A stretch of DNA of 64,000 nucleotides from Christiangramia sediminis (GTDB lineage Bacteria > Bacteroidota > Bacteroidia > Flavobacteriales > Flavobacteriaceae). Positions 1 through 64,000 of this stretch are shown here, piece after piece. The position numbers were made by a program, and so were the translations under genes. Below the pieces are notes generated by a model that did not search any database, was not told the origin of the DNA, and saw only the letters and a list, made by a program, of their open reading frames with translations. Positions within the stretch are counted from its first letter, which is position 1. Every line of letters starts with the position of its first letter. The stretch is from assembly GCF_020552705.1 (NCBI RefSeq), contig NZ_JAJBZG010000002.1, forward strand, positions 620,001 through 684,000. Direction: 5' to 3'.

Positions 1-185
1 ATGAATCCCGTTACACTTACAAGCAATAGTGAGCGGTTACCCATATTATAACATTGGCGTAACAGCTCCCGGAATTCAAATGGAGATTTAAATACTTCAA
101 TAAAAAAGCGACCGGCAAAATAAGCCATATCCCCTACTTCAGCAAAAAAACTTTTGACATTACCCCATATGGTATTGGAATCCAT
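1..185 (-). CDS. MlaE-family ABC transporter permease, N-terminal fragment
   Basis: This minus-strand frame starts at an ATG at 185 and runs off the left edge, so only about 61 residues are visible. They include an N-terminal amphipathic stretch followed by ELLRQCYNMGNRSLLLV, which resembles the start of MlaE/YrbE permeases. These proteins form the inner-membrane channel of ABC systems that move phospholipids between the two membranes of Gram-negative cells. The ATPase (MlaF) and substrate-binding (MlaD) partners would be expected to the left and cannot be seen. The call rests on this short motif region only. Confidence 0.72.
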   Translation of the reverse strand, partial: MDSNTIWGNVKSFFAEVGDMAYFAGRFFIEVFKSPFEFRELLRQCYNMGNRSLLLVSVTGF

Positions 186-487
186 GATTCATAATGAATT
201 GATTTTAAGTTAAATATACAGTATTCGTGTGCTGTAATTAATGACATTCATCAGATTAATCTCTAATAAGGAACAAATTCATTGAAAGACTATGGAAAAA
301 GCTTTTTAATGCTTTAAAAAAACTCATAATTATTGCCTTCTCAGATCTTTAATTTTTATTGTGAAGAATTATTATAATTAGAATCAAATTCGAAGATATT
401 TAAAATAAAAAAGCCCGATCGCATTATGTAATGAATCGGACTTTTAAATTTTGACCATACTTTCAATATCAGAAAGTCTGGTAATTT
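186..487. other. Intergenic region without a gene
   Basis: About 300 AT-rich bases lie between the permease start and the end of the metalloprotease gene. No open frame with coding character was seen on either strand. It holds the terminator at 405-445 and, presumably, the promoter of the leftward permease, but no clear TAnnTTTG box was found for it. Confidence 0.6.
405..445 (-). terminator. Intrinsic terminator of the M8-like protease gene
   Basis: Read on the minus strand, AAGTCCGAT pairs with ATCGGGCTT (one G-T pair), with an inner CATTA/TAATG stem, followed by a run of T. It lies about 45 bases after the stop codon at 488. Confidence 0.8.
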
Positions 488-1600
488 CTATTTATCTACA
501 ACTTCTCCAATTGGAGCAAGAAGAATCTCGCTATCAGCAATATTTAATCCTTCACTGCCATCAGCATTCATAGCATCAAGTTCACTGATATCCACTCCAG
601 GAGTACCTTTAGCTAAATCGTACTGTTCACCAACAGTAGCAGCTCCATATCCTAGATCTTTCATAGATCCAGCTGTAATACGGCTTAGAGGATTCTCTCC
701 CAGGTTGATAAATCCGGTCATCAGTTCGTTACGCAATAAAGATTCTCTCCAGTGTCCCCCGGCAGTACCTGGACCACCTATATTTTCTATAGGAAGTTCA
801 AATTCTCCACCTTCAGCATTCCAAAATACATTTGCCATTTCTCCTGTGAAATAAGGATTGCTCGCAGGTCCCTGGCTTAACATTTTACCTCCAGAATTCC
901 ATAATGTACCTACTCCTAATACGTGTCCCATTTCGTGAACAATCACATCCTCAAATAGGTCTAATTCATCTAAAAATGCTAGGTCCTCTACATCAAATCG
1001 CATCACTCCGCTAAAAGGCAAACGGTTACTGGTACGTACAAATCTAGGTCCTGCAGAACCCAGAACTTTTCCAGGTCCATCAATTGGCGTTAAAGCTACT
1101 TCAATTACCACATCATCAATAGCAGCGTCGGCATTTACAGCTGGAAATCCTACAAATGCTGAAGGAAGAGCAAATCCTGCCACATCTGCCTGAGGAAAGG
1201 AAGACTCATCTTTTATAATAATTCGCTCCCATCTCGCTGCGGCTGCTTCAAATACTTCTCTCTGTCTATCTGTTACTGGTACTAAATATTTTAAAGAAAT
1301 ATTGAATCGCCCGCGATCTACACCTGGAGCTTCGGTCGCTCTTTTATTAAATTCGTCGCTGGACAGCTTAGATTTTGGATCAATTCTAATCATTCCGTTT
1401 TCGGGAGTAAACAACTCAAACTCTTGCTTTGCACTTGTATCCATATCTGACTGAACTGAATCTACAGAATCTTCAGAACAGGAAACTAGCAGCATTGAAC
1501 TTATAGCTACCGTAAATAAACCTTTATACAACCTTTTACCAGGTTGAGTGAAAGATTCTAGTAATCCGGAAGTTTCCGGAGACTTGAAAAAATTTCTCAT
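488..1600 (-). CDS. Leishmanolysin-like (M8) zinc metalloprotease, lipoprotein
   Basis: A 370-residue protein with a lipobox ending at Cys41 (MLLVSC) after an unusually long N-region, so it should be an envelope or surface lipoprotein. The zinc site HEMGH is at 222-226, followed by Gly229. A distal His283 (GGHW) and the Met-turn NELMTG (Met294) complete the metzincin pattern of peptidase family M8. Residues up to about 95 look like a linker, and 98-325 are the catalytic domain. No separate propeptide was recognised. The gene stands alone, has its own terminator, and faces away from the epimerase cluster. An extracellular peptidase role is inferred from the family; the substrate is unknown. 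Confidence 0.78.
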   Translation of the reverse strand: MRNFFKSPETSGLLESFTQPGKRLYKGLFTVAISSMLLVSCSEDSVDSVQSDMDTSAKQEFELFTPENGMIRIDPKSKLSSDEFNKRATEAPGVDRGRFNISLKYLVPVTDRQREVFEAAAARWERIIIKDESSFPQADVAGFALPSAFVGFPAVNADAAIDDVVIEVALTPIDGPGKVLGSAGPRFVRTSNRLPFSGVMRFDVEDLAFLDELDLFEDVIVHEMGHVLGVGTLWNSGGKMLSQGPASNPYFTGEMANVFWNAEGGEFELPIENIGGPGTAGGHWRESLLRNELMTGFINLGENPLSRITAGSMKDLGYGAATVGEQYDLAKGTPGVDISELDAMNADGSEGLNIADSEILLAPIGEVVDK

Positions 1601-1773
1601 ATAATTTTATTTGTTTAAAACTGACTCTCACCAGTTATTTTGAATTTTGACGGAAATTAGAATAAATAAGATGAAATCATAAAATTATATTCTTAATTAA
1701 CAATTGTTCAGGAGAACTTATTAACGGAAAACAGAAAAAAAAGAGAAATTAATATTAGTAAACTCAAAGATTC

Positions 1774-2652
1774 TCAGTTTTTAAAAACTGCCTTCCAGGC
1801 TTTTTTAAGTAAGCCTACTATTGGAAGAATAACGAATCCTACCACCAATCCCACCAGAAACTCTCCTACAATAGAAGGTAAACTATGCACCAGCTCATGT
1901 ATAAAATGAAGATTATGAACAAAGATGCCTCCGGATACAAGTATTAATGCAATAGTCCCTATGATACTTAAAGATTTTATTATCCAGGGAAGTGAATTGA
2001 CCAGAAAGTGACCCATTTTATCTGAAAAACTATTCTCCTGTTCGTTCATATTAATAAGCTTTACCCCAAATTCATCCATTCTTACAATTAAGGCAACAAT
2101 ACCGTATACGCCAACGGTTGCTACAATTGCAATTATGGATACTACTATAATTTGATTTAAAAGCTCTGCCTGTTCCACAGTACTTAAGGCAATAATTACT
2201 ATTTCAACAGATAAAATAAAATCAACTAAGATTGCAGATTTAATTTTATCTTTTTCATGTTTCAGCATTTCTTCCTTTGAAAGGTCCTGCAAATCGTGAA
2301 CATCTTCTTTTTCTTTATGAGGAACGATCCATTCATAAATTTTATGAGCCCCTTCATAGCCTAAATATAAACCTCCAATAATCAATATGATTTTAATAGC
2401 AACTGGGACAAATGCACTGAGCAGAAAGGCAACAGGTAGTATTATTAGTTTATTAATGAAAGAGCCTTTAGTAATTTCCCAGAGAACAGGGATTTCTCTT
2501 TTAGAAAGAAAACCGGAAGCCTTTTCGGCATTTACTGCCAGATCGTCCCCCAGTAGGCCGGCAGTTTTTTTACCCGCCACCTTACTCATTACTGCTACAT
2601 CATCCATAAGTGTAGCGATATCATCCAAAAGTGCAAAAAATCCTGAAGCCAT
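1774..2652 (-). CDS. DUF808 family inner-membrane protein (YedI-like)
   Basis: This 292-residue protein starts with MASGFFALLDDIATLMDD, the hallmark N-terminus of the DUF808/YedI family, followed by the conserved KKTAGLLGDDLAVNAEK region. Several hydrophobic segments follow, at about 68-100, 137-160, 166-190, 222-243 and 256-283, so it is an integral membrane protein. Its length is close to the E. coli YedI protein. The biochemical function of the family is unknown. It sits alone, with about 170 non-coding bases to the downstream protease gene and about 185 to the divergent epimerase gene. Confidence 0.88.
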   Translation of the reverse strand: MASGFFALLDDIATLMDDVAVMSKVAGKKTAGLLGDDLAVNAEKASGFLSKREIPVLWEITKGSFINKLIILPVAFLLSAFVPVAIKIILIIGGLYLGYEGAHKIYEWIVPHKEKEDVHDLQDLSKEEMLKHEKDKIKSAILVDFILSVEIVIIALSTVEQAELLNQIIVVSIIAIVATVGVYGIVALIVRMDEFGVKLINMNEQENSFSDKMGHFLVNSLPWIIKSLSIIGTIALILVSGGIFVHNLHFIHELVHSLPSIVGEFLVGLVVGFVILPIVGLLKKAWKAVFKN

Positions 2653-2837
2653 AAATCCCTGGTTAGTTTAGAGGGTGAATTTCCGTTTTTTTAGCCTAAA
2701 CGAAAAATAAATAGTTCTTTCTTAACTTAAATCAGGATAATAAAGTAAAATGAATCTTGATTTCATCACAATATGTTCTGAATAAGGAATAAAAGCCTAC
2801 ATTATAGCTTAGAATTGAACCCAACATAAAATTTTTC

Positions 2838-3896
2838 ATGGCAATTATAGATAATACAAAACCAGTACTGGTAACCGGAGCGACGGGATATGTTGCAGGA
2901 TGGTTAGTAAAAAGACTTTTAGAAGAAGGATTTACTGTTCACGCGGCAGTTCGCGATCCAGATAATGAGGAAAAAGTTCATCATTTAAATGGAATTGCCA
3001 AAAATACTACAGGATCAATAAAATATTTTAAATCTGATCTTTTAAATGAGGGTTCGTATGCAGATGCTATGAAAAATTGTGAATTAGTTTTTCATACAGC
3101 ATCGCCATTTACTTCAGAATTTGACGATCCTCAAAAAGAATTAATAGAGCCGGCAGTGAAAGGCACTGCTAATGTTTTGAAGCAGGCAAATAAAACCCAG
3201 GGCGTAAAAAGAGTAGTTTTAACAAGTAGTTGTGCGGCCATCTATACTGATGCTATCGAAGTTAAAGAGACACCCAATAATATACTTACCGAAGAAATCT
3301 GGAATAATACTGCCTCTTTAGATTATCAGCCGTATTCCTATTCCAAAACCCTGGCAGAAAAGAAGGCGTGGGAGATCAGCAAAGAGCAGCAGCAGTGGGA
3401 TCTGGTTACTATTAATCCCTCTTTAGTAATGGGACCGCCCTTAAATCCCAATGCCACTACTTCTAAAAGTTTTAGTTTATTAAAACAATTGGGCGATGGA
3501 ACATTTAAAATGGGAGCGCCAAAATTGGGAGTTGGACTGGTAGATGTTCGTGATGTGGCTGAAGCACATTTCCAGGCTGGATTCACCCCAGCAGCAAAGG
3601 GCAGGTATATCACTTCTGGGCATAACACCAATTTTGTTGAATTAGGAAAAACTTTAGAACCTAAGTTTGGTGATAAGTATCCTGTACCTACGAAACCGCT
3701 TCCTAAATGGTTATTATTCCTCATTGGACCTTATGTGAATAAAAATTTATCCAGAAAATTCATTCGAAATAATGTAAATGTAACATGGAAAGCAGATAAT
3801 TCGAAGATTAAAAATGATCTGAAAATAAACTTCAGACCATTACAGGAAACAATGGAGGATTCTTTTCAGGTTTTAATTGATAATGATATTATTTAG
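2838..3896 (+). CDS. NAD(P)-dependent epimerase/dehydratase, extended SDR (dihydroflavonol reductase-like)
   Basis: The 352-residue product has the dinucleotide motif VTGATGYVAGW near residue 12 and the active-site YxxxK as YSYSK near 167. The central TSSCAAIY stretch supplies the catalytic Ser. Overall it resembles dihydroflavonol-4-reductase/cinnamoyl-CoA reductase-type short-chain dehydrogenases. Such enzymes reduce aldehydes or ketones with NADPH; the bacterial substrate is unknown. The start ATG at 2838 is the only sensible one before the motif. The next gene, an SGNH hydrolase, follows after 24 bases and is probably cotranscribed. Confidence 0.87.
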   Translation: MAIIDNTKPVLVTGATGYVAGWLVKRLLEEGFTVHAAVRDPDNEEKVHHLNGIAKNTTGSIKYFKSDLLNEGSYADAMKNCELVFHTASPFTSEFDDPQKELIEPAVKGTANVLKQANKTQGVKRVVLTSSCAAIYTDAIEVKETPNNILTEEIWNNTASLDYQPYSYSKTLAEKKAWEISKEQQQWDLVTINPSLVMGPPLNPNATTSKSFSLLKQLGDGTFKMGAPKLGVGLVDVRDVAEAHFQAGFTPAAKGRYITSGHNTNFVELGKTLEPKFGDKYPVPTKPLPKWLLFLIGPYVNKNLSRKFIRNNVNVTWKADNSKIKNDLKINFRPLQETMEDSFQVLIDNDII

Positions 3897-3920
3897 AAAA
3901 CATTTATTCCCTGTTTAAAA

Positions 3921-4547
3921 ATGAGAAACTTACGAGTTGTTCTGTTGTTAACGGCATTCTTGATTTTCGGAATTTCCTTTTCCCAGAACTCAGAAATAAA
4001 AATACTGTTTATTGGAAATAGTCTGACCTATACCAATGACCTACCAAAACTTGTTGAAAATACTGCTGTAAAAAAAGGTATTCATCTAAATACCGAAATG
4101 ATCGCTCATCCCAATTATGCTTTAATAGATCACTGGAGAGATGGGAAGGTTCAGAAATTAATCTCCGGTAATAATTTTGACCTGGTGATTATTCAGCAGG
4201 GCCCGTCATCACAGAAATTTGGCAGGGATATATTAATTGAATACGGAAAAAAATTCAGTGAACTTTGTAAAAACAATAAAACCCGCCTTGCTTATTTTAT
4301 GGTGTGGCCTTCCTTAACCTATTACCATACTTTTGATGAGGCCATAAAAAATCACAAAGAAGCCGCTAAAATCAATAATGCTCTTCTATTTCCGGTGGGA
4401 GAAGTTTGGAAAAAACATTTTGAGGCTACGGGAGATTTCGATTATTATTCCGCTGATGGATTTCATCCCTCAAAAAAAGGCAGTAAGCTAGCTGCGAAAA
4501 TTATCGTGGAAGAATTACAGAAATTAAAAATTTCTGGTGAGATTTGA
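3921..4547 (+). CDS. SGNH/GDSL hydrolase family protein, secreted
   Basis: A 208-residue protein with a signal peptide (MRNLRVVLLLTAFLIFGISFS, cleavage near residue 22). Block I is GNSLTYTNDLP, carrying the nucleophile Ser, and block V is DGFHPS, carrying the Asp-His pair. This is the minimal layout of SGNH esterases/lipases. It is probably exported to the periplasm or beyond. The substrate (acyl or acetyl ester) cannot be told from sequence. It lies 24 bases after the epimerase gene and about 80 before the glycosyltransferase-like gene, so the three may form one unit. Confidence 0.82.
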   Translation: MRNLRVVLLLTAFLIFGISFSQNSEIKILFIGNSLTYTNDLPKLVENTAVKKGIHLNTEMIAHPNYALIDHWRDGKVQKLISGNNFDLVIIQQGPSSQKFGRDILIEYGKKFSELCKNNKTRLAYFMVWPSLTYYHTFDEAIKNHKEAAKINNALLFPVGEVWKKHFEATGDFDYYSADGFHPSKKGSKLAAKIIVEELQKLKISGEI

Positions 4548-4625
4548 GGAAGTAACACTCCATAAAATAAGTTACTTTAACCGGTTTATAATAAAAAAAA
4601 CCGTTTCCTAAATTGCAGCAAAGAT

Positions 4626-5489
4626 ATGAGTAAAATTCAGGTTGGCTTTTTAATGTCTTATGATTACGAATTACTTAAAAAATCAATTCCCCCTGTATAT
4701 TCAAAAGCAGACTCCATTTTCATCGCATTAGACAAAGATCATAAAACCTGGTCTGGAAAGACAATCGAAATCGATCCTTCTTTTTTCACCTGGCTTGAAA
4801 ATTTTGATACCGATAAAAAGATCACTATTTACAAGGATTTTTTTTATGACGCTTCCTTAAATCCCATGGAAAATGAAGTACGGGAACGTAAAATGCTTGG
4901 TCAAAAAATGGGAATTGGGAATTGGCTCATTCAGATAGACAGTGACGAGTATTTTGTAAATTTCAAGAACTTCGTAAAAGACTTGAGAAATAATGATCAT
5001 TATCTGAAACGGCCTGAAAAAAATCAGGTTCAAATTGCTGGGTTCTTCATCAATTTATATAAATATGTGGAAGGTGGAATTCTATATGTAGATGAGTCCA
5101 GAAATCAAAAATTTGCCACTAATTATCCCAGCTATCAAACCGGAAGGAATACGCGCAAAAGGGTTATTTATACCAACAATCTTGTGCTCCATGAATGCCT
5201 GTCCAGGACTGAGGCAGAGATCAAAACCAAATTTGAAAACTGGGGACATTCACATCAGGTGAATTTCAAAAGCTTTATAACTAAATGGCGTAAACTTGAT
5301 CATACCAATTATAAAGACTACCAAAACTTTTTTTATTTAGAACCGGAAAAATGGAAAAATTTGGATTTTGTAAAAGGGAATAGTATTTCTGAAATTTCAG
5401 ATAACCTTGAATATAAATCCTTAATGCCCTCTCCCTTATTCTTATGGAAGAAGAATTTTGGCCAGTGGTTTAAATTTCTTTTCAAATAA
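4626..5489 (+). CDS. Glycosyltransferase family 2-like protein
   Basis: The 287-residue soluble protein begins with a beta strand and a loop typical of GT-A folds, and carries QIDSDEYF near residue 100, which resembles the DxD metal-binding motif. The region GNWLIQIDSDEYF is the best family cue; the remainder is divergent. No signal peptide or membrane helix is visible, so it should be cytoplasmic. A sugar-transfer role, perhaps in cell-surface glycan synthesis, is inferred. Donor and acceptor are unknown. Confidence 0.62.
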   Translation: MSKIQVGFLMSYDYELLKKSIPPVYSKADSIFIALDKDHKTWSGKTIEIDPSFFTWLENFDTDKKITIYKDFFYDASLNPMENEVRERKMLGQKMGIGNWLIQIDSDEYFVNFKNFVKDLRNNDHYLKRPEKNQVQIAGFFINLYKYVEGGILYVDESRNQKFATNYPSYQTGRNTRKRVIYTNNLVLHECLSRTEAEIKTKFENWGHSHQVNFKSFITKWRKLDHTNYKDYQNFFYLEPEKWKNLDFVKGNSISEISDNLEYKSLMPSPLFLWKKNFGQWFKFLFK

Positions 5490-5630
5490 TTTCTAAAAAT
5501 TTTCTCGGTGAAAAAATCGAGTCTACATGAAAAACACCAATACCACTACGCATTAAGACTAATTCTAAAGTAATTATAGGATTATTTCCTATCATTTGGA
5601 TATTTTCCATTTATGCAGTAATTTTCCCGC

Positions 5631-7058
5631 ATGAAAGATGTGAAGTTCGCCATTACTGATATCGAGACCACCGGCAATGGGATCAAAGGAAACAGGATCA
5701 CCGAAATTTGTGTGATCGTGGTACAGAATGGAAAAGTGATAGATGAATATTCATCTCTGGTAAATCCCAGCCAGGCAATTCCGCTTTATATTGAAAGTCT
5801 TACGGGAATCAATGATGAAATGCTTTGCAACGCTCCCCAGTTTTCAGAAATAGCCGACGAAGTTGATAGGATCACCCAGGATTGTGTCTTTGTAGCTCAT
5901 AATGTGAACTTTGATTATAATATTGTTCGGGCTGAATTTGCCTCTTTAGACCGGGATTTTAAAAGAAAAAGGCTTTGTACCGTTAGGCTCACTAAGAAAC
6001 TGATCCCCGGCTTGTTTTCTTATAGTTTAGGAAATATTTGTACTTCTATAAATATCCCCCATCTGGACAGACACAGGGCAAAAGGAGATTGCGATGCTAC
6101 AGTAACCCTGTTCCACAGATGCCTATCCCTGGATCCGGAATTCGAGGTAATTAATCAGCTACTAAATCAGAAAACAGCGGCTTCTTATTTACCTCCAAAT
6201 TTTAAAAGTTCAGATTTTGAAAAACTGCCTACCTCAACGGGGGTTTATTTTTTTAAGGATAAAGACGGAAGGCCTATATACATTGGAAAAGCGAAAAATA
6301 TAAAGAGCAGGATAAAATCCCATTTTCAGGAAAGATCCAATCGAAAATATAAATTGATGCAGGAAACCTATAGCATCGATTATGAGCTTACGGGAAATGA
6401 ACTGCTTGCCTTATTAAGAGAATCGGAACTAATCCTGAAGTATTTTCCTAAATTCAACAAAGCACAGAAAAAAGTTTCACGCCCCTACACCCTTACCTCC
6501 TATCATAATCAAAAAGGTATCGAACAATTCGCTTTACATAAAAATAAAATAGCGCCGGTAAGCTGGATGAAATTTTATACCCGGGAAGAAGCGATAAAAT
6601 TTATGGAATTTCTTTGCGAGGAGTTTGAACTTTGTCCAAAATATTGCGGATTACAGGCCGGGGTAAAAGTTTGCAATCATTATAAGATCAAGAATTGCAG
6701 CGGTGTTTGTCAGCATGAAATTAGCATAGATGAATATAATGCCCGGGTAGCAAAAGCTGTTGATTATATTGCCAAATATGATGATTCATGTCTTGTGCTC
6801 GAAAATGGACGAACCAAAGAAGAAAAATCTTTTATTTATCTGAATAAAGGAAAATATGCAGGTTATGGATATATAGGGCCTTCAGATGATTTTAACCACC
6901 CTGAAGAATTTAAAAATTTTCTAACCCCTTCTAAAACTTCCAGTTATGCTGACAGGATCGTGAGCAGATACTTAAACACCAAAAAGAATCTTTCAAAGAT
7001 CGCTCTGAACAAAGAGAACGAAGAAGAATCAATTGAAAACGAAATATGGTTCGGTTAA
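5631..7058 (+). CDS. DEDDh exonuclease / GIY-YIG nuclease fusion (DnaQ-UvrC/Cho-like)
   Basis: This 475-residue protein joins two nuclease modules. Residues 1-165 are a DnaQ-type 3'-5' exonuclease with TDIETTG (DxE), the Exo II region VAHNVNFDYN and HRAKGDCDAT (the DEDDh His/Asp). Residues 198-285 are a GIY-YIG domain like the UvrC N-terminus (GVYFFKDKDGRPIYIGKAKN). A UvrC-type cysteine cluster (CPKYCG, then VCNHYKIKNCSGVC) follows near 342-365. The UvrC C-terminal endonuclease half is absent, as in Cho. Such fusions are known in several phyla and are thought to act in DNA repair. The gene ends eight bases from the convergent helicase gene. Confidence 0.88.
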   Translation: MKDVKFAITDIETTGNGIKGNRITEICVIVVQNGKVIDEYSSLVNPSQAIPLYIESLTGINDEMLCNAPQFSEIADEVDRITQDCVFVAHNVNFDYNIVRAEFASLDRDFKRKRLCTVRLTKKLIPGLFSYSLGNICTSINIPHLDRHRAKGDCDATVTLFHRCLSLDPEFEVINQLLNQKTAASYLPPNFKSSDFEKLPTSTGVYFFKDKDGRPIYIGKAKNIKSRIKSHFQERSNRKYKLMQETYSIDYELTGNELLALLRESELILKYFPKFNKAQKKVSRPYTLTSYHNQKGIEQFALHKNKIAPVSWMKFYTREEAIKFMEFLCEEFELCPKYCGLQAGVKVCNHYKIKNCSGVCQHEISIDEYNARVAKAVDYIAKYDDSCLVLENGRTKEEKSFIYLNKGKYAGYGYIGPSDDFNHPEEFKNFLTPSKTSSYADRIVSRYLNTKKNLSKIALNKENEEESIENEIWFG

Positions 7059-7066
7059 CCTGGATT

Positions 7067-8377
7067 CTAAACCAATCTTATTCTTACTTTTTTCTTTTTC
7101 AACCTGGAATTGTCTAAATTTTTAATAATATCGTCTGCTTTTGCAGCGGCTACAGATACAAAGCTGCAATCCTGTTTTAATTCGATAGTTCCCAGTTCAT
7201 CTTTATCAAGCTTGCCCTGTTTGAAAAACAGGCCCGCAATGTCTCCTTTCGATATTTTATCTTTTCGCCCTCCGGAAATAAAAAGGGTTTTCCACTCGGT
7301 TTCCTTTTTAATAGCATTAGATTCCAGTTTTTGAACTGCAGATTCCCGAATAAATTCTGGTAATGCTTCTTTCTCCCATTTCAGAACATAGGCCGTACCT
7401 TTTACTTCCATTCGGGCAGTTCTGCCGTTTCTATGAGTGAATTCTGCTTCTTTTAACGGAAGCTGGTAATGAATAATGAAATTAAGTTCAGGAATATCGA
7501 TTCCCCTGGCGGCAAGATCTGTGGCAATAATGATTCGGTGGGTTCCATTTCTGAACTTTATCAAGGCTCTTTCCCGATCCTGTTGCTCCATTCCGCCGTG
7601 AAAAGTCCCATGCGGAATATTTTTTTCTGAAAGAAATTCGCTAACCCGCTGGATACTATCCTTAAAATTGCAAAAGATTATACCCGGTTTATTGCCAATA
7701 TGGCCTAGTAGATCCAAAAGACTTTCCAGTTTATCCCGGTTCTTTGAATTGACCGTTTTTACTTTAAGAAGTGGTTTTTCTTTAGAGAGATAATTGATCT
7801 TTTTAGCATCTTTCATGCCCACAAAACGAGGAATTTCCACATTCTGCGTAGCCGAAGTCAAAATACGTCTTTCGATATTGGGCAAAAGCTCAAAGATCTC
7901 AGACATTTCTTCTTCAAATCCTATTTCCAGCGATTTATCAAATTCGTCCAGAACAATAGTTTTGATAGCTGCTGAAGAAAAAGTTTCCCTGCGCAAATGA
8001 TCTGCGAGTCTCCCGGGAGTGCCAATAATTATAGCTGGTGGATGTTTTAACTCGATCCTGTCCCTGGCCGATGATCTGCCTCCATAAACGGCATTCGCTT
8101 TAAAACCGGTTCCCATTTCACGAATTACTTGCTCTATTTGGATCGCCAGTTCGCGCGATGGCACCAGTATCATTGCCTGAACTTCTCTAATTTCAGCATC
8201 CAATTCATTAAGAACTGGTAAAAGAAAGGCGAGTGTTTTCCCGGTTCCGGTAGGTGATAACAAAATAGTATTGTTAGTTGAGCCTATCGCTGCACCCGCT
8301 TCTTTTTGCATCGGGTTGAGCTTTGATATCCTCAGTTTTTTAAGAATCTCTTCTTCAGATTTAATGTTATTGGCCAT
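7067..8377 (-). CDS. dbpA: DEAD-box RNA helicase, DbpA-like
   Basis: A 436-residue helicase with motif I SPTGTGKT, motif II as DEFD instead of DEAD, motif III SAT and motif VI HRNGRTAR. The last 75 or so residues (GRKDKISKGDIAGLFF onward) match the DbpA RNA-binding domain, which in E. coli targets 23S rRNA helix 92 during large-subunit assembly. The ATG at 8377 is chosen because a -7 box (TACTTTTG on the minus strand) ends four bases before it. An upstream in-frame start at 8392 would lie on the far side of that box. The gene converges with the exonuclease fusion. The symbol is given on domain architecture. Confidence 0.85.
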   Translation of the reverse strand: MANNIKSEEEILKKLRISKLNPMQKEAGAAIGSTNNTILLSPTGTGKTLAFLLPVLNELDAEIREVQAMILVPSRELAIQIEQVIREMGTGFKANAVYGGRSSARDRIELKHPPAIIIGTPGRLADHLRRETFSSAAIKTIVLDEFDKSLEIGFEEEMSEIFELLPNIERRILTSATQNVEIPRFVGMKDAKKINYLSKEKPLLKVKTVNSKNRDKLESLLDLLGHIGNKPGIIFCNFKDSIQRVSEFLSEKNIPHGTFHGGMEQQDRERALIKFRNGTHRIIIATDLAARGIDIPELNFIIHYQLPLKEAEFTHRNGRTARMEVKGTAYVLKWEKEALPEFIRESAVQKLESNAIKKETEWKTLFISGGRKDKISKGDIAGLFFKQGKLDKDELGTIELKQDCSFVSVAAAKADDIIKNLDNSRLKKKKVRIRLV

Positions 8378-8381
8378 GTCG

Positions 8382-8389
8382 CAAAAGTA
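8382..8389 (-). promoter_or_regulatory. -7 promoter box of the DEAD-box gene, possibly leaderless
   Basis: Minus-strand TACTTTTG fits the Bacteroidota consensus TAnnTTTG and is separated from the ATG by only CGAC. Transcription would begin at or next to the start codon. No good -33 TTTG was found. Confidence 0.55.
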
Positions 8390-8526
8390 CACCTAAATTG
8401 TAGAGTTTATATAATCTTCTATCAGGATGAAAATTATAACCTCTAAAACTTTTATTTGAATCCAAAACACAATAAAAATGATTTTCCAGTTACAAGGCTA
8501 TTCAATTATTCCTTAAATTTATAGGA

Positions 8527-8554
8527 GGTTGCTTTAAAGAATTCAAAAGCAACC
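8527..8554. repeat. Inverted repeat, 9-bp arms
   Basis: GGTTGCTTT and AAAGCAACC flank a 10-base spacer between the helicase promoter and the next gene. No T-run follows, so it is not a standard terminator. Its function is unknown. Confidence 0.5.
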
Positions 8555-8617
8555 ACTTATCTCGCCCTATTAATTATTTCTCCAGAGAAAATAGCCTATT
8601 CGTTCATTAAAATAAAT

Positions 8618-9139
8618 ATGATGAGAAAGGCATTATTAATATTTTTCGTTTGTTTGAATACATTTTTCTGCCGAAGTCAGGAACAGGAAAAGTTCAATAT
8701 TACAGGTGGAATTGGAATTCCTGAATTGATAAATCTTGGAGGACGCTTTCAATTTAACCAAACCGAATTAGGTTTTAGTGTGGGTACATTCCCTGAGAAA
8801 GATGAAGATATCATTTCCTTACAGGCAAATCTTCTTTACCATTTTGCAGGTGCTTCCAGTTTATCTCCCAGGCGCCCCTGGTATTTGCGAGGAGGCTTAA
8901 CTTATAGCAGGTCTGAAACTGAGTTTGAATTAGGGAAGTATTTCTTTTTGGATTTAAGAATTGGAAGAGATTTTAATTTCTCAGAGAAGTTTGGAATACA
9001 AATAGACCTAGGTGGATTGTATATCATTTCAGAAAATATAAAAGAAAAAAAACCACAAGAGAATTACTGGTTCTGGGATATTGATTTAGAATACAACATC
9101 ATACCAATAATAGGCATTACTTTCTTTTACAGAATTTGA
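8618..9139 (+). CDS. Hypothetical exported protein, outer-membrane beta-barrel-like
   Basis: This 173-residue protein has a signal peptide (ALLIFFVCLNTFFCRSQ, cleavage near residue 21). It is followed by alternating hydrophobic/polar strands and ends in an aromatic residue pattern (GITFFYRI), as in small outer-membrane barrels. I do not recognise a named family. Two adjacent ATGs (8618 and 8621) are possible starts. It is flanked by non-coding DNA on the left and the RlmF promoter on the right. The envelope location is inferred from these features. Confidence 0.6.
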   Translation: MMRKALLIFFVCLNTFFCRSQEQEKFNITGGIGIPELINLGGRFQFNQTELGFSVGTFPEKDEDIISLQANLLYHFAGASSLSPRRPWYLRGGLTYSRSETEFELGKYFFLDLRIGRDFNFSEKFGIQIDLGGLYIISENIKEKKPQENYWFWDIDLEYNIIPIIGITFFYRI

Positions 9140-9168
9140 TAAGAATATTAAATAAGTTTGAAAAAATC

Positions 9169-9176
9169 TACCTTTG
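9169..9176 (+). promoter_or_regulatory. -7 promoter box of rlmF
   Basis: TACCTTTG matches TAnnTTTG and lies 21 bases before the ATG at 9198. It overlaps a possible upstream TTG start, which argues for the ATG. Confidence 0.5.
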
Positions 9177-9197
9177 AGCCAATTCCAAATTCAGAAA

Positions 9198-10052
9198 ATG
9201 CACTCGAATAATATTCATCAAGCTCCTTATAATTTTGATGCCTTAACCAAATCTAATCCAGATCTCTCAAATTATGTATTTCTGAATAAATATGGTACAG
9301 AAACTATAAATTTCGCCTATCCGGATGCGGTACTTCAGCTAAATAAAGCTTTGCTGAAATTTCATTATGAGGTTGACAACTGGAATATTCCGAAGAACTA
9401 TCTGTGTCCGCCTATTCCCGGAAGAGCAGATTATATTCATCATCTTTATGACCTGCTATCAGAAGAAAATATAAAAGGAAAAATCAGGGGGATCGATATT
9501 GGTGTGGGCGCCAATGCTATTTATCCCATTCTTGCCAGTAGAATTTACGGCTGGAAAATGCTGGGAACAGATATTGAAGAAAAATCGGTAGAAGCTGCAA
9601 AAGCGAATATTCAGGCCAATCAAAATCTTTCAGAAAATATTGCAATAAGACATCAAAAAGACCGCGGAAGCATTTTTAAAGGAATGATCAAAGAAGGGGA
9701 GTATTATCATTTCAGTATGTGTAATCCTCCTTTTCATGCTTCAGAAAAAGAAGCGAATAAAGCAGCTTTCAGAAAATTAAAGAATCTTGGTATAAAGACA
9801 GCAGAATTAAATTTTGGCGGACAGGCAAACGAATTATGGTGCAACGGTGGTGAAGCCCTGTTCATTAAACGAATGATAAGAGAAAGTGTCTTGTTCAAAA
9901 CTCAGGTAGGCTGGTTTACAAGCCTGGTCTCTAAAAAAGAAAAATTAGCCGGGATCTATAAGCAGCTGAAAAAATTAAATGCTGATTTTAAACCTATTGA
10001 GATGGGTCAGGGAAATAAGATCAGCAGAATTATAGCCTGGAGATTTCAATAA
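9198..10052 (+). CDS. rlmF: 23S rRNA (adenine(1618)-N(6))-methyltransferase RlmF
   Basis: The 284-residue protein carries the RlmF signature: an N-terminal APYNFDALTKSNPDL, the SAM-binding DIGVGANAIYP and the N6-adenine catalytic motif CNPPFH. It methylates A1618 of 23S rRNA with S-adenosylmethionine in the cytoplasm. The ATG at 9198 is preferred to an in-frame TTG at 9174, because the -7 box TACCTTTG overlaps that TTG. The length fits the family. The gene appears monocistronic; the following membrane regulator starts 66 bases later. Confidence 0.92.
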   Translation: MHSNNIHQAPYNFDALTKSNPDLSNYVFLNKYGTETINFAYPDAVLQLNKALLKFHYEVDNWNIPKNYLCPPIPGRADYIHHLYDLLSEENIKGKIRGIDIGVGANAIYPILASRIYGWKMLGTDIEEKSVEAAKANIQANQNLSENIAIRHQKDRGSIFKGMIKEGEYYHFSMCNPPFHASEKEANKAAFRKLKNLGIKTAELNFGGQANELWCNGGEALFIKRMIRESVLFKTQVGWFTSLVSKKEKLAGIYKQLKKLNADFKPIEMGQGNKISRIIAWRFQ

Positions 10053-10118
10053 ATGGCTTTTATATTTTCTGAAATATATAATATCTAAATTTCTATATCT
10101 TAGTAAAAATAGAAATTT

Positions 10119-11249
10119 ATGCTCTCAACCATTGAATTTACAATTACGGCGATCGTATGCACCATTACTGCCATTGTGATTCAACGAATTTTCATAAAGG
10201 AAAAATTAAGGGGGACAACAAAAAAATCTATTCAGGGTATCAAATGGTTTGGTCTGGCAATTTTTGCCTGGGGTATTGGGGCAATCCTGAATCTCATCTT
10301 TACAGAAGTTTTGAATCTAAAAGTTACTCACCAAATTGTGATCTATACAGGAGTGATCATTTCCCTGGCGAATTCTCTATTTATCTTACTTTCTCTACCA
10401 TCCATAGAACATTCAAAAAATCGAAGTTTTATAGTCAAACTTGTAAAAAGATTCGGAACCAAAGAATTTATAGGACTGTATTGCGGGGTAATGGCGATGA
10501 TATCTGTTGTGTTTATTGCGGCTTCTTATAACAACACCGGGGTAAGTAATAATTTTATCTGGATTATAGATATTCCGGTTTCAATCTTTGTGGCTTTATC
10601 TCTTTTATACGAATTGAATAGCGCTTTTACTTCACGAAAAATGAAGTTTATGCTGTTAGCAACCTTTTCGCTTTTTGGGCTCATCTTAATTGCGGTTAGC
10701 CATCGTATAATTCCCCAGGATCGTGCGCTGGAACTTTTAGATCAGCAGTTCTGGGCAATGACAGGAAGTATCACAGCGATTTCATTCAAATTTCTTTTCA
10801 TTCTATTGTTTTCAATTTTACTCTACAGCTGGAAATTCCTTTCTGAAAAAGAACATCATGAATCTCTTGCCGAAAAATTGAATACAGAAAATTTAGAATT
10901 GAAAGCAAAGTTAGATCGAATGGAACTTTCCAATGAAAGTCATTTAGATACCATCAGAAACATGAAAAATGAGTTGTCTGTATTGAAAGAAAATCAAAAA
11001 GTCAGTTTTTCAGATCGACAGAAAGAAGTCCTGGGGAATCTGGCTTATTTTGGGGCTGACAATTCATATTCAGACATTGCAAATGCCATGAATATAAGTC
11101 TGGAAGGTTTTCAAACCCATATCTACCAGATCAAAAAACTTCTTAATATTAGTGGTAGCGGCGGAAAAGAACAATTAATAGCTTTCGCCAAAGAGAATGG
11201 TTTTATCTCTTTTGCAACTCCTCATGACGATACTCAAACACATGCTTAA
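10119..11249 (+). CDS. Membrane protein with C-terminal LuxR-type helix-turn-helix
   Basis: This 376-residue protein has about six to seven hydrophobic helices in residues 1-240, then a coiled coil (about 245-292, EHHESLAEKLNTENLELKAK). A C-terminal HTH (about 298-360) has FSDRQKEVLGNL and YSDIANAMNISLEGFQTHIY, in the layout of LuxR-type DNA-binding domains. It looks like a one-component membrane-anchored transcription regulator with a cytoplasmic DNA-binding tail. The membrane part matches no family I can name. The next gene is the AGCS symporter, a possible target. Ligand and regulon are unknown. Confidence 0.68.
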   Translation: MLSTIEFTITAIVCTITAIVIQRIFIKEKLRGTTKKSIQGIKWFGLAIFAWGIGAILNLIFTEVLNLKVTHQIVIYTGVIISLANSLFILLSLPSIEHSKNRSFIVKLVKRFGTKEFIGLYCGVMAMISVVFIAASYNNTGVSNNFIWIIDIPVSIFVALSLLYELNSAFTSRKMKFMLLATFSLFGLILIAVSHRIIPQDRALELLDQQFWAMTGSITAISFKFLFILLFSILLYSWKFLSEKEHHESLAEKLNTENLELKAKLDRMELSNESHLDTIRNMKNELSVLKENQKVSFSDRQKEVLGNLAYFGADNSYSDIANAMNISLEGFQTHIYQIKKLLNISGSGGKEQLIAFAKENGFISFATPHDDTQTHA

Positions 11250-11331
11250 GCATTCAATTTAAAATAAAACAGCAGTACTTAAGCTTTACTTACGAAGGTT
11301 TTTAGATCAACTTGTCTCGAAATCTTCAACT

Positions 11332-12867
11332 ATGTACATGCTATTATTAAATGCTTCTCAAAATTTAGATGAGACGATTAATAACTATTTTAAAAATGCG
11401 ACGACCTGGTTTATCGATGGCGTTTTTGCAGAAATTCCTTTAACCCAGAATGTGGGAATTCCCTGGGTATTAATAGTCCTTATTCTTGGAGCTCTTTATT
11501 TTACTATCTATTTCAGATTTGTGAATATCAGGGAATTCTTTACCGCAATAAAAGTTGTGCGTGGAAATTATGAACATCTGGAAAATCCCAATCCGAAGGA
11601 AAGTATAGTTAAAATTAAAGAAGATGAATCTGAACCTGTAAAAGTTGAAGGAGATGGTGAAGTAACCCATTTTCAGGCCTTAACCGCGGCTATTTCAGCA
11701 ACAGTAGGTTTGGGAAATATTGCCGGTGTGGCGATTGCCCTGGGAATTGGTGGGCCGGGCGCAACTTTCTGGATGATTCTAATTGGTCTTTTAGGGATGT
11801 CTTCAAAATTTGTGGAATGTACCCTTGGGGTAAAATATCGTGAAGTAAATTCTGAAGGAACCATTTTTGGCGGACCTATGTACTATTTAAAGAAAGGACT
11901 GCAAGAGAAAGGGCTTCAAAAACTAGGGAAAATCCTCGCAATAATTTTTGCAGTGATGTGTATCGGCGGAAGTTTTGGCGGCGGAAATATGTTCCAGGTA
12001 AACCAGGCTTTTAAACTCTTTGAACATGTAACCGGAGGCACTGAAAGTATCCTTTATGAACGAGGGTGGATATTCGGGCTTATCATGGCCATGCTCGTTG
12101 GAATCGTAATTATAGGCGGGATTCGTAAAATAGCGAAGGTGACAGATAAGATCGTGCCCTTTATGGTGGTTACGTATATTCTGGCTGTGCTCATTATTCT
12201 AGGTATGAACTACCAGCAAATACCCAATGCATTTCAGTCTATTTGGAATGGCGCATTTAATCCTGAAGGGGTTATTGGTGGTTTTGTCGGGGTTTTGATT
12301 CAGGGATTCAAAAGAGCGGCATTTAGTAATGAAGCAGGAATAGGAAGTGCTTCCATTGCTCATAGTGCTGTAAAAACAAAATACCCAGCCAGTGAGGGCT
12401 TAGTGGCATTGTTAGAGCCATTTATTGATACGGTCGTAGTTTGTACCATGACAGCGCTTGTTCTTATCATCACGAATGTAATTACCCCCAATATGACCTT
12501 AAGCGACGAAGAAGGAGTATTATTAACGGCTCAGGCTTTGGAAAGCGGGATCTCATGGTTTCCTTATTTATTATCCTTTGCAGTGATCTTATTTGCATTT
12601 TCCAGCATGATCTCCTGGTCTTATTACGGTTACCAGGCCTGGAGTTATCTCTTCGGAAGAGGAAGAAAAACAGAATACGCATATAAACTCTTATTCTGTA
12701 TTTTCACTGTAATAGGTGCAGCTGCAACTCTGGGCGCTGTAACAGATTTTAGTGATGCGATGATTTTCTCCATGTTAGTTCCCAACATGATCGGATTATT
12801 TATTCTATCACCAAAAGTAGCTGAAGAATTGAAACGCTACCGTAAACTAATAAAATCACAAAAATGA
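11332..12867 (+). CDS. Alanine/glycine:cation symporter (AGCS) family protein
   Basis: The 511-residue product has about ten membrane helices and the AGCS hallmark ATVGLGNIAGVAIALGIGGPG near residues 123-143. The conserved SNEAGIGSA motif is near 335. The family imports small neutral amino acids, mainly Ala and Gly, with sodium. An acidic cytoplasmic insert at about 85-110 (NPNPKESIVKIKEDESEPVK) is longer than usual. The gene follows the membrane HTH protein by 82 bases and is closed by a strong terminator. Confidence 0.9.
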   Translation: MYMLLLNASQNLDETINNYFKNATTWFIDGVFAEIPLTQNVGIPWVLIVLILGALYFTIYFRFVNIREFFTAIKVVRGNYEHLENPNPKESIVKIKEDESEPVKVEGDGEVTHFQALTAAISATVGLGNIAGVAIALGIGGPGATFWMILIGLLGMSSKFVECTLGVKYREVNSEGTIFGGPMYYLKKGLQEKGLQKLGKILAIIFAVMCIGGSFGGGNMFQVNQAFKLFEHVTGGTESILYERGWIFGLIMAMLVGIVIIGGIRKIAKVTDKIVPFMVVTYILAVLIILGMNYQQIPNAFQSIWNGAFNPEGVIGGFVGVLIQGFKRAAFSNEAGIGSASIAHSAVKTKYPASEGLVALLEPFIDTVVVCTMTALVLIITNVITPNMTLSDEEGVLLTAQALESGISWFPYLLSFAVILFAFSSMISWSYYGYQAWSYLFGRGRKTEYAYKLLFCIFTVIGAAATLGAVTDFSDAMIFSMLVPNMIGLFILSPKVAEELKRYRKLIKSQK

Positions 12868-13197
12868 ATACAGTCAATAATTTATAGGAAAGCGTCATTG
12901 AGCAATTACTGTCTGAATTATATTTAATTGGTTCAATTTTTTTAAAAGGAGATAGACATTGGGGAGTCTATCTCCTTCTTTGTTTAAAGCCTTTATTATT
13001 CAAAATCAAATTTTTGAAGTATATTGGTATGAACCTGCGGATCAAATTCTGAATTTGGGATCGCAAATTATTCGGTATGAGTGCACCTGATACTATCAAA
13101 CGGAAAAACCGCTTCCTTCTCTGTTCTCTAACTATCCGTTATTCCACTTTTGTTGAGGCCTTTATGCAGAAATTATTGCCGGTAAAAATATATAAGA
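12868..13197. other. Intergenic region, 330 bases
   Basis: This contains the terminator of the AGCS gene near its left third. The remainder shows no convincing gene. A short open frame from 13077 overlaps the HD gene start but has no coding support. Confidence 0.6.
12944..12982 (+). terminator. Intrinsic terminator after the AGCS gene
   Basis: AAGGAGATAGAC and GTCTATCTCCTT form a perfect 12-bp stem with an 8-base loop, followed by a T-rich tail. Confidence 0.85.
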
Positions 13198-13788
13198 ATG
13201 AGCAAATCTGATATTTTCAATAATGTTTATGAACGCCTTGAAAACAATCTTCCGGGCTCTCTTTCTTATCATGATGCTGAACACACAAAATCAGTTGTTG
13301 AGAAGTCTGTCTATCTTGCGGAAAAGGAAGATCTAAGCGCATCTGAAATTGAAATTATCAAGGTAGCAGCACTCTATCACGATGCCGGTTTTATGCTGGG
13401 AAGGGATGAGCATGAGGATAAAAGTTGCAAGCTGGCCACCAAAGAATTACCTGCCTATAATTATTCTAAGGAACAGATAAAGACCATTTGCGGAATGATC
13501 AATGCCACCAGAATCCCTCAGAAAACCCATAATATATATGAAGATATTGTAGCAGATGCGGATCTATTCTATCTGGGAACTGAAACTTATGATTATTATT
13601 CGAATAAATTATACCTGGAAATAAAACACTCCCGGCCTGATATATCTGAAAAAGATTGGCTTAAGATTCAGCTTGATTTTCTCCAGTCCCATAAGTTTCA
13701 TACTAAATATGGAATTGAAATACTTGCACCCGTAAAAAAGAAACACCTGAAAAAGTTAATAAAAAGATGGGCAAAACTACAAAGCTGA
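13198..13788 (+). CDS. HD-domain phosphohydrolase-like protein
   Basis: A 196-residue soluble protein with HDAEH near residue 21 and the metal-binding YHDAG near 60. A later DADLFYLG near 120 gives the H...HD...D order of the HD superfamily. HD proteins hydrolyse phosphoesters, including nucleotides and (p)ppGpp. This one lacks the RelA/SpoT synthetase domain and any other domain, so the substrate is open. It stands alone, with non-coding DNA on both sides. Confidence 0.82.
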   Translation: MSKSDIFNNVYERLENNLPGSLSYHDAEHTKSVVEKSVYLAEKEDLSASEIEIIKVAALYHDAGFMLGRDEHEDKSCKLATKELPAYNYSKEQIKTICGMINATRIPQKTHNIYEDIVADADLFYLGTETYDYYSNKLYLEIKHSRPDISEKDWLKIQLDFLQSHKFHTKYGIEILAPVKKKHLKKLIKRWAKLQS

Positions 13789-13937
13789 TCAATCTTTTAC
13801 TCCCATTTTTAAGGGATTACTCTGTATTGGATAATAAGAAAAATATCGATAACTTTAAAAATCAAAGTTTTGGTTATCGAGTAAGTATATAGCATAGGTG
13901 ATATTTTTAAACCTTATTCTTTAACTAACCAACTCAA

Positions 13938-13975
13938 GAAAAGGGATGACATACGTTATCCCTTTCTCATTTTAG
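13938..13975 (+). terminator. Stem-loop, possible weak terminator of the HD gene
   Basis: AAAGGGATGAC pairs with GTTATCCCTTT (one G-T pair) around an ATAC loop. The tail TTCTCATTTT is only moderately T-rich, and the stem lies about 150 bases past the HD stop. Confidence 0.5.
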
Positions 13976-14068
13976 ATAAATTTCATTCAGTTTTTTATTT
14001 TACATACCTTAAAATATCAGAATTATTTTCGTTATTGAGTCTCCAAATTCTCTTGCATCCATATAACT

Positions 14069-15892
14069 ATGATAGATTTAGCTATAATCGATTATATCCT
14101 GATTTTTTCCTTTTTTGCAATTAGCCTTGGTGTTGGATTTTACGTATCAAAAAAATCTGGTAAAAGTTCTAAAGAATATTTTTTATCAGGAAAGACGATG
14201 CCCTGGTGGCTTTTGGGAGTATCCATGGTTGCCACTACATTTTCTACAGACACCCCAAATTTAGTAACCGATATTGTTAGAAATAATGGGGTTTCCGGAA
14301 ACTGGGTCTGGTGGGCATTCTTACTGACCGGCCTGCTTACGGTTTTTATATACGCGAAACTTTGGAGAAAATCCAATGTAGATACAGATATTGAATTCTA
14401 TGAATTGAGATATGGAGGAAAACCTGCTAAATTCTTAAGGGCTTTTAGAGCAATCTATCTTGGGGTGATATTCAATGTTCTGGCGATGGCAGCTGTAACA
14501 CTGGCAGCAATTAAGATAGGCCAGGTAATGCTGGGATTATCAGCTCTTGAAACCATAGGGCTGGCTGGTATTGTTACGGTAATATTCAGCACAATGGGAG
14601 GATTCAAAGGAGTTGTTTATACTGATTTTATTCTATTTTTTACCGCCATTATTGGAGGTGTTGGTGCAGCGTATTACTGCGTTAATCTTCCGGAAGTGGG
14701 CGGGCTACAAAATCTTTTAGTTCATGAGAATGTTGTAGGAAAATTAAGTATTCTCCCTGATTTTAGTAATACTGAAGCAATAATAACTCTTCTCATCATT
14801 CCCCTGGCTGTTCAATGGTGGAGTGCCTGGTATCCCGGAGCAGAACCTGGAGGTGGCGGTTATGTTGCCCAGCGAATGTTAGCCGCAAAGAATGAGAATC
14901 ATGCTATAGGTGCTACTTTCTTTTTTAATGTTTTACATTATGCCTTACGGCCCTGGCCATGGATTTTGGTGGCTTTAACCTCCCTGGTGGTTTATCCTGA
15001 TATTGCAAGTATTCAGGAAGCATTTCCTAATGTGAGTCAGGACAAATTGGGTCATGATCTGGCCTATTCTGCCATGCTTACAAAATTACCGTCGGGACTA
15101 CTAGGCCTTGTAATTGCATCCTTGGTCGCGGCTTATATGTCTACAATTTCAACGCATTTAAATTGGGGCTCATCCTATATTGTGAATGATTTCTATTCCA
15201 GATATATTAAAAAATCTGCTTCTGAAAAAGAGCTCGTAAATGTCGGGAGAATAAGTACTGTTCTTCTTATGATCGTGAGTGCAACCCTGGCCTTAATCCT
15301 ACAAAATGCGCTTCAGTTATTCAATATCATTCTAATGTTTGGAGCAGGAACCGGACTTATTTTTCTGCTTAGATGGTTCTGGTGGCGCATTAATGCCTGG
15401 AGTGAAATCACTGCTATGCTGGTATCGGGTATAATCTCCATCCTGTTCAATTTTACAGGTCTTGGGGTTTGGGCGTTTGGAGGAATTGATACGGAAACAA
15501 ATCTGGAAGTTCTAGGCATCCTTCCTGGTTGGGCAACCTACCCGGTAATTGTACTTATAACCACTATTTCATGGCTTACAGTTACATATTTCACAAGACC
15601 AGAAAAACTCTCCACACTAACTACTTTCTATCATAAGACACAGCCGGGAGGGCCGGGATGGAAAAAGGTTCTTGAGCAGTCTAATGAAAAATTTGAGAAG
15701 AAGGAATGGAATGTTCCCTCTGGAATTCTTGCTACAATTCTGGGATGTTTTACTATTTACGGAGCATTATTTGGTACGGGGTATTGGATCTATGGAAAAT
15801 ATTTGAAAGCAACTATAATAACGATAATAGTAATAATTTTATCATTTATCCTCCGGAAACTATGGTTTAGAATTAAATCGGATATATTTTAA
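14069..15892 (+). CDS. Sodium:solute symporter (SSS family)
   Basis: This 607-residue membrane protein has about 13-15 hydrophobic helices and SSS-type motifs such as SGKTMPWWLLGVSMVATTFS near residues 42-61 and the AAYMSTISTHLNWG stretch near 353-366. The family imports sugars, amino acids, nucleosides or other organic solutes with sodium. The transported solute cannot be assigned. A Trp- and Gly-rich loop (WWSAWYPGAEPGGGGYVAQR) near 250 is typical of a Bacteroidota subgroup. It is monocistronic, with a terminator immediately after the stop. Confidence 0.9.
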   Translation: MIDLAIIDYILIFSFFAISLGVGFYVSKKSGKSSKEYFLSGKTMPWWLLGVSMVATTFSTDTPNLVTDIVRNNGVSGNWVWWAFLLTGLLTVFIYAKLWRKSNVDTDIEFYELRYGGKPAKFLRAFRAIYLGVIFNVLAMAAVTLAAIKIGQVMLGLSALETIGLAGIVTVIFSTMGGFKGVVYTDFILFFTAIIGGVGAAYYCVNLPEVGGLQNLLVHENVVGKLSILPDFSNTEAIITLLIIPLAVQWWSAWYPGAEPGGGGYVAQRMLAAKNENHAIGATFFFNVLHYALRPWPWILVALTSLVVYPDIASIQEAFPNVSQDKLGHDLAYSAMLTKLPSGLLGLVIASLVAAYMSTISTHLNWGSSYIVNDFYSRYIKKSASEKELVNVGRISTVLLMIVSATLALILQNALQLFNIILMFGAGTGLIFLLRWFWWRINAWSEITAMLVSGIISILFNFTGLGVWAFGGIDTETNLEVLGILPGWATYPVIVLITTISWLTVTYFTRPEKLSTLTTFYHKTQPGGPGWKKVLEQSNEKFEKKEWNVPSGILATILGCFTIYGALFGTGYWIYGKYLKATIITIIVIILSFILRKLWFRIKSDIF

Positions 15893-15895
15893 ATA

Positions 15896-15925
15896 AAAAA
15901 TGCTCCTGAATCGGAGCATTTTTTT
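15896..15925 (+). terminator. Intrinsic terminator after the SSS gene
   Basis: AATGCTCC and GGAGCATT form the stem with a TGAATC loop. A-run and T-run flanks mean it can serve both this gene and the convergent barrel gene. Confidence 0.85.
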
Positions 15926-15946
15926 ATTTAATCTAATAGAATATTA

Positions 15947-16642
15947 CTAGAAGTAACATCCACCTTTTCTTCTTCCTGGGTTAGCTGCACTATCAAATAT
16001 CTTAAAGCTGATACTTAGAAGTATTTGGTTTAGTCGGGAATCATCAAAATTCGCTGTATTGATTCCATATCCTTCTGCTCCCCCATTCACAATATTGATT
16101 ATATAAGGCTCTTTTGAAGCTAAAGTACGATCATATCTTAAATCTAATTCAAATCTCCCAAAAGCAGCTTTGATTCCAGCCTGGGCCGCTAAAGGGCTAT
16201 TTTGAACAATTACAGGTTGATCAGGCTCATTTCCTTCTAAGCTGGCATCCAAAATCTTTTGGTAGGCAGGACCAGCATAAACATCAACAGGTCCCCATAC
16301 ATTATATCCTAATAGCAAGGGTACACTTATTTTATCTACTGCATAGGTAGAAGGTTGGGTTGGAAATTGAAACTCAGTTTCCATGGCACTATAAATTACT
16401 TCCGGACGTATCAGGAATTTATTGAATCTAACTTCAAAAAATCCTCCGCCATGGTATTTGAATTGAGAGTCTGCTTCAACAGTCCCCCCGAAATCGGTAC
16501 CACCTCCTGTTCTACCAGTAATCTGGCCTCCCATAATGTAGCTGGGACCACCTTTAATTCCAAAGCTAAACTCCTGAGCATTAGTAGCTGAAAAGCATAG
16601 CAAACCGATAATAAATAGATAAAGTGCTTTATTCATAATCAT
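15947..16642 (-). CDS. Outer-membrane beta-barrel protein (PorT-like)
   Basis: A protein of about 231 residues with a signal peptide (ALYLFIIGLLCFSATNAQ), followed by FSFGIKGGPSY and repeated amphipathic strands, as in the small outer-membrane barrel proteins of Bacteroidota. Near the C-terminus, QILLSISFKIF is a typical closing strand, but a Gly/Lys/Cys tail (GRRKGGCYF) extends past it. ATGs at 16642 and 16636 are both possible; a TTG at 16660 is less likely. The function is unknown. It converges on the SSS gene across a shared terminator. Confidence 0.75.
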   Translation of the reverse strand: MIMNKALYLFIIGLLCFSATNAQEFSFGIKGGPSYIMGGQITGRTGGGTDFGGTVEADSQFKYHGGGFFEVRFNKFLIRPEVIYSAMETEFQFPTQPSTYAVDKISVPLLLGYNVWGPVDVYAGPAYQKILDASLEGNEPDQPVIVQNSPLAAQAGIKAAFGRFELDLRYDRTLASKEPYIINIVNGGAEGYGINTANFDDSRLNQILLSISFKIFDSAANPGRRKGGCYF

Positions 16643-16749
16643 AGTATAATTCGCGGACAATCGGGGTTAAATATATCAATTTAATAGACTAATCAAATAA
16701 TTGAACCTATGTTTTTAACGTAAATAAATTCATTTCAGTATTCTTAAAT

Positions 16750-16782
16750 AAAAAAAGCACCATGAATCATGGTGCTTTTATA
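16750..16782 (-). terminator. Intrinsic terminator of the subtilase gene
   Basis: AAAAGCACCATGA pairs with TCATGGTGCTTTT, giving a near-perfect 13-bp stem with T-runs on both strands, just past the stop at 16803. Confidence 0.85.
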
Positions 16783-16802
16783 AAATTTAGTTCTGAGATT
16801 TA

Positions 16803-18008
16803 TTAGTGAACGATAATAGAATCTGGATTCCCATCAGGATCATTATTCACTGTGCCTTCGGTGGTGAAGTTTCCTAATAGAATTACTCCAGCGGCATGAG
16901 GTGCCGCCATTGAAGTACCGCTAATAGTATTATAACCACCATCTTTCCATGTAGATTTTATTGCCACACCAGGTGCTGCAAAATCCACAGGTGGATTGCC
17001 AAAATTGGAAAATGACGCCCAATTATCGCTAGAATCCATAGCAGATATTGTATAAATATTTGATCCATTAACTCTCGCAGGAGAATGATTATTAGCATCA
17101 TCGCTTTCATTACCTGCAGCAAGAACGAATTTAATACCATTAGCAGAAGCAGCCTTAACAGCATCGTCTACCGCCTGAGAAACAGGACCTCCTAAAGACA
17201 TGTTAGCCACATCTCCAGAACTTCCATTTGCACCAACGAAATCTATTCCTGCTATTACGCCAGAATAAGACCCACTACCTCTGCTGTCCAGAACCTTTAC
17301 CGGAATTACACTAGCTCCAGCGGCTACACCAACAACGCCAACTTCATTATCCAGAGCTGCAATTGTACCAGCTACGTGAGAACCATGGCCATTTCCATCA
17401 TCCAGTGATTTTCCATCTTTTCCAGAAGTAAAAGCATTAAATCCACGCGATGCATCTACATTAAGATCTTCATGATCTAAATCTATTCCAGTATCTACTA
17501 CCCAGGCTACATTAGAACCTGTATAAGATACACCCCCGTTAACACGAGTAATACCATAAGGTACTTCTTCACCTGTGCTAGTATCATCACCGCCACCGGC
17601 CCATGATGGGGGAGCATACGTTATAAATTTATCCTCCTCGACGTATGCTATCTCTTCTCTGTTTCTTAGAGCTTCTGCTCCTTCAGGGCTTAATTTTAAT
17701 GCTGCACCACTTAAGGTTTTACTATACACATTTAAAATTTCACCTTTTAAACCTGTATCAGCCATAAGTTTTAAAGTTTGTGACTTCAGGTTCTCTTGAG
17801 ATTTCTCATAACTTAATTTCGCATTTTCTGCGCTACGGGAAAAGTCTTTTTTATAAACCACGATGTACTGTCCAGGGATTACCTTTGCACTTGAGGGTGC
17901 AATCATTTCAGCTTCCTGGGTTTGAACCTCTGAATCTTGATTACAAGACATTAAAAAAGTAGCAGTTAAAGCTGCCACTCCTAAAATTTTTAGTTTTTTT
18001 ACTTTCAT
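16803..18008 (-). CDS. S8 family serine peptidase (subtilisin-like), lipoprotein
   Basis: The 401-residue protein starts with a lipoprotein signal ending at Cys22 (FLMSCNQ). An I9-type inhibitor propeptide follows at about 45-130 (GQYIVVYKKDFS to EEIAYVEEDKFI). The catalytic triad is visible as Asp172 (VVDTGID), His211 (NGHGSHVAG) and Ser366 (SGTSMAAPH), and the oxyanion Asn lies in AAGNESDD. It should be exported, autoprocessed and act as an extracellular or surface protease. There is no C-terminal sorting domain. It is monocistronic with its own terminator. Confidence 0.93.
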   Translation of the reverse strand: MKVKKLKILGVAALTATFLMSCNQDSEVQTQEAEMIAPSSAKVIPGQYIVVYKKDFSRSAENAKLSYEKSQENLKSQTLKLMADTGLKGEILNVYSKTLSGAALKLSPEGAEALRNREEIAYVEEDKFITYAPPSWAGGGDDTSTGEEVPYGITRVNGGVSYTGSNVAWVVDTGIDLDHEDLNVDASRGFNAFTSGKDGKSLDDGNGHGSHVAGTIAALDNEVGVVGVAAGASVIPVKVLDSRGSGSYSGVIAGIDFVGANGSSGDVANMSLGGPVSQAVDDAVKAASANGIKFVLAAGNESDDANNHSPARVNGSNIYTISAMDSSDNWASFSNFGNPPVDFAAPGVAIKSTWKDGGYNTISGTSMAAPHAAGVILLGNFTTEGTVNNDPDGNPDSIIVH

Positions 18009-18167
18009 AAAAATGTAAGTTTAGGGTTAAAATTTGGTTAATTTGAGGTTTAAATGTACATTTTAGCAGACGAAATGCAAATTTTTTTAAGATTATATAG
18101 AAAAAAGCCAAAAAAAATAGCTATTATAACAATAGCTATTCATTTCCTTACCGGTAAATTAAATAAT

Positions 18168-18479
18168 TTACTCAGCCGTATCCCCTTCCCATTCTGAAAA
18201 ACCTCCCAGAAGGTTATAAGTTTCTCTAAAACCCATCTGATCAAGAAGTGTACATGCCTGTGAGCTTCTTTTTCCAGAACGACAATAAATATAATAGTGC
18301 TTGGATTTGTCTAATTTCTCCACTTCATTTATAAATCCCTGTCCTTTGTAAATATCAATATTTTTGGAATTCGGAATATATCCTTCTTCTACTTCTTCTT
18401 CTGTACGGACATCAAGAATTACAGAATCCTTATCGTTTTTTAATTGCTTCTGCCATTCTTCCTGACTTAATTCTTTCAT
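18168..18479 (-). CDS. Rhodanese-like domain protein
   Basis: This 103-residue single-domain rhodanese has the active-site Cys66 in YYIYCRSGKRSS and the conserved VILDVRTEEEVEEGYIPNS entry motif near residue 20. Such proteins carry persulfide sulfur on the active Cys. No signal peptide is visible, so it is cytoplasmic. It is divergent from the MarR gene with about 120 bases between. A near-match to the -7 box (TATCTTTA, minus strand) sits about 30 bases upstream of the start. Confidence 0.88.
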   Translation of the reverse strand: MKELSQEEWQKQLKNDKDSVILDVRTEEEVEEGYIPNSKNIDIYKGQGFINEVEKLDKSKHYYIYCRSGKRSSQACTLLDQMGFRETYNLLGGFSEWEGDTAE

Positions 18480-18596
18480 AGTAGTTAAGTTTATAATTGG
18501 TTTTGTAAAGATAATCTATTTTTTTGCCTGAGAAATTCGAAAAAGCCTCTCAGGAAAATTTAACAGAACATTAAAATTTTCAAATATAAATAATAC

Positions 18597-18604
18597 TATA
18601 TTTG
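18597..18604 (+). promoter_or_regulatory. -7 promoter box of the marR-nitroreductase-yceI operon
   Basis: TATATTTG fits TAnnTTTG. It would start transcription near 18608 and so favours the ATG at 18629 for MarR. Confidence 0.6.
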
Positions 18605-18614
18605 TACATACAAA
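18601..18614. promoter_or_regulatory. Candidate MarR operator (TTTGTA-CA-TACAAA)
   Basis: A palindrome with 6-base arms overlaps the end of the -7 box and the likely transcription start. A second TACAAA half-site follows at 18623-18628. The position suits autorepression by the MarR protein encoded next. Confidence 0.5.
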
Positions 18615-18628
18615 TGTTGTTGATACAA

Positions 18629-19081
18629 ATGAAAATTGAAGACTTACTAAAAACAAAAGATACCATGCAGCCATCTAAAAAGCTGGCGCTTAATTTAATT
18701 GTTACCGCTAACTATATAAGTGATAAAGTTCAGGAAGCAATTAAACCTTTTGGAATTAGTTCTCAGCAATTTAATGTTCTTAGAATCTTACGAGGACAGA
18801 AAGGCAAACCGGCTAACCTTTCCACCATCCAGGAAAGGATGGTTACTAAAATGAGTAATACCACAAGATTGGTAGATAAATTAGTAGAAAAAGGTTTAAG
18901 TGAAAGGATTATTTGTCCTTCTAATCGCAGGAAAATAGAAATTAGAATTACAGAGAAAGGTCTTCTATTGCTAAAGGAATTAGATCCTATTATTGAAAAT
19001 GTTGAAAACAGCTTTGCAGAAAAATTAAATGAAAAAGAAATAGAAATACTAAACACGAAATTAAATGAGCTTAGAAATTAA
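18629..19081 (+). CDS. MarR family transcriptional regulator
   Basis: The product of about 150 residues has the winged-helix MarR fold: FGISSQQFNVLRILRG, NLSTIQERMVTKMSNTTRLV (recognition region) and LSERIICPSNRRKIEIRIT (wing). MarR proteins usually repress neighbouring detoxification genes and release DNA on binding a phenolic or oxidising ligand. The ATG at 18629 is chosen because the promoter box and palindrome occupy the upstream in-frame starts (TTG 18602, ATG 18614). The reading frame overlaps the nitroreductase gene by 17 bases, indicating one operon. No Cys with clear sensor context was identified. Confidence 0.88.
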   Translation: MKIEDLLKTKDTMQPSKKLALNLIVTANYISDKVQEAIKPFGISSQQFNVLRILRGQKGKPANLSTIQERMVTKMSNTTRLVDKLVEKGLSERIICPSNRRKIEIRITEKGLLLLKELDPIIENVENSFAEKLNEKEIEILNTKLNELRN

Positions 19082-19718
19082 TACTAAAAGCACTTATAAC
19101 GAAGATCTTAACTGGCGTTATGCTACTAAGAAATTCGATTCAGAAAAAGAAATAAGTCAGCAGGATCTCAATACACTATTAGAAAGTATTCAATTAACTG
19201 CTTCTTCTTACGGTCTTCAGCCTTATGAAGTAATTGTAGTAAAAGATCAGGAGAAGAGAGAAAAGTTAAAAGCTGCTGCCTGGAATCAAACGCAAATAAC
19301 AGATGCCTCTTACCTATTGGTTTTCGCAAATTTAAAATCTGTGAGTGAGAAATACGTAGATACTTATCTAAATAATATTGCTGAAACTCGTAACCTAAAA
19401 AGAGAAGATTTGAAAGGGATGGAAGATATGATCAAGAACACGACCCTTCAACTTTCTGAACAGGATCAAAATGACTGGGCGGCTAAGCAAGCTTATATTG
19501 CCTTAGGAAATTTATTATCTGCCGCAGCTAATTTAAAAATTGATACCTGCCCAATGGAAGGCTTTGATGCCGGAAAATTTGATGAAATCTTAGGCCTGAA
19601 AAATAAGAACTTAACTACCGCGGTGATTGCACCTATAGGCTATAGAAGTGAAGAAGATCAATATCAGCATCTAGCAAAAGTGAGAAAATCAAAATCAGAC
19701 TTAATAGAAATAATTTAA
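19065..19718 (+). CDS. Nitroreductase family NAD(P)H-dependent oxidoreductase
   Basis: A 217-residue flavoprotein of the NfsB/NfnB type: WRYATKKFD at the N-terminus, SSYGLQPYEVIVV for FMN contact, and KQAYIALGNLLSAAANL plus CPMEGFD toward the C-terminus. These enzymes reduce nitro compounds or quinones with NAD(P)H and FMN. The gene overlaps the MarR gene by 17 bases and is followed directly by the YceI gene. This suggests a regulated redox-stress operon. The physiological substrate is unknown. Confidence 0.9.
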   Translation: MSLEINTKSTYNEDLNWRYATKKFDSEKEISQQDLNTLLESIQLTASSYGLQPYEVIVVKDQEKREKLKAAAWNQTQITDASYLLVFANLKSVSEKYVDTYLNNIAETRNLKREDLKGMEDMIKNTTLQLSEQDQNDWAAKQAYIALGNLLSAAANLKIDTCPMEGFDAGKFDEILGLKNKNLTTAVIAPIGYRSEEDQYQHLAKVRKSKSDLIEII

Positions 19719-19729
19719 AATTGAAAATC

Positions 19730-20299
19730 ATGAAAAATAGAATTCTAAAAGGCGGAATTGCCGCAGTAATTGTTTTAACAACTTTAGCATTTACAGATAA
19801 TAAGAAAGAAGTAGATGTAGAGGCTAGTTCAGTTGAATGGACTGGTGAAAAAGTAACCGGGTCCCATAATGGAACTATAAATCTTGAGAGCGGACATCTA
19901 ATGATGGAAGATGACAAGATCGTAGGTGGTGAATTTGTTATGGATATGAGTACAATCACGGTGACAGATCTTACCGGTGAGAATAAAGGAAAATTAGAAG
20001 GTCACTTGAAATCTGAAGATTTCTTTGGTGTTGAGAAACATCCAACAGCTAAACTTGTTATTACCAGCGCAGCAGCAAAAGGAAACGGTAAGTATGGTAT
20101 CGTGGGAGATCTTACGATCAAGAATGAAACTCACCCCATTACTTTTGATCTGGAAATGAATAGAGATTCTGCTTCTACACAATTAACGATAGACAGATCT
20201 AAATATAATGTAAGATACGGTTCTGGAAGTTTCTTCGACAATCTGGGAGATAAGACTATATATGATAATTTTGAACTTGATGTAAACCTTAAGTTCTAA
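19730..20299 (+). CDS. YceI family protein
   Basis: The protein of about 189 residues has a signal peptide-like N-terminus (GGIAAVIVLTTLAFT) and the YceI lipocalin-like fold signature (VEWTGEKVTGSHNGTI, then LKSEDFFGVEKHPTAKLVIT and VGDLTIKNETHPITFDL). YceI proteins are periplasmic and bind isoprenoid lipids such as polyisoprenoid quinones. The ATG at 19730 is preferred to a TTG at 19721. As the last gene of the MarR operon it fits a quinone- or lipid-linked stress function, which is inference. Confidence 0.9.
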   Translation: MKNRILKGGIAAVIVLTTLAFTDNKKEVDVEASSVEWTGEKVTGSHNGTINLESGHLMMEDDKIVGGEFVMDMSTITVTDLTGENKGKLEGHLKSEDFFGVEKHPTAKLVITSAAAKGNGKYGIVGDLTIKNETHPITFDLEMNRDSASTQLTIDRSKYNVRYGSGSFFDNLGDKTIYDNFELDVNLKF

Positions 20300-20301
20300 A
20301 A

Positions 20302-20338
20302 TTGAAAATCCTGGAACCCTACGTCCGGGATTTTTATT
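20302..20338 (+). terminator. Intrinsic terminator of the marR operon
   Basis: AAAATCCTGGA pairs with TCCGGGATTTT (one T-G pair) around ACCCTACG, followed by a T-run, directly after the YceI stop. Confidence 0.78.
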
Positions 20339-20348
20339 TGGAAAAATG

Positions 20349-20379
20349 TTTGTTTTGAAAAATTTCATCTCTATCTTTG
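20349..20379 (+). promoter_or_regulatory. trp operon promoter (TTTG, 19 bases, TATCTTTG)
   Basis: The -33 TTTG (20349-20352) and -7 TATCTTTG (20372-20379) match both Bacteroidota consensus boxes with 19-base spacing. The leader peptide ATG begins five bases after the -7 box, so transcription should start at or within a few bases of that ATG. Confidence 0.75.
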
Positions 20380-20384
20380 AGGTC

Positions 20385-20441
20385 ATGTTTAAAATAAATA
20401 AAAATAACTGGTGGTGGAATAACTTACGTCAAACTTCGTGA
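20385..20441 (+). CDS. trpL: trp leader peptide (18 residues, three consecutive Trp)
   Basis: An ATG-to-TGA frame encodes MFKINKNNWWWNNLRQTS. The three adjacent TGG codons at 20409-20417 are the classic sign of a tryptophan attenuator leader peptide. It lies between the operon promoter and a strong terminator that precedes trpE. If charged tRNA-Trp is scarce, a ribosome should stall at the Trp codons. Otherwise it reaches the stop codon at 20439-20441 and covers the sequence that could pair with the terminator loop. The near-absence of a 5' leader suggests leaderless initiation. Symbol given by analogy with enteric trpL. Confidence 0.82.
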   Translation: MFKINKNNWWWNNLRQTS

Positions 20442-20489
20442 GCTAAACTGCTATTTCCATTATAGAAATTACAAAGGCTTGTCTCACGA
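20436..20489 (+). promoter_or_regulatory. Candidate antiterminator pairing in the trp leader
   Basis: TCGTGAG (20436-20442, spanning the leader stop codon) is perfectly complementary to CTCACGA (20483-20489), which forms the loop and top of the terminator. A small ATTTC/GAAAT hairpin (20453-20469) lies between. The pairing disturbs only the upper two base pairs and loop of the terminator, so whether it is sufficient to prevent termination is uncertain. Confidence 0.45.
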
Positions 20490-20503
20490 CAAGCCTTTTT
20501 TTA
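20473..20503 (+). terminator. trp attenuator terminator
   Basis: AAGGCTTGTC and GACAAGCCTT form a perfect 10-bp stem with loop TCAC, followed by seven T. It lies between trpL and trpE, 20 bases before the trpE ATG, where it can only act as a conditional terminator. Confidence 0.88.
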
Positions 20504-20523
20504 TTACAAAAAATCAACATTCA

Positions 20524-21918
20524 ATGTTTGAATTAAATACAAAATATAAGAAGATCCTCGCCGATACTATTACCCCGGTCAGCATCTACCTGAAATTAAG
20601 GGATAAGTACCCCAACAGTTTATTGCTGGAAAGTAGTGACTATCATGCAAGTGACAATAGTTTCTCCTATATCTGTTTTAACCCGATCGCTTCCTTTAAA
20701 TTAGAAAATGAGGTTATTACCACTACATTTCCAGATGGAGGTATGGATTCAACAAATATTGATTCATCAGTTTCTGTACCTAAGGAAATTCAGAGATTCT
20801 CTCAGATGTTCAAGGCAGATTCATCTGATTTCAAGTTCATCAATAATGGTCTTTTTGGATATATTGCCTATGATTCGGTTCGATATTTTGAAAATGTCGA
20901 GGTAACCAGAAAAGAGAAAGATCTTAAGATCCCTGATATTTATTACGCAGTATATCAAAATATTATTGCCATAAATCATTTCAAGAACGAAGCCTATATT
21001 TTTGATCATTCTTATAATTCTGAAGGTAAGATTGAAGAAATTGAGCAACTATTAAAAGTAAAGAACTTCGCTTCTTATAATTTCACCCGAAATGACGATC
21101 CAGAATCGAATTTGACCGATGGTGAATATAAGGCCATGGTAGATTCAGCGAAAGATCATTGCCACAGAGGAGATGTTTTTCAGCTAGTACTTTCCCGAAG
21201 ATTCTCTCAAAAATTTAAGGGAGACGAATTCAATGTGTATCGCGCTCTAAGGAATGTGAATCCATCTCCATACCTCTTCTATTTTGACTACGGAAACTTT
21301 AAAATATTTGGAAGTTCTCCCGAAGCACAATTGGTGGTAAATAAAGGTAGAGCTGAAATTCATCCAATTGCCGGTACATTTAAAAGAACCGGGGATGATG
21401 AAAAAGATGCTGAAATCGCCAAGGAATTAGCGGTGGATGAAAAAGAGAATTCTGAGCATGTGATGCTGGTAGATCTTGCTCGGAACGACCTTAGCCGAAA
21501 CGGAAGTGATGTGAAAGTTGAGAATTATAGACAAATTCAGTTCTTCTCTCATGTGATTCATCTGGTAAGCAAAGTCACCGGAAAAAAAGATCCAAATGTT
21601 TCTACTCCTCAAATTGTAGCCGACACTTTCCCGGCAGGAACCTTAAGTGGAGCACCTAAACCCATGGCTTTAAAACTGATCGAGAAATTCGAGAATGTAA
21701 ATAGAAGTGCTTACGGTGGAGCCATTGGATTTATGGATTTTGAAGGAAATTTTAATCATGCCATCATCATCAGGTCTTTCGTAAGTAAAAATCATGAACT
21801 ACATTATCAGGCCGGAGCTGGAATTGTCTCCGAATCCAAGCCAGAAAATGAACTACAGGAAGTGTATAATAAATTGGGAGCTTTGACTAAAGCCCTTGAA
21901 ATTGCTGAAGAAATATAA
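20524..21918 (+). CDS. trpE: Anthranilate synthase component I
   Basis: The 464-residue protein converts chorismate to anthranilate with ammonia supplied by TrpG. The N-terminal LLESSD is the known tryptophan feedback-binding motif, and the C-terminal chorismate-binding domain shows IAGTFKRTGDDEKDAE, DLARNDLSRNG, GTLSGAPKPMA and the terminal GAGIV region. The ATG at 20524 (MFELNTKYKK) is correct, because an in-frame TTG at 20479 lies inside the attenuator stem. It is the first structural gene of the operon, and trpG begins one base after its stop. Confidence 0.96.
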   Translation: MFELNTKYKKILADTITPVSIYLKLRDKYPNSLLLESSDYHASDNSFSYICFNPIASFKLENEVITTTFPDGGMDSTNIDSSVSVPKEIQRFSQMFKADSSDFKFINNGLFGYIAYDSVRYFENVEVTRKEKDLKIPDIYYAVYQNIIAINHFKNEAYIFDHSYNSEGKIEEIEQLLKVKNFASYNFTRNDDPESNLTDGEYKAMVDSAKDHCHRGDVFQLVLSRRFSQKFKGDEFNVYRALRNVNPSPYLFYFDYGNFKIFGSSPEAQLVVNKGRAEIHPIAGTFKRTGDDEKDAEIAKELAVDEKENSEHVMLVDLARNDLSRNGSDVKVENYRQIQFFSHVIHLVSKVTGKKDPNVSTPQIVADTFPAGTLSGAPKPMALKLIEKFENVNRSAYGGAIGFMDFEGNFNHAIIIRSFVSKNHELHYQAGAGIVSESKPENELQEVYNKLGALTKALEIAEEI

Positions 21919-21919
21919 A

Positions 21920-22552
21920 ATGAAAGAGATAAAGAAAATACTGGTAATTGATAATTACGATTCTTTCGTATACAATTTGGTTCATTATCTGGAAGAACTT
22001 GACTGCAAAGTAGTGGTTAGACGTAATGACCAATTACATATTGATGATCCCGAGGAATACGACAAGATCCTATTATCACCAGGACCGGGTATTCCTGACG
22101 AAGCAGGACTTCTAAAACCAATTATTGAAAAATACGCGGCTACAAAAAGTATCTTTGGAGTTTGTTTGGGAATGCAGGCGATTGGGGAGGTTTTCGGAGG
22201 AAAATTATTGAATCTTGACGAGGTATATCACGGTGTAGCCACAAAGATCAATCTATTTGTGGAAGATGAATATATCTTTAATGGTCTCGACAATGAATTA
22301 ATGGTAGGAAGATATCACTCCTGGGTAGTTGAGAAGGCCTTACCTCCTGCTCTTCAAGCCACCAGTTATGATGAAAAGGGGGAGATCATGTCCCTGAGAC
22401 ATAAAGAATTTGATGTTCGCGGGGTTCAGTTTCATCCTGAATCTGTACTAACTCCTGAAGGAAAGAGAATGATCAGGAATTGGGTGGATGGTCCTGATTT
22501 ACATAATTCGAAAAAAGAGGAAGTTTCAAAATCGGAAAAACCAATTCATTAA
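21920..22552 (+). CDS. trpG: Anthranilate synthase component II (glutamine amidotransferase)
   Basis: A 210-residue class I glutamine amidotransferase with IDNYDSFVYNLVHYL at the start. The nucleophile Cys is in FGVCLGMQAIGE, and the His/Glu pair is in VQFHPESVLTPEG. It hydrolyses glutamine and passes ammonia to TrpE. The ATG at 21920 follows the trpE stop by one base, giving tight coupling. A C-terminal tail of charged residues extends past the catalytic core. A palindromic repeat separates it from trpD. Confidence 0.95.
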   Translation: MKEIKKILVIDNYDSFVYNLVHYLEELDCKVVVRRNDQLHIDDPEEYDKILLSPGPGIPDEAGLLKPIIEKYAATKSIFGVCLGMQAIGEVFGGKLLNLDEVYHGVATKINLFVEDEYIFNGLDNELMVGRYHSWVVEKALPPALQATSYDEKGEIMSLRHKEFDVRGVQFHPESVLTPEGKRMIRNWVDGPDLHNSKKEEVSKSEKPIH

Positions 22553-22564
22553 AATTGCTAAAAT

Positions 22565-22644
22565 CGTCAAGCTGAACTTGTTTCAGCATCTCTAAAGATC
22601 CTGAAATCAAAGATTCAACGAAGTTAAACAAGTTCAGGATGACG
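22565..22644. repeat. Palindromic intergenic repeat, copy A (in the trp operon)
   Basis: The left end CGTCAAGCTGAACTTGTTT and right end AAACAAGTTCAGGATGACG are inverted with 17 of 19 matches. An inner CAGCATCTCTAAAGATCCTG motif is shared in form with the copy at 32422-32478. It fills the gap between trpG and trpD and could fold into a long hairpin in the mRNA. Confidence 0.8.
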
Positions 22645-22664
22645 AATCAGAAGATATTATAAAA

Positions 22665-23669
22665 ATGAAAGAATTATTAAACCGGCTTATAAGTCACGAG
22701 ACCATAAGCACTGAAGAGGCTAAACAGGTTATTTTCAATATTTCGGAAGGAAAATATAATGAAACTCAGATCGCCGCTTTTCTCACCGTTTATATGATGA
22801 GAAGTATTACTATTGAAGAATTAGAAGGTTTCAGGGATGCTTTACTGGAATTATGTATAAAAGTTGATCTTTCTGCCTACGAAGCTGTGGATCTCTGCGG
22901 AACCGGTGGCGATGGGAAAGACACTTTCAATATTTCCACGACCTCATCATTTGTAACTGCTGGCTCCGGAGTAAAGGTTGCCAAACATGGTAATTACGGA
23001 GTCTCATCTGTAAGCGGTAGCTCCAATGTTATGGAATACCTCGGCATCAAATTCAGCAGTGATGCCGGCTTTTTGGAAAAATGTATAGATAAAGCCAATA
23101 TTTGTATTCTGCATGCTCCTTTATTTCACCCGGCGATGAAAAATGTGGCTCCGGTAAGAAAAAGTCTTGCGGTAAAGACTTTCTTTAATATGCTCGGACC
23201 TATGGTGAATCCGGCGTTTCCAAAGAATCAACTGGTTGGAGTCTTCAGTCTGGAACTGGCTCGTATGTATGCCTATTTATACCAGAACACCGATAAGAAT
23301 TATACTATTTTGCATGCCCTGGATGGTTATGATGAAATCTCGCTTACCGGAGAAACCAAGAGTATAAGTAATAATTCAGAAAGAGTATTAAAAGCTTCAG
23401 ATTTTGGAGTTTCAGAATTAAAACAATCAGAAATTGCAGGTGGTGGTTCTATTGAAAGTTCTGCAGAGATCTTAACCAATATTCTAAAAGGAAAAGGGTC
23501 TCAAGCTCAGAATAATGTGGTTTGTGCGAATGCGGGAATGGCCATTGCGACATCAAGAAATTTAAGTCCTCAGGATGGTTTTCAGATGGCAAAGGAATCT
23601 TTAGAGTCTGGAAAAGCCTTTGAGAGTTTCAAAAAATTACAGGAATTAAGTCAAAATGGAATTAAATGA
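22665..23669 (+). CDS. trpD: Anthranilate phosphoribosyltransferase
   Basis: This 334-residue enzyme transfers phosphoribose from PRPP to anthranilate. The PRPP-binding motif CGTGGDGKDTFNIST lies near residue 81, and KHGNYGVSSVSGSSNVME near 107 is the family's second conserved region. ARPVRKSLA-type residues (APVRKSLAVKTFFNMLGP) bind anthranilate. The stop overlaps the trpC start by four bases (ATGA), indicating translational coupling. The length is normal for the family. Confidence 0.96.
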   Translation: MKELLNRLISHETISTEEAKQVIFNISEGKYNETQIAAFLTVYMMRSITIEELEGFRDALLELCIKVDLSAYEAVDLCGTGGDGKDTFNISTTSSFVTAGSGVKVAKHGNYGVSSVSGSSNVMEYLGIKFSSDAGFLEKCIDKANICILHAPLFHPAMKNVAPVRKSLAVKTFFNMLGPMVNPAFPKNQLVGVFSLELARMYAYLYQNTDKNYTILHALDGYDEISLTGETKSISNNSERVLKASDFGVSELKQSEIAGGGSIESSAEILTNILKGKGSQAQNNVVCANAGMAIATSRNLSPQDGFQMAKESLESGKAFESFKKLQELSQNGIK

Positions 23670-24454
23670 ATATCCTCGATAAGATTATAGCAGATAAATT
23701 CAAAGAAGTTGAGTTAAAAAAATCACTGATTCCGGTTTCACAACTGGAGAATTCGGTTCTATTCAACAGGAAATGTATTTCTCTTGCTGAAAATTTAAAA
23801 AAGGGTTCCGGTATTATTGCAGAACATAAAAGGAGATCACCTTCAAAAGATGTGATAAATCAGAGTCTGAATGTCCAGGATGTAGTGAAGGGATATGAAA
23901 AGGCTGAAGTTTCAGGAATCTCAGTACTCACCGACGGGAAATATTTCGGTGGTTCTTTAGAAGACCTTCTGCACGCGAGGGCTTCAGTTACAACTCCAAT
24001 CCTTAGGAAGGAATTTATGATAGATGAATATCAGGTAACCGAAGCAAAAGCCTACGGTGCAGATGCCATTCTTTTGATCGCCGCGGTTTTAACTGAGAAA
24101 CAATTGATTTATCTTGCAGATTCAGCAAAAAATCTGGGGATGGATGTACTGCTGGAAATTCATAACGAAGAGGAATTGCAGAAATCTTTAAAGGTGAACG
24201 CAGATATGATCGGGGTGAATAACCGCAATCTGAAGACTTTCGAGGTAAGTATTGATAATTCAAAAAATCTGGCCAGACTTATTCCGAATGAATTTGTAAA
24301 AGTTTCAGAAAGTGGAATTAGCAATACCGGGGCGATTGCAGATCTGAAAAATTACGGATATCAGGGATTTTTGATTGGGGAAAATTTTATGAAGACGAAT
24401 AACCCGGGTGTTGCAGCAAAAGCATTTATTAAAGAATTAAAATCTATCGTATAA
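23666..24454 (+). CDS. trpC: Indole-3-glycerol phosphate synthase
   Basis: A 262-residue TIM-barrel enzyme that cyclises CdRP to indole-3-glycerol phosphate. The catalytic entry motif EHKRRSPSK (Lys) is near residue 53, LRKEFMIDEYQV near 112, GVNNRNLKTFEV near 184 and SESGI near 213. It is a single-function protein, not fused to TrpF as in E. coli. It overlaps trpD by four bases, and trpF begins directly after its stop. Confidence 0.96.
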   Translation: MNILDKIIADKFKEVELKKSLIPVSQLENSVLFNRKCISLAENLKKGSGIIAEHKRRSPSKDVINQSLNVQDVVKGYEKAEVSGISVLTDGKYFGGSLEDLLHARASVTTPILRKEFMIDEYQVTEAKAYGADAILLIAAVLTEKQLIYLADSAKNLGMDVLLEIHNEEELQKSLKVNADMIGVNNRNLKTFEVSIDNSKNLARLIPNEFVKVSESGISNTGAIADLKNYGYQGFLIGENFMKTNNPGVAAKAFIKELKSIV

Positions 24455-25168
24455 ATGGATCTAGAAAAGATGAAAGAAAAATCTATGGTTACTTCGGCTT
24501 CAGGACAAAGTTCAGGATTGAGTTTAAAAGTCTGCGGAATGCAAAATTCGGGAAATATGATGCAGGTGGCAGAATTACAACCAGATTATCTGGGCCTCAT
24601 CTTTTATGATAAATCTCCCCGATATTTTGACGGAGAACTTCCTGAAATTGCTCCGGAAATTAAAAAAGCTGGTGTATTTGTAAATGCCAAAATTCAGCAC
24701 ATTACAGAGAAAGTTCAAAAATATAATTTGAATGCAGTTCAGCTACACGGCGAAGAATCAGCAGCTTATGCAAAAGATCTAAAAACTGAACTTCAGAGAG
24801 CTGGCTTTACTCCTGAAATAATTAAAGTATTTTCTGTTGGAGATGCTTATGATTTCCAGGAAATAAAACCTTTTGAAGGTATAGTGGATTACTTTCTTTT
24901 CGACACTAAAGGAAAACTTCGTGGAGGAAATGGAACCGAATTCGACTGGAAACTATTAGAAGATTATCCTTCTAATACACCATTCTTTTTAAGTGGCGGT
25001 ATTGGCCCTGAACATGGAAGAGCTATCGCAGAATTAAAAAGTCATTTTTACAGAAAAGGTAAACCGGGATTGCTTTATGCTGTGGATGTGAACAGCAAAT
25101 TTGAATTAAAACCCGGCTTAAAAAAATTAAAGGAATTGAAAGATTTCAAATCTCAGATAAACTTATAA
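24455..25168 (+). CDS. trpF: Phosphoribosylanthranilate isomerase
   Basis: The 237-residue protein has the catalytic Cys motif LKVCGMQ and the barrel elements [29 protein letters not shown] and [11 protein letters not shown]. About 22 extra residues precede the core ([21 protein letters not shown]), and no internal ATG gives a better start, so the extension is either real or the start is later at a non-ATG codon. It isomerises PRA to CdRP, the substrate of TrpC. It abuts trpC and trpB closely. Confidence 0.93.
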
Positions 25169-25169
25169 G

Positions 25170-26351
25170 ATGAGCTATCAGGTTGATGAAAAAGGATATT
25201 ACGGTGAATTTGGCGGCGCCTATATTCCCGAAATGCTTTATCCAAACGTGGAGGAATTGCGTTCGCGCTACTTGGATATTATGAAAGAAGAATCTTTTCA
25301 AAAGGAATTCAAGGAACTACTGAGAGAATATGTAGGTCGCCCTACTCCACTCTATTACGCGAAGAGATTTAGTGAAAAGTACGGCACTAAGGTTTATTTG
25401 AAACGTGAAGACCTTTGTCATACCGGAGCCCACAAAGTGAACAATACCGTCGGGCAGATCCTGATGGCGCAAAAACTGGGTAAAAATCGCATCATTGCGG
25501 AAACCGGAGCAGGCCAGCACGGTGTAGCTACGGCCACTGTTTGCGCACTTATGGGTATGGAATGCATCGTTTACATGGGAGAGATCGATATAGACAGACA
25601 GGCACCTAATGTGGCCCGGATGAAAATGCTTGGGGCAAAAGTAGTCCCTGCAAAATCGGGAAGCCGTACGCTAAAAGATGCCACCAATGAAGCTATTCGG
25701 GACTGGATCAATAATCCCGTAGACACTCATTATATAATTGGATCTGTAGTTGGACCTCACCCTTATCCGGATATGGTAGCCAGATTCCAGGCGGTTATTT
25801 CGGAAGAGATCAAAGTTCAGCTTAGAGAAAAAGAAGGTAAGGAAGATCCTGATTTTGTTGTGGCCTGTGTGGGTGGAGGAAGTAATGCCGCCGGTGCTTA
25901 CTACCATTATCTTGATAATCCTGCTGTTGGAATAATTGCGGTGGAAGCTGCCGGAAAAGGAATCGATTCAGGTGAAAGTGCGGCTACTTCTGCTCTTGGA
26001 AAAGCCGGAATTATCCACGGAAGTAAAACCTTGTTAATGCAAACCGGGGATGGACAAATTACCGAGCCTTATTCCATTTCTGCAGGATTGGATTATCCCG
26101 GAGTTGGCCCTATGCACGCGAACCTTTTTACCAGCGGAAGAGGTGAATTTATAAGTATCACTGATGAAGCCGCGATGAAAGCCGGGCTTGAACTGGCCAA
26201 ACTGGAAGGGATTATCCCTGCTATAGAAACTTCTCACGCCCTGGCAATTTTTGAAACCAGGAAATTTAAAGAAGATGACGTGGTGGTGATTAATCTTTCA
26301 GGTCGCGGAGATAAAGACCTGAATACTTATATCGAATATTTTAATTTATAA
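25170..26351 (+). CDS. trpB: Tryptophan synthase beta chain
   Basis: A 393-residue PLP enzyme that joins indole and serine to make tryptophan. The cofactor Lys is in [10 protein letters not shown] near residue 89, the phosphate-binding GGGSNAAG near 237 and the C-terminal SGRGDKD near 382. [10 protein letters not shown] at the N-terminus contributes to the alpha-beta interface. It starts one base after the trpF stop. A palindromic repeat lies between it and trpA. Confidence 0.97.
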
Positions 26352-26357
26352 TTTGCA

Positions 26358-26442
26358 GTCATTGCAATAACGATAAATATCGGGAGAAGAAATCTCATGC
26401 TTTATTATATGAGATTGCTTCGGGCATCGCCCTCGCAATGAC
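26358..26442. repeat. Palindromic intergenic repeat, copy B (in the trp operon)
   Basis: GTCATTGC at the left end and GCAATGAC at the right end are inverted, and an internal AATCTCAT/ATGAGATT pair gives a second stem. It occupies nearly the whole gap between trpB and trpA and belongs to a different family from copy A. Confidence 0.75.
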
Positions 26443-26447
26443 AGAAA

Positions 26448-27227
26448 ATGAAAAAAATGAACAGAATTAATCAAAAACTGCAGGAAGATCATAAACTGCT
26501 ATCTATATATTTTACTGCCGGATATCCCGATTTTGAGGATACTGAAAAGATCATTGTAGATCTGGAAAGGAGCGGAGTCGATTTTATTGAAATCGGCCTC
26601 CCCTTTAGTGATCCTTTGGCTGACGGACCGACTATCCAGGAGAGTTCTACCAAAGCCTTAAAAAAGGGAATGACTACCTCCAAATTATTCAAGCAACTGG
26701 AAGGCATCAGAGAAAAGGTTGACATCCCTTTGATCATAATGGGTTATTTTAATCCTATCCTTCAATTTGGAGTAGAGGAATTCTGTAAAAAATGCCAGGA
26801 AACAGGTATCGATGGACTTATCATTCCTGATCTTCCGGTAGATGTTTACCATGAGAAATATCAGAAATTATTTGAAGCATATGGATTAAGAAACATCTTT
26901 TTAATTACTCCGCAGACTTCAGATGAACGAATAAGATTTATCGATTCGGTTTCTAAAGGGTTTATCTATATGGTAAGCAGTGCCAGTGTGACTGGTTCTA
27001 CCAGCGGATTTGGAGAAGAGACTAAAGCCTATTTTAAAAGGATTAATGATCTTCGGCTTAAAAATCCACAAATCGTCGGCTTCGGAATTAAGGATAAAGA
27101 AACTTTTGACCAGGCCACTCAATATGCAAAAGGAGCGATTATAGGAAGTGCATTTATAAAACATCTGAATGAAAATGGAACCTCAAATATTAGTTCATTC
27201 ATCCAAAATGTTAAAGCTTTAACCTAA
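26448..27227 (+). CDS. trpA: Tryptophan synthase alpha chain
   Basis: This 259-residue barrel protein cleaves indole-3-glycerol phosphate to indole, which is channelled to TrpB. FIEIGLPFSDPLADGPTIQ near residue 47 holds the catalytic Glu and Asp. PDLPVDVY near 126, FLITPQTSDERI near 152 and GFGIKDKET near 210 complete the family pattern. It is the last gene of the trp operon. Two ATGs close together (26448 and 26457) could serve; the first is used. Confidence 0.96.
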   Translation: MKKMNRINQKLQEDHKLLSIYFTAGYPDFEDTEKIIVDLERSGVDFIEIGLPFSDPLADGPTIQESSTKALKKGMTTSKLFKQLEGIREKVDIPLIIMGYFNPILQFGVEEFCKKCQETGIDGLIIPDLPVDVYHEKYQKLFEAYGLRNIFLITPQTSDERIRFIDSVSKGFIYMVSSASVTGSTSGFGEETKAYFKRINDLRLKNPQIVGFGIKDKETFDQATQYAKGAIIGSAFIKHLNENGTSNISSFIQNVKALT

Positions 27228-27298
27228 TTGTAACAGCTTATTAGCAGCTTTTAAGACCAGTTCTGCTTATCTTAGATTAAATCTTAAAACTTAAAGTT

Positions 27299-27442
27299 AT
27301 GGGTGGACCAATTGAAGATAAACACAAAGGAAGAACTAAAGAGCAAAAGAATCCTACGAATCCTACCGGTAATAGGAATGAAAAAACCAACAAGGTAGAT
27401 ATCGACGAAAAAACCATTAAAGATCAACAGAACAAAAAATAG
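27299..27442 (+). CDS. Small hydrophilic protein, 47 residues
   Basis: An ATG frame encodes a very polar Lys/Asn/Thr-rich peptide (MGGPIEDKHKGRTKEQKNPT onward) without hydrophobic segments. It sits four bases before the THX gene in the same orientation, about 70 after trpA. I know no named family for it. Support comes from the intact frame, AT-poor coding character and the tight linkage to a real gene. The function is unknown. Confidence 0.55.
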   Translation: MGGPIEDKHKGRTKEQKNPTNPTGNRNEKTNKVDIDEKTIKDQQNKK

Positions 27443-27445
27443 TTC

Positions 27446-27580
27446 ATGGGTAGAGGCGATAAAAAAACAAAAAGAGGAAAAATTGCTATAGGTACTAGTG
27501 GTAAGCTTAGACCTAAACGTAAAAAATTTAAAATAAAGCCAACCACGCTAGCCAATCAAGATAAGAAAGAATTGCAATAA
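27446..27580 (+). CDS. 30S ribosomal protein THX
   Basis: A 44-residue basic peptide starting MGRGDKKTKRGKIAIGTSGK, which matches the THX (S31-type) family found in Bacteroidota and Thermus. In Thermus this peptide fills a cavity in the head of the 30S subunit. The Bacteroidota versions carry a C-terminal extension like the one seen here. It is short enough to be missed by automatic gene calling. The downstream terminator lies inside the convergent UDG-like gene. Confidence 0.85.
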   Translation: MGRGDKKTKRGKIAIGTSGKLRPKRKKFKIKPTTLANQDKKELQ

Positions 27581-27586
27581 AATGAA

Positions 27587-28252
27587 TTAGAAAAATTCTT
27601 TATACTGAAGAACCCTGAAATCAAGAGTATTGAATTCAGGGTTTTTCTTTTTTATGTCTTTATATAACTGTGAACTTCCTACGGCAATATTAGCTGCTCC
27701 TGAAGGAGCTATCAAAGAAACAGTTTTAATAAGTCTGCCATCAAGCAAAAACTGATGAATTCTTGGAGATTTATTTGAGATAATTTTTAGCCTAATATCA
27801 TGTTCTGATTCCTTCAGGTATTTTCTAAAGAAATATTCAGGTCCATTTTTCGAATTTCCCCCGGTAAAAAGCAAGGTATCTACTTTAGGATTTTCCCTTA
27901 GAATAGCGATCATGTCACGTAATTTTACTTTTTGCATTCCCAGATCTGAGGCATCTATCTTTTCCCTTCTGCTACTCTCCACCACATCACAAATCCCAAT
28001 TCCTCTTTCTATAAGGAATTCTTTTCGCTGCTGAATGGCTTGCTGAGTATTTTCAAATTTTAGATCAAGATCGAAAATTCTATTCAGGATTATCCATAAC
28101 TGTCCATCACGACTGCCATAACAAAAATCCACATCATCTTCTTTAAACTCTCTTTTGGTAAATCGCGGAGGTGGCAGCGTACCTACAATAAGCTTGGTAG
28201 CTGTGTCAGGAATAAATGGCGGGTATGGATGTTTGTGGTGAAAAAGTTCCAA
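27587..28252 (-). CDS. Uracil-DNA glycosylase superfamily protein
   Basis: The 221-residue protein has LIVGTLPPPRF near residue 22 in the position of UDG motif I, FCYGSRDGQLWIIL as an aromatic pocket region, and LIAPSGAAN near 185 in the place of motif II. This layout resembles family 6 (hypoxanthine-type) or related glycosylases that excise deaminated bases, but the motifs deviate. No ATG lies before the conserved start; a TTG at 28252 just downstream of an in-frame stop is the likely initiator. Its last bases overlap the terminator of the THX gene. Confidence 0.68.
   Translation of the reverse strand: MELFHHKHPYPPFIPDTATKLIVGTLPPPRFTKREFKEDDVDFCYGSRDGQLWIILNRIFDLDLKFENTQQAIQQRKEFLIERGIGICDVVESSRREKIDASDLGMQKVKLRDMIAILRENPKVDTLLFTGGNSKNGPEYFFRKYLKESEHDIRLKIISNKSPRIHQFLLDGRLIKTVSLIAPSGAANIAVGSSQLYKDIKKKNPEFNTLDFRVLQYKEFF
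27608..27653 (+). terminator. Terminator of the THX gene, inside the convergent coding region
   Basis: AACCCTGAA and TTCAGGGTT form a 9-bp stem, followed by TTTCTTTTTT. The element serves the rightward THX gene but lies within the last codons of the leftward UDG-like gene. Confidence 0.65.
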
Positions 28253-28295
28253 ATCAAATAGCTTTTAGCTCAAAGCATTACGCTTAAAGCTTTAT

Positions 28296-29057
28296 TTATC
28301 TTATAAAAGTTGGTTCATTTTCTTTTTCGGTATGTTCCTCGCTAAATCGATAACCATCATAATCAAAACCTTTTACATCATCCAAAGTTTTACAATCCTT
28401 GTCGATAATATAACGCACCATAGAACCACGCGCCTTTTTAGCAAAGAAACTGATGATCTTCAGTTTTCCGTTTTTGAAATCCTTGAAAACCGCAGAAATC
28501 ACGGGAACTTTTAATTTCTTTGTATCTACGGCCTTGAAATATTCATTACTGGCTAGGTTTAGAAAAAGCTCGTCATCTTTCAGCTCCTCATTAAGATATC
28601 CGGTAACTTTCTTCTGCCAAACTTCATAAAGATCCTTGTTCCTTTCTATCCCGATAGAGGTTCCCATTTCCAGTCGGTAAGGCTGAATTAGATCCAGAGG
28701 CCTCAGGATCCCATACATCCCGGAAAGGATTCTCAATGTATCCTGAATTTTATCAATTTTGTCTGTAGGAATAGTATATGCATCCAGACCCGTATAAACA
28801 TCTCCGTTGAAAGCATACATGGCGGGACGGGAATTCTTCTTATCATGTTCTTCCTCAAATTCCTGATATCGGGTGTAGTTGAGATCAGCAAGTTTATCAC
28901 TGATGCTCATTAAGTCTGAGATCTGCTTTTTACTTTGTCTGGAAAGTTTTCGGTTCAACTTGGAAGCTGTTTCCAGAAATTCTGGTTGAGTTCCCCTGGT
29001 TGTGGGTAATTTTGATTCATAATCCAGCGTTTTCGCCGGAGAAACAACAATTTTCAT
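28296..29057 (-). CDS. yaaA: Peroxide stress protein YaaA
   Basis: A 253-residue DUF328/YaaA protein with the hallmark [14 protein letters not shown] and [11 protein letters not shown]-type ([14 protein letters not shown]) motif, [20 protein letters not shown] near 130 and the C-terminal [13 protein letters not shown]. In E. coli YaaA limits intracellular free iron and protects DNA during peroxide stress. It has its own -7 box upstream. The length matches the family. Confidence 0.95.
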
Positions 29058-29079
29058 TTCTTTTCGGTTAATTTTCTAC

Positions 29080-29087
29080 CAAAGATA
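29080..29087 (-). promoter_or_regulatory. -7 promoter box of yaaA
   Basis: TATCTTTG on the minus strand, 22 bases before the ATG, matches TAnnTTTG. No -33 TTTG is at the right distance. Confidence 0.55.
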
Positions 29088-29155
29088 ACCTATCAGTTGA
29101 AAATCTGAAAAATCCCTGAAATTTGTTTCCTATGAATCTATAGAAGTGCCTTATG

Positions 29156-30214
29156 CTAAAGATCTTCCAGTTGATTTTTAGCATAGCCACGCCACTTTTC
29201 AATACAATCTACCATATCCTGTGGAATATCAGAATTAAAGCTCATCCATTCCTTCGTAACAGGATGTGTAAAGCCTAAGGTTTTTGCATGTAAAGCCTGT
29301 CTTGGAAGTATTTTAAAACAATTATCTACAAACTGCTTATATTTTGTAAAAGTGGTTCCTTTCAGGATCCTGTCTCCTCCGTATCGTTCGTCATTAAAAA
29401 GCGTATGCCCAATATACTTCATATGAACACGGATCTGGTGCGTTCTTCCTGTTTCCAGTTTACAGGCCACCAGCGTTACATAACCCAGACGTTCGATCAC
29501 TTTATAATGCGTCACTGCAGGCTTACCATTTTCGGCATCATCTCCTTCAAAAACTATATTTTGAAGTCTGTTCCTAGGATTTCTCCCAATATTTCCTTCA
29601 ATAGTCCCCTCTTCTTCTGCTACATTACCCCAAACAATCGCCACATATTCCCGTTCGCTGGTTTTATCGAAGAATTGTTTGGAAAGGTGTGCCATAGCTT
29701 CTTCCGTTTTTGCAATCACAAGAAGTCCGCTGGTATCTTTATCTATTCGATGTACTAAACCGGGACGGTCACTGCTGTTATTTGGAAGGTTATCAAAATG
29801 ATGTACCAGGGCATTAATAAGCGTTCCGCTATAGTTACCGTGACCGGGATGTACCACCATTCCGGCAGGTTTATTCACCACCAGTAAGGTATCGTCCTCA
29901 TAAACTATATCCAGGGGCATATCTTCAGGCACCAGCAAATATTCATAAGGTGGATGTTCAAACATCACCTGCACGGTGTCGCCGCCTTTCACCTTATAAT
30001 TCTGTTTAACGGTTTCGCCGTTGACATAAATATTTCCACTTTTGGCTGCTTTCTGAATTTTATTTCGAGTAGCATTTTCAATGAAATTCATCAGATATTT
30101 ATCTACTCTTAGTGGGTTCTGCCCTACTTCGGCTACAAATTTATGATGCTCATAGAGACTTTCGTCCTGCCCTTCATCTTCAATCTCTTCCCGTTGATCT
30201 TTATTAGAATTCAT
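29156..30214 (-). CDS. RluA family pseudouridine synthase (RluD-like)
   Basis: The 352-residue enzyme has an S4 RNA-binding domain (about 33-95) and the catalytic motif HRIDKDTSGLL with the nucleophile Asp158. The C-terminal ALHAKTLGF region is also typical. RluD makes pseudouridines in helix 69 of 23S rRNA; the exact target here is inferred. An acidic N-terminal tail of about 25 residues is unlike E. coli. The start overlaps the upstream PASTA gene by 11 bases, so the two are cotranscribed. Confidence 0.9.
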   Translation of the reverse strand: MNSNKDQREEIEDEGQDESLYEHHKFVAEVGQNPLRVDKYLMNFIENATRNKIQKAAKSGNIYVNGETVKQNYKVKGGDTVQVMFEHPPYEYLLVPEDMPLDIVYEDDTLLVVNKPAGMVVHPGHGNYSGTLINALVHHFDNLPNNSSDRPGLVHRIDKDTSGLLVIAKTEEAMAHLSKQFFDKTSEREYVAIVWGNVAEEEGTIEGNIGRNPRNRLQNIVFEGDDAENGKPAVTHYKVIERLGYVTLVACKLETGRTHQIRVHMKYIGHTLFNDERYGGDRILKGTTFTKYKQFVDNCFKILPRQALHAKTLGFTHPVTKEWMSFNSDIPQDMVDCIEKWRGYAKNQLEDL

Positions 30215-30827
30215 CTATTTCGCTTTCGGTTTCGCTCTCAACATCAAGAGTATCTTCTTCGGTTTCTCTGTATCTTCCACTGCCATCACCAAGCACAAGG
30301 TCTATTACAGAAGTTTTCATCAATTTATCTCCAGGCTCAATTAATCTACCTTTATTTCTTAGTTCAAGTACAGCATCTTCAGCGATATCTGGCTTATAAC
30401 TAACCTCTCCAATTTCAAATCCGAGAGATCTTAAGGTAGGTTCCACCTGTCTTCTGGTCTTTCTAATAAGATTGTTGGGAACTTCAATTTTTCTATATCC
30501 TGAAGGATTCAATGTCAGGTAGATCTTGCGGTCTTCCTTTACAAATTTTCCCGGTGCAGGAACCTGATCTATTACAGAGTACCTGGGAAAATCGGGATTA
30601 AAATTAGCCGAATCTAATACCTCATATTTAAGATCCATTTCGGCCAGCTGGTCTTCCACATTATCCAAATTCATCTTTGCAAGATCGGGAACTTCAATTC
30701 TTTGATCCTGGTTCGTAGAATAATCAAGCCATTGCATCGTTAAGAACGATATAATAATTAACACAATAACTGCAAGCACTAGTTGAATTAAAAAGGTCTT
30801 GCTGAATATAAATCGAAATAATCCCAT
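30204..30827 (-). CDS. PASTA domain membrane protein
   Basis: The 207-residue protein has one N-terminal membrane helix (about 9-31) followed by three PASTA-like repeats, each opening with a short proline-containing strand (IEVPDLAKMNLDNVEDQL, IEVPNNLIRKTRRQVE, and a third near 165). PASTA domains bind muropeptides or beta-lactams in penicillin-binding proteins and kinases. Here there is no kinase or transpeptidase domain. The gene shares a divergent promoter region with ddl, whose product makes the D-Ala-D-Ala of peptidoglycan. The acidic C-terminus overlaps the rluD-like start. Confidence 0.82.
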   Translation of the reverse strand: MGLFRFIFSKTFLIQLVLAVIVLIIISFLTMQWLDYSTNQDQRIEVPDLAKMNLDNVEDQLAEMDLKYEVLDSANFNPDFPRYSVIDQVPAPGKFVKEDRKIYLTLNPSGYRKIEVPNNLIRKTRRQVEPTLRSLGFEIGEVSYKPDIAEDAVLELRNKGRLIEPGDKLMKTSVIDLVLGDGSGRYRETEEDTLDVESETESEIDEF

Positions 30828-30844
30828 AGTTTTTAGATAATGGG

Positions 30845-30852
30845 CAAAGATA
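30845..30852 (-). promoter_or_regulatory. -7 promoter box of the PASTA-rluD operon
   Basis: Minus-strand TATCTTTG (plus strand CAAAGATA) lies 17 bases before the ATG at 30827 and faces the ddl promoter. Confidence 0.55.
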
Positions 30853-30866
30853 TAAAACCCATTGGT

Positions 30867-30898
30867 TTTGGTGACTGCCCTTTTAAGTGATATTTTTG
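30867..30898 (+). promoter_or_regulatory. ddl promoter (TTTG, 20 bases, TATTTTTG)
   Basis: Both consensus boxes are present: -33 TTTG at 30867-30870 and -7 TATTTTTG at 30891-30898, with 20-base spacing. The predicted transcript starts near 30903, ahead of the ATG at 30929. Confidence 0.7.
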
Positions 30899-30928
30899 TT
30901 TAACGACATCTAACCGGATATATTGAAT

Positions 30929-31909
30929 ATGAAGAAAAAAATTGCCATTGCCATGGGCGGGTATTCAAGTGAATATCGCATCTCCATTAACAGCGGAAAT
31001 ATTGTCTACAAACACCTGGACCGCGATCTTTACGAACCTTACCGGGTTCATATTTTAAAAGGAGAATGGTTTGTGGTGGCAAAAGATGACACCCCTTATC
31101 CTATCAATAAGAGCAATTTTACGGTTAAGATGAACGACAAAGTCATAAAATTTGATTGTGTTTTCAATACCATCCATGGAACTCCCGGCGAAAATGGGCT
31201 TCTACAGGCCTATCTGGAGTTGATCGGCATCCCTCAAACCAGCTGTGATTATTACCAGTCGGCACTTACCTTTAATAAAAGAGACCTTATAAGTGTGCTA
31301 CGACCTTATGGAGTAAAAGCTGCCACGAATTATTTTCTGAATAAAGACGAGGAGATCAATACTACTGAAATAGTGAATAAAGTTGGTCTACCCTGTTTTG
31401 TAAAAGCGAACCGTGCCGGAAGTAGTTTTGGGGTTACTAAGGTAAAAACCGAAGAGGAGATCATCGATGCCGCTAAAACTGCATTTACGGAAGATGATGA
31501 GGCTATAATTGAGTCTTTTCTGGACGGAACTGAAGTTTCTGTTGGGGTGATCACTTACAAAGGAGAGATAATCGCTTTACCCGTGACTGAAATTATACCT
31601 GAAGGAGAATTCTTTGATTATGCCGCTAAATATCTTGGTAAATCGCAGGAGATAACTCCCGCGAGAATTTCTGAAGAAGACACAAAGAAAGTGCAGGATA
31701 TTGCAGTTATGATCTATAAAAAACTAAAAATGAAAGGTTTTTCGAGATCAGAATTTATTTTCCATGATGGCGAACCTCACTTTATCGAGATGAACACGAA
31801 CCCGGGGATTAGCCAGGCCAGTATTTTACCTCAACAGGCTGAAAAGGCAGGTATAAGTCTAAAAGACCTCTTTGGAAGCGCTATTGAAGCCGCTCTGAAC
31901 CAGAAGTGA
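30929..31909 (+). CDS. ddl: D-alanine--D-alanine ligase
   Basis: A 326-residue ATP-grasp enzyme joining two D-Ala for peptidoglycan. The N-terminal AMGGYSSEYRISINSG is the first D-Ala subsite, VFNTIHGTPGENGLLQAYLE the family signature, and FIEMNTNPGISQASILPQQ the metal- and product-binding C-terminal region. The ATG at 30929 is chosen over a TTG at 30923. It is transcribed divergently from the PASTA protein. coaD follows after about 45 bases, possibly in the same transcript. Confidence 0.96.
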   Translation: MKKKIAIAMGGYSSEYRISINSGNIVYKHLDRDLYEPYRVHILKGEWFVVAKDDTPYPINKSNFTVKMNDKVIKFDCVFNTIHGTPGENGLLQAYLELIGIPQTSCDYYQSALTFNKRDLISVLRPYGVKAATNYFLNKDEEINTTEIVNKVGLPCFVKANRAGSSFGVTKVKTEEEIIDAAKTAFTEDDEAIIESFLDGTEVSVGVITYKGEIIALPVTEIIPEGEFFDYAAKYLGKSQEITPARISEEDTKKVQDIAVMIYKKLKMKGFSRSEFIFHDGEPHFIEMNTNPGISQASILPQQAEKAGISLKDLFGSAIEAALNQK

Positions 31910-31956
31910 TAATTTCTGATTATCTTTTGCATTTATAACCAATCAAAAACCGATTG

Positions 31957-32412
31957 ATGAAAAAAGCAGTTTTTCCTGGATCTTTCGATCCGCTTACTCT
32001 GGGACATACAGATATTATTGACCGTGCTTTACCATTATTTGATGAGATAATTCTAGCCATAGGAACCAATTCCAGCAAGAAATACATGTTCAGCCTTGAA
32101 GACCGACTTCACTTTCTAAAAGAAACCTACAAGGATGAACCCAAAGTAAAAGTGGAAACTTATAAAGGACTTACCGTTGATTTCTGTAAATCTCAAAATG
32201 CCGGATTTATTCTTCGTGGACTAAGAAACGGCCAGGATCTTGAATTTGAAAAAGCTATTGGTCAGACCAACTATAAAATGGCCGGTATTGAAAGTGTTTT
32301 TCTTATCTCTAGTTCTGGAAAAGCCCATATTTCTTCTACCGTGGTTCGGGATGTGATGCATCACAACGGCAATTATGAGTTTATGGTGCCTGATGTGGTT
32401 AGGAAAAAGTAA
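31957..32412 (+). CDS. coaD: Pantetheine-phosphate adenylyltransferase
   Basis: The 151-residue enzyme makes dephospho-CoA from ATP and 4'-phosphopantetheine. FPGSFDPLTLGHTDII holds the nucleotidyltransferase TxGH motif, FILRGLRNGQDLEFE the pantetheine region and SSTVVRD the C-terminal ATP motif. The ATG at 31957 is preferred to the TTG three bases upstream. A palindromic repeat follows the stop. The length matches the family. Confidence 0.96.
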   Translation: MKKAVFPGSFDPLTLGHTDIIDRALPLFDEIILAIGTNSSKKYMFSLEDRLHFLKETYKDEPKVKVETYKGLTVDFCKSQNAGFILRGLRNGQDLEFEKAIGQTNYKMAGIESVFLISSSGKAHISSTVVRDVMHHNGNYEFMVPDVVRKK

Positions 32413-32421
32413 ATATTTAAA

Positions 32422-32478
32422 CGTCATCCTGAACTTGATTCAGGATCTCTAGAGATTCCTCACTATGTTCGGAATGAC
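32422..32478. repeat. Palindromic intergenic repeat, copy C
   Basis: CGTCATCCTGAACTTGATTC with an inner CAGGATCTCTAGAGATTCCT dyad and a right end GGAATGAC. It belongs to the same family as copy A at 22565 and lies between the convergent coaD and TonB-receptor genes. Confidence 0.75.
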
Positions 32479-32479
32479 A

Positions 32480-34765
32480 CTAAAAATCAAAATCGAAAGA
32501 AAGCCCGCCAAAATAATTCCTGGGATTTCCGGGATAATAATATCGAGGCGCTGAACCACCAAAACCAACTGCATTGGTAACTATACTCGCCGCATATTGT
32601 TCATTTAAAATATTGTTGATCCCAAAATTGAACTCAAGATCAAGACTTTGAGAAATATCCCAGTTGTAATTCAGCTTTAGATTTAGAAGTTCGTAAGGAT
32701 CTGTATATCCTGAATTGTCATCATTCAGGGCCATTTTTCCAAAGGCCTGAAAATTGACATTTGCAGTAAATTCTTTTAATCCGATCTCTACTCCAGGTGA
32801 AACCATATGTTCGGGCACTCCAGGAATTGTATTTCCGGAATAATTCTCTCCCTGATCTACGAACTTATCAAATTCAAAAAAGTTAAAATTCGAATTTAGA
32901 AATAATTTTAATTGAAGACTTTCTGAAACCCTGGTTTGATATGCTGAAGTAAATTCAATGCCATTATGATCTGCTTTCCCTGCATTAACTCCTACGTACT
33001 GATCCTGACCTACTCTCCTGGCCACTAGAAGATTTCGAATTTGTATAGAATAAAGGTTAAGTTCTGTATAAAGTTTATTATTTAACCAATTTCCCTTAAA
33101 CCCAATCTCATAATTCCAACCGGTTTCGGTTTTTAGATCGGTATTTATTAGACCTTCCGGGGTTAAAGTTTCCGCAACTGTGGGAGTGGAAAATCCGTGA
33201 CTGGCAGAAGCATAAAAATTCTTTCCTTGAAAAGCTTCATAACTTAAACCGAGCCTGGGTGATAAAACGGGATCGAAGCTATAATCCCCCGATTGATCAT
33301 TAGTACCTGAATTAAATCTATCTTCCAGGTCATACGCCGTACTATTAAAATTAAGTCCTGCTTCTAATAATAATCTCGAAGTAAGCTCCATATTCATTTG
33401 GGCAAAAACATTTATATAATTCCTGTTCTGCTCATTTAAACTTAGACGATCTCCTTGGATACTTTTTCTTTCCTCAACCTTTTCATAAAGATTTTCAAAG
33501 GTTCCGGTTTCGTAAAATTCGAACATGGTTTCCGCGCCAAAACTCAGTTCAGAAGATTTTTCGAAAATTGAGGTTTTATAATTGAATTTTGTTCGGGTTC
33601 CAACCGAGCTTCGGTTTTCATCTAAAATATCAAAAGGTCTTGGTTCATAGCCATCCCTGGCATTATAGAAAACGGAAGTTTGATTTTTAAGATCTGAAGA
33701 GAAATTATGTTCGTAAGAAATACCGAAAATATTCTTGTCATAAGATTCATATCCCGCTGCCTGATTCCAGGTAAATGCCGCTTTTTCAGGATCATTTCTG
33801 AAGTCTTCCTCACTCAATGAACTTGGAATGTAAGCTTTCAAATTTGTATAAGAGAAGAAGAACGACCAGTAATTACCCGATTTATTGAGCAAACCGGCAG
33901 AACCCAGCACAGAAACCCTGTCATACTCTCCGTTTTGACGATATCCGTCACTTTGAACCTGATTGTAATTAATAGAAATATCTAGACTGTCTTTTACATA
34001 TTTAAGATTGGCCCTGGTTTTTCTGGTATTAAAACTACCGTAATTAAATTCAGCAATAACAGACCTTTGATCCCTCAAATTTCTCTCTGTAAAAAGATTA
34101 ATAGAGCCTCCCAATCCGGCACCAAAAACCGAAGAAACCGGTCCTTTGAATATTTCAATCCTATCCAGATATTCAGGATCAAAATCATCCAGCGTCAATT
34201 CGCCCTCTGCGGTGGTAAGTGGAATACCATTTATATAAGCCTTGATTCGATTCGTGCTGTATTGGGACCTGGCTCCAATTCCGCGAATATTGATCTTATT
34301 GGTATTAAGCGCACCCTGGCTTACAAAAACCCCCGGGACATAATTGAAATTCTGTACAAGATTGAAATTATCGTTTCGTTTCAGGTCATTTTCAGAAATA
34401 AGACTTACCGAAGCGGGGATTTTTCTAATTTCCTGCGGGATATTTGAACTTCTGATCAATACTTCAGAAAGCTGATCGATCTCCTGCTGCAGATAAATTT
34501 TAAGCTCCTTTTGATCTTCTTCAAATTTCAGGCTAGCTTGAAGATAGCCGGAAAGACGAAATTCCAGTTCCAAAGGGAATTGAACTGAATCAAAGCCAAA
34601 TTCACCATTTTCATTAGTGTATTCAATTTCGCCTGTGAGCAGGTTCTTAACCGTGACCTTTTCAATCGCAACGCCTGTTTTGTTATTAAGTACAGTTCCC
34701 GTAAATTTCTGAGCAAACAACTTATTACAGGTCAAGATCAGAAAGAGTAAGATTAGTTTTTTCAA
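32480..34765 (-). CDS. TonB-dependent receptor with carboxypeptidase-like N-terminal domain
   Basis: This 761-residue outer-membrane protein has a signal peptide (KLILLFLILTCNKLFAQ), a carboxypeptidase-regulatory-like domain (about 22-100) and a plug domain with NFVPGVFVSQGALNTNKINIRGIG near 145. A 22-strand barrel follows, ending in aromatic-rich YFGGLSFDFDF. Start is a TTG at 34765, seven bases after the stop of the sugar dehydrogenase gene. The substrate could be a sugar, siderophore or vitamin; pairing with a dehydrogenase makes a sugar or polyol plausible, which is inference. No SusD partner is next to it. Confidence 0.9.
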   Translation of the reverse strand: MKKLILLFLILTCNKLFAQKFTGTVLNNKTGVAIEKVTVKNLLTGEIEYTNENGEFGFDSVQFPLELEFRLSGYLQASLKFEEDQKELKIYLQQEIDQLSEVLIRSSNIPQEIRKIPASVSLISENDLKRNDNFNLVQNFNYVPGVFVSQGALNTNKINIRGIGARSQYSTNRIKAYINGIPLTTAEGELTLDDFDPEYLDRIEIFKGPVSSVFGAGLGGSINLFTERNLRDQRSVIAEFNYGSFNTRKTRANLKYVKDSLDISINYNQVQSDGYRQNGEYDRVSVLGSAGLLNKSGNYWSFFFSYTNLKAYIPSSLSEEDFRNDPEKAAFTWNQAAGYESYDKNIFGISYEHNFSSDLKNQTSVFYNARDGYEPRPFDILDENRSSVGTRTKFNYKTSIFEKSSELSFGAETMFEFYETGTFENLYEKVEERKSIQGDRLSLNEQNRNYINVFAQMNMELTSRLLLEAGLNFNSTAYDLEDRFNSGTNDQSGDYSFDPVLSPRLGLSYEAFQGKNFYASASHGFSTPTVAETLTPEGLINTDLKTETGWNYEIGFKGNWLNNKLYTELNLYSIQIRNLLVARRVGQDQYVGVNAGKADHNGIEFTSAYQTRVSESLQLKLFLNSNFNFFEFDKFVDQGENYSGNTIPGVPEHMVSPGVEIGLKEFTANVNFQAFGKMALNDDNSGYTDPYELLNLKLNYNWDISQSLDLEFNFGINNILNEQYAASIVTNAVGFGGSAPRYYYPGNPRNYFGGLSFDFDF

Positions 34766-34772
34766 ATTGAAT

Positions 34773-36065
34773 TTATTCAGCTGAAACCCTCCAGATCACA
34801 TTCCCGTCGTCATCGTTCACTAATAGCGAACCGTCAGGCAGAGTTGTCACCCCTACAGGTCTTCCATACACCTGGCTGGCATCGTCATCTGCGATAAAGC
34901 CGGTAAGAAAATCTTCGGGTTGTTGGGGATTTCCATTCTCGTCGAAAGGTATAAATAAAACCTTATAACCCGAGAAATTTGCCCGATTCCATGATCCGTG
35001 CTGACCTACAAATGCTCCATTATGATATTTTTCAGGAAAAGAATCTTTCGTATAAAAAGTAAGTCCGAGTGAGGCGGTATGCGGCCCAACAGAAACATCG
35101 GGAACTATAGTTTTCTCAACCATTTCCAGATGAGGATCTTCAGCCCATCTTGGGTCTTTAATATCTCCATAATATGAATAAGGCCAGCCGTACCATCCAC
35201 CTTCTTCCACACTGGTCACATAGTCTGGAACAAGGTTGTTTCCTATTTTATCTCTTTCATTTACGGCAGCCCATAATTCCCCGGTAATAGGATTCCAGTC
35301 TATTCCTACTGGGTTTCTAAGTCCGGCAGCATAAATTTTCTCTCCGGTACCATCAGGATTAATTTCAATGATATTAGCTCTTCGCTCCTCTTTTTCCATT
35401 CCATGTTCCCCAACATTGCTGGAACTACCTACGGTTATATAAATTTTATCATTATTTGATCCCGCGATAATATTTCTGGTCCAGTGGTGGTTATAACCAC
35501 CTGCGGGAAGTTCCAGCACTTTCTCCGGATCCTGATCTATTGTATTCTGACCTTCTTTATAGGGAAAGCGAATTAACGCATCTACATTGGCCACATAGAA
35601 ATAATCCCCCAGCACCAACATACCGAAGGGCTGGTTTAAATTTTTCAGAAAAGAATAACGCTCATCTGGAACACCATCCCGGTCTTTATCCCTGAACATC
35701 GTAATTCGGTTGGCACTTTTCTTAGCATCATTAGATTCAACGACGAAGATGTCATTATTAGGTGCTACATAAGTCCAACGTGGATGTTCCAAATCTTCAG
35801 CGAATTTGGTAACCTTAAATCCTTCTGGAGCCTGAGGCATTTTTCCTTCGGGCCACGCCACGATCTTGCTTTCTTTTGTTACCGATTCTGATGAAAATGG
35901 TGCCGGTAATTTTATTTTTCCTATGGCAGTTTCAGCATAATCGGGTCCAGCCTGGGCAAGTTTCTCTTTTGTCTGTTCACTTAAATTTTCGTTCGCCTGC
36001 CCCATAACATTCAGGGAAATGAATATTGCTCCCGAAAATGCAAGTCCGGTTATTAATTTTTTCAT
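34773..36065 (-). CDS. Secreted glucose/sorbosone dehydrogenase-like protein (PQQ-dependent family)
   Basis: The 430-residue protein has a signal peptide (KLITGLAFSGAIFISLNVMGQ) and a beta-propeller of the GSDH/L-sorbosone dehydrogenase family. Visible motifs are GYNHHWTRNI near residue 195, AAGLRNPVGIDWNPITGELW near 255, and DVSVGPHTASLGLTFY near 325. Family members oxidise sugars with PQQ in the periplasm, but many homologues are uncharacterised. The ATG at 36065 is preferred to a TTG at 36071. The downstream TonB receptor starts after only seven bases, so the two form an operon. Confidence 0.86.
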   Translation of the reverse strand: MKKLITGLAFSGAIFISLNVMGQANENLSEQTKEKLAQAGPDYAETAIGKIKLPAPFSSESVTKESKIVAWPEGKMPQAPEGFKVTKFAEDLEHPRWTYVAPNNDIFVVESNDAKKSANRITMFRDKDRDGVPDERYSFLKNLNQPFGMLVLGDYFYVANVDALIRFPYKEGQNTIDQDPEKVLELPAGGYNHHWTRNIIAGSNNDKIYITVGSSSNVGEHGMEKEERRANIIEINPDGTGEKIYAAGLRNPVGIDWNPITGELWAAVNERDKIGNNLVPDYVTSVEEGGWYGWPYSYYGDIKDPRWAEDPHLEMVEKTIVPDVSVGPHTASLGLTFYTKDSFPEKYHNGAFVGQHGSWNRANFSGYKVLFIPFDENGNPQQPEDFLTGFIADDDASQVYGRPVGVTTLPDGSLLVNDDDGNVIWRVSAE

Positions 36066-36318
36066 AATCAATTTTTTATAAAAATAGCCTGAAAATTAGA
36101 TACAGGAAAGGATGTATTAGAGATTAGATTTACTTTAACACTCCAGTTAATCTTATAGAAATAGCAGGTTTTTTAGCTACTCTGGCAGTTTTTAATTAAG
36201 TTTACGGCTATATTTTTAGAAAATTTTATGAAATGGGCCCTGAGCAAATTTTGATGTTAACCAATATTATTTTGGGCACATTGCATCTCTACGATAAAAA
36301 ACAACTAAATATAAATAG

Positions 36319-38070
36319 ATGAAAAAACTGTGGTTGGTATTGGGGATTATGATCAGCCTTTCATCTTGTGATTTTTCTAAGTACAGGCTTATCAAAGATT
36401 ACGATCTGGAAACCCGATTTGAAAAATCCGGAGGCACAGAAACCGGGACATATAGCGAAGTTATAGAATTTTACCAGGAGCTGGCCAATGCTTACCCAAG
36501 TATAATCCTACAGGAATTTGGAGAGACCGATAGCGGTTTACCCCTGCACCTTGCAATATATAATCCTGAAGGGGAATTTGATCTTGAAAAATTAAAAAAA
36601 TCGCATAGTGTAATGCTAATCAACAATGGCATCCATCCCGGCGAAAGTGATGGAATAGATGCCACGATGATGCTTTTCAGGGATATGGCAGGCGATTCTA
36701 TAGCCTCCCCAAAAAATACCATTGTTGCAACTATCCCTATTTATAATGTTGGGGGAGCCTTAAACAGGAATTCTGGAACCAGGACCAATCAAAATGGACC
36801 AAAAGAATATGGATTTAGAGGAAATGCCAGGAATTATGATCTTAACAGGGATTTCATCAAAGCAGATACCAAGAATGCTCAGACTTTTTATGAGATCTTC
36901 CATTATTTGAACCCCGATGTTTTTATAGATAATCATGTTAGCAATGGCGCAGATTATCAATATACCCTTACCCATTTATTTACGCAACATGATAAAATGG
37001 GCGGAAATCTTGGAGAGTATTTGCAGAAAAAAATGATGCCTGCCCTTGAAGATTCTCTCAAAGCTAAAGATTGGGATATTACGCCTTATGTAAATGTTTT
37101 TAATGAAGTTCCTGAAAATGGATTTTCCCAGTTCATGGACTCCCCTAGATATTCAACTGGATACACCACACTTTGGAATACCCTGGGAATGATGGTGGAA
37201 ACTCATATGTTAAAACCTTATGACAAAAGAGTTAGAGGAACTTATGAGTTAATGCGTTCTATGATCAAAATTACAGATGCTGAAACTTCAGTTATCAAAG
37301 ATCTAAGAAACCAGGCCCGTAGAAAATACCTCACAGATCGCAGTTACAATCTCACTTTTGAGGTGGATAAAGAGAATCCCTCCACGAGAGAATTTAAAGG
37401 ATTTGAAGGAGAAAATTTAACCAGTAAAGTAACGGGACAGGAAAGACTTAAATACAACGAGGATAAACCCTTTACCAAAGAAATTGAGTATTACGACAAC
37501 TTTAAGGTTACTGAAGAAATTGAAATTCCCCGGGCATATATTATTCCACAGGGATGGTGGCAGGTAATAGATCGTTTAAAAATGAATAATATCGCTATGG
37601 AGACTCTGGAAAGAGATACCTTAATAGATGTGGAGGTCTATAAGATTGAAGATTACGAAACATCTGAGACTGCCTTTGAAGGTCATTATTTGCATAAGAA
37701 CACTAAAGTTTCCAAGTCCACCCAGCAAGTTGAATTCAGAAAAGGGGATTACCTAATCACCACTTTTCAGGATGGAGCGAGATATTTATTGGAAACATTA
37801 GAACCAGCGGCGGTAGATTCATTTTTCAACTGGAATTTTTTCGACACGGTACTTCAGCAAAAAGAAGGTTTTTCACCTTATGTATTTGAAGACATTGCGA
37901 AGGACCTCCTGGAGAAGGATGCGGAATTAAATAAAGAATTCGAAGATAAAAAGCGCAGGGATTCTGAATTCAGAAATAACTGGTATGCACAGTTAGACTG
38001 GATACATAAGCGATCTAATAATTATGAAGAGTCACATCTACGCTACCCGGTCTTCCGACTTCCCCGCTAA
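36319..38070 (+). CDS. M14 family zinc carboxypeptidase, lipoprotein
   Basis: A 583-residue protein with a lipoprotein signal (LGIMISLSSCDFSK). A carboxypeptidase A-like domain shows HPGES near residue 112 (zinc His and Glu), NARNYDLNRDFIK near 180 (substrate-binding Asn-Arg) and FIDNHVSNGADYQY near 207 (third zinc His). About 250 further residues have no family I recognise. It should act in the envelope on peptides or cell-wall fragments. The 3' end overlaps the convergent NUDIX gene by 33 bases. Confidence 0.85.
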   Translation: MKKLWLVLGIMISLSSCDFSKYRLIKDYDLETRFEKSGGTETGTYSEVIEFYQELANAYPSIILQEFGETDSGLPLHLAIYNPEGEFDLEKLKKSHSVMLINNGIHPGESDGIDATMMLFRDMAGDSIASPKNTIVATIPIYNVGGALNRNSGTRTNQNGPKEYGFRGNARNYDLNRDFIKADTKNAQTFYEIFHYLNPDVFIDNHVSNGADYQYTLTHLFTQHDKMGGNLGEYLQKKMMPALEDSLKAKDWDITPYVNVFNEVPENGFSQFMDSPRYSTGYTTLWNTLGMMVETHMLKPYDKRVRGTYELMRSMIKITDAETSVIKDLRNQARRKYLTDRSYNLTFEVDKENPSTREFKGFEGENLTSKVTGQERLKYNEDKPFTKEIEYYDNFKVTEEIEIPRAYIIPQGWWQVIDRLKMNNIAMETLERDTLIDVEVYKIEDYETSETAFEGHYLHKNTKVSKSTQQVEFRKGDYLITTFQDGARYLLETLEPAAVDSFFNWNFFDTVLQQKEGFSPYVFEDIAKDLLEKDAELNKEFEDKKRRDSEFRNNWYAQLDWIHKRSNNYEESHLRYPVFRLPR

Positions 38071-38661
38071 GAATTTTTCAGGGAATAGCATTTTTATATT
38101 TGCGTAAGACTTTCTCAAGGCTTTCTGGCTTTTCTGAAAATTCTTCCACTTGGCCTTTTTGATACCTTCCTTTACTTCAGGAACCAGCTCACCGTCATAT
38201 TCGGTATACATTTCGTACCAGTATGTTTCCTTTAACCGAAGTTTTCCTTTTCGTTTAAAAACATGATAAGTACAGGTAATAAAGCGTTTAATTTCCAGGT
38301 CCTGCACACCGGTTTCTTCTTCAACTTCACGAATAGCTGAATTCTCTATACTTTCATTTTTTTCGGTTCTCCCTTTTGGAAGATCCCAGCGATTATTACG
38401 GTAGATAAAAAGGATTTCTTTTTGAGCATTCATAACCATTCCACCTGCAGCGGTTACTACTTTCATTTTCTTCAGAAGCAACTTCAAAAGTTTTGATTCA
38501 TCAGGATGATAAAGGTTCACATAATGCAATTTCCCTTTAACGATTTTCCTGATCACTTTTTTAAGCCGAACCGACTTTAAAGGAAAAGATGTGTATTTTT
38601 CTCCAATTTCTTTCTGCGTAGAAACAATTATGGGAATATCATTCACAAAAACTTTATACAT
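38038..38661 (-). CDS. NUDIX hydrolase
   Basis: The 207-residue protein contains a Nudix box (GRTEKNES, then REVEEETGV) near residues 105-127. About 70 residues precede the domain (MYKVFVNDIPIIVS onward). Nudix enzymes cleave nucleoside diphosphates linked to another group; the substrate is not predictable. The ATG at 38661 is preferred over an in-frame start at 38694, which would lie inside pyrE. It is divergent from pyrE with only eight bases between the two start codons. Confidence 0.84.
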   Translation of the reverse strand: MYKVFVNDIPIIVSTQKEIGEKYTSFPLKSVRLKKVIRKIVKGKLHYVNLYHPDESKLLKLLLKKMKVVTAAGGMVMNAQKEILFIYRNNRWDLPKGRTEKNESIENSAIREVEEETGVQDLEIKRFITCTYHVFKRKGKLRLKETYWYEMYTEYDGELVPEVKEGIKKAKWKNFQKSQKALRKSYANIKMLFPEKFLAGKSEDRVA

Positions 38662-38664
38662 TTG
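38657..38664 (+). promoter_or_regulatory. -7 promoter box of pyrE, leaderless geometry
   Basis: TACATTTG fits TAnnTTTG and overlaps the start codon of the divergent NUDIX gene. Five bases (CAGGT) separate it from the pyrE ATG at 38670. No -33 TTTG lies at the usual distance. Confidence 0.55.
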
Positions 38665-38669
38665 CAGGT

Positions 38670-39311
38670 ATGATTTTGAATAAAGAAACAGCAAAAAAGA
38701 CTGCTGAGCTTTTATTGCAAATTAAAGCAATAAAATTAGAACCACAAGAACCTTTTACGTGGGCCAGCGGCTGGAAGTCACCAATATATTGTGATAACAG
38801 GATCATTTTGTCCTATCCAATAATCAGAAATTATGTTCGGGAAAACTTCGCCAAGCAAATAGAAGAAAAGTACGGAAAGCCAGACGTCATCGCAGCAGTA
38901 GCAACAGGTGCGATAGGAATAGGCATGCTGGTTGCAGAATATTTAAGTCTGCCTTTTGCCTATGTTAGACCGGTACCAAAAGGTCACGGGAGACAAAACC
39001 AGATTGAAGGTAACCTGGAAGAAGGCCAGACAGTTGTTGTGATTGAAGATCTTATAAGCACAGGAAATAGCAGTTTGAATGCTGTAAAAGCTTTAAAAGA
39101 AGCGGGAGCAAATGTAAAAGGGATGTTCGCTATTTTCACCTACGGTTTTGACACTTCGGTGAAAAATTTTGAAAAGCTGGAAGTAGAACTCCATACGCTT
39201 AGCGACTATGAAAATCTTATAGAAACAGCTCAAAATACAAATTATATAAATACTGAAGAAGCAGGCATTCTACGTAAATGGAGAGAAGACCCTGCAAACT
39301 GGAAACCATAA
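38670..39311 (+). CDS. pyrE: Orotate phosphoribosyltransferase
   Basis: This 213-residue enzyme joins orotate and PRPP to make OMP in pyrimidine synthesis. FTWASGWKSPIYCDNR near residue 28 is the orotate-binding region, AYVRPVPKGHGRQNQIEG near 93 the flexible catalytic loop, and TVVVIEDLISTGNS near 122 the PRPP motif. The -7 box ends five bases before the ATG, suggesting a leaderless mRNA. An SRPBCC gene follows after one base. Confidence 0.95.
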   Translation: MILNKETAKKTAELLLQIKAIKLEPQEPFTWASGWKSPIYCDNRIILSYPIIRNYVRENFAKQIEEKYGKPDVIAAVATGAIGIGMLVAEYLSLPFAYVRPVPKGHGRQNQIEGNLEEGQTVVVIEDLISTGNSSLNAVKALKEAGANVKGMFAIFTYGFDTSVKNFEKLEVELHTLSDYENLIETAQNTNYINTEEAGILRKWREDPANWKP

Positions 39312-39312
39312 T

Positions 39313-39705
39313 ATGAAATTAGAAAGTCAAAAAGTAACCGCAGATAGAAGTCAGCAGGAAATGTTCAATTTTCTTACTAACGTGGAGAATTATGAGCAGA
39401 TAATGCCAGACAGTAAAGAGAAATTTCAAGTAATTTCAGAAGATAGCTTTCTCTTTCAGTTGAAAGGAATGCCTGAAATTAGACTGAAGATCATTGAAAC
39501 TGATGAACCAAAACTGGTAGTTCTAGGATCAAATTCAGATAAATTTCCTTTTAGATTGAAAACGCACATTGAAGAAAGCGGAGCCGATAAAAGTGAAGTA
39601 AATATGGAGTTTGAAGGAGAATTCAATGCCATGATGAGCATGATGATCAAAAGTCCGCTGAAAAAATTTATTACAGCACTTACCGAAAATGTAGGAAAAC
39701 TGTAA
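39313..39705 (+). CDS. SRPBCC (START-like) family protein
   Basis: A 130-residue protein with the polyketide-cyclase/START-like layout: an N-terminal strand, the FNFLTNVENYEQIMP helix and a C-terminal helix (KSPLKKFITALTENVGKL). These proteins bind hydrophobic ligands in a deep cavity, and the function here is unknown. It begins one base after the pyrE stop and must be cotranscribed with it. The same pair is common in Flavobacteriaceae. A strong terminator follows. Confidence 0.8.
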   Translation: MKLESQKVTADRSQQEMFNFLTNVENYEQIMPDSKEKFQVISEDSFLFQLKGMPEIRLKIIETDEPKLVVLGSNSDKFPFRLKTHIEESGADKSEVNMEFEGEFNAMMSMMIKSPLKKFITALTENVGKL

Positions 39706-39724
39706 GAAACTAGAATATATTATT

Positions 39725-39757
39725 AAAAAGCCGAAACGATGTTTCGGCTTTTTTTAT
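39725..39757 (+). terminator. Bidirectional terminator between the pyrE operon and birA
   Basis: AAAAAGCCGAAAC and GTTTCGGCTTTTT form a 13-bp stem with a GAT loop and T-runs on both strands. It serves the two convergent units. Confidence 0.88.
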
Positions 39758-39758
39758 T

Positions 39759-40490
39759 TCAATAAAGTAATTGAATCTCTTTAAGATCGAATGTTTTAAA
39801 AACTCCATCCTCGATCTCAAGATTTAATTTTCCTTCGGTAGTTACCCCTCTAATAATCCCGTTGAAATTTCCTTCCTCTTTTGAGGAAAATGAAGACACC
39901 ACATTCAATCTGAACATATTTTGAGCATACTCTTCCAGAATATCTGTGCTTTTCCTATTAGGTAGTTCATTCAAGTCCATTTCAATTTTATGAACAAGCC
40001 GATTTAAAAGTTCATCGAGATCAAAATTTTTACCGGTAATACTTTTAAGTGACCCGGCATTGGGCAAATCATCAAAATTCTCCTGATTCACATTCATGCC
40101 AATTCCAATTACACTTGCCACGATCCCCTCAGTCTTTACAATATTTTCAATAAGAATGCCACCAATTTTCTTTTTTGCTGACAGAATGTCGTTAGGCCAT
40201 TTTATCTTGATATTTGGAATTTCCAAGCCTTGTAAAACTTTTAAAACAGCCAGGGAGATGGTAGCACTTAATAGAAAATACCGGGAAATTTTCAATTTTT
40301 TCTGGGGGTACAGAATACTGAATGTGAGGTTTTCTCCTGCTTTGGACAGCCAATTAGAACCGCGCTGCCCCCTTCCCGCTGTTTGGGTAATTGCCCGAAC
40401 ACATACAGGCTCAAAATTGATATTTCCTTCGTAAAATTCCCGAACAAAGGAATTGGTGGAGTCGATGGCATTAACTTTGATTGTACGCAT
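39759..40490 (-). CDS. birA: Biotin--[acetyl-CoA carboxylase] ligase
   Basis: The 243-residue enzyme attaches biotin to the carboxylase carrier protein. IDSTNSFVREF, GRGQRGSNWLS and IKWPNDILSAKKKIGGIL are the catalytic motifs. It lacks the N-terminal DNA-binding domain of E. coli BirA, so it is a monofunctional ligase. The ATG at 40490 fits the family start; further upstream in-frame codons would extend it by 14 residues into the promoter region. It is divergent from rsfS. Confidence 0.94.
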   Translation of the reverse strand: MRTIKVNAIDSTNSFVREFYEGNINFEPVCVRAITQTAGRGQRGSNWLSKAGENLTFSILYPQKKLKISRYFLLSATISLAVLKVLQGLEIPNIKIKWPNDILSAKKKIGGILIENIVKTEGIVASVIGIGMNVNQENFDDLPNAGSLKSITGKNFDLDELLNRLVHKIEMDLNELPNRKSTDILEEYAQNMFRLNVVSSFSSKEEGNFNGIIRGVTTEGKLNLEIEDGVFKTFDLKEIQLLY

Positions 40491-40556
40491 ATATAAGTAT
40501 AAGAGATAAGGCGTTAAAATCTTCTTTAACAATCTCTTTAAAAGAGCAAAAAATGA

Positions 40557-40564
40557 TAAATTTG
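40557..40564 (+). promoter_or_regulatory. -7 promoter box of the rsfS-ftsH unit
   Basis: TAAATTTG matches TAnnTTTG and lies 18 bases before the rsfS ATG. Confidence 0.5.
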
Positions 40565-40582
40565 CGTAAATAAATAAATTTA

Positions 40583-40954
40583 ATGTCGAAAAAGGAAAAA
40601 AACAGCGATCAACTTATTGCACATATTATAAAAGGGATAGAGGAAGTTAAAGGTAATGATATTGATATCCTGGACCTTAGAGAAATTGAAAACACAGTTT
40701 GTGATTATTTTATTATCTGCAATGGTACTTCAAACACGCAGGTTAACGCCATAGTCAATTCCATACAAAAAACAGTTAGTAAAAACCTGAAAGACAAACC
40801 CTGGCATATTGAAGGTAGCGAAAATGCCGAATGGGTGCTTATGGACTACGTAAATGTGGTTGTTCATGTATTCCAGAAGCATATCCGGGAATTTTACGAT
40901 ATTGAGAGCCTATGGGGGGATGCTAAAATTACTTCCATAGAAAGCAGTTATTAA
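40583..40954 (+). CDS. rsfS: Ribosomal silencing factor RsfS
   Basis: A 123-residue DUF143 protein with VKGNDIDILDLREIENTVCD, DYFIICNGTSNTQVNAI and the C-terminal WVLMDYVNVVVHVF core. RsfS binds ribosomal protein L14 and blocks 50S-30S joining when nutrients are short. It is followed 26 bases later by ftsH, a frequent order in Bacteroidota. The length and motifs match the family. Confidence 0.95.
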   Translation: MSKKEKNSDQLIAHIIKGIEEVKGNDIDILDLREIENTVCDYFIICNGTSNTQVNAIVNSIQKTVSKNLKDKPWHIEGSENAEWVLMDYVNVVVHVFQKHIREFYDIESLWGDAKITSIESSY

Positions 40955-40980
40955 ATCTAAATTATTAGAAGAAGCATAGA

Positions 40981-43041
40981 ATGGCGAATCAAAAACCAAA
41001 GAAAAAATTAGATCCCAAAAAACCTAAATTTAGTGCCTACTGGATTTACGCGGCGATCATTATTATATTTTTAGGCCTTAATATTTTTGGCGATGGAGGC
41101 TTCTCTGAACCAGCCAAAACCAATCCAGCAGAATTTAAAGAGTACCTGAGAACTGGTGATGTCGAGAAAGTTGAAATCATCAACCGGAATCAGGCCAGGG
41201 TATATTTAACTGCCGAGGCTAAAGAAAAAGAGATTCATAAGAAAAATATAGATCCAGATCTTTTTTCTACTGGTGAATCTCCCGTTTATACTTTTCAGTT
41301 TGGAGATCTTCAGAATTTTGAGAACGACATCAATGAGATTAAAAATGAAAATAATCTCAATACGGTGGTTACCTATGATACATCCAGCGATGTAATTGGT
41401 GATCTTTTCTGGGCTTTACTTCCATTTATCCTGATTATTGGAGTATGGATCTTTATCATGAGAAAAATGAGTTCTGGAGCCGGTGGAGGCGCAGGAGGTC
41501 AGATTTTTAATATTGGTAAATCCAAAGCAAAACTATTTGATCAGAATACAGATGTAAAAACATCTTTTAAAGATGTTGCCGGACTAGAAGGTGCAAAAGA
41601 AGAAGTTCAGGAAATTGTAGATTTCTTAAAACAACCGGAAAAATACACTGCTTTAGGGGGTAAAATTCCAAAAGGAGCCTTACTGGTAGGACCTCCGGGA
41701 ACAGGTAAAACATTATTAGCAAAAGCCGTGGCCGGAGAGGCGAAAGTTCCTTTCTTCTCTTTATCAGGTTCAGACTTTGTAGAAATGTTCGTAGGGGTAG
41801 GTGCCTCAAGAGTAAGAGACTTGTTTAAACAAGCAAAAGAAAAATCACCATCCATCATTTTTATTGATGAGATCGATGCTATTGGTAGAGCCAGAGGAAA
41901 AAGTAATTTTTCAGGTTCTAACGATGAAAGAGAAAATACACTGAATCAGTTACTGACTGAAATGGATGGTTTTGGAACAAACACTAACGTAATTGTGGTG
42001 GCTGCAACAAACCGTGCAGATGTACTTGATAAGGCCCTGATGCGTGCAGGACGTTTTGACAGACAGATCTATGTTGATCTTCCTGACCTTAACGAAAGAA
42101 AAGAAATATTTGAAGTTCACTTAGCGCCTCTTAAAAGAGTTGCCGATGAATTAGATACTGAATTCTTAGCAAAACAAACCCCTGGTTTCTCTGGAGCAGA
42201 TATTGCCAATGTTTGTAACGAAGCAGCACTTATTGCTGCGAGAAAAGGAAATAAAGCCGTAGGGAAACAGGATTTCCTTGATGCGGTAGATCGTATAGTT
42301 GGTGGTCTTGAGAAAAAGAATAAGATCATTACTCCAAGTGAGAAAAAAGCTATTGCTTTTCACGAAGCCGGTCATGCCACGGTGAGCTGGATGTTAGAAC
42401 ATGCTGCCCCACTGGTGAAAGTTACTATCGTGCCTCGTGGACAATCCCTGGGTGCTGCTTGGTATTTACCAGAAGAACGACTTATTGTTAGACCGGAACA
42501 AATGCTGGATGAAATGTGTGCTGCCCTTGGAGGTCGTGCTGCTGAAAAAGTAATCTTCAATAAGATATCAACCGGGGCCCTAAGTGACCTGGAGAAGGTT
42601 ACCAAACAGGCCAGAGCCATGGTAACTATTTACGGTCTTAATGAAGCAGTAGGTAATCTTACCTATTATGATTCATCAGGGCAAAGTGAATACAACTTCA
42701 CTAAGCCATACAGTGAAAAAACTTCGGAATTGATCGACAAGGAAATCTCAAACCTTATCGAAGATCAGTACAAACGAGCTCTGGATCTTCTGGAGCACAA
42801 TAAAGATAAACTTACTCAGCTAGCTGAAATACTTCTTGATAAAGAAGTTATTTTCAAGGATGACCTTGAGAAAATCTTTGGAAAACGTCCTTTTGAAAAA
42901 GAAAAGGTAGAAGGCAAACCCATCAAAGAAAAAAATACCCTGGATAAAACCACGGAAAATGGGTCTGCAGCAGAAGAATCTGAAGGAAAAGACACCGATG
43001 AAGAAGGAAAATTAACCGAAAACGATTCGGTTAATAAGTAG
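40981..43041 (+). CDS. ftsH: ATP-dependent zinc metalloprotease FtsH
   Basis: The 686-residue protein has two membrane helices (about 18-36 and 138-160) and an AAA ATPase domain with Walker A GPPGTGKT at 238-245, Walker B IIFIDEID near 293 and arginine fingers in RAGRFDRQ. The zinc protease site HEAGH is near 461. FtsH degrades misfolded and regulatory membrane and cytosolic proteins. The C-terminal 45 residues form a charged Glu/Lys/Asp tail without known function. A 17-bp terminator stem follows. Confidence 0.97.
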
Positions 43042-43056
43042 TGTAGAAGTTGAAGT

Positions 43057-43097
43057 AAAAAATCTGAAATTAAACAATGGTTAATTTCAGATTTTTT
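43057..43097 (+). terminator. Intrinsic terminator after ftsH
   Basis: A perfect 17-bp stem (AAAAAATCTGAAATTAA with its complement) encloses ACAATGG and ends in six T. Its last base is the first base of the -7 box of the next gene. Confidence 0.85.
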
Positions 43098-43104
43098 AAC
43101 TTTG
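43097..43104 (+). promoter_or_regulatory. -7 promoter box of the LUD-cdsA-psd unit
   Basis: TAACTTTG fits TAnnTTTG, starts at the end of the ftsH terminator and lies 32 bases before the ATG at 43137. Confidence 0.5.
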
Positions 43105-43136
43105 ATAAATGACAGTAAGAATCACACCCAAACTCT

Positions 43137-43748
43137 ATGAATCTATTCAAGAGGTTTCTTAATCCCAAGTCCAAAGCAGACCAGGAGCAGGATATCCCTG
43201 AGAATGCGGACAGAGGAAAATATATGCCGGAGGTAAAATTACCTACCGATGAGCGATTTATGCTCAACTTCAAAAATAATGGAGGGAAATTCTTATACTG
43301 TGTAGATGAAGCAGAAATCCAGGAAGCTTTTGACAATATTCTCATGGAGAATGACTGGTATGAAAAGCAGTGTTGCTGTTTCGACGAGAAATTAAAAAGC
43401 AAATTTCAGGATTTCAACCTTGAATTTAATAAATCTGCCAATGCTGAATTTTATCTTTCAACATGTGAATTTCTGGTAGCAAATGATGGCTCAATCCTCA
43501 TCTCTTCTAATCAGATAAAAGAAAGAAAGCTTCACGATCTACCTGCAAACTTTATTATACTATCCTCAACTAGTCAGCTAATTGACACCATTGGCGAAGG
43601 CTTAAGAGGCATTAAATTTAAGAACAGACAGCAAATTCCTTCCAACATCACCACGATCAAAAATTTTGAAACTCAAAAAGAAGGTGATTTTATGAGTTAT
43701 GGAAGTAGTACGAAAAACCTATATTTGCTGCTGCTGGAAGATCTGTAA
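43137..43748 (+). CDS. LUD domain protein (DUF162, lactate utilisation type)
   Basis: This 203-residue protein has the LUD-domain core EFLVANDGSILISSNQIKER near residues 121-140 and the PANFIILSSTSQLIDTIGEG stretch that follows. LUD proteins (LutB/LutC, YkgG) act in lactate oxidation, but this lone version lacks the iron-sulfur partners next to it, so a lactate role is uncertain. It is the first gene of a run with cdsA, psd and an acyl-CoA-binding protein, an order I associate with Flavobacteriaceae. Confidence 0.78.
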   Translation: MNLFKRFLNPKSKADQEQDIPENADRGKYMPEVKLPTDERFMLNFKNNGGKFLYCVDEAEIQEAFDNILMENDWYEKQCCCFDEKLKSKFQDFNLEFNKSANAEFYLSTCEFLVANDGSILISSNQIKERKLHDLPANFIILSSTSQLIDTIGEGLRGIKFKNRQQIPSNITTIKNFETQKEGDFMSYGSSTKNLYLLLLEDL

Positions 43749-43751
43749 TTT

Positions 43752-44555
43752 ATGAGGGAAACCATTATTCGTGCTGTTTCGGGATTGTTGTATACATCCA
43801 TTTTGGTTGCTTCCATCCTATCCTCAGAGGTAATCTTCATTATTCTTTTTTATCTATTAAGCCTTGTATGTTTAATAGAGATGCAAAAACTCCTGCGTCT
43901 AAAAAGTTACGCTCTATACTTTTTACAAGCCATACTGTTTTATCTATTCAGCTTTTTGAAATTTAATCAGGATGCTACAGTTTTACTGCTTTTAATAACA
44001 ATTTTCGTGAACCTTTTCCTGGTGAAAGACCTGATGGTCGTAAAGAAGATCCCGGTATTTGAAAAGAAGAAATATATTATCATTATATTTTACCTTATAT
44101 CTTCTACTATATTCTTAACCCTTATCCCCACCATTGAAGGTATTTTTATACCCAAACTGGTAATCGGGATATTTTTCCTGATCTGGACCAACGATACTTT
44201 CGCCTATCTAATAGGTAAGAATTTTGGAAAACGAAAACTTTATGAAAAAATCTCACCTAATAAAACCATTGAAGGTTTCCTGGGAGGTTTGGTCTTTAGC
44301 GTACTAATGAGTTATGCCATCTGGTATTACACCAGCTTCTTAACTATGTGGACCTGGCTGGGAATGGCCATTATTTTGAGCATTTTCGGTACTTTGGGAG
44401 ATCTTATTCAATCAAAATTTAAAAGACAGGCAGGTGTAAAGGACAGTGGAAAATTAATGCCCGGACACGGTGGATTGTTTGATCGGCTGGATAGTATTAT
44501 CTTTGCAAGCCCATTCATTTATGCTTATTTATATATATTGAACTATGTTTCATAA
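43752..44555 (+). CDS. cdsA: Phosphatidate cytidylyltransferase
   Basis: A 267-residue membrane enzyme with about seven to eight helices and the family signature SKFKRQAGVKDSGKLMPGHG near residues 221-240. It makes CDP-diacylglycerol from phosphatidate and CTP at the inner membrane. The LUD gene ends three bases before it, and psd overlaps its end by 11 bases. Together they form a phospholipid operon. Confidence 0.95.
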   Translation: MRETIIRAVSGLLYTSILVASILSSEVIFIILFYLLSLVCLIEMQKLLRLKSYALYFLQAILFYLFSFLKFNQDATVLLLLITIFVNLFLVKDLMVVKKIPVFEKKKYIIIIFYLISSTIFLTLIPTIEGIFIPKLVIGIFFLIWTNDTFAYLIGKNFGKRKLYEKISPNKTIEGFLGGLVFSVLMSYAIWYYTSFLTMWTWLGMAIILSIFGTLGDLIQSKFKRQAGVKDSGKLMPGHGGLFDRLDSIIFASPFIYAYLYILNYVS

Positions 44556-45201
44556 AGAAGGATATAAAATAATGACCCTAACTGCGATCATCCTGATTGC
44601 AATAAATATCATTACATACAGTTTAATTAATGTATACTGGGTAAAATTTGCAATTCTTGTAGTTTCGATTATTTTGTTTTTTCTGATACTTCAGTTTTTC
44701 AGAAATCCAAAAAGAACTACCAGTTTAAACAATAAACATATAATTGCACCTGTAGACGGAAAAGTGGTAGCGATAGAAGAGGTTTATGAAAAAGAATATT
44801 TCAAGGATAACAGGCTGCAAATTTCGATTTTCATGTCTCCTATAAATGTACATGTAACACGTCATCCTGTAGGTGGAAAAGTAACCTATAGTAAATATCA
44901 TCCGGGAAAATTTCTGGTCGCCTGGCATCCAAAATCCAGTGAGGAAAATGAAAGGACTACTGTGGTGGTAAAAAATGAAATTGCTGGAGAGATCCTATAT
45001 CGGCAGATTGCCGGAGCAATGGCAAAACGAATCGTTAATTATGCTGAAGTAGATTCAGAAGTAGTGCAGGGAAGCGACAGCGGATTCATCAAATTTGGCA
45101 GCCGGGTTGATGTATTTGTGCCTGTTGAAACGAAAGTGAATGTAGAGATCAATCAAAAAGTAAAAGGTGGCGTTAGCATAATCGCTGATGTACCTTCATA
45201 A
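44545..45201 (+). CDS. psd: Phosphatidylserine decarboxylase family protein
   Basis: The 218-residue protein has two N-terminal hydrophobic segments (about 10-30 and 32-52). The decarboxylase core includes FMSPINVHVTRHPVGGKV, and the self-cleavage site is in KFGSRVDVFVP, where Ser becomes the pyruvoyl group. This short form is common outside Enterobacteria. It makes phosphatidylethanolamine. It overlaps the cdsA end by 11 bases and lies five bases before the acyl-CoA-binding protein gene. Confidence 0.93.
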   Translation: MFHKEGYKIMTLTAIILIAINIITYSLINVYWVKFAILVVSIILFFLILQFFRNPKRTTSLNNKHIIAPVDGKVVAIEEVYEKEYFKDNRLQISIFMSPINVHVTRHPVGGKVTYSKYHPGKFLVAWHPKSSEENERTTVVVKNEIAGEILYRQIAGAMAKRIVNYAEVDSEVVQGSDSGFIKFGSRVDVFVPVETKVNVEINQKVKGGVSIIADVPS

Positions 45202-45206
45202 ACATT

Positions 45207-45482
45207 ATGATGGCACAAGAAAACTCTAAGTTTCTAAAAGCCTACGAAATGGCAAGTAGCACGAATCAGCAATTCCCACCTGATGTGCTTTTACACTTTT
45301 ACGCTCTTTATAAAAGAGCCACTGAAAAGAATGGATTCTATATCCCTCCAACTAATACTGGAGATTTAAGGAGCGCATTTAAGATCAATGCATTAGTCCA
45401 GGTAAAAGACCTCAGTAAAACCGAAGCTGAAAAGCAATATATCGACCTTGTGGAGACCCATATCGGGAAAGTCACCGTATAA
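45207..45482 (+). CDS. Acyl-CoA-binding protein
   Basis: A 91-residue four-helix ACBP with the ligand motif LLHFYALYKRATEKN near residue 29 and the C-terminal conserved KTEAEKQYIDLVE. ACBP holds long-chain acyl-CoA esters in the cytoplasm; it is common in eukaryotes and found in some Bacteroidota. Two ATGs (45207 and 45210) are possible starts. As the last gene of the cdsA-psd unit it fits lipid metabolism. Confidence 0.9.
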   Translation: MMAQENSKFLKAYEMASSTNQQFPPDVLLHFYALYKRATEKNGFYIPPTNTGDLRSAFKINALVQVKDLSKTEAEKQYIDLVETHIGKVTV

Positions 45483-45499
45483 GCTATACACAATAAAAC

Positions 45500-45534
45500 A
45501 TAAAAAAAGAGGACAAATTGTCCTCTTTTTTATT
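45500..45534 (+). terminator. Bidirectional terminator between the lipid operon and valS
   Basis: AAAAAGAGGAC and GTCCTCTTTTT form an 11-bp stem with A- and T-runs either side; valS converges from the right. Confidence 0.85.
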
Positions 45535-45554
45535 TTTGTAGTATCTATAGATCC

Positions 45555-48185
45555 TTAATTCAAACTACTTAAACTGGCTTTTAAAGCTTCTATCTTAGCT
45601 TCTGCATCAGCTTTTTTTGCTTTTTCTATAGCTACGACCTTTTCCGGAGCATTATTCACGAAACGCTCGTTAGAAAGTTTTTTATCTACAGACTTCAGGA
45701 ATCCCTCGGTATAACTAAGTTCTTCCTGGATTTTTTGTTTCTCAGCTTCCACATCGATGGCCCCAACTATCGGAATAAAATATTCATTGGATCTAACTCT
45801 AAAAGAAAGTGCTCCATCTACAGATCCAGTCACGTATTCCAGATTGGAAATATTACCCATTTTTGAAATCACAGCATCAAAAGTTTTAGACGTATTCTCA
45901 TTATTAAGAACACTGAGATCTATTTGATTCTTAAAGGAAATATTCTTGTCTTTTCTAATCTTTCTCACTCCCGCGATCACTTCAGCTGCGTGAGAGAATT
46001 CCTTAATGATTTTTTCATCAAAATTGATCTCTTCCGGCCATTTTGCAATGATCAACGCTTCTTCTGGAGTACGCTCAGTAATTTCCTGCCAGATCTCTTC
46101 GGTAACAAAAGGCATGAAAGGATGTAATATCTTAAGATTATCTTCCAGAATAGTAATGATCTCTTTATAAGTTCTGGCATCCATTGGCTCGCCGTAACCA
46201 GGTTTCACCATTTCCAGGAACCAGCTACAGTAATCATCCCAAATTAACTTATAGGTAGACATTAAAGCATCACTTATTCTATATTTTGAATAGTGGTCTT
46301 CTATTTCTCTGATCGTCTTCTGAAATTTAGCCTTATACCAGTCTATTGCCATTCTAGCAGTTTCCGGCTGCTCAATTTCTTCGGAAATTTCCCATCCCTG
46401 TACTAAACGGAAAGCATTCCAGATTTTATTTGAGAATGCACTGCCCTGCTTACAAAGATCTTCATCAAACATAAGATCATTTCCGGCAGGAGAGCTCAAT
46501 AACATTCCAACACGAACCCCATCTGCCCCATACTGTTCGATCAAAGCAAGAGGATCTGGTGAATTACCAAGGGATTTCGACATTTTTCTTCTCTGCTTAT
46601 CTCTAACAATTCCGGTTAGATAAACATTTTTAAAAGGTCTTTCTCCCCTATATTCATACCCGGCCATAATCATTCTGGCTACCCAGAAAAATAGTATTTC
46701 AGGTGCCGTAACAAGATCATTAGTTGGATAGTAATATTCTATCTCTTTATTTTCAGGCTCAAGAATTCCATTAAAAACACTCATAGGCCATAACCAGGAA
46801 GAAAACCAGGTATCCAGTGCATCTTTATCCTGTGTAAGATCTGAAGCCTGAAGATCAGTTTTTCCTGTTGCTTCACGAGCCTTCTCCACAGCTTTCTCCA
46901 GAGTTTCTGCAACTACAAAGTCATTTTTACCTGTTCCGTAGAAATAAGCAGGGATCTGATGTCCCCACCACAACTGACGTGAAATATTCCAGTCTCGAAC
47001 ATTCTCCATCCAATGGCGATAGGTATTCAGAAATTTTTCGGGGACAAGGTTAATATCATCCCCTAACACAGCCTCTATCGCCGGCTGAGCCATTTCTTTC
47101 ATTTTCAAAAACCACTGATCACTAAGTTTTGGTTCTATCACCGCACCTGTACGCTCACTGGTTCCAACTTTATTTACATAGTCTTCAACTTTTTCCAGAA
47201 AACCAGATATTTCAAGTTCTTCTACAATTTCAGCACGCACCACAAAGCGGTCTTTTCCTTCGTAATGCAGCCCGTAATTATTTAAAGTAGCATCATCATT
47301 GAAAATATCAATTACCTCCAGATTATGCTTTTCGCCAAGATTTTTATCATTTTCATCATGAGCAGGAGTAACTTTTAAACAACCTGTTCCAAATTCCATA
47401 TCCACATATTCATCTTCAATGATAGGAATCGTACGATTACAGATAGGTACTATTGCTTTTTTACCCTTTAAATGAGCAAATCTTTCATCATTAGGATTAA
47501 TACAAATTGCAGTATCCCCAAGAATGGTTTCAGGTCTGGTAGTGGCAATGGTTAGATAATCATTGGTCCCATCTACTTTATATTTTAAATAAAAAAGCTT
47601 CCCATTTCTTTCTTCATAATTTACTTCTTCATCAGAAAGTGTCGTTTTTGCCTGCGGATCCCAATTCACCATACGATAACCGCGATAAATCAGTCCTTTC
47701 TCATAAAGATCAACAAAGACCTTGATGACAGATGCAGACATATCATCATCCATCGTAAATTTGGTACGTTCCCAGTCACAGGAAGCACCCAGCTTTTTTA
47801 ATTGCTGAAGAATAATACCTCCATGTTTATTTGTCCACTCCCACGCATGTTGTAGAAATTCCTCCCGACTAAGATCATTCTTTTCGATGCCCTCAGCTTT
47901 AAGCTTGGCAACAACTTTCGCTTCGGTAGCAATAGACGCGTGATCTGTACCGGGAACCCAACAAGCATTGAAACCTTTCAATCTGGCCCTTCTCACCAAA
48001 ACATCCTGTATGGTATTATTCAGCATATGGCCCATGTGTAAAACCCCGGTAACGTTAGGCGGGGGTATTACAATAGTATATGGCTCTCTCTCGTCAACTT
48101 CTGAATGAAAATAATTATTCTTCATCCAGTAGTCATACCACTTATCCTCTACTTTTTTTGCATTATAATGTGAAGCAATTGCCAT
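45555..48185 (-). CDS. valS: Valyl-tRNA synthetase
   Basis: This 876-residue class I synthetase has [17 protein letters not shown] (the HIGH motif) near residue 40 and KMSKSLGNS (KMSKS) near 530. An editing domain ([13 protein letters not shown]) and a C-terminal coiled-coil tRNA arm ([19 protein letters not shown]) are also visible. It charges tRNA-Val and hydrolyses mischarged Thr. The ATG at 48185 ([11 protein letters not shown]) is used, because an in-frame TTG at 48215 overlaps the -7 box. It is monocistronic. Confidence 0.97.
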
Positions 48186-48212
48186 TTCTTGGTCTGATTT
48201 TTGAAATAATGG

Positions 48213-48220
48213 CAAAAGTA
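48213..48220 (-). promoter_or_regulatory. -7 promoter box of valS
   Basis: Minus-strand TACTTTTG matches TAnnTTTG, 27 bases before the ATG, and excludes the upstream TTG start. Confidence 0.55.
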
Positions 48221-48320
48221 ATTATTAATGGAGGATTATGAAAGCTACTGAAATGATTAAAATTTTTGAGAATTGAACTATTTCAGCTTATCTTTACTAA
48301 TCCGCTTAAAATTTTAAATT

Positions 48321-48716
48321 ATGAAAAAACTAATTGCAATAGCCATATTCGTATTCGCAGGTCTGGCAACAGCTCAGGCTCAAAAAACGGCGAAATTTGA
48401 ATTTAAGTCAGAAACGATTGACTATGGCGAAATAATGAAAGGCAGCGATGGCGTGCGAGTATTTGAATTTACAAATGTTGGAGATGCTCCTTTAGTGATC
48501 ACAGACGTTAAATCCAGTTGTGGATGCACCGTACCAAAGAAGCCGGAAGAGCCAGTTATGCCGGGCGAAACCGGGAAAATTGAAGTGAAGTACAATACCA
48601 CAATAGTTGGCCCAATTAGGAAGACCGTAACAGTTTATTCTAATGCTGATGAGCCCACAAAAGCTTTAAAGATCAAAGGTCTTGTAAAAGACGAGGATGC
48701 TGGCGACAGCAAATAA
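48321..48716 (+). CDS. DUF1573 domain exported protein
   Basis: A 131-residue protein with a signal peptide (KLIAIAIFVFAGLATAQAQ) and the DUF1573 Ig-like core: IDYGEIMKGSDGVRVFEFTN, then VKSSCGCTVPK and GKIEVKYNTT. These small secreted proteins are abundant in Bacteroidota and their function is unknown. It is monocistronic, with a terminator directly after it. Confidence 0.92.
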   Translation: MKKLIAIAIFVFAGLATAQAQKTAKFEFKSETIDYGEIMKGSDGVRVFEFTNVGDAPLVITDVKSSCGCTVPKKPEEPVMPGETGKIEVKYNTTIVGPIRKTVTVYSNADEPTKALKIKGLVKDEDAGDSK

Positions 48717-48736
48717 AATTATTTTAAAAACTCTAG

Positions 48737-48768
48737 AAAGCCTTCCCACCAGGAAGGCTTTTTTTTTG
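48737..48768 (+). terminator. Intrinsic terminator after the DUF1573 gene
   Basis: AAGCCTTCC and GGAAGGCTT form a perfect 9-bp stem with loop CACCA and a run of nine T. Confidence 0.88.
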
Positions 48769-48854
48769 CCTAAATATTATTTTCAGAATTTATAGGATAT
48801 AAAATATCCATTTAGCAGGGATAATTACCTGGAGATTATTATTGATTAATATTT

Positions 48855-48862
48855 TAATTTTG
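48855..48862 (+). promoter_or_regulatory. -7 promoter box of the aminotransferase-murB unit
   Basis: TAATTTTG matches TAnnTTTG and lies 27 bases before the ATG at 48890. Confidence 0.45.
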
Positions 48863-48889
48863 CAATTTTGCACGTACAAATAATAAGCT

Positions 48890-50086
48890 ATGCCTAAGAT
48901 CTCTAATAAAGGGCTGGAAATGCCTGAATCTCCAATAAGAAAACTTGTTCCTTTTGCCGAAGCTGCTACTAAAAAGGGTCGAAAAATATATCAACTTAAT
49001 ATTGGTCAACCGGATATTAAAACTCCTGAAGCTGCCTTGGATGCCGTAAGAAAACATGACATTGAGGTTCTTTCTTACAGTCATTCCGCAGGATTTGAAA
49101 GTTATAGAGAGAAGTTAGCAGGTTATTATCAAAAAACAGCATTGCCGGTAAATAAAGAAGATATCATTATTACCACCGGTGGTTCTGAAGCTTTGCTTTT
49201 CGCCATGGGAAGTATTACAGACCCCGGAGACGAAGTGATTATCCCGGAGCCTTTTTATGCTAACTATAATGGTTTTGCAACGGCATCTGGAGTTAAGATC
49301 AAGCCTATACAATCCAGCATAGAAAATAATTTCGCTTTGCCTCCAATTTCAGAATTTGAGAAATTAATTTCTGAAAAAACCAAGGCTATATTACTTTGTA
49401 ACCCCGGAAACCCTACAGGTTACCTCTATACAAAAGAGGAGGTAAAGCAACTGGCAGATCTTGCTCTGAAACATGATCTTTTTATAGTTTCAGACGAGGT
49501 ATACCGAGAATTCGCTTACGACGGTGCTGAACACCATTCTATTATGAGCCTTCCGGAACTTGCTGAAAATGCAATTATGGTAGATTCTGTTTCTAAACGT
49601 TATAGCATGTGCGGAGCCAGGATAGGTTGTCTCGTTTCTAAAAATAAAGAAGTGATCGCTACCGCAATGAAATTTGCCCAGGCGCGGTTAAGCCCTCCTA
49701 CTTTTGCGCAAATTGCCAGCGAAGCAGCATTAGATACTCCTCAGTCATATTTCGATGATGTAATTGAACAATACACTTTCCGAAGAAATCTGCTGGTAGA
49801 AGGTCTGGAAAAGATCGAAGGCGTTAAGGTTGCTAAGCCGAAAGGCGCATTTTACTGCATTGCTGAATTACCTGTTGAAGATGCAGATGATTTCGCGAGA
49901 TGGCTATTAGAAGATTTCCAGGATGATAATGAAACCGTTATGGTTGCTCCTGCCGCAGGCTTCTACTCTACCCCTAATACTGGGAAAAATCAGGTGAGGA
50001 TTGCTTATGTATTGAAGAAAGAAAACCTTGAAAGAGCCATCGACATACTTGAGAAAGCTTTAAAAGAATATAACCAACAGCATTAA
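48890..50086 (+). CDS. Class I/II pyridoxal-phosphate aminotransferase (aspartate aminotransferase-like)
   Basis: The 398-residue enzyme has the class I fold: INIGQPDIKTPEA at the N-terminus, CNPGNPTGYLY near residue 167, SDEVYREFAYDG near 200 and the PLP-binding Lys in DSVSKRYSMCGARIG near 240. The substrate is probably aspartate or a similar amino acid, but related aromatic and alanine aminotransferases cannot be excluded. The stop overlaps the murB start by one base (TAATG). Confidence 0.9.
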   Translation: MPKISNKGLEMPESPIRKLVPFAEAATKKGRKIYQLNIGQPDIKTPEAALDAVRKHDIEVLSYSHSAGFESYREKLAGYYQKTALPVNKEDIIITTGGSEALLFAMGSITDPGDEVIIPEPFYANYNGFATASGVKIKPIQSSIENNFALPPISEFEKLISEKTKAILLCNPGNPTGYLYTKEEVKQLADLALKHDLFIVSDEVYREFAYDGAEHHSIMSLPELAENAIMVDSVSKRYSMCGARIGCLVSKNKEVIATAMKFAQARLSPPTFAQIASEAALDTPQSYFDDVIEQYTFRRNLLVEGLEKIEGVKVAKPKGAFYCIAELPVEDADDFARWLLEDFQDDNETVMVAPAAGFYSTPNTGKNQVRIAYVLKKENLERAIDILEKALKEYNQQH

Positions 50087-51099
50087 TGCGCGTTCTGCGA
50101 AATTTCTCCCTTAAAGATCATAATAGCTTTGGCATTGATGTTAGAGCTGAAAAGTTCATTTCAATTGAAAATATTAAGGATCTGAGAAGTTTACTCCGTA
50201 AAAGTTACGCAGCAGAATTATTCATTCTTGGTGGTGGCAGTAATATGCTTCTTACAGGCGATATTCATAAGACAGTTTTACATATAGCCTTAAAAGGAAA
50301 GAAAATTGTTTCTGAATTCGAAAATAAGGTTATCATCGAGGCCGCCGCAGGTGAAAACTGGCACGAGTTTGTTTTATGGACGCTGGAACATAATTATGGC
50401 GGACTGGAAAACCTTTCTCTTATCCCTGGAAATGTCGGCACAGCTCCCATTCAAAATATTGGTGCATATGGCGTGGAGCTTAAAGATACTTTTGTTAGTT
50501 GTAAAGCCATGAATGTGCAAACGCTGGAAGAAAAAGAATTCAGCCTTGAAGAATGTGAGTTTTCTTATCGGAATTCTATTTTCAAAAATCAGCTTAAGGG
50601 ACAGTATATCATTACTTCAGTAAAATTTAGATTGACCAAAGAGCATCATCATTTACAAATAGATTACGGTTCCATACGATCTGAATTGAATGAAAAAGGA
50701 ATTTCTTCACCTAAAATCCATGATATTTCTGAAGCGGTTATAGCTATAAGAAGGTCTAAACTTCCGAATCCTCAGGAATTGGGAAATAGCGGTAGTTTTT
50801 TTAAAAATCCTATTATAAAGAAATCTCAATTTGAAGATCTTAAAGCAGAATTTCCTGAAATTCCTTCCTATGAAGTATCAGATAATGAAATTAAGGTTCC
50901 TGCAGGATGGTTAATTGATAAAGCCGGGCTTAAGGGATATAGAGATGGAGATGCCGGCGTCCACAAAAATCAGGCTTTAGTATTGGTAAATTACGGGCAG
51001 GCAACAGGAGCAGAAATTTTAGCACTCTCCAGAAAAATCCAGAGGACGATAAAAGATAAGTTTAAAATTGATCTTGAAGCGGAAGTAAATATTATATAA
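50086..51099 (+). CDS. murB: UDP-N-acetylenolpyruvoylglucosamine reductase
   Basis: A 337-residue FAD enzyme that completes UDP-MurNAc synthesis. FILGGGSNMLLTGD is the FAD-binding motif, LSLIPGNVGTAPIQNIGAYG the substrate loop, NSGSFFKNPI the catalytic Ser region, and the terminal EAEVNII carries the catalytic Glu. It is translationally coupled to the aminotransferase gene. The length matches type I MurB. Confidence 0.96.
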   Translation: MRVLRNFSLKDHNSFGIDVRAEKFISIENIKDLRSLLRKSYAAELFILGGGSNMLLTGDIHKTVLHIALKGKKIVSEFENKVIIEAAAGENWHEFVLWTLEHNYGGLENLSLIPGNVGTAPIQNIGAYGVELKDTFVSCKAMNVQTLEEKEFSLEECEFSYRNSIFKNQLKGQYIITSVKFRLTKEHHHLQIDYGSIRSELNEKGISSPKIHDISEAVIAIRRSKLPNPQELGNSGSFFKNPIIKKSQFEDLKAEFPEIPSYEVSDNEIKVPAGWLIDKAGLKGYRDGDAGVHKNQALVLVNYGQATGAEILALSRKIQRTIKDKFKIDLEAEVNII

Positions 51100-51134
51100 A
51101 AAAAAGGGATCTAAAAATAGATCCCTTTTTTATT
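51099..51134 (+). terminator. Bidirectional terminator after murB
   Basis: AAAAGGGATCT and AGATCCCTTTT form an 11-bp stem with loop AAAAAT. It lies between murB and the convergent fasciclin gene. Confidence 0.86.
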
Positions 51135-51147
51135 TGTGAAGATATTA

Positions 51148-51765
51148 TTAAGCTTTTTTCATTACCACAGCATCAATAATGTGTACCACTCCATTTGAAG
51201 CATCCACATCTGCCTGTACTACAGTAGCCTTGTTTCCAGATTCGTCAGTAAGAATTACATTTTCACCTTCCAGAGTAGCTTTTATTTCTCCACCTCCAAC
51301 AGTTGAAATGCTATATTCTCCATCATTATCCTGGATCATTTTAACAAGATCTGCAGACATAACTTTCTGATCAACTACGTGATATTTAAGAATTCCAGCT
51401 AATTTATCCTTATTTTCTTCCATCATTAACTGATCAAGAGTTGCCTTATCTAATTTACTGAATGCTGCATTATTTGGAGCAAATACAGTAAATGGCCCTT
51501 CTTCAGTTTTAAACATTTCTGCAAGCTCTGCAGCTTTTAGAGCACTTACAAGGGTACTAAGAGTATCAGTCTCCATTGCTTTAGCAGCAATACTATTAGA
51601 TTCCATCTCTTGTTTTTCCTTTTCAGCTTCCATTTCAGCCTCTCTCTCGGCTTCCATTTGCTCCATACGTTCTTTCTCTTCCTGTTCTTTTTTCTTATTA
51701 TCTTCACAAGAAGTGAAAACCATAGCTGAAAGAGCTAAAACAGTAAATAACATTTTAAATTTCAT
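51148..51765 (-). CDS. Fasciclin domain lipoprotein
   Basis: The 205-residue protein has a lipoprotein signal (LALSAMVFTSCED), a Glu/Lys/Met-rich coiled stretch (about 22-60) and a fasciclin (FAS1) domain with FTVFAPNNAAFSKL near 97 and the C-terminal NGVVHIIDAVV. FAS1 domains mediate adhesion or matrix binding at the cell surface. The ATG at 51765 gives a normal signal peptide; the in-frame codons upstream would extend it by nine residues. Confidence 0.9.
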   Translation of the reverse strand: MKFKMLFTVLALSAMVFTSCEDNKKKEQEEKERMEQMEAEREAEMEAEKEKQEMESNSIAAKAMETDTLSTLVSALKAAELAEMFKTEEGPFTVFAPNNAAFSKLDKATLDQLMMEENKDKLAGILKYHVVDQKVMSADLVKMIQDNDGEYSISTVGGGEIKATLEGENVILTDESGNKATVVQADVDASNGVVHIIDAVVMKKA

Positions 51766-51906
51766 AATTGTAGTTTTTTTCGTGATTAACAATGCAAGAT
51801 ATTGCGTAAATGCCAGTTATGACTACACTTTCGATTAAAGTTTAGTTAAATTGTGTAAAGAATATATTAATGATCTCGAAGATTTTTACATACTTTAATT
51901 TATTGT

Positions 51907-51914
51907 TATTTTTG
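51907..51914 (+). promoter_or_regulatory. -7 promoter box of the small Cys-rich protein gene
   Basis: TATTTTTG fits TAnnTTTG and lies 17 bases before the ATG at 51932. Confidence 0.5.
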
Positions 51915-51931
51915 CAGCAGAATCATAGATT

Positions 51932-52138
51932 ATGAAACTATTTATAATAAGTGTCATTTTATTAGGCCTTGCTTTTGCTGGAATTGCAATAAAGATCTGG
52001 GGTAAAAAGGAAGGTAAATTTGCCGGAACCTGTGCCAGCCAGAATCCTTATCTTAACAAAGACGGCGAACCCTGCAGTTTTTGTGGTAAGATGCCAGAAG
52101 AGATGGAAAATTGTTCAGATACAGCCACGACCAAATAG
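51932..52138 (+). CDS. Small membrane-anchored cysteine-rich protein (NqrM-like layout)
   Basis: A 68-residue protein with one N-terminal membrane helix (about 3-22) and a short tail holding Cys34, Cys48, Cys51 and Cys61 (GTCASQN, then PCSFCGKM). The helix plus four-Cys pattern recalls NqrM, the iron-insertion factor of Na+-NQR, but the match is only in layout and I cannot confirm homology. No nqr genes lie nearby. The glycosyltransferase gene begins five bases after the stop. Confidence 0.55.
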   Translation: MKLFIISVILLGLAFAGIAIKIWGKKEGKFAGTCASQNPYLNKDGEPCSFCGKMPEEMENCSDTATTK

Positions 52139-52143
52139 ACTGA

Positions 52144-53247
52144 ATGGGAACAATATTACTGGTGTTTTTTATTTTTGTAAGCTTAGTTAATCTTATCTAT
52201 TTCTTTTCTTTTTTCTCCTTTTCAACCTCGGGACTAAAAAATAAATTGCATCCCGAACTTCCTGTTTCGGTAATAATATGTGCTAAAAATGAAGAGGAAA
52301 ATCTAAAAAACTTTCTTCCATCTATCCTCGAACAGAATTATCCAGAATTTGAAGTTATTGTAATCAATGACGCTTCTTCTGATAACACCTTAGAGGTAAT
52401 AGAAGAATTTCAGAAAATAGACCCGAGAATTAGAATAGTAGACGTTCAGAATAATGAAGCATTTTGGGCTAATAAAAAATATGCCCTGACCCTGGGGATC
52501 AAAAAAGCCAAAAATCAACACCTCTTATTTACAGATGCAGATTGTGCGCCGCAGTCAAAGAACTGGATCAAAGAAATGTCCAGGAATTTCCAGCCCGGAA
52601 ATACCATAGTTTTAGGTTATGGAGGTTATTTTCAACATAGCGGATCTTTTCTTAATAAATTAATCAGGTTCGAAACTCTTCTTACTGCAATCCAATATTT
52701 TTCTTACGCCCGCCTGGGTTCTCCTTATATGGGTGTAGGAAGAAATCTTGCCTATACTTCGAGCCAGTTCTATGAATTGAAAGGATTTGCCAATCATCTT
52801 CATTTAAGATCTGGCGACGATGATCTTTTCGTGAATGAAGCGGCTACTGCAGAAAATACGGCCATATGTTTTCATCCTGATTCCATTACCAGAAGTGTTC
52901 CGAAGAATAATTTTTCAGAATGGTTTCATCAAAAGAAAAGACACGTATCTGTTGCAGGAAACTACAAGACAAAACATAAAATATTACTCAGTGCCTTTTA
53001 TATTTTCCGGGTGCTTTTCTGGCTGTTATTTGCTGCACTTCTAATACTTCAGGTATACCCAAAAATAGCTTTAAGCATTTTAGGGATTAAATTGATCACA
53101 GAAGCCTTTGTATACTTTAAAGCGGCAGACAAACTCAATGAAAAGGATGTGGTGTGGCTATTTCCATTTTTGGATCTCTTTTTAATTTTCCTACAATTGG
53201 TTATCTTTATCTCCAACCTCATTTCAAAACCAAAACATTGGAAATAA
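52144..53247 (+). CDS. Membrane glycosyltransferase family 2
   Basis: This 367-residue protein has an N-terminal membrane helix, a GT-A catalytic domain with VIICAKNEEENLKNFLPS near residue 42, DxD as LLFTDADCAP near 128 and SGDDDLF near 222. A QxxRW-like site (WFHQKKRH) is near 260. Two or three C-terminal helices follow. It probably makes a cell-surface or lipid-linked glycan. The adjacent sigma-factor gene begins inside its last codons. Confidence 0.88.
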   Translation: MGTILLVFFIFVSLVNLIYFFSFFSFSTSGLKNKLHPELPVSVIICAKNEEENLKNFLPSILEQNYPEFEVIVINDASSDNTLEVIEEFQKIDPRIRIVDVQNNEAFWANKKYALTLGIKKAKNQHLLFTDADCAPQSKNWIKEMSRNFQPGNTIVLGYGGYFQHSGSFLNKLIRFETLLTAIQYFSYARLGSPYMGVGRNLAYTSSQFYELKGFANHLHLRSGDDDLFVNEAATAENTAICFHPDSITRSVPKNNFSEWFHQKKRHVSVAGNYKTKHKILLSAFYIFRVLFWLLFAALLILQVYPKIALSILGIKLITEAFVYFKAADKLNEKDVVWLFPFLDLFLIFLQLVIFISNLISKPKHWK

Positions 53248-53807
53248 ATCCGGAAAAACTCCTTGAGAAGATCAGGGAGGCAAAAGACGGAAGTCAGTCA
53301 GCTTTCAATTATCTTCTGGACAGGTACTGGAATGATGTGTATGGTTTTCAATTAAAGAAAACCCGGAATGAGTATGAATCTGAAGATATTACCATTCAAA
53401 CCTTTTCAAAAGCATTTAACAAAATAGATACTTTTGATGAGAATTACTCCTTTTCCACCTGGCTTATTGCTATTTCCAAGAACATCCATATAGATCAGGT
53501 TCGCAAAAAGAATTCTTCCATCACTTCCAGGACTTCTATGCAAGATGAGGAACGCGTTTATGAGATAGTAGATGAAACCCCCGGAATTGAAGACAAACTG
53601 ATCAAAGAGCAAAATCTGGAACAATTACTGGCTGATATTAAACAGCTAAAACCTCACTATCAGGAAGTGATCAATCTCAGGTTTTTTCAGGAAAAGTCTT
53701 ATAAAGAAATAGCCAGCAGCCTTGATGAACCCATGAATAATGTAAAGGTCAAACTATTAAGAGCCAAGAAGTTATTAGCTGAAATTATCGAATCCAGAAA
53801 AGTCTAA
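53238..53807 (+). CDS. ECF-type RNA polymerase sigma factor
   Basis: The protein of about 189 residues has sigma-70 region 2 ([17 protein letters not shown], then [20 protein letters not shown]) and region 4 ([19 protein letters not shown]). No anti-sigma factor gene lies beside it. No ATG precedes the conserved region; a TTG at 53238, overlapping the last codons of the glycosyltransferase gene, is the likely start, while a GTG at 53154 would add 28 residues read in another frame of that gene. The target promoters are unknown. Confidence 0.85.
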
Positions 53808-53859
53808 GTAAGGAATTAAATACTGGCGAGTCTAATTTATGCAGTTCGGCTTATTATTG

Positions 53860-53867
53860 TATCTTTG
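53860..53867 (+). promoter_or_regulatory. -7 promoter box of lipA
   Basis: TATCTTTG matches TAnnTTTG and lies 17 bases before the lipA ATG. Confidence 0.55.
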
Positions 53868-53884
53868 AAACACAGATTTTTGCT

Positions 53885-54766
53885 ATGAATACAGACGTTG
53901 CGCCCGTAAAATCAAAAACAGAAAGAACGCCCAAACCAAAGTGGCTTCGTGTTAAACTTCCTACCGGAAAAAAATACACAGAATTAAGAAATCTTGTAGA
54001 TAAGTATGACCTTCATACGATCTGCACCTCTGGTAGTTGCCCAAATATGGGTGAGTGCTGGAGTGAAGGTACTGCTACATTCATGATCCTTGGAAATGTT
54101 TGTACCAGATCCTGCGGATTTTGTGGTGTGAAAACCGGAAGACCGGAAACGGTAGATTGGGATGAACCCGAAAAAGTTGCCAGATCAATTAAACTGATGC
54201 AGATCAAACATGCGGTTGTCACAAGTGTAGACCGTGATGATCTAAAAGATATGGGTTCCATTATCTGGGCTGAAACGGTAAAGGCTATCAGACGTATGAA
54301 TCCTGAGACTACTCTAGAGACTTTAATTCCCGATTTTCAGGGAAATGAAAGAAATATCGATAGAATTATAGAAGTAGCCCCAGAGGTGGTTTCTCATAAT
54401 ATGGAAACCGTAAAACGACTAACCCGTGAAGTGAGAATCCAGGCAAAATATGATCGAAGCCTGGCAGTTTTAAAATACCTGAAAGATAACGGTATAAGAA
54501 GAACAAAATCTGGAATTATGCTTGGTCTTGGAGAACAGGAAGAAGAAGTAATTCAAACCCTTAAAGATCTTCGTGGAGCCGGAGTAGATGTGGTTACGAT
54601 TGGTCAATACCTGCAGCCAAGTAAAAAACATTTACCGGTAAAACAGTTTATCACTCCAGATCAGTTTAAAAAATATGAACAAATAGGACTTGAACTAGGA
54701 TTCAGACATGTGGAAAGCAGCGCATTAGTCAGATCCTCCTACAAGGCTCAAAAACACATTAATTAG
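53885..54766 (+). CDS. lipA: Lipoyl synthase
   Basis: A 293-residue radical-SAM enzyme that inserts two sulfurs into the octanoyl group of carrier proteins. The auxiliary cluster motif is [13 protein letters not shown] (CxxxxCxxxxxC) near residue 43, and the radical-SAM CTRSCGFC near 73. The C-terminal VRSSYKA carries the Ser ligand of the auxiliary cluster. lipB is not in this window. gap follows after seven bases. Confidence 0.97.
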
Positions 54767-54773
54767 TCAGTAG

Positions 54774-55781
54774 ATGGCTAAACCTATTCATATTGCCATC
54801 AACGGTTTTGGTAGAATTGGAAGAAATCTTTTCAGAATTTTATTAGATCATCCTTCTATTAAAGTTGTTGCGGTTAATGATATACATAATGCGGAAAGCC
54901 TGGCGCATCTTCTAAAATATGACAGTATTCATGGAAGATTGCAAGCGAATATTTCTTCAAATGAGACCGGTATTGTCATTAATGGTAAAACTATCCCCTT
55001 ATTAAATTTTAATACTCCTGCAGATATTCCCTGGGATTCATATAATGTGGATTATGTGGTGGAATCTTCAGGACAATTCAGAACCGAAAATACTTTAAAA
55101 GCTCATCTTAAAAAGGGGGTTAAAAAAGTAATATTATCGGTACCTCCTCAGGATGAAAATATAAAAATGGTGGTATTGGGAGTTAATGAACATATCCTGG
55201 ATGGTTCAGAAAAAATTATTTCCAACGCCTCCTGTACTACAAACAACGCAGCACCAATGCTGAAGCTTATACATGAGCATCTGGAGGTGACCCAAGCTTA
55301 TATTACTACGGTTCACTCCTATACTTCAGACCAAAGTCTACATGATAAGCCTCATAAAGACTTAAGAAGAAGCAGGGCTGCAGCACAATCTATAATTCCT
55401 ACAACTACCGGAGCGGCCAAAGCTTTAACCACTATTTTCCCAGAATTAAGTGATGTTATTGGAGGATGTGGAATAAGAGTTCCGGTTGCCAACGGGTCTT
55501 TAACCGATATGACCCTGAATGTAAAAACAGAAACATCTATCGAGGAAGTTAACGCCATATTTAAAGATGCGGCAGAAGGAACTTTTAAGGGAATCATTGA
55601 ATATACTGAAGACCCCATCGTTTCTGTTGATATTTTAGACCGAAGTGCAAGTTGTATTTTTGATGCACAAATGACCTCCGTTATAGGAAAAAAGCTAGTA
55701 AAATTAATTGGCTGGTATGATAATGAGATAGGATACTCTAACCGTCTTATCGATTTAATTTCACTCATTAACGATAAATAG
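54774..55781 (+). CDS. gap: Type I glyceraldehyde-3-phosphate dehydrogenase
   Basis: The 335-residue enzyme has INGFGRIGRN at the N-terminus, the catalytic Cys in SNASCTTNNAAPM near 150 and the C-terminal WYDNEIGYSNR. Asp35 in VNDIHN suggests preference for NAD over NADP. It catalyses the phosphorylating step of glycolysis or its reverse. It is seven bases from lipA and 42 before the TPR-kinase gene. Confidence 0.95.
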   Translation: MAKPIHIAINGFGRIGRNLFRILLDHPSIKVVAVNDIHNAESLAHLLKYDSIHGRLQANISSNETGIVINGKTIPLLNFNTPADIPWDSYNVDYVVESSGQFRTENTLKAHLKKGVKKVILSVPPQDENIKMVVLGVNEHILDGSEKIISNASCTTNNAAPMLKLIHEHLEVTQAYITTVHSYTSDQSLHDKPHKDLRRSRAAAQSIIPTTTGAAKALTTIFPELSDVIGGCGIRVPVANGSLTDMTLNVKTETSIEEVNAIFKDAAEGTFKGIIEYTEDPIVSVDILDRSASCIFDAQMTSVIGKKLVKLIGWYDNEIGYSNRLIDLISLINDK

Positions 55782-55823
55782 CTATATTTAACCACATTAA
55801 CAGCTTCTAGCTATTTTTCCCGA

Positions 55824-58058
55824 ATGAAGAACTTAAAGCTTTCTATCTTAATATGTTGTTGTTTTATCACTTTTGGTTTTCAGGAATCAAAGTCAGATAA
55901 AACTCCACCTAAAACTGAGCAGATTAAAGAATTGCTCTCTGAGGCAGAAAATTCTATCGATATGATGGAATTTGATAAAGCCCAGCAACAGCTAAACCAA
56001 TCTCTTGAATACGCCAAGGAAATAAATCACAAGCGCTATATAGCTCTTACTAGTGGTATTCTGGCCAGGATGTACCAGGTTCGGCATGAATACAAACAAG
56101 CTATTACTCAATTAGAAAGAGCTATTTCTATACAGAGAGAGATTGATGATCAATCAGGTTTGGCCTATTCCTATATTTTATATTCTAAAATTCTCAATTC
56201 CAAGGGAGAGTTGGACAGGGCGTTAAAATACCTTGACCTGGCAAAGAAATATTACGAGGCTCAAGGCGAAAACGAACAATTAGGGCTGGTTTCACTTAAT
56301 AAAGCAGTGATATTCCTCGCTAATAAAGATACCAAAAGCAGGGCGCTATCTGAACTTAATAATGCAGAAGTCTACCTGGAAGGAAGTAAAAATAAATACG
56401 AACTTTCAAGACTTCATTATTTCCTGGCCCGGGCCTATTCTAACGAAGGTGATTTTGAGAAAGCAGAAGAGGCTGCGTTGGGTTCATTAAAACTGGCTGA
56501 ATCTGGAAACTATACTGGTATGACCATGTATAGCTATGGACTGTTAAGCGAAATAGCTGAAAAACGGAATAATCCTGCCGCAGCTTTAGCTTATCTTCAA
56601 AAAATGAACGAGATCCGGGAGTATGTTTTTGACATAAATAAGGAAGCCCTTCAAACTGATGCAAACGAGAAAATGGGCGTTGATGCTTTAAAATCTACAG
56701 TAAATGAGTTAACGCTTCAGCAAGCAGAAAATGAGAAAACTTTAAAGGTTAACAAGCTTACAACTATTTTGAGCGTTGCTTTAATTACAATTCTCTCTTT
56801 ATTAACACTTTCACTTTACAAGAACAATAATCTTAGGGCACGAGCAAATGAATTGCTTCAGAAGAAAAATTCTGAATTAATTCTGGCCAAAGAAAATGCG
56901 GAAAAAGCTTCCCTTGCCAAAGCTCAATTCTTAACAACTATAACGCACGAACTAAGAACTCCTTTATATGCGGTAACCGGTCTTACCCACCTTCTTTTGG
57001 AAGAAAGCCCTACCGAAAGTCAGAAAGAACACCTCAATTCTTTGAAATTTTCAGGAGAATACTTACTCTCCCTGATCAATAATATTCTGGATCTAAACAA
57101 ACTGGAAGCGAATAAAGTAGAGATCGTAAAATCTGATTTCAATCTTGAAAAAAGAATGTCTGATGTGCTTATTGCCTTAAAGAATTCCGCAGACGAAAAA
57201 AATACAAAGATTCATTTCGATTTTGACCAGAAAATTCCTAAAAAACTGGTGGGAGATCCTTTGAAGATATCTCAAATCCTTATCAATTTACTGGGGAATT
57301 CGATCAAATTCACCGAAGATGGAGATATATGGATTTCAGTAAAACAAACCAAAAGACAGGAAAAAGTTGTATCGCTACTCTTTGAAATAAAAGACAATGG
57401 AGAAGGTATTGGAAAAGAGAAGCAAAAGGCAATTTTTGAGAATTTCACTCAGGGATCTACCCAAATAAACAGAAAATTTGGCGGAACCGGTTTAGGACTT
57501 TCAATTGTGAAAAATCTTCTAAGCCTTCTTAATAGTGAAATAGATCTTGAAAGTGAATTAGGTGAAGGTTCAAAATTCACTTTTGAATTACAATTTGAAA
57601 CTACAGAAACTGAAATTAAAAATGCTGAGGCAGCGACTCCTGTAGAAATAGAAGAGACAAAGCTCACTAATGAGATCATGGAAGATAAGCGTATTCTCGT
57701 TGTGGAGGATAACAAGATCAACCAGATGATCACACGTAAAATCCTTGAAAAAAATAAGGTTATCTGTGATGTTGCCGATAATGGAAGTATTGCCATCGAA
57801 AAAGTTAAGAATAATGCGTTTGACCTTATTCTAATGGATATACACATGCCGGGAATTAGTGGAATTGAGGCTACCATAGAAATTAGAAAATTTGATCCTG
57901 AAATTCCTATTATCGCCTTGACGGCAGTAACCCTCGATGACAACCTTGATGAATTCTATTTAAACGGATTTAATGATATTATACCAAAACCTTATAAAAC
58001 TGAAGAGTTTTTCCATAAGATAAATAAATACTTAGCCGCCAGAGAAACAACAGTTTAG
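55824..58058 (+). CDS. TPR-containing hybrid sensor histidine kinase
   Basis: This 744-residue protein has a signal segment, an extracytoplasmic TPR domain (about 30-290), one membrane helix (about 312-332) and a short coiled linker. HisKA follows with the phospho-acceptor His near 375 (THELRTPL), then HATPase_c (QILINLLGNSIKF, DNGEGIGKE, GGTGLGLSIVKN). A C-terminal receiver domain has Asp near 671 in LMDIHMPG. No DNA-binding output domain is present, so the signal must pass to another protein. The input and target are unknown. Confidence 0.9.
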   Translation: MKNLKLSILICCCFITFGFQESKSDKTPPKTEQIKELLSEAENSIDMMEFDKAQQQLNQSLEYAKEINHKRYIALTSGILARMYQVRHEYKQAITQLERAISIQREIDDQSGLAYSYILYSKILNSKGELDRALKYLDLAKKYYEAQGENEQLGLVSLNKAVIFLANKDTKSRALSELNNAEVYLEGSKNKYELSRLHYFLARAYSNEGDFEKAEEAALGSLKLAESGNYTGMTMYSYGLLSEIAEKRNNPAAALAYLQKMNEIREYVFDINKEALQTDANEKMGVDALKSTVNELTLQQAENEKTLKVNKLTTILSVALITILSLLTLSLYKNNNLRARANELLQKKNSELILAKENAEKASLAKAQFLTTITHELRTPLYAVTGLTHLLLEESPTESQKEHLNSLKFSGEYLLSLINNILDLNKLEANKVEIVKSDFNLEKRMSDVLIALKNSADEKNTKIHFDFDQKIPKKLVGDPLKISQILINLLGNSIKFTEDGDIWISVKQTKRQEKVVSLLFEIKDNGEGIGKEKQKAIFENFTQGSTQINRKFGGTGLGLSIVKNLLSLLNSEIDLESELGEGSKFTFELQFETTETEIKNAEAATPVEIEETKLTNEIMEDKRILVVEDNKINQMITRKILEKNKVICDVADNGSIAIEKVKNNAFDLILMDIHMPGISGIEATIEIRKFDPEIPIIALTAVTLDDNLDEFYLNGFNDIIPKPYKTEEFFHKINKYLAARETTV

Positions 58059-58139
58059 AATCTTTGGCACAGGCTTTGCAAATAAATGGCTAGTAGGATT
58101 ATATAGAAAAAAATATTTATATAGTTTGAATTAGCCAAA

Positions 58140-58172
58140 GTAAAATGAGGTGTTTTCACACCTCATTTTTTT
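58140..58172. terminator. Bidirectional terminator between the TPR-kinase gene and lpxK
   Basis: AAATGAGGTGT and ACACCTCATTT form the stem around TTTC, followed by a long T-run. The right part overlaps the last codons of lpxK. Confidence 0.82.
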
Positions 58173-59166
58173 TTATAAAACTGAAGATTTTTGAATTAAA
58201 ATCTTCTCGATTTCTTAAAAAGTTTACCTGAATTGGAAGGTAAAATAACTTGTCTGTGGATATCCTTCCTTTTAGTCTCATATAATCCTTTTCTGTAGTT
58301 AAGATTCTTGGAAGATCCTGAAGTTTTTTTAACTCTTTCTCAGTGAAATTATGATGATCTGGAAATTGCAAATGTTTTAAATCCAATCCTTTTTCCTGTA
58401 TATATTTTAATAAAGGCTCTGGATTGGCAATTCCGGTAACCAGCATAAAATCTTCTGTTTTAATATTTCCAAACTCTAGACTTCTTTCTTCTGAAAAAAC
58501 TTTCTCTGAATAACTTATTGCTGTGAAAAATACTTTTTGATGAGATAAAGGCTTTAATTGCTTTTCAATTTTCTCCATTTCAGTTTCTGAGAGATCTTCA
58601 GGGCATTTAGTTACCACAATTACATCCGCCCTACCTGCTCCGCTAGCCGACTCTCTTAAATTTCCGCCAGGCAATAAAAGATCATTCACATAAAGATCAC
58701 CATAAGCTGTAAGTAAAATATTAAATCCTGCTTCTACTTTTCTATGCTGGAAAGCATCATCCAACAATACAACATCGGGGGAATATTTCAGAAGTTTTGC
58801 TATCCCCTCCCTCCTATTGGCATCAACAGCCACGATACTTTGCGGATATTTATTTTTGAATTGCAGGGGTTCATCTCCCGTTAAGATCGCTGAATCTTGA
58901 AGTTCCACTAATCGAAAACCTTTACTTTCCCGCTTGTAACCACGACTTAACGTGGCTGTTTTATAATCTTCAGTCAAAATACTCAGAAGATATTCAATCA
59001 TAGGTGATTTACCGGTTCCGCCTGTATTCAAATTCCCCACACATATCACAGGGAGATCGTAAGACCTGGATTGTAAAATATTTTGATCATATAATATATT
59101 CCGAGTTCCCGTAATAGTATGATATAGTACTGAAAAAGGATAAAGTAATTTTCTGAGATTCGGCAT
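58156..59166 (-). CDS. lpxK: Tetraacyldisaccharide 4'-kinase
   Basis: A 336-residue inner-membrane kinase that phosphorylates the 4' position of the lipid A disaccharide. It carries GNLNTGGTGKSPMIEYLL (P-loop) near residue 43, SRGYKRESKGF near 75 and LLDDAFQHRKVEAG near 134. It lacks the long N-terminal membrane helix of some homologues, with only a short hydrophobic stretch. Its 3' end overlaps the shared terminator. Confidence 0.94.
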   Translation of the reverse strand: MPNLRKLLYPFSVLYHTITGTRNILYDQNILQSRSYDLPVICVGNLNTGGTGKSPMIEYLLSILTEDYKTATLSRGYKRESKGFRLVELQDSAILTGDEPLQFKNKYPQSIVAVDANRREGIAKLLKYSPDVVLLDDAFQHRKVEAGFNILLTAYGDLYVNDLLLPGGNLRESASGAGRADVIVVTKCPEDLSETEMEKIEKQLKPLSHQKVFFTAISYSEKVFSEERSLEFGNIKTEDFMLVTGIANPEPLLKYIQEKGLDLKHLQFPDHHNFTEKELKKLQDLPRILTTEKDYMRLKGRISTDKLFYLPIQVNFLRNREDFNSKIFSFIKKNEV

Positions 59167-59283
59167 GAAAGGCTTTCTATAATATTTATATTTGAAAGAT
59201 ATGAGAACTAAAAAATGAATCTGGAACCTTTTTCCACATTCTAATGGTTCATAATCCGCAAATTGAAGCTAAAATATTAAATT

Positions 59284-60378
59284 ATGATCATACAGGAGGT
59301 AATTAGTCTTATCGAGGATTTTGCTCCTACCAAATATGCTGAAGATTTTGACAATGTAGGCCTTCTCGTGGGTGACTCTAACTCAGAAGTTAAAGGAGCC
59401 CTGATCACTTTAGATACCCTAGAAGCCACGGTTGACGAGGCAATTTCGAAAAACTGCAATCTTATCATCAGTTTCCATCCTATTATTTTTTCAGGTTTAA
59501 AAAAATTAACCGGCCGTAACTACGTAGAAAGAACGGTTCTCAAGGCTATAAAAAATGATATTGCTATTTATGCAATTCATACTGCCCTGGATAATCAGCA
59601 TAAAGGTGTTAATGACATGATCGCCGAAAAAATAGGGCTTATTAATAGAAAAATCCTTATTCCGCGGAAAGATTCTATTAAGAAATTAACCACTTTCGTG
59701 CCTGCTAAAGAGGCTGATAAGGTAAGAAAATCATTATTTGAAGCCGGAGCAGGAAACATAGGTAATTATGATCATTGCAGCTTTAATATTACCGGAAAAG
59801 GGAGTTTTAAAGGTAATGAAAATTCTAATCCGGTGGTAGGAGAAAAAGGCCAGATACATTTTGAAGAAGAAATGCAAATTGGAGTTACCTATGCCGCCCA
59901 TTTAGAATCGAAGATCTTAGAAGCTCTTTTTAATGCTCATCCTTATGAAGAAGTCGCTTATGAAGTACATACGCTGGAAAATACCAACCAACATTTAGGA
60001 ATGGGAATGATTGGTGAGCTTGAATCTGAAACAGATGAAAAAAGCTTTTTAAGCCAATTAAAAGACACTTTTAGATCTGGTTGTGTAAGACATTCGAAAT
60101 TATTAAATAAACCTATCAAAAAAGTTGCGGTACTTGGTGGCAGCGGTGCTTTCGCCATCGAAAATGCAAGGGCAGCAGGGGCAAATATTTTTGTAACTGC
60201 AGATCTCAAATACCACGACTTCTATAAAGCCGAGGAAAAGCTGGTGCTGGCAGATATTGGACACTATGAAAGTGAACAGTTTACAAAAAAATTACTATAT
60301 TCTTTTCTTAGCAAAAAAATTAGTAGTTTTGCACTTATTTTAGCAGATACAAATACCAATCCAATACATTATTTATAA
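59284..60378 (+). CDS. Nif3-like dinuclear metal centre protein
   Basis: The 364-residue protein is a NIF3/DUF34 family member: FDNVGLLVGDSNSEV near residue 22, NLIISFHPIIFSGLKKL near 60 (metal-binding His), AIHTALDN near 98 and the C-terminal DIGHYESEQ. An inserted middle domain (about 130-235, with HPYEEVAYEV) is typical of the long bacterial form. Its biochemical role is not settled. The next gene begins one base after its stop and is cotranscribed. Confidence 0.92.
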   Translation: MIIQEVISLIEDFAPTKYAEDFDNVGLLVGDSNSEVKGALITLDTLEATVDEAISKNCNLIISFHPIIFSGLKKLTGRNYVERTVLKAIKNDIAIYAIHTALDNQHKGVNDMIAEKIGLINRKILIPRKDSIKKLTTFVPAKEADKVRKSLFEAGAGNIGNYDHCSFNITGKGSFKGNENSNPVVGEKGQIHFEEEMQIGVTYAAHLESKILEALFNAHPYEEVAYEVHTLENTNQHLGMGMIGELESETDEKSFLSQLKDTFRSGCVRHSKLLNKPIKKVAVLGGSGAFAIENARAAGANIFVTADLKYHDFYKAEEKLVLADIGHYESEQFTKKLLYSFLSKKISSFALILADTNTNPIHYL

Positions 60379-60379
60379 T

Positions 60380-61159
60380 ATGGCGAAAAAAAACGATGTT
60401 ACTGTAGAAGAGAAGTTAAGATCACTGTACGATCTTCAGTTGGTGGATTCGCGAATTGATGAAATTAGAAACGTACGCGGTGAACTCCCTCTTGAAGTTG
60501 AAGATCTGGAGGATGAAGTAGCAGGTTTAAACAGACGCCTGGAGAAACTGGATGCGGACATAGAAGTCATTGAAAATGACATCAAGAACAAGAAGAACCA
60601 GATTGAGGAGTCTAAGACTACTATTAAAAAATACTCTGAGCAACAAAAGAATGTTCGTAACAACAGAGAATTTAATGCGCTAAGTAAAGAAGTTGAATTC
60701 CAGGAACTGGAAATAGAACTTTCTGAGAAGCACATCAAGGAGTACAAGGTTAAGATCGAACAGAAGAAAGAAATTATCACTCAAACCAAAGAGAAGCTTT
60801 CTGAACGTCAGGAACACCTTAAGCACAAGAAAAGTGAACTTGATGAGATCCTAAAAGAGACTGAAAAAGAAGAACAGGCATTAATCGACAAATCTCAGGA
60901 ATACGAGAAGAATATTGAAGACAGACTTGTTACTGCTTACAAAAGAATTAGAAGTAATGTTAAGAATGGTCTTGCCGTAGTTGCTGTAGAACGTGGAGCT
61001 TCAGGTGGATCTTTCTTTACAATTCCGCCGCAGGTAATCATGGAAATCGCTGGTCGTAAAAAGATCATCACAGATGAGCACAGTGGAAGGATCCTTGTAG
61101 ATGAAGAGCTGGCTAAAGAAGAACAGGAAAAAATGGAGAAGATGTTCAAAAAGTTCTAA
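60380..61159 (+). CDS. C4-type zinc-ribbon family protein lacking all cysteines
   Basis: A 259-residue protein with a long coiled coil (about 12-190) and a C-terminal segment aligned to the C4-type zinc ribbon of the family. It keeps NVKNGLAVVAVERGASGGSFFTIPPQ and DEHSGRILVDEE. The four metal-binding Cys are gone: CGGC reads SGGS (208-211) and the second CxxC reads DEHS (232-235). The protein has no Cys at all. The scaffold is retained, so the role is probably structural or in protein contact. It is cotranscribed with the Nif3-like gene. Confidence 0.85.
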   Translation: MAKKNDVTVEEKLRSLYDLQLVDSRIDEIRNVRGELPLEVEDLEDEVAGLNRRLEKLDADIEVIENDIKNKKNQIEESKTTIKKYSEQQKNVRNNREFNALSKEVEFQELEIELSEKHIKEYKVKIEQKKEIITQTKEKLSERQEHLKHKKSELDEILKETEKEEQALIDKSQEYEKNIEDRLVTAYKRIRSNVKNGLAVVAVERGASGGSFFTIPPQVIMEIAGRKKIITDEHSGRILVDEELAKEEQEKMEKMFKKF

Positions 61160-61183
61160 ACTTTTTCTTTATAAATTTTATAG

Positions 61184-61247
61184 ACTGCCTGAAAAATAAC
61201 AGTAGGATCTTAAGATCTGAAGCAAAAGTTTTTCAGGCAGTTTTTTT
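61184..61247 (+). terminator. Intrinsic terminator after the zinc-ribbon homologue
   Basis: ACTGCCTGAAAAA and TTTTTCAGGCAGT form a perfect 13-bp stem with a long loop containing an inner AGATCTTAAGATCT-type dyad, followed by a T-run. Confidence 0.8.
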
Positions 61248-61336
61248 ATGTTCAAAATTCAGAATCCTGCATTAACACGTATTTCACAATAAAGAATATT
61301 TTAAAAGCTATCTTTAGCTAACCCAATTCGTTTATT

Positions 61337-61924
61337 ATGAGAATTCCAGTGATTATTTTATGTCTATTCTTTTTTGTTACTGCATGTAACGATTCAAAAA
61401 AGAAGAACCAGCCTGAAAATCCAGCCAGCCAGAATGAATCTTTAGAAAAAAAAGATCAATTAAATACTTTAGACAAGGATCAGGATACTACAAATTCCCC
61501 AGTTGAAGAAAGTTCTGAGGGAGAAGATCCAGAAGAAGATAACCAGAATACTTCCGTAGCCTTATCTGGCTTGTATATTAAAAGTGACCATCAGGAAGAC
61601 AGCAATTGCAAGTGTTATTGTATAGACGTGAAACTTAATAGCACCTCAGAATTATGCCTTACAGAAGACAATCTTTATATAAAAAGCCGTTTTGAGAAAA
61701 GTGGAAATAATATAAACCTCTATTATGCTGGTAAATCCTCCAGTAATAGCGATACTAAAATTCCATGGGATAAATTTGAGACTGGTACACCTATTGCTGT
61801 TTTAAGTCCTGCAGGGAATGGTTTTAAGCTCGACTGGAAAGGTTTTTCCATAGATGGCGAAATAGCTATTGACTATGCACTATATGGGAAGAAAACCCTT
61901 GAAGGAACTTATAAAAAGAAATAA
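61337..61924 (+). CDS. Hypothetical lipoprotein
   Basis: A 195-residue protein with a lipobox (LFFFVTACND), a long low-complexity Asp/Glu/Asn/Gln linker (about 25-75), then a folded domain of about 115 residues. The domain has a Cys-rich knot (DSNCKCYCIDVKL) near 92 and ends DYALYGKKTLEGTYKKK. I recognise no family. It should face the periplasm or surface. It lies two bases before the MsrA gene and is cotranscribed with it. Confidence 0.68.
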   Translation: MRIPVIILCLFFFVTACNDSKKKNQPENPASQNESLEKKDQLNTLDKDQDTTNSPVEESSEGEDPEEDNQNTSVALSGLYIKSDHQEDSNCKCYCIDVKLNSTSELCLTEDNLYIKSRFEKSGNNINLYYAGKSSSNSDTKIPWDKFETGTPIAVLSPAGNGFKLDWKGFSIDGEIAIDYALYGKKTLEGTYKKK

Positions 61925-61926
61925 CT

Positions 61927-62589
61927 ATGAAAATTTTACTACTCAACTTTATCAGCCTTGCTCTTTTGGCCTGCGGAAATCAGCCGGAGAATAGCAATGC
62001 TACAAAACCTGAAATTGCAAACGCCGATCCAGTGACCGTACAGTCAGAGAATGGTATGGAAAAGGCATATTTTGCCAGTGGTTGTTTTTGGTGCGTAGAA
62101 GCTGTTTATGAAAGTATTGAAGGTGTTGAGGAAGCAATCTCAGGATACGCCGGCGGCCATACTAAGAATCCAACTTACGAATCAAGTAACACCGGTAAAA
62201 CAGGCCATGCGGAAGCGGTTGAAGTGATCTATGATCCGGAAGTGGTAAGCTTTAAGACTTTGGTTAAAGTATATTTTGGCTCCCAGGATCCCACCCAGGT
62301 GAACGGCCAGGGACCAGATAGAGGTTCACAATATCGTTCCATTATTTTTTATCAGAATGCAGAACAGAAGAAAATTATAGAGGAAGTAAAAACTGAAGTG
62401 GCGAAAGATTATGACGAACCAATTGCTGCTGAAATTTTACCTTTTCAAAAATTCTGGGTAGCTGAAGATTATCATCAGGATTACGAAGAGAACAATCCTC
62501 AAAATCCTTATATCCAAAATGTTTCCATCCCAAGATTGAACAGGTTTAAAGAAAAATTTCCTGATTTACTTAAGGAAGATGCACATTAA
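61927..62589 (+). CDS. msrA: Peptide-methionine (S)-S-oxide reductase MsrA, lipoprotein form
   Basis: The 220-residue protein has a lipoprotein signal (SLALLACGN) and an MsrA domain with the catalytic Cys in ASGCFWCVEAVYE. The conserved SGYAGGHTKNPTYE and the C-terminal EDYHQDYEENNP follow. It reduces the S-form of methionine sulfoxide. The lipobox places it in the envelope, unlike the usual cytosolic MsrA. No MsrB domain is fused. It follows the hypothetical lipoprotein by two bases. Confidence 0.93.
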   Translation: MKILLLNFISLALLACGNQPENSNATKPEIANADPVTVQSENGMEKAYFASGCFWCVEAVYESIEGVEEAISGYAGGHTKNPTYESSNTGKTGHAEAVEVIYDPEVVSFKTLVKVYFGSQDPTQVNGQGPDRGSQYRSIIFYQNAEQKKIIEEVKTEVAKDYDEPIAAEILPFQKFWVAEDYHQDYEENNPQNPYIQNVSIPRLNRFKEKFPDLLKEDAH

Positions 62590-62622
62590 AAAAAAGCTGT
62601 CAAATGGCAGCTTTTTTTTTAT
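62588..62622. terminator. Bidirectional terminator between msrA and kmo
   Basis: AAAAAGCTGTC pairs with GGCAGCTTTTT (one T-G pair) around AAAT, with T-runs on both strands. Confidence 0.8.
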
Positions 62623-63962
62623 TTTTTAATTAGATCTATAATTTTATCTTCAATTTCTTTACTATCCCACTTCTCCTCTATTTGAGGAATTTTCATCACC
62701 TGATCCATAATTCCTCTTTGGTAATCTCCTATTTTTAAAGCTTCAGAATAAGCCTTGTCTGAAAATGTAACCCGGGAATACAAGGGAGCCCAAAGCTCGG
62801 GATGTTCCTGAGCGAATTTCTTTTCGATCTTTTTTCTTAAAAGAAACATGGGATCTGCAGTTTTACTGCTCATCTCCATAAAATTACGGTAGCTCAACTC
62901 GGCGATAGCATCTGCATTTGGTTTTCTTTCGGTTTGGTATTCTTCAAAAATCTGCTGCCAGTCGTTACCGTATTTATTAATTTTTTCGTTCAGAACCGAT
63001 ATATCCTCAAAGCCCGCATTCATGCCCTGTCCGTAGAAAGGCACGATAGCATGAGCAGAATCCCCCACAAGAGTAATTTTATCGAAATAGGACCATGGAA
63101 AGCATTTAATGGTTACCATAGCACTAGTTGGATTTTTAAAAAAATCCTTTTTTAAATTTGAAATTTCCTCTTTGATATCGGGAAAATAATTTTCAAAAAA
63201 CGCGTCTGCCTGTTGTTCGGTTTTTATACTTTCAAAAGAAGTCTCCCCTTCAAAAGGCATAAATAACGTACAGGTAAAGGTCCCATCAAGATTTGGCATC
63301 GCAATAAGCATAAAATTACCTCTAGGCCAGATGTGGAAAGAAGAATTATCTAGTTTATGAGAACCATCTTCATTAGCTAAAATGGTAAGTTCTTTATAGC
63401 CAACATCTATAAAATGTTGTGAATAATTGAACCTACTTTGGCGTTGCATTTTATGTCGCACCCTTGAAAAAGCACCGTCTGCTCCAAAAATAAGATCAAA
63501 CTGATATTCTTTCCAGACGCTTTTTTCAGACTCTCCCGTATAAAGCCTGGCTTTTTCCATATCTACATCCCAGATCTTTTCTTCAAAACGAAATTCAGCC
63601 CCGGCAGATTCTGCAAGATCAATCATTTTCCGGTTGAGAACACCTCTGGAAATAGAATAAATGGCTTCGCCTTCTTCTCCATATTTCTGGAAATAGACCT
63701 CTTGGCCTTCTACATGCATCGCCCTTTTATCCAATGGCAGGGCAAGATCCCTTATTTCATCTTCGATTCCGGCTTCACGCAAAGCTTTCCAGCCCCGGTT
63801 AGACATCGCAAGATTGATGGATCTGCCTGAAAACTGCACTTTCCGCACATCCGGTCTACGATCAAACACCGTTACTTTATGTCCTTGTTTTCTGAGGAAA
63901 ATAGCTAGCAATGATCCTACGAGTCCTGATCCTACTATAGCTACATCTTTTTCTTTTTGCAT
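62619..63962 (-). CDS. kmo: Kynurenine 3-monooxygenase
   Basis: A 447-residue FAD enzyme that hydroxylates L-kynurenine with NADPH and oxygen. VAIVGSGLVGSLLAIFLRKQ is the N-terminal Rossmann motif. SGRSINLAMSNRGWKALREAG is typical of the family, and LVGDSAHAIVPFYGQGMNAG near 297 is the second FAD motif. No other kynurenine-pathway gene lies in this window. It is the last feature; the right edge holds about 40 upstream bases. Confidence 0.92.
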   Translation of the reverse strand: MQKEKDVAIVGSGLVGSLLAIFLRKQGHKVTVFDRRPDVRKVQFSGRSINLAMSNRGWKALREAGIEDEIRDLALPLDKRAMHVEGQEVYFQKYGEEGEAIYSISRGVLNRKMIDLAESAGAEFRFEEKIWDVDMEKARLYTGESEKSVWKEYQFDLIFGADGAFSRVRHKMQRQSRFNYSQHFIDVGYKELTILANEDGSHKLDNSSFHIWPRGNFMLIAMPNLDGTFTCTLFMPFEGETSFESIKTEQQADAFFENYFPDIKEEISNLKKDFFKNPTSAMVTIKCFPWSYFDKITLVGDSAHAIVPFYGQGMNAGFEDISVLNEKINKYGNDWQQIFEEYQTERKPNADAIAELSYRNFMEMSSKTADPMFLLRKKIEKKFAQEHPELWAPLYSRVTFSDKAYSEALKIGDYQRGIMDQVMKIPQIEEKWDSKEIEDKIIDLIKK

Positions 63963-64000
63963 AAATACGTTTGAAAATAAATCTGGGCAGCGGTTTAAAT

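Follow-up and report, generated by a model that had tools for sequence, protein, structure and literature searches.

The trpL leader of E. coli carries tandem Trp codons and the structures 1:2, 2:3 and 3:4 ahead of trpE. Bacteroidota ribosomes do not use Shine-Dalgarno pairing. In Sinorhizobium meliloti, the trpL leader transcript is reported to start at the start codon of a Trp-codon ORF that precedes trpE, in an operon that is not under transcription repression (PMC7298713). Within the Bacteroidota, Bacteroid-trp is listed as a motif in Table 1 of Weinberg et al. 2010 (PMC2864571), and according to a 2019 paper on Flavobacterium psychrophilum it resembles the E. coli leader and is conserved upstream of the trp operon of the species (PMC6414381). 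The 2021 transcriptome of F. psychrophilum, in the parts concerned, confirmed the expression of five Rfam cis-elements, presented strong clues for leader-peptide attenuation ahead of amino-acid operons, and named new 5' elements before pheA and hisG (PMC9723704). A literature search among open-licence papers found no experiment that had tested trp attenuation in this phylum.

The locus analysed here lies in a 64-kb window, which is the whole stretch of DNA that was analysed. Judged from sequence comparison and folding models, its leader is very probably a classical ribosome-mediated transcription attenuator of the trp operon. The features of the locus are as follows:

20349–20379, + strand: putative Bacteroidota-type promoter, recognised by eye, with TTTG at 20349–20352 (which we take to be the -33 box), a 19-nt spacer, and TATCTTTG (-7) at 20372–20379
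20365–20483, + strand: match to Rfam RF01692 (Bacteroid-trp), 66.1 bits (gathering cut-off 49), full model 1–131
20385–20441, + strand: leader peptide ORF of 18 codons, MFKINKNNWWWNNLRQTS and stop, read from the sequence
20409–20417, + strand: TGG TGG TGG, codons 9–11 of the 18-codon leader ORF (codons read directly, translation of the ORF predicted)
20423–20428, + strand: segment 1, CTTACG, partner of segment 2 in the 1:2 hairpin, from folding
20436–20442, + strand: segment 2, TCGTGAG, which spans the leader stop codon and forms the core of the predicted antiterminator 5' arm, extendable to about 20452
20473–20498, + strand: terminator hairpin (segments 3:4) with a perfect 11-bp stem and the loop TCAC, from scan and folding
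20496–20502, + strand: terminator T-run of seven T's, the first three of which form the 3' end of the stem
20524–21918, + strand: ORF that we take to be trpE, anthranilate synthase component I, the first structural gene
21920–27227, + strand: remaining operon, presumably trpG, trpD, trpC, trpF, trpB and trpA, names that we assigned from the translations of the ORFs 21896–22552, 22665–23669, 23666–24454, 24455–25168, 25170–26351 and 26448–27227

The 18-residue frame with three consecutive Trp codons that a sequence-only reading had described is present, and so is its terminator with T-run, which occupies 20473–20502 between the leader ORF and trpE, as a trp attenuator requires; the stem has 11 bp instead of the 10 that had been given. 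The trpE ATG is at 20524, 21 nt after the T-run. With the gene names taken as assumed, the trp operon in the window spans 20524–27227 in the order E, G, D, C, F, B, A. The ten named loci nearest to the window TrpE are 86–92% identical to it and all belong to Gramella/Christiangramia. The leader fold has a z of -4.08, and none of 200 shuffles was equally stable. Upstream of the leader, another hairpin with a T-run was seen by eye at 20305–20334 of the window; it follows a gene presumed to be YceI-like, of which it is likely the terminator, and its 10-nt loop places it outside the range of the terminator scan.

The RF01692 match (E 6e-6) was the single match when the 64-kb window was scanned against Rfam at gathering thresholds. 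With its score over the cut-off and its site upstream of Bacteroidota trp genes, the window leader belongs to Bacteroid-trp. The sequence-only reading had considered trp attenuation far less described in this phylum than in Enterobacteria. The novelty claimed in this way is wrong for the window locus, because the element is already RF01692, published in 2010 and discussed in 2019 for F. psychrophilum; as a member of a catalogued family, the locus is what would be expected. In the RF01692 model, a single long hairpin covers the Trp codons, and the model stops inside the 5' arm of the terminator; therefore, the terminator and the 2:3 antiterminator fall outside the model.

In logic, the window leader is like the E. 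coli-type trpL (RF00513), with tandem Trp codons and the pairings 1:2, 2:3 and 3:4 before trpE. It scores 16.5 bits against the RF00513 Trp_leader model, whose cut-off is 41, and no sequence relation is therefore detected at this threshold. Unlike E. coli trpL, the window leader has three consecutive Trp codons in a genome without a TrpR match, and its predicted 1-nt 5'UTR has no room for a Shine-Dalgarno region. S. meliloti trpL is alike in having a leaderless Trp-codon ORF before trpE, to which the predicted near-leaderless start in Bacteroidota corresponds, whereas phylum and promoter type differ. The leader-peptide elements of F. psychrophilum are of the same bacterial family and element class as that of the window; the paper on them offers a transcript map and structure clues for one species, whereas many families were compared here and the alternative pairing was tested.

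Conservation was followed in 80 related loci that were picked by TrpE similarity regardless of their leader. An ATG-started short ORF with a WWW run was found within 620 nt upstream of trpE in 73 of them and a GTG- or TTG-started WWW leader in five more, for a total of 78/80; the two loci without a WWW leader are on contigs that break off 35 and 165 nt ahead of trpE. The conserved terminator motif was also matched in 78 of these 80 TrpE-anchored loci. Relatives lacking the Trp codons or the terminator, which the sequence-only reading had named as evidence against attenuation, were thus looked for, and the two loci without a WWW leader were the cut contigs. The Trp codons are invariant or nearly so in an alignment of 61 family leaders, drawn from 105 non-redundant leaders among 156 distinct ones. 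Under strict filters, RF01692 matched 141 of 199 family genomes (one genome per genus) and 42 of 395 genomes of the phylum. Of these 42, 35 belong to the family, one to the order and six to other parts of the class; the matches outside the family are thus 7 of 42, with 5 over the cut-off.

Several counts below use a kept set of 211 of 265 loci (197 unique) that was limited to leaders with ATG as start codon, WW or WxW in the peptide and a terminator under a strict rule, and that served for the 2:3 shuffles, the CGTGA frame count, the family swap and both 5'UTR counts. Family loci were lost from it by a TTG/GTG start alone (e.g., L084, L086, L118, L129, and L135) or by a terminator that the rule missed (e.g., L009, L022, and L038). 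Three of its 162 family-like leaders (L002, L007, and L160) are RF01692 loci from other families, and these were excluded from the 159 leaders of the CGTGA frame count. Some loci fetched for comparison were hand-picked from match lists, at plus-strand places only. Trp leaders with TTG or GTG as the fitting start were noted at L084, L086, L118, L129, L135, L149, and L168, and such starts are possibly a way to tune basal termination. In eight relatives (L071, L072, L074, L082, L090, L124, L127, and L130), an ORF of about 95–100 codons, which we take to resemble a GIY-YIG nuclease, lies between the attenuator and trpE, at most 360 nt upstream of trpE; these loci keep their leader, farther upstream of trpE.

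Segment 2 is the exact complement of CTCACGA at 20483–20489, which takes in the loop of the terminator together with the last base of its 5' arm and two bases of its 3' arm. With a looser extension (GCU with GGC, UAA with UUG), the 2:3 duplex has a predicted energy of -12.2 kcal/mol. In the 61 aligned family leaders, the terminator was paired in 657/657 cells, with five pairs showing two-sided changes, and it was the only structure that RNAalifold returned for the family alignment. The 1:2 pairing was present in 78.1% of 365 cells (slid controls, 22.7–55.3%), and its 17 cells with two-sided changes did not exceed the slid controls, which gave 21 in two cases. The 2:3 pairing was present in 96.7% of cells (slid controls, 1.1–58.6%), and none of its pairs showed two-sided changes, the helix being nearly invariant. 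Covariation within the family therefore argues neither for nor against 2:3 and failed as a proof of the antiterminator; a count of frame independence and a cross-family swap were used instead, so the support for 2:3 was drawn from comparison between families.

Among 159 unique family leaders, the TGA of the CGTGA box is the stop codon in 114; the frame stops earlier in 18 and reads through the box in 22, and the exact CGTGA is missing from 5. The sequence comparison thus indicates that the segment 2 box is conserved independently of the reading frame, which supports 2:3. For the swap, one leader was taken from each of 20 families. Own partners gave a mean of -13.39 kcal/mol and swapped partners -9.51 kcal/mol, and none of 20000 permutations reached the own-partner sum; the own terminator ranked first for only 6 of the 20 leaders, and a base composition shared within a genome may contribute to the difference. 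When shuffles that keep composition were used, the 2:3 duplex was in the best 5% for 129 of 162 family-like leaders, which are mutually related and not independent, and for 20 of 35 leaders of other families, the remaining 15 of which did not stand out. The 2:3 arm overlaps the stop codon in 146 of the 162 family-like leaders and in only 11 of the 35 others. These comparisons and the folding models point to 2:3 as an antiterminator exclusive with the terminator, with a 5' arm that would be masked by a ribosome at the stop codon.

Folding was predicted for several ribosome states, with a ribosome mask that extends 12 nt downstream from the first base of the A-site codon and footprint edges that are assumed values. 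In partial transcripts with RNA end 20489, the probability of 2:3 was 0.95–0.96 with a ribosome stalled at Trp codon 9, 10 or 11, 0.56 without a ribosome, and 0 with a ribosome at the stop. At RNA end 20492, the respective values were 0.81–0.97, 0.03, and 0. For the full leader at equilibrium, the probability of the terminator was 1.00 in all five ribosome states tested, which equilibrium folding of the full leader consequently did not separate. Since the terminator wins in every state once its hairpin is complete, the switch must be kinetic and decided during transcription; in textbook attenuation, the choice is likewise made during transcription. The same equilibrium result would suit a constitutive partial terminator, in which the Trp run is incidental and the hairpin merely fixes the level of read-through. 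This explanation is very unlikely, because in a survey of trpE upstream regions of the same family a WWW short ORF was found at 15/15 loci (with a terminator at 14/15 under the rule of the script) and in none of 600 shuffles, and because the swap between families showed the box, which complements the terminator, to suit that of its own leader.

The anatomy of the leader, its conservation, the possible pairings and the fit between box and terminator across families were shown by the analysis, and anatomy and comparison lend support to the ribosome-mediated trp attenuation that the sequence-only reading had claimed. As for start site, translation, stalling, ribosome-polymerase coupling and response to tryptophan, we infer the following course. 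RNA polymerase would start about 1 nt upstream of the leader AUG, giving a near-leaderless start on which a ribosome would load. With ample Trp-tRNA, the ribosome would reach the stop codon and cover the UCGUGAG box, so that the 3:4 terminator would form and transcription would end before trpE. With scarce Trp-tRNA, the ribosome would stall on UGG-UGG-UGG and cover segment 1, and the freed box would pair with CUCACGA and part of the terminator 5' arm (2:3); no terminator would then form in time, and trpEGDCFBA would be transcribed. If there were no translation, 1:2 would form and termination would be the default.

A protein could also be the primary sensor, either promoter-bound TrpR or an RNA-binding protein of the TRAP kind, with the ORF as a secondary element; TrpR-type and TRAP-type proteins both regulate trp operons in other organisms. 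Control by either protein was rejected, since the genome had no match to Trp_repressor (PF01371) or TrpBP (PF02081) at E 0.001, whereas named control genomes matched. An unknown regulatory protein may act as the tryptophan sensor, although a primary protein sensor of any kind is even less probable than a constitutive terminator. A second Trp leader in the genome was also considered and rejected, as the two other places of the pattern (L266 and L267) read Gly codons in the frame of the matched ATG.

The sequence-only reading had listed a consensus promoter; boxes of Bacteroidota type are visible by eye at 20349–20379, whereas a scan for E. coli-type promoters listed none there on the + strand. 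The map of transcription start sites of F. psychrophilum, in the part concerned, places TAnnTTTG at -12 to -5 (PMC9723704), and this spacing, applied to the window, predicts +1 at 20384, 1 nt before the leader AUG. A box predicting a 5'UTR shorter than 10 nt was found in 67 of 161 family-like leaders (one of the 162 was skipped because its upstream stretch was short) and in 19 of 35 leaders of other families (shuffles, 1.7 and 2.0%). The predicted 5'UTR was three nt or less in 46 family-like and 11 other leaders (shuffles, 0.8 and 0.9%). When the first in-frame ATG after the box was taken as the start, it was shorter than 10 nt in 78 of the 159 family-like leaders and 19 of the 20 others that have the box; the box with an ATG was missing from 15 of the 35 others. 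By the same rule, 48 of the 159 family-like leaders are at exactly 1 nt, and most others at 3–4 or 10–16 nt. As measured backgrounds, 3.7% of the 5'UTRs of B. thetaiotaomicron are reported to be shorter than 10 nt (PMC7366714), and for F. psychrophilum the reported share of leaderless mRNAs is 5.5% (PMC9723704). Leader ORFs appear to be enriched for near-leaderless starts because the predicted shares exceed these backgrounds, a comparison that sets promoter predictions against measured transcripts.

Upstream of trpE, 29 of 35 loci from other families of the class carry a short ORF with WW or WxW, and 24 of these also have a terminator; in families outside the class, the ORF is present at 18 of 37 loci, 11 of them with a terminator; L211 and L217, each at a contig start, were set aside. 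Shuffled upstream regions gave such an ORF in 52/1400 (class) and 45/1480 (outside class) cases, and ORF plus terminator in 0/1400 and 1/1480. WWW alone occurred at 19/35 and 16/37 loci, respectively (shuffles, 1/1400 and 0/1480). Three of the six class-level misses were accounted for: L216, counted as a miss, is on a contig cut within about 160 nt upstream of trpE, L224 has its leader elsewhere, and L221 has a TTG-start WW leader. L209, L215, and L219 stayed misses on a second look, and outside the class 19 of the 37 loci had no Trp-run ORF upstream of trpE. The leader of L224 (also L002, in G347) was seen before a trpB-like ORF, 1.4 kb upstream of trpE; surveys anchored on trpE therefore undercount leaders.

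Forty loci of other families, chosen for a Trp-run ORF from 74 non-family loci and not including L224, whose genome has an RF01692 match, were given to Rfam, and none reached any cut-off. Their leader peptides vary in sequence (e.g., MKTIANKYWWWHSESFQGKVQQAVA, MKIQNNQTWWWHTNSFGVL, and MKKSAHKNINWWWPVKQHTQAVAFL), so the same logic would be retained with other letters. This comparison suggests that, beyond what the Rfam model detects, the same attenuator design is present in many further families of the phylum. Surveys that rely on Rfam would undercount the attenuator, because 40/40 of the divergent examples tested escape current Rfam models. A T-box or another tRNA- or metabolite-binding riboswitch with a short ORF by chance, a layout that likewise combines a terminator with an alternative structure, can be dismissed as the least probable explanation of all, since only RF01692 reached threshold in the 64-kb window, with no T-box match, and the Trp-run short ORF persists in loci that no Rfam model recognises.

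As a locus, the window attenuator is ordinary in kind; its interest lies in how far the design extends through the phylum outside the Rfam model and in the predicted near-leaderless start. From the sequence survey, trpE appears to be commonly controlled by leader-peptide attenuation in Bacteroidota, and the attenuator would be spread through much of a phylum that is independent of Shine-Dalgarno pairing. It is possible, if a little less probable than the contrary, that the amino-acid attenuators of Bacteroidota follow a design that is old, extends over the whole phylum and is based on leader ORFs with near-leaderless starts, with a start codon 0–9 nt from the transcription start and a ribosome that loads, without Shine-Dalgarno pairing, at once behind RNA polymerase. 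If true, transcription and translation would have to be coupled in the phylum tightly enough to permit attenuation, a coupling for which the trp leader would serve as a readout. The near-leaderless start, if real, would provide a reporter both for ribosome initiation on very short 5'UTRs and for transcription-translation coupling in Bacteroidota.

Short ORFs followed by terminators were also found before hisG and pheA of the same genome, the two genes with new 5' elements in F. psychrophilum, and they favour attenuation as the reading of the trp leader. At hisG (L269, minus strand of the locus), a His-run short ORF (MKKYTVHHHHFSTHAQARCM and stop) with a Bacteroidota promoter box and a predicted 5'UTR of 4 nt is followed by a terminator, with about 27 nt between its end and the likely hisG ATG. 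At pheA (L270), no TAnnTTTG box was recognised before the short ORF; this ORF is rich in Phe/Tyr (MTSLINWNAFYYFYFYTRDRIGNAI and stop), and a strong terminator follows it directly before the prephenate dehydratase gene.
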